Shown here piece by piece: positions 1 through 24,313 of a stretch of 24,313 nt of DNA (positions within the stretch are counted from its first letter, which is position 1; the number at the start of each line of letters is the position of its first letter). The position numbers were made by a program, and so were the translations under genes. Source of the stretch: a virus. The stretch is from IMG/VR virus record IMGVR_UViG_3300050821_002498, positions 1 to 24,313 of that record; one strand, 5' to 3'. Below the pieces are notes generated by a model that made no database searches, was not told the DNA's origin, and worked only from the letters and a program-made list of their open reading frames with translations.

Positions 1-310
1 CCCAGGTGACGGAGCCGTCCGGGCCGATCTGCGACCAGCGGCAGACCAGCGTCTCCCCGCTCCGGTTGTTCTGCAGGACGTCGCCGACGGACACCGGCGC
101 GAACCCGGTCACGATCGTGACCGGCACCTGGTTCGGCGCGGCGGCGAGCTGCCCGCTCATTGCCCCGGCGGGCGAGATCACCGCCGACCCGGCCTGCGCG
201 CTGGCCGGCCCGAACAGCGACAGCGACAGCCCGGCGACCGGGTCGAGGGCGGTGACCTGGCCGATGAACAGGAACTCGTTGCCGACGGCCAGGTCGGCGA
301 GGGTGGTCAC
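1..310 (-). CDS. Partial tail-region protein, runs off the left edge
   Basis: The minus-strand frame opens with GTG at 310, one base after the stop of the preceding gene (312-314), and stays open through 103 codons to the window edge. The visible part begins VTTLADLAVGNEFLFIG and is rich in Gly, Ala, Val and Ser with alternating hydrophobic residues, suggesting a beta-rich structural protein. No named family is recognised. Its place as the last visible gene after the tape measure and tail-tip genes suggests a minor tail or fibre-associated protein, but that is inference from position. The C-terminus lies outside the window. Confidence 0.7.
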   Translation of the reverse strand, partial: MTTLADLAVGNEFLFIGQVTALDPVAGLSLSLFGPASAQAGSAVISPAGAMSGQLAAAPNQVPVTIVTGFAPVSVGDVLQNNRSGETLVCRWSQIGPDGSVTW

Positions 311-311
311 G

Positions 312-812
312 TCAGCCGATCCGGCGGAGGGCCATATACGAGCCGGTGAAGATGATCGTGTCGGTTGCGGACGACGTGTTCTGCGCCCAGGTCAGCGCGA
401 AGCTCCCCGCCGTCGCCGCGGTGGCGAGGGTACCGGTGAACGACACGTTCCTGATGATGCCCGAGCCGCTGGTGCTGAAGGAGAACGGCTGCGCGGTGGA
501 CTGCAGCGCGGTCGACGCCTGGTCGTTGCCGGCCACGTTGTAGCCGTTCCCCGACAGGTTGAATATCGTGCCGGACGGGATGTTCCACTGGATTTTCAGG
601 TCCGCGGGCGAGGCCGCCCCGCTGTAGATCAGGTAGCCGTCGACCTGGTAGACCACGCTGGCGTCGACGGGCACCGTCAGCTGCGAGTCAGCCGCCAGGG
701 TGGTGTTGCTGCGGTGCTCGGCGGAGGTCTTGTACGCGACCCGGGGAACGAACCAGGTGTTCACGTCGGCCGCGGCGAGGACCTCGCCAACTGTCCAGGT
801 GGGTACTGGCAC
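312..812 (-). CDS. Tail-fibre-like structural protein, 166 aa
   Basis: This 166-residue protein starts at GTG 812 with an AGGAGA Shine-Dalgarno about nine bases upstream. It begins PVPTWTVGEVLAAADVNTW, an N-terminal signature I associate with small actinophage tail-fibre or baseplate-attached proteins. The rest is rich in Ser, Thr, Ala and Gly with alternating hydrophobic residues, consistent with a beta-sandwich. No catalytic motif is seen. It follows the large tail-tip gene with 17 bases between them and precedes the partial gene at the left edge by one base, so all three are probably translated from one message. A receptor-contacting or decoration role fits but is inferred from position and composition. 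Confidence 0.75.
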   Translation of the reverse strand: MPVPTWTVGEVLAAADVNTWFVPRVAYKTSAEHRSNTTLAADSQLTVPVDASVVYQVDGYLIYSGAASPADLKIQWNIPSGTIFNLSGNGYNVAGNDQASTALQSTAQPFSFSTSGSGIIRNVSFTGTLATAATAGSFALTWAQNTSSATDTIIFTGSYMALRRIG

Positions 813-829
813 CGGTCACTCTCCTGTCA

Positions 830-2950
830 TCAGAACGTGAGCGCATTGGCGTCGAGCTGGCCGGTGGTGGGGTTGTCCAGGGTGAGGAAGCTGCCGTACT
901 TGACGCAGTCCTGGAGCGAAAACGTCGTCAGCCACGCCGAGGTGACCGAGTCCCACGTGTGGGTGATCCCGGCTATAAAACAATCCTTGCTGACCGGCGA
1001 GGCGACGCCGGCGGGGCGCACCCACACCTCGATGCGGTCGCCGATCTCGCGGCCGAGAACCTGCGGCCACAGGTTCGCCGGGTCGGCGGCCGGGTCGACC
1101 TGCAGGGACTCGAAGCGGTCCTCGCCGCCCTTGGACACGTACAGCACCCACTGCGCCCAGGCCAGCGCGTCCGGGTCGCCTTGGAGGATCAGGTCGGAGC
1201 GGGCGTAGGAGCGGGGGAACAGGTACTTCGCGATGGACGCGGCGTCCTGCGCCTCCTGCAGGTTGCCCCCCACGTGGGTCGCCTGGATGTCGTTCGCGAT
1301 CGTCGTGTCGTCGGACGCGCGCCCGATCGCGGCGCAGGCCAGCTCGGTGCCCGCCGCGTGCACCGTGCCGGGCAGGTCCCCGAACACCGCCTGCACCGTG
1401 TTGGAGCGGGCCTCGGACAGGATCTGCTGGCGCCCCCTGAACGTCACCGCCCCGGCGCCGTTCACGTACAGCTGCCCGATCTCGGAGTCCGTCGCGATCT
1501 GCATGAGGTTGAGGGCGGTGTCGCCCAGGCTCGTGCCCTGCAGGGTGCTGCTGCCGGGCCCGACCGCGGTGTACTCCGCTGAGGTCCACCACCCGGCGCG
1601 GGTGAGGATGTCGCGGATCCGCGCCCCCGAAGTCGCCCCGACGCCCTCCGGGGAGCCGAGCGCGGGCAGCGTGATCCCGGCCAGCACCTTGAACGCGTCG
1701 GTGGCGGGCAGCGTCAGTTCCGCGTACCCGCCGGCATAGGTGACCTGCGCGGGCATCCACCCGTCGGCGTACCCGGAGTACAGCGCGTAGGTGACCCCGG
1801 CGAACACCGCCCGGATCCGGACCGGGACCATCGGCAGCAGTTCCGTCGCGCCGCCGGTCACGTAGGGGCCGGCGAGGTTGTCCGGGTCGAAGCTGCCGTC
1901 GGAGTTGTCGAGCAGGATGCTGGCGGTGCCCGCCTGGTAGTTCCACAGCGGGCCGGCCAGCCTGGTGCTGGGCCGCGTGACGGAGAAGCTGATCACCTTC
2001 GGGGAGACGGCGCTCCAGGTGATCCCGCCGCCCAGCGTGGCCGTGTCGAGCAGCCCCAGTACCGGGTCGTCAAGGATCAGGACGGTGCTGACCTGGACGG
2101 GCGTCGTCGTGGCCAGCCCGGCTTCGACGATGATCTGCGGCAGGACCAGCACGATCGGCGTAGGGGGCGGCGGCGGTACCGGGACGGTGACCGTCCCTGT
2201 GATTGCCAGCGCGCCGGAGGCAGACGGTGCCGCCGCTGCGGCGCCGGCCGTCCCGGTGACGGACAGTGCGCCGGATGCGGTAGTGCCGCCTGCCGGGTTC
2301 AGCGTGACGACGGCAGCGTTGTAGAAAGCGGACGGGGAGAACGTGCCCGCGTAGGCCGCCGCGCCGGTCGCAGACCGGATCTGGTAGCCGGACATGAAAT
2401 CGCTCGCGGTGCCGGCCGGGGTGACCTGGGCGATGTTGGTCCACGGGCTGGCCGGCCCGGTGACCGTCGTGGTGTCGGTGGAGACCAGGCCGACCCACAG
2501 CTCGACGGCGTTCGCCGTGGTGGCCGTCGAGGTCGAGGAGAAGGACGTGCCGTTCGCCCCTGTGGCCGATGCCGCGCTCTTGTCCAGCAGCGCGGCGTTG
2601 GTGGCCGCTAGGCCGCTGAACTCGTAGACGGACGCCATGTAGCGGGGGCTCGTCACACTGGAGAAGGTGATGACGACCGACGTCTGCCCGCCTGCGCAGT
2701 TCGGGTCAGTCCAGAACGCCGAGATGGACTCGTCCGTCGCGCCGCCGGTCGCGAAGAGCGACGCGAAGTTGTCCGCCGAGCCGCCGATCGTGACGCCGCT
2801 GACGGCAGGGTTAACGGTCGAGGCGTTGTGAGTGGTGATGACCACGACCAGGCAGTTCCCCGCCGTGGTCGCGCTGCCCAGGGTGAGTGTCAGCGTGGTG
2901 CCGGCGGTGCCCGAGTTGCTTACCGGCGCCTGGACTAGGGAGATCGTCAC
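830..2950 (-). CDS. Minor tail protein: N-terminal beta domain, Ala repeats, tail-tip (Dit/Tal-like) region
   Basis: The 706-residue protein starts at GTG 2950, two bases after the tape-measure stop. Residues 1 to about 220 form a Ser/Thr/Gly-rich beta domain. Residues about 225-254 hold two copies of an 18-residue Ala-rich repeat (SGALSVTGTAG type), followed by a proline linker (VPVPPPPPTP). Residues about 266-706 resemble the actinophage minor tail protein placed right after the tape measure, with features such as ASILLDNSDGSFDPDNLAGP and VRIRAVFAGVTYALYSGY. In siphoviruses this position is usually held by distal-tail or tail-hub proteins, so a tail-tip role is likely. The repeats match those of the protein at 10274-12016, which is unusual for genes about 7 kb apart. 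The extension to 3517 in this frame is discarded because it overlaps the tape measure. Confidence 0.82.
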   Translation of the reverse strand: MTISLVQAPVSNSGTAGTTLTLTLGSATTAGNCLVVVITTHNASTVNPAVSGVTIGGSADNFASLFATGGATDESISAFWTDPNCAGGQTSVVITFSSVTSPRYMASVYEFSGLAATNAALLDKSAASATGANGTSFSSTSTATTANAVELWVGLVSTDTTTVTGPASPWTNIAQVTPAGTASDFMSGYQIRSATGAAAYAGTFSPSAFYNAAVVTLNPAGGTTASGALSVTGTAGAAAAAPSASGALAITGTVTVPVPPPPPTPIVLVLPQIIVEAGLATTTPVQVSTVLILDDPVLGLLDTATLGGGITWSAVSPKVISFSVTRPSTRLAGPLWNYQAGTASILLDNSDGSFDPDNLAGPYVTGGATELLPMVPVRIRAVFAGVTYALYSGYADGWMPAQVTYAGGYAELTLPATDAFKVLAGITLPALGSPEGVGATSGARIRDILTRAGWWTSAEYTAVGPGSSTLQGTSLGDTALNLMQIATDSEIGQLYVNGAGAVTFRGRQQILSEARSNTVQAVFGDLPGTVHAAGTELACAAIGRASDDTTIANDIQATHVGGNLQEAQDAASIAKYLFPRSYARSDLILQGDPDALAWAQWVLYVSKGGEDRFESLQVDPAADPANLWPQVLGREIGDRIEVWVRPAGVASPVSKDCFIAGITHTWDSVTSAWLTTFSLQDCVKYGSFLTLDNPTTGQLDANALTF
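2187..2278 (-). repeat. Two Ala-rich 18-residue repeat units inside the tail-tip gene
   Basis: This stretch encodes two tandem units (SGALSVTGTAG..., SGALAITGTVT...) followed by a proline-rich linker. The units match the consensus of the 15-copy array at 10397-11227. Confidence 0.8.
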
Positions 2951-2952
2951 GG

Positions 2953-5900
2953 CTAACGCGGTGCCGTCCCCGGCGGGTACAGGCGGCCGCCGGTCTTCGT
3001 GTGAGCGAGCAGCAGCTGCGCGACCTCGCGGCCGGCCTCGCGCGGGTTCACCGTATGCGGCACGTTCACGGTCACGTGGTAGTGCACGTCGCCGCCCTTC
3101 CCGATGCGGCTGGCGGGGATGACGGGCTCCGGGACGCCGGTGCCGTTGTAGGCCAGCGACAGGCCGGGCGGCAGGTAGCCGCCGCTGTCGTAGCCGTGGC
3201 CCGACCCGATGCCCATCCCGCCGGTCATCAGCGTCGGCCCGTAGCGGAGCTCGCCGTAGTGCAGCGCCGCCGCGATGTTCGCCAGCGGGTCGTAAATGTT
3301 GCCCGAGGTGCCCGGCACGTGGAACGCGGCGAACGTCGACCCGATGACCTGCATCAGCCCTCTGGACGGGTCGTGCAGCACCGTGGCGTTGAAGTCGCTC
3401 AGGTTGATGGCCTGCGGGTTGCCGCCGGATTCCGTCTGCATCTGGTACAGCACCCTCGGGACGAGGCTCAGCGACAGGCCGAGCATCGCCAGCGCCTGGT
3501 CCACGACGGGCGTCCACCGCGCGACCCCGCTGCCCACGCCCGGCGCCGCCTCCGCGGCCGCCGCCTTGCCGGCCAGCGCCAGGAAAGCGCTCAGCAGCGC
3601 CCCGGCCCCGCTGTTCGCCGCCCCCCTGATGAACGCCGTTTCCCTGCCGGCCGCCCAGCCGGGCGCTGCCGCCATGCCCGCCGGCACGAGGCCGCCGGCC
3701 GCGAAACCGGGGATCCTGCCGCGCAGGTGGTCGACGGCGCCGGCGTCCACCATGTGCTTGGGGACCATCACCTCGCCGGGCATCGCCGCCAGCAGGACGC
3801 TGTCCTTGCCGGGGATGCCCCCGGTGATCATGCCGCCGGACGCGACGAACGTCAGGCTCCCCAGCTTCTGGGTCTTCATCCCGAGGATGTTCTCCGTCGC
3901 GGTGATCGACCCGGAGCCGCTGCCGACCACGTTCACCCGCGGGGTGGCCACCATCCCGTTGATCGTCTTGATCTGCTGCGCGGTCAGTCCCAGTTTGGCC
4001 AGCACCGCGTCAATGTGCGCCGTGTCCGAGCGCGGCTTCGCGATCAGCTCGTTAACGCCCGCGATCTGCGGCGGCGTCAGGCCGATCCGCTTCAGCAGCG
4101 CGTCGACGTTGCTGGTGTCCGAGTGCGGCTTCACGATCAGCTTGTTGACTGCGAGGATGTCGCTCTGGGTACCGCCCAGCTGGTAGATCAGGGCATCGAT
4201 CGCGCCGACGTTCGCGCCGGGCTTGGCCACCAGCTTGTTGATCTGGCCGATCGACAGCTGGGTGAAGCCCAGCTCCTTGAGCAGCCCGTCCAGGGCGGTG
4301 GTGTTCACCGATATCTTCAGTGACGTGTTCGTCCCGGTCCCGGCGAGCACCGCGGGGAGTCCCGCCGCCTGCCGCAGCCCGGCCCCGCCCGCGCTGCTCG
4401 CGCCGGCCACGCCCGTGCTGAACAAGTTGCTGAACTGCTTCTCGGCGAGGTAACCGCCGATCTGGGCGGCAATCGCCAGCCCGATCAGCGTGCCGATCGC
4501 CGGGGCTGCCGCCTTTTCCGCGACCGCCGCCGCGCCGCCGGCTGCCGTACCGCCCGCCGCCTCGCCCGCGCCGACCTCGGCCCCGGCCGCGGCGCCCCCG
4601 GTCCCCATGGCCGCCCGGATCTCCGCCGCGGCCGACGCGCCGCCCGCCGTCATCGCGGCCTGCATCTCGGCCGCCGCTGCCGTCCCGCTGCCGATGCTGA
4701 TGACGCCGCCCGTCAGCCACGACGCGACCTTGCCCGTGAACTTCACCCCGACGGAGAACACGCCGAGCTTGTTCAGCGTCAGCATCACCCCGGCCACCTC
4801 GAGCAGCGGCTTGGCGATCGCCGGCGGAAGCTTCGCGACCAGCCCGAAGAAATCGGACATGATCTTCAGCTCGGTGATGCCGCCCGCGGTCAGCCCCGGC
4901 GCCAGCGCCTGCAGCGCCAGGCCGATGTTCTTCAGCAGCCCCCCGACGACCGGCCCGTTAGCGCGGAACCAGTCCATGAACTTGGTGATGTCCTGCGACG
5001 CCTTCGCGGACTGGCTCCAGTTCAGGACTTTCTGGCCGAGGTCACCGACGCCGTTGGACGCCATGGTGATCAGCGGGGTGAACTTGGGCAGCAGGATGAC
5101 GAACGAGTCGAAGAAGTCGATGAGCGCGCTGCCCCCGGTCAGCACCGCGTACGAGCCCTGGTTGGCGATGAAGTTGCGGAACGTGATAAACGGCGGGGAC
5201 GTGACCACGTTGTTCATCATGGTCCCGAGGTCGCCGATGACCGGCGCGACCTTGGCGATGATGGGGGCGAGGTCCCCCGTCAGGCTCGTGACGGACTGGA
5301 GCCACGGCTGCAGCGCCCCGGCCACGACAGGGGTCTCCGCGGCCTTCACGTTCTGCCAGGCGTTCGCCATGTTGCCCAGCTGCTTGGACAGGGCGATCTG
5401 CTGCGGCGACAGCTCAACGTACGCCTTGCTGATCGCCTGCGACTCGGCGAGGCGGTCCGCCGCGAAGCCCTTCTGCTCGGCGGCGTACGCGGCGTTGCGC
5501 TGCGCCTGCGTCTTCGCCGTCGACATCGCGATCTGGTACTGGGCGGTGGTCTTCTGCACGGACAGCGTGTAGTTGTTCTGCGCGGTGTTGACGGCCTGCT
5601 CGGCCTTGAGCGCGTCGGCGAGGACCGGCTTGGCGACAGCGCCGAACGCCGCCAGGGCGGCGCCCCCCGCGACAACTGCGCCGGACAGGCCGACCGCCGC
5701 GCCGGCGGCCACCCCGGTCAGGGTGCCGGCCGCCGGAAGGAGCCCGATCGCCGGGCCCAGCCACGCCGGGCCGCCCCCGCTCTTCATGCTGTTCGCGAAC
5801 TTCTGCAGGGCCGAGTCGTCGACCTTGACCTTGACGGTCGCCGTCCGGTCCTTCGTCGCCTCGGCCATCTCCGCGCGGAAGATCCTCAGCTTCTCCGACG

Positions 5901-6048
5901 CCGCCGCACTGTCGATCTTCAGGGCGAACCCGTCGCCGAAGATCTTCTTGAGGTGCTCGGCCTTGGCGTCGATCGCGTCGATCTTCGCCTTCGACGCCTC
6001 GGCGTTCTTCACGCCGATGTCGATCTCGATCGACTTGACGACGGCCAT
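2953..6048 (-). CDS. Tape measure protein with lytic transglycosylase-like domain
   Basis: The 1031-residue protein sets tail length and probably helps DNA entry. It starts at ATG 6048 behind a strong GGGAGGTGA Shine-Dalgarno. The N-terminal part is charged and helical. Residues about 90-145 are long, hydrophobic and Gly/Ala-rich, as in tape measures. Residues about 577-700 contain four 31-residue repeats. Near residue 870 is a transglycosylase-like segment (QMQTESGGNPQAINL, then SRGLMQVIGSTF), whose Glu fits the catalytic acid of soluble lytic transglycosylase folds. The C-terminal YDSGGYLPPGLSLAYNGTG pattern is typical of actinophage tape measures. The extreme C-terminus carries NPREAGREVAQLLLAH, which recurs in the maturation protease. 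It follows the G/G-T chaperone genes, the standard order. Confidence 0.95.
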   Translation of the reverse strand: MAVVKSIEIDIGVKNAEASKAKIDAIDAKAEHLKKIFGDGFALKIDSAAASEKLRIFRAEMAEATKDRTATVKVKVDDSALQKFANSMKSGGGPAWLGPAIGLLPAAGTLTGVAAGAAVGLSGAVVAGGAALAAFGAVAKPVLADALKAEQAVNTAQNNYTLSVQKTTAQYQIAMSTAKTQAQRNAAYAAEQKGFAADRLAESQAISKAYVELSPQQIALSKQLGNMANAWQNVKAAETPVVAGALQPWLQSVTSLTGDLAPIIAKVAPVIGDLGTMMNNVVTSPPFITFRNFIANQGSYAVLTGGSALIDFFDSFVILLPKFTPLITMASNGVGDLGQKVLNWSQSAKASQDITKFMDWFRANGPVVGGLLKNIGLALQALAPGLTAGGITELKIMSDFFGLVAKLPPAIAKPLLEVAGVMLTLNKLGVFSVGVKFTGKVASWLTGGVISIGSGTAAAAEMQAAMTAGGASAAAEIRAAMGTGGAAAGAEVGAGEAAGGTAAGGAAAVAEKAAAPAIGTLIGLAIAAQIGGYLAEKQFSNLFSTGVAGASSAGGAGLRQAAGLPAVLAGTGTNTSLKISVNTTALDGLLKELGFTQLSIGQINKLVAKPGANVGAIDALIYQLGGTQSDILAVNKLIVKPHSDTSNVDALLKRIGLTPPQIAGVNELIAKPRSDTAHIDAVLAKLGLTAQQIKTINGMVATPRVNVVGSGSGSITATENILGMKTQKLGSLTFVASGGMITGGIPGKDSVLLAAMPGEVMVPKHMVDAGAVDHLRGRIPGFAAGGLVPAGMAAAPGWAAGRETAFIRGAANSGAGALLSAFLALAGKAAAAEAAPGVGSGVARWTPVVDQALAMLGLSLSLVPRVLYQMQTESGGNPQAINLSDFNATVLHDPSRGLMQVIGSTFAAFHVPGTSGNIYDPLANIAAALHYGELRYGPTLMTGGMGIGSGHGYDSGGYLPPGLSLAYNGTGVPEPVIPASRIGKGGDVHYHVTVNVPHTVNPREAGREVAQLLLAHTKTGGRLYPPGTAPR
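3935..4320 (-). repeat. Four tandem 31-residue repeats in the tape measure
   Basis: Four consecutive 31-residue units (93 nt each) share a pattern of roughly (I/V/L)DALLxxLGLT followed by QIxxVNxLIxKP. They begin at LDGLL, IDALI, VDALL and IDAVL. Units two and three share KPHSDTS/KPRSDTA, and unit four ends in a diverged ATPRVNV. Confidence 0.85.
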
Positions 6049-6051
6049 GAC

Positions 6052-6231
6052 TCACCTCCCGTCGTGTGCGGCCTGCTGCGCGGTGCTGCGGTTCTCGGCG
6101 TCGATGGCGTCAGTCAGCTGCGCGAAGTCGCGCAGGCCCAGCCGGCCGACCTGCTCGGGCGGGATGTTCCACTGGGCCAGCGCCACCAGGTACCTGGCGC
6201 GCAGGTGGCTTATCCGCTGAGTGACGATGCG
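6052..6231 (-). CDS. T part of the tail assembly chaperone (G-T), reached by -1 frameshift
   Basis: A minus-strand frame, -1 relative to gene G, encodes RIVTQRISHLRARYLVALAQ... and ends at TGA 6052-6054, four bases before the tape measure ATG. It has 59 codons from the Arg at 6231 and overlaps the end of G, whose stop is at 6210. In most siphoviruses the gene before the tape measure makes a short G product and a frameshifted G-T fusion. The length, position and lack of a good independent start here fit that scheme. The frame stays open somewhat further upstream, so the left boundary of the fusion is approximate. No canonical XXXYYYZ heptamer is obvious; the slip must occur before G's stop, perhaps in the C-rich stretch 6231-6240. 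Confidence 0.7.
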   Translation of the reverse strand, partial: RIVTQRISHLRARYLVALAQWNIPPEQVGRLGLRDFAQLTDAIDAENRSTAQQAAHDGR

Positions 6232-6563
6232 CGGGCGGGCTTGCGGCCGTTCGATGCCGCGACGGTAGGGCGCTCGGCCTCCGCCTTGGCCGCCTCAGCC
6301 GCCATTTCCGCCGCTGCGGCAGTGTTGAACGCCTTCATCAGCTTCGGGTACTTGAAGTTCACCGACGCGATGGGCACGTCCAGGTCACCGCCGTGCAGGA
6401 TCAGCCACGCCAGCACCTGGACGCAAATGGCGCGGCCGGTGGCCAGGCCCTGCTCCCATTCCAGCATCGGCCCGTCGAGGTGCTTCTCGATCTTCAGCGC
6501 CTGGTTGACGTCGAAGTCGTCGATGTCTACCTCGTAGGACTTGCCCTCGTACTCAATGATCAC
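6210..6563 (-). CDS. Tail assembly chaperone G
   Basis: The 117-residue protein starts at GTG 6563, overlapping the previous stop as GTGA. The N-terminus (IIEYEGKSYEVDIDDFDV) and central acidic, amphipathic region resemble the short tail assembly chaperones that coat the tape measure before tail polymerisation. The C-terminal third is Ala/Glu/Lys-rich (AAAAEMAAEAAKAEAERP), then basic, and stops at 6210. A second coding frame overlaps this end and continues to the tape measure, as expected for a G/G-T pair. Assignment rests on position, size and this overlap more than on a sequence motif. Confidence 0.8.
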   Translation of the reverse strand: MIIEYEGKSYEVDIDDFDVNQALKIEKHLDGPMLEWEQGLATGRAICVQVLAWLILHGGDLDVPIASVNFKYPKLMKAFNTAAAAEMAAEAAKAEAERPTVAASNGRKPARASSLSG

Positions 6564-6946
6564 CGGTTGCGGTATCCCATCTGCTTGGCCCAGTCGTCGA
6601 CGATGCCCGCGAAGATGCGGACCACCTCGTCCTGCTTCGCGTCAACGGCCTCGCGCAGGAACGGGCGCACCGGAATCTGAGGTGCCCACGTCCATTTGCT
6701 GCGGGGGCCGCGGGCGTACACCGGGTGCCAGCCGGGCGCCCCGGACGCGCGGCCTTCCATGACGCGCGCCTGCGGTGCCGCGTTGCCGCCCGCCGCGACC
6801 GTGATGCGGGAGCTGCCGCCCTGCAGCCGCACCGACGCCGGCACCCGCCGTGACCAGCGGGCGGACGAGAGCCGCGCGTAGTCGGCGACGGGCTGGGCCG
6901 CCTTGCGGAGCCGGTCCGCGAGGATTGCCCGATCTGCTCCCGGCAT
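6560..6946 (-). CDS. HK97 gp10-like head-tail/tail protein, 128 aa
   Basis: The chosen start is ATG 6946 (MPGADRAILADRLRKAA), behind GGGAGGG; longer frames run back into the oppositely oriented lipoprotein gene. The 128-residue product is basic and begins with an amphipathic helix. A central beta region (RITVAAGG...) is followed by KWTWAPQIPVRPFLREAVDA and a C-terminal helix. This layout, especially the R-P-F-L near the end, resembles the HK97 gp10-like family of tail completion or head-tail joining proteins. In many phages gp10 precedes the tail tube gene, whereas here it follows it, so the exact role is open. The GTGA overlap with chaperone G supports co-translation. Confidence 0.7.
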   Translation of the reverse strand: MPGADRAILADRLRKAAQPVADYARLSSARWSRRVPASVRLQGGSSRITVAAGGNAAPQARVMEGRASGAPGWHPVYARGPRSKWTWAPQIPVRPFLREAVDAKQDEVVRIFAGIVDDWAKQMGYRNR

Positions 6947-6977
6947 GCGCCCTCCCGTGAGTCTCGTAAGGTCCGGC

Positions 6978-7006
6978 TTGACGGCAGTAACTGCCGCCCG
7001 CATGCT
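6978..7006 (+). promoter_or_regulatory. Predicted promoter of the lipoprotein gene (leaderless)
   Basis: TTGACG (6978-6983) and CATGCT (7001-7006) are separated by 17 bases, and the ATG at 7014 lies seven bases after the -10-like box. Transcription would begin at or next to the start codon, and no well-placed Shine-Dalgarno precedes the ATG. The -35 matches consensus well and the -10 poorly. Confidence 0.55.
6982..6996. promoter_or_regulatory. 15-bp perfect palindrome (operator candidate)
   Basis: CGGCAGTAACTGCCG is a perfect inverted repeat with 7-bp arms around one central base. It sits in the spacer between the predicted -35 and -10 of the lipoprotein promoter, where a bound dimeric repressor would block RNA polymerase. 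Confidence 0.6.
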
Positions 7007-7013
7007 GACAGGC

Positions 7014-7382
7014 ATGAAGAAGATGGCCGCGGTAGCGGTGCTCGCTGCTGCCCCGCTCCTCGCGGCGTGCTCGGCCGGCCCGGCGCCACCGCCGCCGCAG
7101 TCGGCCGCGCAGGTCGCCCGGCAGGCCGGCGCAACCGGGTTCACCGACTGCGGCAAGATCCGGAGCGACTCGGGGGCCTGGACCGCCGCGGCCGGCCTCG
7201 CCGCGGACGCGGGCACCGCCTACGTGCACGGCAAGAGAACGGTCATCGCCACGTTCCCGTCATCCGGGCAGCGGGACACCTGGGTGGCGAAAGTGGCCAG
7301 CTTCGGGATAGTGCCGTCGCAGGAAGGCGCTACCTGGGTGCTGTACACCGCCACCGACCAGGCGGCGAAGGGATGCGGCTAA
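7014..7382 (+). CDS. Small secreted lipoprotein (cargo gene)
   Basis: The 122-residue product starts at ATG 7014 with MKK, a hydrophobic stretch and the lipobox LLAAC, placing the lipidated Cys at residue 19. A Pro-rich spacer (PAPPPP) follows, then an exported domain of about 90 residues with two further Cys (46 and 121) that could form a disulphide. It would be anchored on the outer face of the host membrane. No family is recognised. It is opposite in strand to the structural operon, has its own predicted promoter and operator, and its stop overlaps the tail tube stop by two bases. Lipoproteins encoded this way by other phages can block superinfection; that role is possible here but unproven. 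The frame is open upstream to 6903, but that extension precedes the signal peptide and is rejected. Confidence 0.85.
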   Translation: MKKMAAVAVLAAAPLLAACSAGPAPPPPQSAAQVARQAGATGFTDCGKIRSDSGAWTAAAGLAADAGTAYVHGKRTVIATFPSSGQRDTWVAKVASFGIVPSQEGATWVLYTATDQAAKGCG

Positions 7383-8470
7383 ATTGTCTGCTCTTTCGAA
7401 ACGATCCTGACTTGGATGACCGGGTTCGTGGTCCCGTCGTCGTACGCCTGGAAGCCGATCGACTGGGGGATGACGTCCGGTGACGTCACGTTCACAGCCC
7501 CCGACTTGAAGCGCACTGCCGGGAGAATGAAACTCAGCCGGTAGGGGTTGGGACCTGCGGCAACGCCGTTCGCGTCGTTGCCCGCGCTGTCGAACTTCGT
7601 GAAGTCGAGTTGCAGCGGCTGGGTGGTATTCGCCTTGAAAACGTCGTACAGCTCTGTCCGGCTGAAGAACTCTGTCGTCAGCGTCCCGGTGATCGTGGGG
7701 ATCGCGTTCTCGATCGGCTCGCCCTTCAAGCCGCTGTTGCCCAGCCCGTAGCGGTCCACCTTCATCGGCGTGCTGCCGGCGAGGGTGATGCCGGTGACCC
7801 GCGAGGCGACCGCCACGCCGCTGGCGACGGACGTCACGCCTGCCGTCGTGGTCGCCGTCCCGCCGAGGGTGAAGACGGACGCGTTGGCGAAGCTGAACAG
7901 CCCGTTCGGCGTCGGGTAACTCGCCGCCGCGAGGCCCGTCGAGGTCAGCTCGGTCTGCCCGTCGGCGGTCACCTTCAGCTGCGCGATCTGGTTGTCGCTG
8001 CAGCTGAACTGCCAGTCCGTAAGTTTCACGCCGGTGTAGGTGAACGGCTGCACGGTGACGCCGCTGATCTGCGGGCGGCCGACCTGCACGGTCATGAACT
8101 GCCCGGCCTTCGACCCGTTCACGTGCACCTGCTGGTACGCGGTGCCCAGGACCACGGTCGGCGTCGTGAACGCGGAGCCGAGCGCGTACTTCCACCAGAA
8201 GCCCATGCTGTCCGCGACGGCCGTCGCGGCCTCGCCGCTGGTGTGCTCCATCGTCAGGTCGCCGTTAACGTCGAACTGCGACACGACGGTGCGGGTGGAC
8301 CGGTTGAACGCCTGCCCGGCCTTCAGGCCGGCACCGTCCAGGAACGCGGGATTGTAGACGAAGTTCTCGCTGAGGAACTCGTAAAAATGAGTCGTTGTGA
8401 CCGGCGTGCCGTAGGTGGTTTCGGCCACAGCCCCAACTTGTCCGCTCAGACCTGAGGCATAGGTGGGCAT
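7379..8470 (-). CDS. Major tail protein (tail tube subunit)
   Basis: The 363-residue protein starts at ATG 8470, overlapping the previous stop as TGATG. It begins MPTYASGLSGQVGAVAETTYGTP, a typical opening for actinophage tail tube proteins, and the body is Thr/Ser/Gly-rich and predicted beta. The segment ITGTLTTEFFSRTELYDVFKA resembles the conserved core of such subunits. Size and place, upstream of the chaperones and tape measure, agree with a major tail protein. It would polymerise into the tube around the tape measure. Codon usage matches the neighbouring structural genes. Confidence 0.9.
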   Translation of the reverse strand: MPTYASGLSGQVGAVAETTYGTPVTTTHFYEFLSENFVYNPAFLDGAGLKAGQAFNRSTRTVVSQFDVNGDLTMEHTSGEAATAVADSMGFWWKYALGSAFTTPTVVLGTAYQQVHVNGSKAGQFMTVQVGRPQISGVTVQPFTYTGVKLTDWQFSCSDNQIAQLKVTADGQTELTSTGLAAASYPTPNGLFSFANASVFTLGGTATTTAGVTSVASGVAVASRVTGITLAGSTPMKVDRYGLGNSGLKGEPIENAIPTITGTLTTEFFSRTELYDVFKANTTQPLQLDFTKFDSAGNDANGVAAGPNPYRLSFILPAVRFKSGAVNVTSPDVIPQSIGFQAYDDGTTNPVIQVRIVSKEQTI

Positions 8471-8697
8471 CAGGTGGCCGCCTTCCCGCTCGTGTCGTCA
8501 GCCTTCGCGCTGGCCTTCGCCGCCGGCTTGTCCGCGACGGGTTCCCACTTGTCCGGCGGCCAGATGATCGGCAGCGGGTCCTTGTCGGTGCTGTCCGGCT
8601 GGAAGTCGGGCACCTCAACCACCTCGTCCGCCTCGACTTGACGGCCGAGCAGCGGCACGTCCAGCGCGCCCCCGCTGATGTTCTTCTTCAGTGACAT
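8470..8697 (-). CDS. Small conserved protein upstream of the tail tube, 75 aa
   Basis: The 75-residue protein starts at ATG 8697 with GGGAG five bases upstream. It opens MSLKKNISGGALDVPLLGRQ, then has an acidic stretch, PIIWPPDKWEPV and an Ala/Lys/Asp-rich tail. Small proteins of this kind occur next to the tail tube gene in actinophages, but no function is known to me. The folded part is probably residues 1-50 and the tail disordered. Its stop overlaps the tail tube ATG, so it is coupled to that gene. Confidence 0.75.
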   Translation of the reverse strand: MSLKKNISGGALDVPLLGRQVEADEVVEVPDFQPDSTDKDPLPIIWPPDKWEPVADKPAAKASAKADDTSGKAAT

Positions 8698-8708
8698 GCG
8701 CGCTCCCG

Positions 8709-8714
8709 TACCTT
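8709..8714 (+). promoter_or_regulatory. -10-like element for the 67-aa plus-strand gene
   Basis: TACCTT ends six bases before the ATG at 8721, a spacing suited to a leaderless start. No convincing -35 is seen. GGAGAG directly abuts the ATG, too close for a normal Shine-Dalgarno. Confidence 0.3.
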
Positions 8715-8720
8715 GGAGAG

Positions 8721-8924
8721 ATGACCGATGACATCTGGACCGGCGAGCGCCGGTTCGTCGTCTGGGACCGTGCGATTTGGTACCGCACCTACCGCGAAGG
8801 CGGTTTCGACGGCTACCGGACGCTGACCGGCCGCCGGCTGCCGTGCGCCACGATGGAAAAGGCGGTGCGCCGTCCCGACCTTGCAGGCGAGATCCGGCGG
8901 CTCAGCCGCCGATGCGCGCCTTAA
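8721..8924 (+). CDS. 67-residue Trp/Arg-rich orphan on the plus strand
   Basis: This short gene fills an otherwise empty 204-bp gap between two minus-strand genes (8698-8901) and overlaps the tail-terminator-like gene tail to tail by 23 bases. The product begins MTDDIWTGERRFVVWDRAIW and is basic, with four Trp and clustered Tyr and Arg (WYRTYREGGFDGYRTLTGRR). That composition looks like a real small protein more than antisense noise. No family or motif is recognised. A start at GTG 8691 is possible, but it would overlap the divergent gene's start, and ATG 8721 fits the leaderless pattern of the other plus-strand genes. Function is unknown; a small nucleic-acid-binding or host-takeover protein is possible. 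Confidence 0.55.
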   Translation: MTDDIWTGERRFVVWDRAIWYRTYREGGFDGYRTLTGRRLPCATMEKAVRRPDLAGEIRRLSRRCAP

Positions 8925-9393
8925 ACACCAGGTCGAACGCCACCCGCGCGACCGCGCCGGTCTGCGTGTTGTTCTGCAGCAGCGCCAGCGCCGTGATCCC
9001 CGGGTCGGGGAACAGCACGTTCCCGCCGAACTGCGTCGTATCCGCTTGCATGACCTGCTCGACGGCCGCGACGATGCCCGTCGCCGACACGCGGACCGTG
9101 TGCATGTCGTCGGTGCCCGCCCACGCCTCCGCGCAGCAGTGGACGGTCACCGTCTCGTTGCGGCCGAGGCGCCCGATCGCGCCCCACTCCTGAACCGAGT
9201 CCGCCGCGGGCTCCGCGTTCGCGTTGTCCGGGTCGGACAGGCCCACGTACAGGGCCAGCGGCGCGTCGAGCGCTGTCGTCGGCGGACCGTCGTACACCGT
9301 GACCGGCGGCGTGGCCGCGCCGAGCAGCGCCGAGTTCGTGAACAGCGTCACCAGGTAGTCCAGCAGCGCCGGGATACGCGATGTGACGGTCAC
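8902..9393 (-). CDS. Tail-terminator-like protein, 163 aa
   Basis: The start is GTG 9393 (VTVTSRIPALLDYL), overlapping the upstream stop. The 163-residue product has an N-terminal helix, a beta strand with VTVYDGPP, a centre with LGRNETVTVHCCAEAW, and the C-terminal strand ARVAFDLVFKARIGG. This pattern resembles actinophage tail-terminator or tail-completion proteins, which cap the tail tube and join it to the connector. Its place between the gp6-like connector and the tail tube supports this. The assignment rests on layout and weak pattern recognition. The frame continues upstream in antisense-like sequence that overlaps the connector gene and is rejected. Confidence 0.65.
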   Translation of the reverse strand: MTVTSRIPALLDYLVTLFTNSALLGAATPPVTVYDGPPTTALDAPLALYVGLSDPDNANAEPAADSVQEWGAIGRLGRNETVTVHCCAEAWAGTDDMHTVRVSATGIVAAVEQVMQADTTQFGGNVLFPDPGITALALLQNNTQTGAVARVAFDLVFKARIGG

Positions 9394-10277
9394 ACGAACG
9401 CCTCGGCCATAAAGGGCACGCCGTTCTGGCTGCCGTTGAGCAGCTCGGCGGCCTGGTTCGGGATGGCGAAGCCGAAACCGGGGATCGTCACCATCTCGCC
9501 CGCGCCCATCGACGGGCGCACCGCCGGGCCGTGCTGCGTGTCCCACAGGTGCTGCAGGATGATCCGCGCCGCGGTGTTGAACGCCGCCGGGACGCTCGTG
9601 CCCCACCCGGCGACGTAGACGACGGTCACCTGCGGCAGCCACTCGAAGAACGGGCCGTAGAACGGCAGGCCCAGCTTCCGGCGGATCAGCCCCGCGTTCA
9701 CGTCCAGGTCCAGGCCGGCCGAGATGTCGATCGCGCCGCCCGATGCGGAGGTGACCGAGGTCACCGAGACGAGGGGCCGCTGCCGGACCGGGATGACCGT
9801 CTGGAATGACTGCATCTCTGACCGCTCGGTGAACGCCCGGTTGACCAGCGGGCCGCCGGTCATCCGCTCGATGCAGGACTGGATCGTCGCGACGTAGCCC
9901 TGTATCTCGCTGTCGGACGCGGTGTTCGACTGGGGAATGTTCAGGCCGTCTTTCGCGTCGGACAGCGGCAGCACGGCGGTTTCGAACGGGTCGAACACGT
10001 CGAAGTCGCCGAAGCTGACGCCCGCCCCGGTGCCCGTCGCCGTCCACGTGAACTGGTAATGGCCGATGACGGCGAGGTCGGTGACCGGGATGTCCTGATG
10101 GTAGGTACCAGTGGAATCGTTGGCCGGGGTGGCGTAGGTGCCGGTGGTCAGCTGCGTGCCGTCGGCTTGGGCGATCTTTACCAGCAGCGTCAGGGCGGTC
10201 GCGTTGACCAGGGTCCCCGTGACGTCCCTGACGGTCGTGGACAGGCGGATCGGCTGGCCGGCCGGGTAGCGGCTCAA
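9390..10277 (-). CDS. Head-tail connector (gp6-like) with N-terminal Ig-like domain
   Basis: The 295-residue protein starts at TTG 10277 behind a strong AGGAGGG, five bases away; the TTG overlaps the upstream TGA (TTGA). Residues about 8-97 resemble an Ig-like or BppU-like beta domain (NDSTGTYHQDIPVTD...). Residues about 100-260 look like a gp6-like head-tail connector, helical at first (DSEIQGYVATIQSCIERMTG) and then beta (VIPVRQRPLVSVTSV), which form the ring below the portal. The fusion of the two is common in actinophages. Longer readings in this frame run into the Ala-rich repeat gene and give low-complexity Arg/Gly sequence, so they are discarded. Confidence 0.8.
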   Translation of the reverse strand: MSRYPAGQPIRLSTTVRDVTGTLVNATALTLLVKIAQADGTQLTTGTYATPANDSTGTYHQDIPVTDLAVIGHYQFTWTATGTGAGVSFGDFDVFDPFETAVLPLSDAKDGLNIPQSNTASDSEIQGYVATIQSCIERMTGGPLVNRAFTERSEMQSFQTVIPVRQRPLVSVTSVTSASGGAIDISAGLDLDVNAGLIRRKLGLPFYGPFFEWLPQVTVVYVAGWGTSVPAAFNTAARIILQHLWDTQHGPAVRPSMGAGEMVTIPGFGFAIPNQAAELLNGSQNGVPFMAEAFV

Positions 10278-12016
10278 CTGGGCCCTCCTGTCGTCTGCGT
10301 TGCGGCTGTGAGGGTGCCCTGCGCCGCCGTGGCGGCCGTGAGCGCGCCGGCGGACTGCGCGGCGGTCAGTGTGCTGCCCGGTGCCCCGGAGGCCGTCAGC
10401 GCGCCGATCGTGAACAGCGGCAGGAACTGCGCCGTCCCGGCGATAGTGAGCGCGCCCGCTGCCCCGCCCGCTGCCGCCGGTGCGGCGGTGCCCGTGAAGG
10501 CGACCGCGCCCGTTGCGGCGGCAGGTGCCCCGGCGGCGGCTGTTCCCGCCAGCGCCAGCGCGCCGGATGCGGTGACGCCGGGGCCTGTTGCCGCCGCGGT
10601 GCCGTTGAAGACGGCACTGCCCGCTGCCGCGGCCGGCGCTGACGCCGTCGCGGTCCCGGACAGGACCACGTTCGCGGCCGCGGCGGCGGCTGCTCTCGCA
10701 GTGGCGGTCCCGGACAGGAGAACGCTTCCGGCCGCGGCGGACGGTGCCGCCGCGGTGGCGGTCCCCGCGAGCGCCAGAGACCCGGTTGCAGCGGCCGGAG
10801 CCGATGCAGAGGCACTCCCGGCCACGGTGACGCTGCCCGCGGCTGCCGCGGCTCCCTTGCCTGCGGCCGACCCGGTGATGTCCAGCGCGCCCGCGGCGGT
10901 GGCGGCACCGTTGCCAGTTGCCGTGGCCGTGCCGTTGAAGATGACGCTGCCCGCGGCGGTGACCGCGCCTGCGGCGCCCGCGGTGCCAGCGACCGCCAGC
11001 GCGCCGGCGGCGGCTGCTGGTGCCTGTCCTGCTGCTGTCCCCGCCACGGCGAGGCTGCCAGTAGCCCCGGCCGCGCCCGCGGCGCCTGCTGTCCCGGCCA
11101 AGGTGACCGCAGCCGCGGCTGCCGCCGGGGCCTGCCCGGTGCCGGTCCCGCTGATGTTCAGCGCCCCGGAGGCCGCTGCGGCCGCGGCCGCGGCCGCGGC
11201 CGCGGTTCCGGTGACGTCCAGCGCTCCGGCTGCGACTGCGGGCGCCGTCGTCGCGGCAGGAGGCTGCGGAGGCGGCCATGTCCCGAACTGGCGGAACGCC
11301 ATCGGGGACTGACGGCCCGGCGGGACCGGCGCCGGCACGGTCGGTGCCACTGCTGCTGCGGCTGCGGTGAAGTCCAGCGCCCACGCAAGCCCTGAGCCCG
11401 TCACCGGGCCGGGGATGCTGACCGTGGCCGTGCCGGGTGCGCTGACGTCGACGCCCCAGCCGATACCCTGCACGGCTCCGTCTGACGGACCCGACAGTGC
11501 GTCGGAAGTCCAGTTCAGCAGGCTGGCCGGCGTCGCCGTGAACGCGGGCGTGTTAGCTGAGCTGTTGCCTGTGGCCGTAGCCGGGTAACCGTAGACAGTC
11601 GCGTCGCTGGCGTTGCCGATAGTCAGGGACGGGTTCGTGAAGCTGCCGCCGCCGGACGCGAAGCTGGTCGCCTGGCTGACCTTGTTCGCCGGCGTCGAGG
11701 ACGACAGGCCGCGCAGCACCAGAACTTCCAGCGTGCCCCACGTCGAGGCGGACAGCACGGGGGCGACGGTGGTTTCGCTGCCGGTCAGGGTCTTCGTGTA
11801 GACAATCCGGTGGTCTGATGCCGTGCCGGTGTTGTCGAGCTGCGATGCGTAGCCGGTCAGGGTGACGGTTGTAGCTGACCCGAAGAAGTCCATCGAGACG
11901 ACAGCCACGTCGCCTGCTGCGATCCCGGCAGGCATCGGGGCCACGGGCGCAGCGGTGGTGTTGAACAGCGTGCCGCCAGCGGTATGGTCCGTGGTCGCGC
12001 CGACGAAGGTAACCAC
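10274..12016 (-). CDS. Ala-rich 18-residue repeat protein with N-terminal beta domain
   Basis: The 580-residue product starts at GTG 12016 behind GGAGGGGGTGATC. Residues 1 to about 218 form a Ser/Thr/Gly-rich beta domain resembling the N-terminus of the tail-tip protein at 830-2950. Residues about 222-262 are a Pro-rich linker (PVPPG, WPPPQPP). Residues about 264-540 are about 15 repeats averaging 18 residues, pattern G(A/S)LxVxGTAxAxAPAAAA, with Gly-Thr/Ser spaced almost exactly 18 apart. The C-terminus is Thr/Ala-rich. No catalytic motif is seen. It sits in the head-tail joining region, so a head fibre, decoration or neck-whisker role is possible, and the repeats would form an extended fibrous rod. 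Function is unknown. Confidence 0.85.
   Translation of the reverse strand: MVTFVGATTDHTAGGTLFNTTAAPVAPMPAGIAAGDVAVVSMDFFGSATTVTLTGYASQLDNTGTASDHRIVYTKTLTGSETTVAPVLSASTWGTLEVLVLRGLSSSTPANKVSQATSFASGGGSFTNPSLTIGNASDATVYGYPATATGNSSANTPAFTATPASLLNWTSDALSGPSDGAVQGIGWGVDVSAPGTATVSIPGPVTGSGLAWALDFTAAAAAVAPTVPAPVPPGRQSPMAFRQFGTWPPPQPPAATTAPAVAAGALDVTGTAAAAAAAAAAASGALNISGTGTGQAPAAAAAAVTLAGTAGAAGAAGATGSLAVAGTAAGQAPAAAAGALAVAGTAGAAGAVTAAGSVIFNGTATATGNGAATAAGALDITGSAAGKGAAAAAGSVTVAGSASASAPAAATGSLALAGTATAAAPSAAAGSVLLSGTATARAAAAAAANVVLSGTATASAPAAAAGSAVFNGTAAATGPGVTASGALALAGTAAAGAPAAATGAVAFTGTAAPAAAGGAAGALTIAGTAQFLPLFTIGALTASGAPGSTLTAAQSAGALTAATAAQGTLTAATQTTGGPS
10397..11227 (-). repeat. 54-nt tandem repeat array (about 15 units) encoding the Ala-rich rod
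   Basis: Repeat starts deduced from the Gly-Thr/Ser positions (residues 270, 290, 308, 326, 344, 362, 382, 400, 418, 436, 454, 472, 491, 509, 527) are spaced 18-20 residues apart. Units differ in sequence but keep the length, so the array is old and selected, not a fresh expansion. Confidence 0.9.
11178..11205. repeat. GCGGCC simple repeat
   Basis: About 4.7 perfect copies of GCGGCC in a row encode a run of alanines at the start of the rod array. The run is self-complementary and prone to slippage. Confidence 0.9.
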
Positions 12017-12024
12017 CGGCGATC

Positions 12025-12045
12025 ACCCCCTCCGGGGAAGGGGGT
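12025..12045 (-). promoter_or_regulatory. GC hairpin covering the Shine-Dalgarno of the repeat-protein gene
   Basis: ACCCCCT and AGGGGGT arms (12025-12031 and 12039-12045) flank a 7-base loop between the stop of the 209-aa gene (12046-12048) and the GTG at 12016. One arm holds the G-rich Shine-Dalgarno, so folding would hide it. It could also weaken read-through; no U tract follows. Confidence 0.5.
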
Positions 12046-12675
12046 CTAGTCGAGTGCTTCCACGAGCCACTGCGTGCAGGCGACAGCGCCGAACGCGGCC
12101 GACAGGGTGGCCCGCAGCCCGATGCCGGTCACGACCGACGTGTCAACCGTCGCAAGCGACGTCTCACCCGAGATGTTCGGCATCGGCAGGATGATGGCGT
12201 TCCCCGTGCCGAGGGCGACCGGAGCGCCGGGAACCGCCATCGGGAGCTTGACGCTGCCCTGCGTCGAGCAGGCACCCACGGCGCTCGCCTGCGTGTTGAC
12301 CGCCGTGCAGCGAATCAGCGCGTCCAGTTCCCACTGAAGACCCGTCACCGACCCGACGCCGAGCGCCAGCGTCGTCGTCGTCGCGAGCGTCTGGTAGCTG
12401 TTGCTGTTGCCCTTGTTCGCGGTGAGGAGCCAGCTCAGGTTCGAGGTGGTACCGCCCGTGTTCACGAACCCGCGCGCCGAAACGCGGATCAGCATGCCGA
12501 CCTGCCAGCCGAGCGGCTGGCCGTCCGGGTTGACCGTGGCGACATCGGCAGTGAGCGCCTGCGCCTGAGTCGGGCTGATCGTCGCCGTCGTAGCCGAGGC
12601 AGACAGGGTGGTACCCGCGCCGGAAGCACGAGGGCTCCCGCTGTTGACCAGCGTCACCCACTGCTGGTTAGCCAT
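12046..12675 (-). CDS. Structural protein of the head-tail region, 209 aa
   Basis: The 209-residue product starts at ATG 12675, sharing one base with the upstream stop (TAATG). It begins MANQQWVTLVNSGSPRAS and is Ser/Thr/Ala/Gly-rich with alternating hydrophobic residues, suggesting beta structure. The C-terminus ends in ACTQWLVEALD. No family is recognised. Position between the tail-fibre-like 119-aa protein group and the Ala-rich repeat protein suggests a virion component. The frame extends upstream to 12891 only by overlapping the 92-aa gene in an Arg-rich alternative frame, which is rejected. Confidence 0.78.
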   Translation of the reverse strand: MANQQWVTLVNSGSPRASGAGTTLSASATTATISPTQAQALTADVATVNPDGQPLGWQVGMLIRVSARGFVNTGGTTSNLSWLLTANKGNSNSYQTLATTTTLALGVGSVTGLQWELDALIRCTAVNTQASAVGACSTQGSVKLPMAVPGAPVALGTGNAIILPMPNISGETSLATVDTSVVTGIGLRATLSAAFGAVACTQWLVEALD

Positions 12676-12953
12676 TAGTTCGTGTCGCCCCACACCAGCA
12701 GGTACCCGGCGTCGTGCGAGAGCCCGGCGGGCATCGTCACCGTCGTACCCGAGCACGCGGCGGACGCGGTACCCGCGATCGTCGTGGCCATCACCGCGGC
12801 CTGCTTCACCGTCTGGTAGTCGGGAACGACGCCGGACGGCCCGAGGTCTGCCGTGTCCGCGGCGGTGACGTTGCTGATCTCGTACAGGCACACCCGGTCG
12901 GCGGCGTTGTTGTCGAACACCTTGTGGACCTGCGCTGCCGTGATCGCGGCCAT
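12675..12953 (-). CDS. Small virion-region protein, 92 aa
   Basis: The product starts at ATG 12953, just after the stop of the 119-aa gene. It begins MAAITAAQVHKVFDNNAADR, then has LYEISNVTAADTADLG and ends GYLLVWGDTN. It is predicted mixed helix and strand with one Cys pair at some distance. No family is recognised. Coupled on both sides (one-base gap upstream, TAATG overlap downstream), it belongs to the same late message. A structural or fibre-associated role is inferred from position only. Confidence 0.72.
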   Translation of the reverse strand: MAAITAAQVHKVFDNNAADRVCLYEISNVTAADTADLGPSGVVPDYQTVKQAAVMATTIAGTASAACSGTTVTMPAGLSHDAGYLLVWGDTN

Positions 12954-12954
12954 G

Positions 12955-13314
12955 TCAGCTCGCCGCCAGGCTAATCGCCCCGGCCGCGACGGTGATCGTC
13001 ACCGCTGTCACCGGCGACGACAGGTGCGCGCCGATGCCGTACACGCCCGCCGACACCAGCGACCAGAAACCGAAGTCGGTCACCGCGGTGACGCCCGACG
13101 TGGTGAACGACAGGGTCCCGGAGTTGGTCTTCGCCCCGGCGCTCGCCGCGTTCCACGTCTCGGCCAGCCGGGTCACGCCCGCGTACTCGTTCGCGCCCGT
13201 CGTCCCCGGGGTGTTCGTGTGGCACGACGCGAATCCCAGGTAATTCACCGAGGGTGCGGTGTTGGCCAGCGCGTCGAGCGCCGCATTCGAGGGGACAACG
13301 CCCAGGTTGGTCAT
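12955..13314 (-). CDS. Phage tail-fibre-family small protein, 119 aa
   Basis: This 119-residue protein starts at ATG 13314 behind GGGAGGG. It contains NTPGTTGANEYAGVTRLAE, close to the PGxTGxNE-x-Y-x-R signature of a small actinophage family usually annotated as tail fibre or tail-associated protein. The remaining sequence, with alternating Val/Thr and FGFWSLVSAGVYGIG, fits a compact beta fold. Such proteins are found near the connector and tail genes. The exact partner is unknown; it could decorate the neck or bind a fibre. Confidence 0.8.
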   Translation of the reverse strand: MTNLGVVPSNAALDALANTAPSVNYLGFASCHTNTPGTTGANEYAGVTRLAETWNAASAGAKTNSGTLSFTTSGVTAVTDFGFWSLVSAGVYGIGAHLSSPVTAVTITVAAGAISLAAS

Positions 13315-13315
13315 C

Positions 13316-13609
13316 TCAGCCCTCCCGCTTCAGCGCGCCGCACTCGTCGCTGCACCTGTGGGTGAACGGGTCGCCCGGCGCGTGATCCGGGTGGCCGCGC
13401 TCCTCGTGCATGACGCCGATCAGGTGCGACACCTCGCCCGCGTGCTCCGGCGACACCTCGATGTACTGCTCGGAGACGTCGTAGACGGTGCCGTCCGACG
13501 TCGTCACCGGCCCGTACGCCGGGCCCGTCAGCAGCACGTGGCCGTCGCTCTCGTAATGGAAGCGCGGGGTGCCGTCCTCGTTCTGGCCGATGTACGTTTT
13601 CGTGATCAT
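13316..13609 (-). CDS. Small protein with C-terminal His/Cys cluster, 97 aa
   Basis: The chosen start is ATG 13609 (MITKTYIGQNEDGTPRFHYE), with GAGGA six bases upstream and nine bases after the glycosyltransferase stop. A beta-rich first half has VTTSDGTVYDVSEQYIEVSPEHAGE. The C-terminus has several His and HRCSDECG, a possible metal site with two Cys. No named family. Its place right after a glycosyltransferase-like gene may be functional or just packing. The longer frame back to 13891 overlaps that gene in a low-quality reading and is rejected. Confidence 0.72.
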   Translation of the reverse strand: MITKTYIGQNEDGTPRFHYESDGHVLLTGPAYGPVTTSDGTVYDVSEQYIEVSPEHAGEVSHLIGVMHEERGHPDHAPGDPFTHRCSDECGALKREG

Positions 13610-13617
13610 CCGGGTCC

Positions 13618-14265
13618 TCAGATCAGCATCGTCGTTTTCATGTGGCCTGCTTTTACCCCGGTGTGGACGTGCACCGGTACTCCCGCCGCAGCGCAGCGCA
13701 GGCAGAACGTCAGGTCCTCGCCGATGAGCGCGCTCCCGGCTGTCGACTCCCGGAACCACGGCGCCGCCTTGTCGCCGGCGCGCTTCGCGACCGTGTCCAG
13801 CGCGGTGCGGTGCAGCAGCAGGCACGCCGCGCCCGTCGCGGACACGGGCACGCAGGCGTCCTCCGGCCACTTCTTGTAGCGGACGAAGCACAGTTCCCCG
13901 TCCCGCTCAGCCAGCTCGTACATCGTGCTGTACGGCTCGCCGCCACCGTTGTCGGTGTTCTGGCTGAAGCACAGGCCGCCGACTACGGGCCGCTCCACCG
14001 GGTCCGCCGCGGCGACCAGCCGGTCGACCGTGTCCGGCGGGAACCACATGTCCGTGTCGCACATGAACAGCCAGTCCGCGGTGCGCTCCTCGAGGAACGA
14101 GCGGGTCACCATGTTCCGCGCCGTGGAGATGTTCGGGCCCGACCCGACCGCGATCACCGCGTCGACGGCCGTCTTGCCTTCCATGCACACGGCCAGCAGG
14201 GACGCTGCGAACTCGGCGCGGACCAGGCCGCCGTGCACGTAGCCGATAACGCAGCGGTCAGTCAC
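13618..14265 (-). CDS. GT-A-fold glycosyltransferase-like protein
   Basis: The 215-residue product starts at GTG 14265. It holds an N-terminal GPNISTARNMVTRSF segment, a DTD motif (FMCDTDMWFPPD) matching the DxD metal/nucleotide-sugar site of GT-A glycosyltransferases, and a C-terminal GEDLTFCLRCAAAG...AGHMK pattern common in GT2-like phage enzymes (acidic base plus late His). It lacks a membrane anchor, so it should act in the cytoplasm. Phage enzymes of this type can glycosylate capsid or tail proteins, or modify host glycans or DNA. Its position inside the head-gene run suggests a virion protein as acceptor, but the sequence does not identify the sugar or target. Confidence 0.8.
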   Translation of the reverse strand: MTDRCVIGYVHGGLVRAEFAASLLAVCMEGKTAVDAVIAVGSGPNISTARNMVTRSFLEERTADWLFMCDTDMWFPPDTVDRLVAAADPVERPVVGGLCFSQNTDNGGGEPYSTMYELAERDGELCFVRYKKWPEDACVPVSATGAACLLLHRTALDTVAKRAGDKAAPWFRESTAGSALIGEDLTFCLRCAAAGVPVHVHTGVKAGHMKTTMLI

Positions 14266-14267
14266 CG

Positions 14268-14813
14268 TCAGCTGGTGCCGTACTTCGTCAGGCCGCTCTG
14301 CGTGGTGCCCGGGTAGCCTGTGACCGGGCTGTCCATGCTGCCGCCCTCGGGGGGGACGCCGGTGACGCCGGAGCCCAGGCCGTCGTCGAACACCTGGACG
14401 TCGTCCTGCCTGGTTCCCGGGTAGGTGCCCGCGCCCTGGACGGGGTTCTCCATGTTCGCGCCGGGGCTGATGTCTGAGCTCTCGTAGTCGGGGAAGCCGG
14501 AGGTCACGTTCATCGCGCCGGCGCCCTGGGGCGACATCAGGATGGCCTCGGCCTCGGCCTGGCGGGGACTGTGACGGTCCGGGATGCCGGCACCCGGCCC
14601 TGCCCCCTCGGCCCCGCCGGACAGGTCCATCGCCGCCGCCAGCGCCGCGCCGATGCCCGCGATGTCCTGCGGGCCGGAGATGCTGTACGGCGCGGGCTCC
14701 GTGGCGGACGGAGTGACCTGCGCCCAGCCGGCCGGGTCCGACGGGCCGTCAGCCGGGGTCACCGGGTCCGGCGCGCCGGCCGGGTCGGGGGACTGAAAGA
14801 ACGGGGTGCCCAT
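14268..14813 (-). CDS. Pro/Gly/Ala-rich head-region protein, 181 aa
   Basis: The gene starts at ATG 14813 with AGGAG six bases upstream. The 181-residue product is acidic and low in complexity, with PDPAGAPDPVTPADGPSDPA, a short hydrophobic piece IAGIGAALAAAMDLSG, and several YPGT motifs (TYPGTRQDD, GYPGTTQSG). It is probably largely disordered. No family is recognised. It resembles the next upstream gene (14823-15317), which has a similar PYxxxxxQ segment, ADIGPLGDAAAAVMSG helix and YYPGT motif, so the two may be old duplicates. A virion or assembly role is inferred from position. Confidence 0.7.
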   Translation of the reverse strand: MGTPFFQSPDPAGAPDPVTPADGPSDPAGWAQVTPSATEPAPYSISGPQDIAGIGAALAAAMDLSGGAEGAGPGAGIPDRHSPRQAEAEAILMSPQGAGAMNVTSGFPDYESSDISPGANMENPVQGAGTYPGTRQDDVQVFDDGLGSGVTGVPPEGGSMDSPVTGYPGTTQSGLTKYGTS

Positions 14814-14822
14814 GACTGGCTC

Positions 14823-15317
14823 CTAGTAGTCGCGGTCGGGGTCGTAGTACGCGCCGGACGGGTCAGTCAGGCCGGCGACGGTGCCCGGGTCCAGCGGCGA
14901 CGGCGGGAACGTCATCAGGTCCCCGATCGTGCTGCCCTGCCCGTACGTATCGGACTGGAACTCCTGCCAGCGCGCCGTCGCGCTCGCCACCGCCCCGGCC
15001 ACGCTCCCCGCCACGTCATCCCGGCCGCCCGCGTCGGCATCGCCCATCGCGTTGATCGGAGCCAGCGTGCCCGGGTAGTACGGGGCGTCGGCGAGTCCTG
15101 CGGCTATGTCGTGAGCGGCCGCGGACTCGGTCGTGTTCAGGCCGGTCACGCCGGACATCACCGCCGCGGCCGCATCGCCCAGCGGCCCGATGTCCGCCAT
15201 GTACGCGGGCGGCTCCAGGGACTGGGCGGCACCCGCGTACGGGACCGGCGCCGTGCCCGGGGAAGATGCCTGCGGCATCTGCGGCGCGTCGCCCGGTGAA
15301 CCGTGAATATCAGCCAT
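14823..15317 (-). CDS. Pro/Ala-rich head-region protein, 164 aa
   Basis: The start is ATG 15317, which shares a base with the upstream stop (TGATG); GTG one codon earlier is an alternative. The product is acidic and Ala/Gly/Pro-rich, with ADIGPLGDAAAAVMSGVTG as a likely helix, AGSVAGAVASATARWQEF as another, and a tail PSGAYYDPDRDY. It shows no catalytic motif. The helix and the YPGT piece resemble the 181-aa neighbour. It is probably a small structural or scaffolding-type component, but its function is not recognised. Confidence 0.7.
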   Translation of the reverse strand: MADIHGSPGDAPQMPQASSPGTAPVPYAGAAQSLEPPAYMADIGPLGDAAAAVMSGVTGLNTTESAAAHDIAAGLADAPYYPGTLAPINAMGDADAGGRDDVAGSVAGAVASATARWQEFQSDTYGQGSTIGDLMTFPPSPLDPGTVAGLTDPSGAYYDPDRDY

Positions 15318-15655
15318 CACGCCCTCGCCTGAACGAAAACCTTGGTGCGGGTCGCGTCTGCCGTCGCCTGCACGATGCGGAACCGGATGTACGGGGTCGC
15401 CACCGGCACGGACACGTTCTCAGTGAGAACCGTCTGCGTCGGCGGCGCGGCGTAGGTGATGTCGGTGTCCAGCGCGGCCCCGTCGAAACTGCCCTCGATG
15501 GTCAGCGCCGTCGTGCCGGTCGAGTTCGTGAACAGGTACGACAGCAGCAGCGTCGTGTATCCCGTCGTGTCGTACCAGCCGGTCACGACCGGCGACGCGG
15601 CGACCGTCGCGGGAGTGTTCATCTCCCAGACGCGGTAACCCGGCAGCGTCGGCAT
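15317..15655 (-). CDS. Beta-rich small head-region protein, 112 aa
   Basis: The start is ATG 15655 directly after the previous stop, with GGAAGG upstream. The 112 residues alternate hydrophobic and Thr/Ser residues (YTTLLLSYLFTNSTGTTALTIEGSFDG, split across strands) and end PYIRFRIVQATADATRTKVFVQARA. This fits a single beta-sandwich like those of capsid decoration or head fibre base proteins, but no family is firmly recognised. It lies three genes after the major capsid protein, where decoration proteins are often coded. Confidence 0.72.
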   Translation of the reverse strand: MPTLPGYRVWEMNTPATVAASPVVTGWYDTTGYTTLLLSYLFTNSTGTTALTIEGSFDGAALDTDITYAAPPTQTVLTENVSVPVATPYIRFRIVQATADATRTKVFVQARA

Positions 15656-15913
15656 CTAGGACGCCTTCCCGGCCTCAGGCTTGGCCGCGGTCTTCACCGG
15701 CGCCGCCTTCGCCTCAGCCTTCGCAGGCTCGCTTTTGGCAGGCGCCTCGTCCTCGCCGGTGTCCAGCGGCTGGAACAGCTTCCCGGAGCCCGCGTCCCGC
15801 TTCACCAGCTCATGGGTGGCCGGCAGCGTGTCGCCTTTGGTAACGAACGCCGTCGTGCCGTCGTCCAGCACCGCGACGAACGTGTCCTGCGCCTTCATCC
15901 ACTGCTGCGCCAT
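15656..15913 (-). CDS. Small conserved head-region protein, 85 aa
   Basis: The start is ATG 15913 with a strong AGGAGGAG. Residues 1-50 (FVAVLDDGTTAFVTKGDTLP, then HELVKRDAGSGKLFQPLD) match a short beta-rich pattern often seen downstream of the capsid gene in actinophages (an aromatic strand, a glycine turn, then H-x-L-V-K). Residues 52-85 are Ala/Lys/Glu/Pro-rich and likely disordered. No function is known; it may bind the capsid or connector. It abuts the next gene without a gap. Confidence 0.75.
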   Translation of the reverse strand: MAQQWMKAQDTFVAVLDDGTTAFVTKGDTLPATHELVKRDAGSGKLFQPLDTGEDEAPAKSEPAKAEAKAAPVKTAAKPEAGKAS

Positions 15914-15924
15914 CGCCGCTCCTC

Positions 15925-16140
15925 CTAGGTATTCGGGTACGCCGCGAGGTACTGGGCGAGGCGGCCGTGGATCTGCCCGGACGCCGCGGCCAGCGGTACC
16001 GACGACCAGTACGACGCCGGCGTCTGCAGGAACGCCTGCGCCGTTATCGAGTCGCGCGACGCGCCCATCTCGACGTGCTCGTCGGTACCGGTCACCGTGT
16101 TGTGGAACACGAACGAGACCAGTGCGTACCTGGCTGCCAC
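15925..16140 (-). CDS. Small protein after the capsid gene, 71 aa
   Basis: The start is GTG 16140 with AGGGGTGAGG upstream, 61 bases after the capsid stop. The protein begins MAARYALVSFVFHNTVTGTD and has one predicted helix (ITAQAFLQTPASYW) and a C-terminal GQIHGRLAQYLAAYPNT. No family is recognised. It could be a decoration protein or a connector-associated protein. A hairpin lies between the capsid stop and this gene, so its expression may be lower than that of the capsid. Confidence 0.7.
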   Translation of the reverse strand: MAARYALVSFVFHNTVTGTDEHVEMGASRDSITAQAFLQTPASYWSSVPLAAASGQIHGRLAQYLAAYPNT

Positions 16141-16180
16141 GGTCGCCTCACCCCTTCCTGGCTGAACATAAACCAGATTG

Positions 16181-16195
16181 CAGGCAAAATGCCTG
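16181..16195 (-). terminator. Small hairpin after the capsid gene
   Basis: CAGGCA and TGCCTG, separated by three bases, begin seven bases after the capsid stop codon (16202-16204). The stem is only 6 bp and no U tract follows directly, so it may be a weak terminator, a processing site or an mRNA-stabilising structure. Confidence 0.35.
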
Positions 16196-16201
16196 GTCAG
16201 G

Positions 16202-17617
16202 CTACTTGCCCTTCATGATCCTAAATGCGTTGGGAACAGCGACCTGGCTGCCCACGCGCCAGAACATGAACCAGCCAGCCTGCCCTGTGGGCAGGTTGCC
16301 GCCGGACGCCTTCACCAGCGGCTCATAGACGAGGGATACTCCCACACGGTCCACGATGTAGAACTGGCCGTAGTCGCCGAACGCCATGAGCAGCGTCCCG
16401 ATGGCGAGGGCCGGGTCCATCGTGGTCGACTCGTAGATCGGAGCGCCGAGCAGCGTCTCCGGCTGCCCCTTGCCGAGGTTCGTCCAGAACGACGCGCCGC
16501 CGGCCGTGTCGAGCTGGCGGGTGCGGTTGATCTGGGCGACGTTCGAGACCCACGCGCAGCCGGGCGCGTTGCGGAACCGGGGCGGCAGCGCCCCCTGCAC
16601 CGCGTAGATGTCGCCGACCGCCACGACCAGGGTCGTCGCCGTGGTGACGACGGTGGTCGCGCCGGTGATGACGCCCTGCGGCACGCCGCCGGACCCGGCA
16701 CCGGTCGCGAACGCGGCCTCCTCCAGGCGGTCCTTGGCGTCGGCGAGCAGGCGGGGAAGCTGCTGCCCGAAGTCGGTGTCCTCGAGCACTTCGTAGGAAC
16801 CGAACACCCACGCGGCGGCCTTCTGCGGGGTGATCGCGATGTTGCCCACGGTCGGGGAGCCGTCGGTGACCGTGCTGCCTTCAGTGAGCCACGCCGCGTT
16901 GACGCCGGCCGACGTGACGCCGTTCCACGTGTTGGACGTGGTCTGCTTCACGTTGGAGATGCGCCGCCACGGGTTCGCCGAGCCGGTGTTCGTGAGCACG
17001 ATCGTCGGGTCCAGCACGAACGGCAGCAGGTACCCGCCGTTTGCCAGGGTGAGGGTCAGCGCGGCGCGCTGGGCCATGCCCTGCGGGTCCTCGACGTAGG
17101 CGCGGAACGCCTCCTGGTACTCCTCGGAGCCGGTCAGCAGCATGTGCCGGGCGATCCCCGGGTTGTCCTGCGCCTTGAGCGTCGCCGCCTCGGCGTAGTC
17201 GCGGGCCATGTTCCCGCGCTTGGCCTCCAGCTCGATCGCGTCCAGCGCGCGGGCGCGCAGGTCAGCGCGGGTCACGACCCGGCTGCGGACCGCGTCCAGG
17301 TCCTCGTACGGGGAGCGGCCGGAGCGGAAGAAGGTGTCCGGGCCGCTGCCGCCGAGGTAACCGCCGTCCCCGTCGCCGTCGTACCCGGCGCCCCGCTCGA
17401 GGTTTGCCGGGTCGGCCGCGGTGCGGGTGATCGCGCGGATCTGCTCCATCCGGGCGATGATCGGCTTGGTTTCCTCGTCCAGCTGCTTCCACCGCTCGAT
17501 GAGGGTGTCGCGGAGGTCGCCGTCGTTCTCCTCGGTGGTGTCCTCGCTCGTTTCCATCCGCTGCAGCTCGCCCTTGATGCGGGCCATCTCCGCGGACTTC
17601 TCCTTCAGTGTGGCCAT
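16202..17617 (-). CDS. Major capsid protein (HK97 fold)
   Basis: The 471-residue protein starts at ATG 17617 (AAAGGA about eleven bases upstream). The first about 100 residues are charged and helical (MATLKEKSAEMARIKGELQR), the delta/scaffolding domain typical of HK97-fold capsids, which the maturation protease may remove. The body includes GGYLLPFVLDPTIVLTNTG, a strand-loop area NTWNGVTSAGVNAAWLTEGS, the helix SYEVLEDTDFGQQLPRLLAD and FGDYGQFYIVDRVGVSL, all characteristic of the HK97-like fold in actinophages. The C-terminus ends with QVAVPNAFRIMKGK. It directly follows the protease gene. The cleavage site cannot be fixed from the sequence. Confidence 0.95.
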   Translation of the reverse strand: MATLKEKSAEMARIKGELQRMETSEDTTEENDGDLRDTLIERWKQLDEETKPIIARMEQIRAITRTAADPANLERGAGYDGDGDGGYLGGSGPDTFFRSGRSPYEDLDAVRSRVVTRADLRARALDAIELEAKRGNMARDYAEAATLKAQDNPGIARHMLLTGSEEYQEAFRAYVEDPQGMAQRAALTLTLANGGYLLPFVLDPTIVLTNTGSANPWRRISNVKQTTSNTWNGVTSAGVNAAWLTEGSTVTDGSPTVGNIAITPQKAAAWVFGSYEVLEDTDFGQQLPRLLADAKDRLEEAAFATGAGSGGVPQGVITGATTVVTTATTLVVAVGDIYAVQGALPPRFRNAPGCAWVSNVAQINRTRQLDTAGGASFWTNLGKGQPETLLGAPIYESTTMDPALAIGTLLMAFGDYGQFYIVDRVGVSLVYEPLVKASGGNLPTGQAGWFMFWRVGSQVAVPNAFRIMKGK

Positions 17618-17641
17618 GTCGCCACGTGTCCTTTCGGCTGG

Positions 17642-18970
17642 TTACCAGGTCAGCCCGGCTGCCTCGCGGAGCCTCTTGGACTCCATCTCGTACAGCGCGT
17701 GCTGGTGATACCGGGCCGAGTGCTCGTCGCCGTCAGTGCGGCTGAGCGGGTCGCCGGCGGCGGGCGCGTCATCGGGCGCGGTGCCGGGGTCTTGCTCTTC
17801 GTCCGGGTCCGGGGCGTAGGCACCCGGAGTGGACATGCGGACGCCGAGGATCTCAGCGCCCGAGTAGGCGGGGTACAGCACCGGCCCGTACTCGCGCAGC
17901 CCGAGCTCGGAGCGGTGCACCGTGGTGAGCTCCTCGCCGCGGGGGCGGTGCTTCTCGCCGCGGCGCAGCTGGGGAGTCGAGCGCATGATCGCGCCGGTGA
18001 ACGACTGGGAGGTGATCGACCCGGCGCGGATGTTCTCCAGCACCTCGTCCGCCAGCGGCGTCTCGCTGTAACGGGTGCGGGTCAGCAGGCCGCGGGACTC
18101 GGCGCGGATCTCGACGGGCACGCCGATCGGCATGCTGAAGCGGTCCGACGGGTTGCCGGACAGGTCACGGCCGTGGTTCCACAGCACCTTCACCGAGCCG
18201 GGGAAGCCGCCGCGGGCGCGTGAGGCGTGGTCGATCGCCCGGTTGAACGCCGTCGGGTCGATGACCTCGACGTAGTGGCCCTCGTGGTCGACGATCTCGG
18301 CAGGCTGGTCGAACACCGCGGCGTACGCCTCGACGGTGCGGCCGTCGCCGCCGTCGGCGGACCGCAGGATGTGGATGTCCTCCAGCGCGTACAGGCGCAT
18401 GAACTCCGCGCGGGACGCTGGCTGCTTGCTGTCGTCGGCCACGTCGGCTCCAAGTTTGTCCATCGCGGCCTTGATCTTCGCCTTGACCTCGGCGAGGGTC
18501 ACGCCGTTCATCGGGTACTGCGAGGCGTTCTTAGGCATGTTGATGTAGGACCAGGCCGCCCGGATGTGCGCCTCGGTGTCGAGCGGGTACTTGCCGTTCT
18601 TCGGGTCGGCGTACTTGACGTCGCCGTAGGGCTTCCCGGTCTCGGCCCGCTGGCCGTGGGCGATGAGCAGCTCGGCGATCTGCCGGCCTGCCTCACGAGG
18701 GTCCACCGTCACCGCTGACCTCCCGGTCGTTTTCTTCTCCATTGCCGCGTGCGTCGCCGGGTAGATGCCGAGCACCGCGTGATGACGCTCGGCGCAGAAT
18801 CCTTTGGCGCGCTCGGGGTCCATGTGTGCTTCATCGACGGCCAGGCGCACACAACGCATAAAATCGCCGCCGTCTCCCCACCGGATACGGGCGGCACCTG
18901 CGCCCCGCTCCCACCAGTCGGCGAGCTGGTGAGGGAAGACGCCAGGGGTGCCGCTGTCGCCACCGGCCAC
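17642..18970 (-). CDS. Capsid maturation protease (peptidase S78) with two N-terminal domains
   Basis: The start is GTG 18970 with GGGGAGGA five bases upstream, giving 442 residues; the longer frame to 19288 runs through the HNH gene. Residues 1-70 carry a small Trp/Cys/His domain (GAARIRWG, FMRC, GFCAERHH) seen in actinophage proteins. Residues about 112-176 match the DUF6582 pattern (YADPKNGKYPLDTEAHIRAA). Residues about 198-385 are an HK97-type prohead protease with likely catalytic His266 (VLWNHGRD) and Ser323 (GSITSQSFTG). The C-terminus is acidic and disordered-looking. Between the first two domains is DPREAGRQIAELLIAH, nearly identical to the tape-measure C-terminus. It would cleave the capsid delta domain and itself. 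Confidence 0.92.
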   Translation of the reverse strand: MAGGDSGTPGVFPHQLADWWERGAGAARIRWGDGGDFMRCVRLAVDEAHMDPERAKGFCAERHHAVLGIYPATHAAMEKKTTGRSAVTVDPREAGRQIAELLIAHGQRAETGKPYGDVKYADPKNGKYPLDTEAHIRAAWSYINMPKNASQYPMNGVTLAEVKAKIKAAMDKLGADVADDSKQPASRAEFMRLYALEDIHILRSADGGDGRTVEAYAAVFDQPAEIVDHEGHYVEVIDPTAFNRAIDHASRARGGFPGSVKVLWNHGRDLSGNPSDRFSMPIGVPVEIRAESRGLLTRTRYSETPLADEVLENIRAGSITSQSFTGAIMRSTPQLRRGEKHRPRGEELTTVHRSELGLREYGPVLYPAYSGAEILGVRMSTPGAYAPDPDEEQDPGTAPDDAPAAGDPLSRTDGDEHSARYHQHALYEMESKRLREAAGLTW

Positions 18971-19002
18971 GGCGTTCCTCCCCGCTGATGCGCTAGGCAG
19001 AT

Positions 19003-19008
19003 ATATAC
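19003..19008 (+). promoter_or_regulatory. -10 box of the HNH gene (leaderless)
   Basis: TATACT lies in an AT-rich island (AGATATATACTTT) within GC-rich DNA and ends seven bases before the ATG at 19016, which predicts a leaderless transcript. TAGGCA (18994-18999) and TGCCTA (19017-19022) form a 6-bp inverted repeat around it. No clear -35 is seen. Confidence 0.6.
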
Positions 19009-19015
19009 TTTGACC

Positions 19016-19519
19016 ATGCCTAATGCAGCACGGCCGGTAGCTGAGCGCTTCTGGGAGAAGGTCAGCAAAGACGGTCCGGTCCCGCCCCACCGCCCCGAAC
19101 TGGGGCCGTGCTGGCTGTGGACCGGCGGCATCAACCGCCAGCGCGGCGGTTACGGGATGTTCATGCTCCGCAAAGGCGTTATCCGGCGTTCGCACCGCAT
19201 CGCGTGGGAGCTGGCTAACGAGCCGGTTCCCGGTGGGCTTTGGGTCCTGCATCACTGCGACGTGCCAGCGTGCGTTCGCCCTGAGCACCTGTTCCTCGGA
19301 ACCCCGAAGGACAACTCAGGCGACATGGAGGCCAAGGGGCGCGGCAATCACCCGCACGGCAGCGCGCGCCCGCAGGCCCGGCTGTCCGAGGCAGACGTGC
19401 TGGCCATCCGCGAAGCGCGGCAGCAGGGGGCCACGGGAGCCGAGCTAGCGCGGCAGTACGGCGTCCACCGCAGCAGCATCTACCACATCTGCCAGCGCGA
19501 CTACTGGAAGCACGCCTAG
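19016..19519 (+). CDS. HNH homing-type endonuclease with C-terminal HTH
   Basis: The 167-residue product (ATG 19016; a TTG at 19010 is an alternative) contains RSHRIAWELANEPVPGGLWV, then HHCDVPACVRPEHLFLGT and DNSGD. This is the HNH pattern with His79/His80, paired Cys81 and Cys86, His91 and Asn100. Residues about 122-165 (LSEADVLAIREARQQGATGA, then GVHRSSIYHIC) form a helix-turn-helix-like DNA-binding end, as in many free-standing phage homing endonucleases. It is oriented against the structural operon, between the 181-aa gene and the protease gene, with its own promoter. It probably cleaves a related phage genome at this site and spreads by repair. Confidence 0.9.
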   Translation: MPNAARPVAERFWEKVSKDGPVPPHRPELGPCWLWTGGINRQRGGYGMFMLRKGVIRRSHRIAWELANEPVPGGLWVLHHCDVPACVRPEHLFLGTPKDNSGDMEAKGRGNHPHGSARPQARLSEADVLAIREARQQGATGAELARQYGVHRSSIYHICQRDYWKHA

Positions 19520-19526
19520 AACCCGA

Positions 19527-19544
19527 CACGCCCGATCGGGCGTG
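19527..19544. terminator. 18-bp perfect palindrome after the HNH gene
   Basis: CACGCCCGATCGGGCGTG begins eight bases after the HNH stop codon. As RNA it folds into a 7-bp stem with a GATC loop, suiting a terminator without a U tract. As DNA it could be a protein-binding or nuclease target site. Confidence 0.5.
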
Positions 19545-19576
19545 CACCTGGTAACGATTTGATAAACCCGCCGTAA

Positions 19577-19616
19577 GTACTGGTCAGTGGTGGACAGTAC
19601 TCGTCGGTGGCGGACA
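19577..19616. repeat. Two tandem 20-bp direct repeats upstream of the GIY-YIG-like gene
   Basis: GTACTGGTCAGTGGTGGACA and GTACTCGTCGGTGGCGGACA match at 17 of 20 positions and lie head to tail. A third, weaker copy may follow (19617-19636). This occupies part of the 180-bp non-coding stretch between the two plus-strand genes. Confidence 0.7.
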
Positions 19617-19686
19617 GTGCGGACCGGAGCGGACTGGCATGGACTCAGCGCATTCCACTGACGGGGGTGTATGCGCAGGCCGTGGC

Positions 19687-19692
19687 CATACT
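19687..19692 (+). promoter_or_regulatory. -10-like element of the GIY-YIG-like gene
   Basis: CATACT ends seven bases before the ATG at 19700, the same spacing as for the HNH and lipoprotein genes. A -35 at normal spacing is not evident. Confidence 0.35.
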
Positions 19693-19699
19693 GATCGTC

Positions 19700-20062
19700 A
19701 TGACACAACTGACGCTTCTGCCGGAACTTCCCGACAGCCCCGCTAAGACCGGCATCGTCTACCTGATGACTGACGGGCTGAAGCTGAAATGGGGCTACAC
19801 AAGCCGGGGCCTTCGCCAGCGTTCCGGCGAACTCCGCGCCCAGGTCATCGGGTTCATGTCAGGCACCCGCCAAGACGAGGCCAGGTACCACGAAATGGTG
19901 CGCCGCTGGTGCGTCGGCGGCGAATGGTTCTCGCTGCCCGACGACCCTGCGGTGCTCTACTGGCTCCAGCTCACGGTGCGAGGGCTAGCCCAGTGGCGAG
20001 GAGTCCCGGCCGATGAGGTGCTAGCCCGCATCACCGCCGCGAACATACGGCGCGCTGCCTAG
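19700..20062 (+). CDS. GIY-YIG/T5orf172-like protein
   Basis: The 120-residue product starts at ATG 19700 (MTQLTLLPELPDSPAKTGIV). It holds GIVYLMTDG and KLKWGYTSR, which align with the GIY and YIG elements of the T5orf172/MUG113 branch (usually Y-x-I and K-I-G; the second Ile is Trp here). Downstream are Arg39 or Arg41, then EARYHEMVRRWCVGGEWFSL, where Glu75 and Trp76 match the E-W-F of this family. It may be a homing or other DNA endonuclease. It points against the structural operon, beside the HNH gene, and ends three bases from the convergent gene. Earlier starts (GTG 19607, 19668) exist, but the upstream residues lie outside the domain and run through the direct repeats. Confidence 0.75.
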   Translation: MTQLTLLPELPDSPAKTGIVYLMTDGLKLKWGYTSRGLRQRSGELRAQVIGFMSGTRQDEARYHEMVRRWCVGGEWFSLPDDPAVLYWLQLTVRGLAQWRGVPADEVLARITAANIRRAA

Positions 20063-20065
20063 CTA

Positions 20066-20611
20066 TCAGAGCTTCGCCGCCTGCGCGTCGAGCGCCGTCG
20101 CCTGCGACAGCAGGCCGCTGATCTGCGTCCGCAGCCCGGCGATCCGGGTCTTCAGCGACGCGTGCTTGACCGCCGCCTTCCGGTGGGCCTTGTGCGCCAC
20201 CGCCGCGTGGTGCTTCACCGCGGGCACCGCCCCGGGGTGCTTCGCCGCCGCGGCCGCCGCCTTGGCCGCCGCCGTGGCCTTCTTCGCCGCCGCGAGCGCC
20301 GCCGCCTCCTGCTTCAGGAGCGCGTTCAGCTGCCCCTGCAGGACGTGCGCCCTGGCCCGGTCCGCCTTCGCCTTCGACTGCAGGGCTGCCTTGCGGGCCG
20401 CCGGGCTGTTCGCGACGTGGGCCATGTGGGCGACGTGGGCGACGTGGGCCGCGTGTGCCTTCGCGGCCGCGCTGCCGCCGCCGGAGCCCCCTCCGCCGCC
20501 GCTTGAGAACTGGCCGCCGGCGGCGCTTCCCGCCGGGGCGTGGTTCATGTTGAACCGCTGCGCGCCCGCCGACCACCGCGACGCCCACGATGCCGCCCAC
20601 GTATCAGGCAT
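20066..20611 (-). CDS. His/Ala/Lys-rich coiled protein after the portal, 181 aa
   Basis: The start is ATG 20611, overlapping the portal stop by eight bases. The first part has NMNHAPAGSAAGGQFSSGGG, a motif often found at the front of actinophage virion proteins next to the portal. A Gly-rich linker is followed by AHAAHVAHVAHMAHVA (a His-Val-Ala triplet repeat) and long Ala/Lys-rich helices (AALAAAKKATAAAKAAAAAA). The C-terminus (SLKTRIAGLRTQISGLLSQA) looks like a coiled coil. It is basic overall and could be a scaffold, a DNA-interacting internal protein or a portal-associated factor. No firm family assignment. Its DNA includes 9-bp direct repeats. Confidence 0.75.
   Translation of the reverse strand: MPDTWAASWASRWSAGAQRFNMNHAPAGSAAGGQFSSGGGGGSGGGSAAAKAHAAHVAHVAHMAHVANSPAARKAALQSKAKADRARAHVLQGQLNALLKQEAAALAAAKKATAAAKAAAAAAKHPGAVPAVKHHAAVAHKAHRKAAVKHASLKTRIAGLRTQISGLLSQATALDAQAAKL
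20412..20458 (-). repeat. 9-bp direct repeats encoding His-Val-Ala triplets
   Basis: Tandem copies of a GACGTGGGC-type 9-mer (plus strand) encode the repeated Ala-His-Val triplets of the post-portal protein. Confidence 0.8.
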
Positions 20612-22031
20612 GACCGGCTCCGTTCAGCGCCCGCCGCGCCGCCGTCGCCACCGGCACGGGCCGCGTCGAGTTCCCGCCGTCACCGGGGCTGGTCGATCCG
20701 GTCGGCAGGCGCGGCGTAGACGGCGGCAGCGGGTCGGCGGTCGCGCCCGGCGACGTCTGCGGCAGCATGTGCTGCACGTTCCCGGTCGGCACCGGCGGCG
20801 GGGCCGCCGCCGGCTTCAGCAGCGACACGTCCCCGGCCTGGACCGCCGCGACCGCCGACATCTTGTCGTAGCCCGCCTGCTGGTACGCCAGCAGCGCCTG
20901 CCCGTGGATCAGGGCGACCTGCGCGCGGACCTGCTCGCCCTGCTGCAGCGCCGCTATCGCGCCGGTGTCGTACCACAGCCGCGCCCCCGCCGGAACGTCC
21001 GCGACCAGTTCCTCCAGCGCCGCGCACATCGACCGCCACAGCGACCGCAGCGTCAGGTCCGCGAACCGGCGGATGACGTCCTCGTACGACTTGCCCGCGC
21101 CCTTGATCGACTCCAGGCCGATCAGCAGCGCCGGGACGCCCGACGGGGCGAGGATCCGCTGCACGCCGTCGACGGACACGTTGCTGAAGTCCATCTGCGA
21201 CAGGCTGTTCCCGGCCAGCGTCAGGTCAGCGCCCTGGTCCAGGACCAGGGTCTTGCCCGCGTTGTCCGGGCCGCCGTACCGGGCCGTCATCCGGTCGCGG
21301 ATCGCGTCGATCGTCGCGGGCTGCAGTTTCTGCGCGTACTTGATGATGATGTTGGGCGTGGCGTTATTGGACAAGTACCTGATCTTGTACCTGGTCATCG
21401 CGTCGTCGGCGGTCACGTCCCGCATCACCGGCGTGAGCCAGCTCATGCCCCGGAAGTCCGCCGCCGGGTCGGGGATCGGGTGCCAGTGCGCGACCTCGTC
21501 GGCCGGGGCCATGAACGGCGCGCCGTGACCGGTTACGCCCTGCGGCGGCTGGTGCCAGTAGCCGACCTTCTGCCGGTAGCTGCCGCCGCCCGGCACGCTG
21601 ACCAGCTCGGAGACGATCGTGACCCAGTCGGGCCGCAGCCGCACCAGCGGCGCGTCAGCGTCCGGGGTGCTCCAGATGTAGGCGTTGCCCGCCAGCGACG
21701 CGTCCTGCTCCATCCGGGCGATCAGCTCGCCCGACGTCGACCCGGGCCCGAACGGGCGCTCCAGCGCCGCCAGCGTCTGGTTGCCGAACAGGTGCTTGTC
21801 GTCTTTTGCCTGGAACTGGAACTGCGCCTCGGCCAGCAGCATCATCCGCACGAGGATCGCGCTGAACACCGGGGAGTCCGACGCGTTGACCTGCTGCGCC
21901 CAGCCCGCGAGCTGCGGCAGCACCGCCTCCCGGTCCGGGCTGCCGTAGGAACTCGTCAGGACCGCCGCGCCGCTGGCCTGTCCCTCCCAGTAGCCCGCGT
22001 CCCGGCGGACCAGCCGGTCAAGCAGCCTCAC
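20604..22031 (-). CDS. Portal protein (HK97-type)
   Basis: The 475-residue protein starts at GTG 22031, overlapping the upstream stop (GTGA). It resembles actinophage HK97-type portals. The N-terminus (MRLLDRLVRRDAGYWEG) is followed by a long helix area and FRGMSWLTPVMRDVTADD, a portal landmark just before YLSNNATPN. Later it has DFSNVSVDGVQRILAPSGVP and RSLWRSMCAALEELV. The C-terminal 70 residues are Pro/Ser/Thr-rich, probably the disordered end. The portal forms the 12-fold ring through which DNA is packaged, and it docks the terminase and the connector. Its place just after the terminase and membrane-protein genes is standard. Confidence 0.95.
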   Translation of the reverse strand: MRLLDRLVRRDAGYWEGQASGAAVLTSSYGSPDREAVLPQLAGWAQQVNASDSPVFSAILVRMMLLAEAQFQFQAKDDKHLFGNQTLAALERPFGPGSTSGELIARMEQDASLAGNAYIWSTPDADAPLVRLRPDWVTIVSELVSVPGGGSYRQKVGYWHQPPQGVTGHGAPFMAPADEVAHWHPIPDPAADFRGMSWLTPVMRDVTADDAMTRYKIRYLSNNATPNIIIKYAQKLQPATIDAIRDRMTARYGGPDNAGKTLVLDQGADLTLAGNSLSQMDFSNVSVDGVQRILAPSGVPALLIGLESIKGAGKSYEDVIRRFADLTLRSLWRSMCAALEELVADVPAGARLWYDTGAIAALQQGEQVRAQVALIHGQALLAYQQAGYDKMSAVAAVQAGDVSLLKPAAAPPPVPTGNVQHMLPQTSPGATADPLPPSTPRLPTGSTSPGDGGNSTRPVPVATAARRALNGAGHA

Positions 22032-22243
22032 GACGCGCGGGCCCGCTCAAGAACCTGCGACAGCGTCGGGACCTCGTGCACCGACGGCCGCGACCTGTCC
22101 CCGTAATCGCGCAGCAGCGCGTACGCGCCCACCGCCACCGAATCCGCGATGATTGCCACGCCGAGCGCCCACAGGCCGATCAGCGCCGCGCCGCCCAGCA
22201 CCCCGGCGAGGGAGAGCAGCAGCAGGACCACGGACAGGCGCAT
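22028..22243 (-). CDS. Small membrane protein before the portal, 71 aa
   Basis: The start is ATG 22243 with AAGGGAG about five bases upstream. Residues 3-19 (LSVVLLLLSLAGVLGGA) and about 20-43 (LIGLWALGVAIIADSVAVGA) form two predicted transmembrane helices. The last 27 residues are soluble and charged (LRDYGDRSRPSVHEVP...). Small membrane proteins between terminase and portal occur in actinophages, with unknown function. It could place the portal at the membrane or act on the host, but nothing in the sequence decides. It is coupled to the portal by a 4-base overlap. Confidence 0.8.
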   Translation of the reverse strand: MRLSVVLLLLSLAGVLGGAALIGLWALGVAIIADSVAVGAYALLRDYGDRSRPSVHEVPTLSQVLERARAS

Positions 22244-22262
22244 GTCATCTCCCTTGGCGCGT

Positions 22263-22300
22263 CAAAAGTTGCGAGATCCGGCCGGATCCGACGCAAAAGT
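22263..22300. repeat. 14-bp palindrome flanked by CAAAAGT direct repeats
   Basis: GATCCGGCCGGATC (22275-22288) is a perfect palindrome in the 76-bp intergenic gap. CAAAAGT occurs on both sides (22263-22269 and 22294-22300). This may be a regulator site or a small promoter region for the membrane protein and portal genes. A TACTTT sequence on the minus strand could serve as a -10. Confidence 0.45.
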
Positions 22301-22319
22301 AGGCTAGGTATGGCCCCGC

Positions 22320-22826
22320 TCAGATCTGCCACACGCCCGGCGTGGCCAGTTCTTCCCAGCGCAGGAACGCCCAGACCGCCAGCGTCGCCGCGACCAGCGG
22401 CCCCTGATCGACCGCCACCTTCGGGTCCCACGCCTGCGCCCCGGCCAGCTTGCGCTGCTGCCCGGCGCGGACCGCGTTCGTCAGCGGCGGCTGGTCAAGG
22501 TGCTCAAGTCCCCCGTCGTTCACCAGGTCCAGGAACTGCCCGTGCGCGACCGCGACGTCCTCCGCATCCGGGAGCACCGCGATGATGCCCGCCGTCTTCA
22601 GCGGCTCCACCAGCGTCCCCGACTGCGCCTTCGCGTTCACCACCACGGCCACCGGGTCATGCTTCACGTACAGCGCAGACAGGGCCGCCGTGACGCCGCG
22701 CGGGTGACCGTAGTACGGCGACAGGTCGACCAGCACCTTCCCCGTCGCGCCGCGTCCCGCCGCCACCACCGACGCGACCTTCCGGTCCTCGCTGATCGCG
22801 ACACCGAAGGCGACTTCCCCGCTCAC
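22320..22826 (-). CDS. Large terminase nuclease domain as a separate ORF
   Basis: The 168-residue ORF, from GTG 22826, overlaps the ATPase ORF stop as GTGA; its frame is -1 relative to that ORF. It resembles the RNase-H-like nuclease half of phage large terminases: VAFGVAISEDRKVASVVAAG, then KHDPVAVVVNAKAQSGTLVE, then AWDPKVAVDQGPLVAATLAV. In related terminases three acidic residues bind metal. Here the first position is Ala10 and the second Asn64; only Asp140 remains. So it is either a true split with an altered active site, or a frame break in one gene, or a sequencing error. The frame is open up to 22859 but that extension is antisense-like. Confidence 0.75.
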   Translation of the reverse strand: MSGEVAFGVAISEDRKVASVVAAGRGATGKVLVDLSPYYGHPRGVTAALSALYVKHDPVAVVVNAKAQSGTLVEPLKTAGIIAVLPDAEDVAVAHGQFLDLVNDGGLEHLDQPPLTNAVRAGQQRKLAGAQAWDPKVAVDQGPLVAATLAVWAFLRWEELATPGVWQI

Positions 22827-23761
22827 AGCAGGCCGCCCTGAGCCGCCGACGCGCCCCACGTGTCCTCGGCGATGACACCCCAGCCGGGTTTTGCCACCTC
22901 AGGCCATTGGCAAAGATAGGCGCGCCGGAACTCCGGCAGCTCCATCAGCCCGTAGTCCGTCGCCACCGTCTCCTCCGACACCGTGATGCCCAGCGCAGGC
23001 ATGCACGCACGCCACGTCGCCGGGTCGGCCGGGTCGGCGTCATCAGGTGCGCTGTAACCGACATAGCACCCGTCCGAGGTCACGCCCATCTCGGCGCGCG
23101 TCCGGCCGTCCTCGACCTTCCCGCGGAAGTACGAGGACTTCTCCGTGCCCGCCGCCGACACCACCCACAGCTGCGCGTCCCGCGTCATCATCGCCGGGCG
23201 CATCGCCTGCTCAAGGTGGTCGTCCTGCTGCGCCCACGCCTCGTCGATCACGCCCAGGTCCAGGTTGTCACCGTGACCGCTCGTCTGCGTGTTGCTCACC
23301 AGGCCCAGCAGCGACCCGTTCCTGAACACCAGCGCCTCAGACCCCGAGCCCTTGCGGACGTCGATGAACGGCGCCAGCTTGCTCGCCTGGATCCGCGGCC
23401 ACCACACGTCAAGCAGCCGGTGCCGCGCGTCGAGCCGCGTCTGCGCCGTGTACGCGATCTGCGTCCCCGGCCGCCGCAGGCCCCGCGCGATCATCATCGA
23501 CAGCAGGTCGACGCTCTTGCCCTGCTGCCGCATCACCTCGATCACGACCTGCCGGAACGCGAAACGGCCGTCCGCGCCCAGCTCCGTCGTGACCTCGTTC
23601 ACCTCCTGCTGCCACGGCATCAGCCCCGGCCCCGCCAGCGTGCGGAAGTTCAGCAGCTCCGCCGTCCGCGCGATCCCAGCCGCCAGGTTCGCCCGCCCCG
23701 GCGTCGCCGGGGTCGCGAACCTAGGCCTGCAGGGCGCTGAACAGCCCCGTGAGGTCGGCAT
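22823..23761 (-). CDS. Large terminase ATPase domain
   Basis: The 312-residue ORF starts at ATG 23761, 41 bases inside the small terminase gene; no other start lies close. It holds a Walker A-like RQQGKS (residues 78-83), a Walker B LGVIDEA (169-175) and the coupling motif SAAGT (202-206), all in order and intact. It ends at 22823 just after WGVIAEDTW, where full-length terminases continue into the nuclease half. The packaging motor drives DNA into the prohead through the portal. The nuclease half is the next ORF in the -1 frame. Confidence 0.9.
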   Translation of the reverse strand: MPTSRGCSAPCRPRFATPATPGRANLAAGIARTAELLNFRTLAGPGLMPWQQEVNEVTTELGADGRFAFRQVVIEVMRQQGKSVDLLSMMIARGLRRPGTQIAYTAQTRLDARHRLLDVWWPRIQASKLAPFIDVRKGSGSEALVFRNGSLLGLVSNTQTSGHGDNLDLGVIDEAWAQQDDHLEQAMRPAMMTRDAQLWVVSAAGTEKSSYFRGKVEDGRTRAEMGVTSDGCYVGYSAPDDADPADPATWRACMPALGITVSEETVATDYGLMELPEFRRAYLCQWPEVAKPGWGVIAEDTWGASAAQGGLL

Positions 23762-24050
23762 CGGGCTTCCCGCTCGCCTTCGGCATCAGCTCAGCCAGCG
23801 TCATCCGCAGTTCCCGCGCCAGCGGCGCGTTCGACGGGTCAGCGCGGTGCGCCTCCGCCATCCGGGCAGCCAGCTGCCGCATCTCCGCCGCCGCGTCGAA
23901 CTTCGCCTCAGGCGCGGGAGCGGGAGTGATCGAGATCAGGCGCGGCGGAACGGCCTCGCCGCGGAGCGCGGCGCACCTCCGGCACAGCGAATGATCACCC
24001 GCAGCGTGTGCCCGCGCACGGCGGACACGGAGGGCCCCCGAATCCGCCAA
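23721..24050 (-). CDS. Small-terminase-like protein with Cys pair, 109 aa
   Basis: The predicted start is TTG 24050, about eleven bases after AAGGAG; the frame opens further upstream, but that part overlaps the preceding gene and is low-quality. The product reads MADSGALRVRRARAHAAGDH, then SLCRRCAALRGE, a basic N-terminus with a CxxC, followed by a helical C-terminal half (AAEMRQLAARMAEAHRADP) ending LTGLFSALQA. Small proteins with an N-terminal H-x-x-GDHSLC motif lie just upstream of the large terminase in many actinophages and are thought to act in DNA recognition. No zinc site is proven, as only two Cys are seen. Confidence 0.75.
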   Translation of the reverse strand: MADSGALRVRRARAHAAGDHSLCRRCAALRGEAVPPRLISITPAPAPEAKFDAAAEMRQLAARMAEAHRADPSNAPLARELRMTLAELMPKASGKPDADLTGLFSALQA

Positions 24051-24054
24051 GGGG

Positions 24055-24234
24055 TCACTGCTCCTTCGTCGCGTACTCGCGGACGTTCGCCAGCGGGATA
24101 TGCCGGTCAGGCTTGCCGCTGTGCATCCGCATCGTGATGTGCAGCACACCGTCCTTCGAGCTGGCGCTGTACCCCTCGATGATTTCCTCCGTGCCGTCCA
24201 TCCAGGTGACGGTCACCCTGACGTCGCCGATCAC
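24055..24234 (-). CDS. Small leading protein of the late operon, 59 aa
   Basis: A 59-residue frame starts at GTG 24234 behind GGAGGG (about twelve bases upstream). It reads MIGDVRVTVTWMDGTEEIIE, then GYSASSKDGVLHITMRMHSG and ends EYATKE. It looks like a single beta-sheet protein and has phage-like composition. No family is recognised. It ends at 24055, inside the leader of the small terminase gene, so both are probably on one message. Confidence 0.7.
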   Translation of the reverse strand: MIGDVRVTVTWMDGTEEIIEGYSASSKDGVLHITMRMHSGKPDRHIPLANVREYATKEQ

Positions 24235-24251
24235 GGGCTCTCACCACCCTC

Positions 24252-24263
24252 CGTAACGTTACG
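24252..24263. promoter_or_regulatory. 12-bp palindrome before the first gene of the late operon
   Basis: CGTAACGTTACG is a perfect palindrome directly upstream of the Shine-Dalgarno of the 59-aa gene. TTGACC lies nearby on the minus strand, but no well-spaced -10 is found. It could be an operator or start-site element; function unknown. Confidence 0.35.
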
Positions 24264-24313
24264 CGGGACTGGTCAACATACGCGCAAGGCTGCGGCGTCG
24301 CGAGCCAGCTGAT

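Follow-up and report, generated by a model that had tools for sequence, protein, structure and literature searches.

A two-gene large terminase with a probably inactive nuclease subunit in a clade of actinobacterial phages

Introduction

As a rule, a single chain of the large terminase (TerL) carries out both translocation and cutting. In the window studied here, i.e. the whole 24,313-nt stretch of DNA of IMG/VR virus record IMGVR_UViG_3300050821_002498, no single-chain TerL is encoded, and its ATPase and nuclease domains lie in two consecutive genes. How are the two halves made, and is the second of them still a nuclease? The original prediction, drawn from the sequence alone, left three options for the break: the domains are made separately, they are joined by a -1 frameshift, or the gene is broken or misassembled. 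It also presumed a working nuclease. Its premise that large terminases are normally one chain is true in general, but a split has already been reported, as most Arthrobacter cluster AY phages have separate ATPase and nuclease terminase genes (PMC11920828, PMC12820723).

Results

The ATPase ORF matched the terminase large subunit family PHROG 9 at 1.6e-36 (profile positions 78-471) and scored 28.0 bits against the Pfam family TerL_ATPase (PF03354), above the curated cut-off of 23.7. Together with Walker A, Walker B and coupling motifs, this identifies it as an HK97-like TerL ATPase. These motifs had been predicted to be intact, and all three were indeed found, with R78, Q79, G81, K82, D173 and E174 invariant in an alignment of 26 sequences (A2). 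Its structural model (pLDDT 83.4) matched HK97 TerL with a Z score of 26.6 over the ATPase core and lid, and was of low confidence past residue ~290, that is, over the last ~20 residues. The nuclease ORF matched PHROG 9 at 3.2e-6 over profile positions 555-668, consecutive to the part matched by the ATPase. Its AlphaFold model (pLDDT 88.7, from 73 sequences) aligned with residues 292-483 of the HK97 TerL nuclease domain at Z 13.5 and with the G20c nuclease at Z 13.1, and also matched the nuclease domains of T4, D6E and Sf6; the predicted fold is that of a TerL nuclease domain (RNase H/RuvC-like). Since a sequence search of the PDB with the nuclease profile (A1) found no TerL, the link between this ORF and TerL was drawn from structure and from fused homologues. 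An NCBIfam search gave no match for either protein. Because the ATPase model ends in a low-confidence tail and the match of the nuclease model to HK97 begins at residue 292, the modelled gene border is the inter-domain linker; the proposal that the ATPase stops at the domain boundary thus agrees with the models, which split HK97 TerL at this point.

The layout of the locus is given in Table 1. The nuclease ORF is in frame -1 relative to the ATPase ORF, and its GTG start overlaps the ATPase stop as GTGA, so that four bases are common to both; these ORF coordinates and the total of 480 residues (312 + 168) are as first described. The portal ORF starts in the same manner, inside the stop of the preceding small ORF (22028-22031). 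Profile searches of the PHROG, Pfam and NCBIfam type gave no family match for the candidate small terminase. Elsewhere in the window, the tail-gene region holds a 580-aa ORF (10274-12016, minus strand), the middle of which is a long Ala/Gly/Thr-rich repeat.

Table 1. Coordinates of terminase-related features in the window and of the single-chain TerLs of four cultured phages
Feature	Sequence	Position	Strand	Remarks
Small terminase candidate (from its position alone), ORF upstream	window	23721..24149	-	overlaps ATPase start
TerL ATPase ORF, core + lid	window	22823..23761	-	312 aa, ATG..TGA
Walker A RQQGKS, ATPase residues 78-83	window	23513..23530	-	R, Q, G, K invariant in alignment A2
Walker B LGVIDE, ATPase residues 169-174	window	23240..23257	-	D, E invariant in A2
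Coupling motif SAAGT, ATPase residues 202-206	window	23144..23158	-	S, A, G nearly invariant in A2
Stop/start overlap GTGA	window	22823..22826	-	seen in the sequence
Separate TerL nuclease-fold ORF	window	22320..22826	-	168 aa, GTG start
Nuclease motif I, Ala10 (HK97: catalytic D302)	window	22797..22799	-	HMM alignment to 6z6d; strand beta1
Nuclease motif II, Asn64 (canonical Asp)	window	22635..22637	-	position directly after strand beta4
Nuclease motif III, Asp140 kept	window	22407..22409	-	just before last helix; nearly invariant in A1
Portal protein, same operon, downstream	window	20604..22031	-	Pfam Phage_portal 4.8e-31
RRH1 TerL, cultured, one chain	L127	655-1965		A at motif I
Schiebs TerL, cultured, one chain	L129	487-1824		A at motif I
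PantheRoc TerL, cultured, one chain	L131	318-1901		N at motif II, no acid at motif III
Mbo4 TerL, cultured, one chain	L133	442-1950		N at motif II, no acid at motif III

Two scans of IMG/VR found relatives on ~110 contigs, which by their accession prefixes come from more than 70 metagenome accessions. The gene was split in 77 of the 80 distinct loci with both parts: the parts overlapped in 52, were separated by a gap in 25 and were fused in 3. Most overlaps were GTGA, with ATGA, GTAA or CTGA variants in other overlapping relatives. The three fused loci (L057, L058, L062) are distant, with nucleases only 36-40% identical. An Actinomycetota MAG contig carried the same GTGA split and an A-N-D nuclease (see below for this notation), and in a draw of 395 genomes from the class of that MAG, the other genomes with a related nuclease (n = 24) were all fused, meaning that the nuclease lay inside a long open frame, no shorter than 474 aa. 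Since close relatives are split, and fusion is seen only in distant ones and in these 24 class genomes, the gene was most likely split near the base of the clade and has stayed so. This is the opposite of a situation in which all close relatives have an unbroken gene. In two distant loci (L059, 4644-4898; L066, 4894-5148) there were 253 nt between the aligned parts, yet the nuclease frame continued without a stop far into the ATPase ORF.

Several observations bear on whether the halves are independent genes. In the closest relatives (L003, L071; ATPase 89%, nuclease 90-92% identical), the genes are 184 nt apart. At least one nuclease-frame stop follows the ATPase stop in 22 of the 25 gapped loci, these two included. 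An N6/N4 DNA methylase gene (L038, 1092-1784) and an endonuclease VII gene (L035, 1907-2575) are each inserted exactly between the ATPase and nuclease genes; a further insert (L045, between 1271 and 1604) is antisense and by eye resembles an HTH repressor, and short ORFs are also among the inserts. Nucleases of the same family as that of the window also occur behind ATPases only 27-41% identical to that of the window (L089, L094, L101, L104, L110, L112, L114, L115, L117), and in these loci sequence similarity returns within ~15 residues of the end of the ATPase ORF, i.e. at the gene border. Conversely, one locus (L002) combines an ATPase 91% identical to that of the window with a nuclease of the different, EDD type. 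These sequence comparisons showed independent exchange of the ATPase and nuclease genes. When the window was compared with the four relatives closest to it, the nuclease had a dN/dS of 0.19-0.25 and the ATPase one of 0.28-0.30, and by this measure both ORFs are under purifying selection.

Given the inserts, the in-frame stops, the ATPase swaps and the lack of a conserved slippery site, the best reading of the split is two proteins made by coupled translation. Of the options named at the outset, separately made domains are thus supported, and the others were rejected. A single chain, made by programmed -1 frameshifting of the ribosome at the junction, would fit the -1 frame relation of the overlaps and the nuclease frame of the window, which has no stop in the 76 nt before the ATPase stop. 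However, the frame relation is an automatic consequence of a GTGA overlap, the 22 relatives with intervening stops could not be joined by one shift, and a slippery heptamer is absent in frame from the window and present in only 8 of 46 overlapping loci, so that the overlap has no conserved one. A required frameshift is therefore very unlikely, although a low level of frameshifting at the GTGA junction of the window would be compatible with the sequence by itself. A Shine-Dalgarno motif before the nuclease GTG gave no signal (27 of 46 loci, against 25 in shuffles). A split seen in a single record whose window is a 24.3 kb fragment might be suspected to stem from faulty sequencing or assembly, or from decay of the gene in a defective prophage. 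This can be practically dismissed, as the search for relatives with the same break, called for by the original prediction, found the identical site in more than 70 separately assembled metagenomes, both halves have low dN/dS, and fused forms occur only among distant relatives.

We then located the catalytic residues of the nuclease. The motif I column was set by aligning a profile of fused TerLs to HK97 D302 (chain index 312 less a 10-residue tag), and the motif II and III columns by homologous columns together with the secondary structure of the model; the catalytic residues of HK97 TerL are D302, D388 and D471 (PMC9410871). The triad of the window nuclease is A10, N64 and D140, i.e. two of three catalytic positions are non-acidic and the three carboxylates of an active TerL nuclease are not present. 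In the model the residues occupy the usual triad places, A10 in strand beta1 (residues 6-11), N64 immediately following strand beta4 (residues 60-63) and D140 shortly ahead of the final helix (residues 142-161), with motif III as the least certain column, since HMMER places HK97 D471 two positions after D140. Among 82 distinct nucleases, that of the window included, 46 were A-N-D and 24 E-D-D (three of these fused); the remainder were A-D-D (3), Q-D-D (2), E-T (2) and A-Y-D, H-N-D and E-D-E (1 each), and 2 rows were incomplete. The E-D-D triad belongs to fused and more distant split members. Motif II is D in E-D-D relatives and in most fused TerLs, and fused prophage TerLs are mostly D-D-D. 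A nuclease ORF with Tyr at motif II (A-Y-D; L022, 4933-5856) has ~140 additional residues at the C-terminal end (308 aa in all). On a tree from which the two columns were left out, A-N-D required only 3-4 changes, which argues against many independent events in which motifs I and II changed together; A-N-D appears to be essentially one lineage, arisen once or very few times.

In G20c TerL, the mutants D294N, D347N and D429N had the lowest nuclease activity, and the residues were called indispensable (PMC5389553). As two canonical acids are missing in the window and such Asn mutants are the least active, its nuclease subunit probably does not cut DNA; A10 and N64 thus argue against the working nuclease presumed earlier. 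A somewhat unlikely alternative is that the nuclease, still as one of two separate chains, is active via residues outside the canonical triad. In its favour, D140, H95 and D100 are retained, the search for a dedicated replacement nuclease gave none, and viable cultured phages have TerLs without individual acids: RRH1, Schiebs, PantheRoc and Mbo4, all plaque-forming actinophages, lack one or two canonical acids (Table 1). In view of these phages the inactivity is something we infer, and a non-canonical site is possible. Against such a site, two of three metal ligands are gone, a single Asn at the equivalent G20c positions suffices for the lowest activity, and Ala and Asn are retained nearly without exception in the A-N-D clade, which resembles a fixed loss. 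It is improbable, and clearly more so, that the split nuclease serves outside packaging, for example in DNA binding or regulation, with the ATPase packaging without a nuclease domain. Its separate coding and its exchange independently of the ATPase would allow this, but it lies directly downstream of the TerL ATPase in every examined locus that reaches far enough, and it retains the TerL nuclease fold.

We also searched for an enzyme that might cut instead. HK97 cos cleavage is stimulated by the HNH endonuclease gp74 (PMC9410871). A dedicated HNH partner of this style was rejected, since HNH and HNH_3 matches were scattered and not tied to A-N-D, and so was endonuclease VII, which occurred in 13 of 24 records across both classes and is thus not specific. 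A comparison of gene content between 18 A-N-D and 6 E-D-D contigs revealed no A-N-D-specific gene, the top matches resembling antisense shadow ORFs, and a second copy of the nuclease domain was absent from 18 of 18 A-N-D contigs. Many contigs are fragments, so the absence of a cutter gene is weak evidence. The window itself carries an HNH_3 endonuclease gene with an HTH tail (19010-19519, plus strand; Pfam 3.9e-12). This gene lies between the protease and ORF 20066-20611, runs opposite to the head operon and is homing-type by family resemblance. In the adjoining ORF (19607-20062, plus strand), which had no Pfam or NCBIfam match, the stretch KTGIVYLMTDGLKLKWGYTSRGLRQRSGEL recalls T5orf172/GIY-YIG-like nucleases by eye.

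Discussion

Our results make it likely that the window comes from a tailed actinobacterial phage and encodes its packaging ATPase, the TerL gene having undergone stable fission, with a nuclease subunit that is probably dead. Two polypeptides would be made, one with the ATPase core and lid and one with the RNase H-fold domain, both arising from coupled termination and re-initiation at GTGA. Assuming that they form a complex, the two chains would bind each other and presumably come together again on the portal, where ten chains (5+5) would correspond to a TerL pentamer. By analogy with the vestigial domain of phi29, the nuclease subunit of the window may keep a structural, DNA- and portal-contacting role, and the genome would be cut by another enzyme, or cutting would not be needed.

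Known systems share some of these features. HK97 TerL (PDB 6z6d, PMC9410871), the closest solved structure to both halves, has the same order of ATPase and nuclease, but is one chain with catalytic D302, D388 and D471. The fused TerLs of actinobacterial prophages and phages (for example L198-L208, Keelan and Neville) share homology in the nuclease domain (hmmsearch E values as low as 4e-33), but are single chains with open frames of at least 474 aa and are mostly D-D-D. As in the window, the Arthrobacter cluster AY phage BillyTP (PP978841) has consecutive ATPase and nuclease genes with a short out-of-frame overlap; this overlap is 17 nt rather than GTGA, and by eye the BillyTP nuclease appears to keep three Asp motifs, whereas that of the window does not. 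BLASTP found no significant similarity between BillyTP proteins and either window protein, and thus no sequence kinship with cluster AY. In phi29, gp16 has a vestigial RNase H fold that derives from TerL, lacks the catalytic acids and is retained for DNA binding (PMC7672431). It is a precedent for how the window nuclease may work, with no sequence kinship shown, and differs in being fused to the ATPase, in its reduced fold and in unit-length packaging with pRNA. A partial literature search found no papers on split terminases beyond cluster AY, and no report of a split TerL combined with loss of catalytic acids. The split itself is not new; the new part, and the more surprising feature, is the degenerate A-N-D nuclease.

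For the family as a whole, we tentatively propose a widespread clade of actinobacterial phages with a two-subunit motor, in which a catalytically dead, separately encoded nuclease subunit would be kept under purifying selection as a structural ring for translocation or portal docking, cutting being done by a different enzyme or abolished by unit-length replication. DNA cutting by RRH1, Schiebs, PantheRoc and Mbo4 may merit its own study. The two-gene TerL, the re-pairing of ATPases and the lost ligands make it possible to ask directly how the nuclease domain contributes to translocation apart from cutting, and the same family lets one ask which enzyme makes the genome ends. In summary, a large group of uncultured actinobacterial phages has a two-gene motor, and as most of them have lost two of the three catalytic residues, they raise the question of how their DNA is cut.
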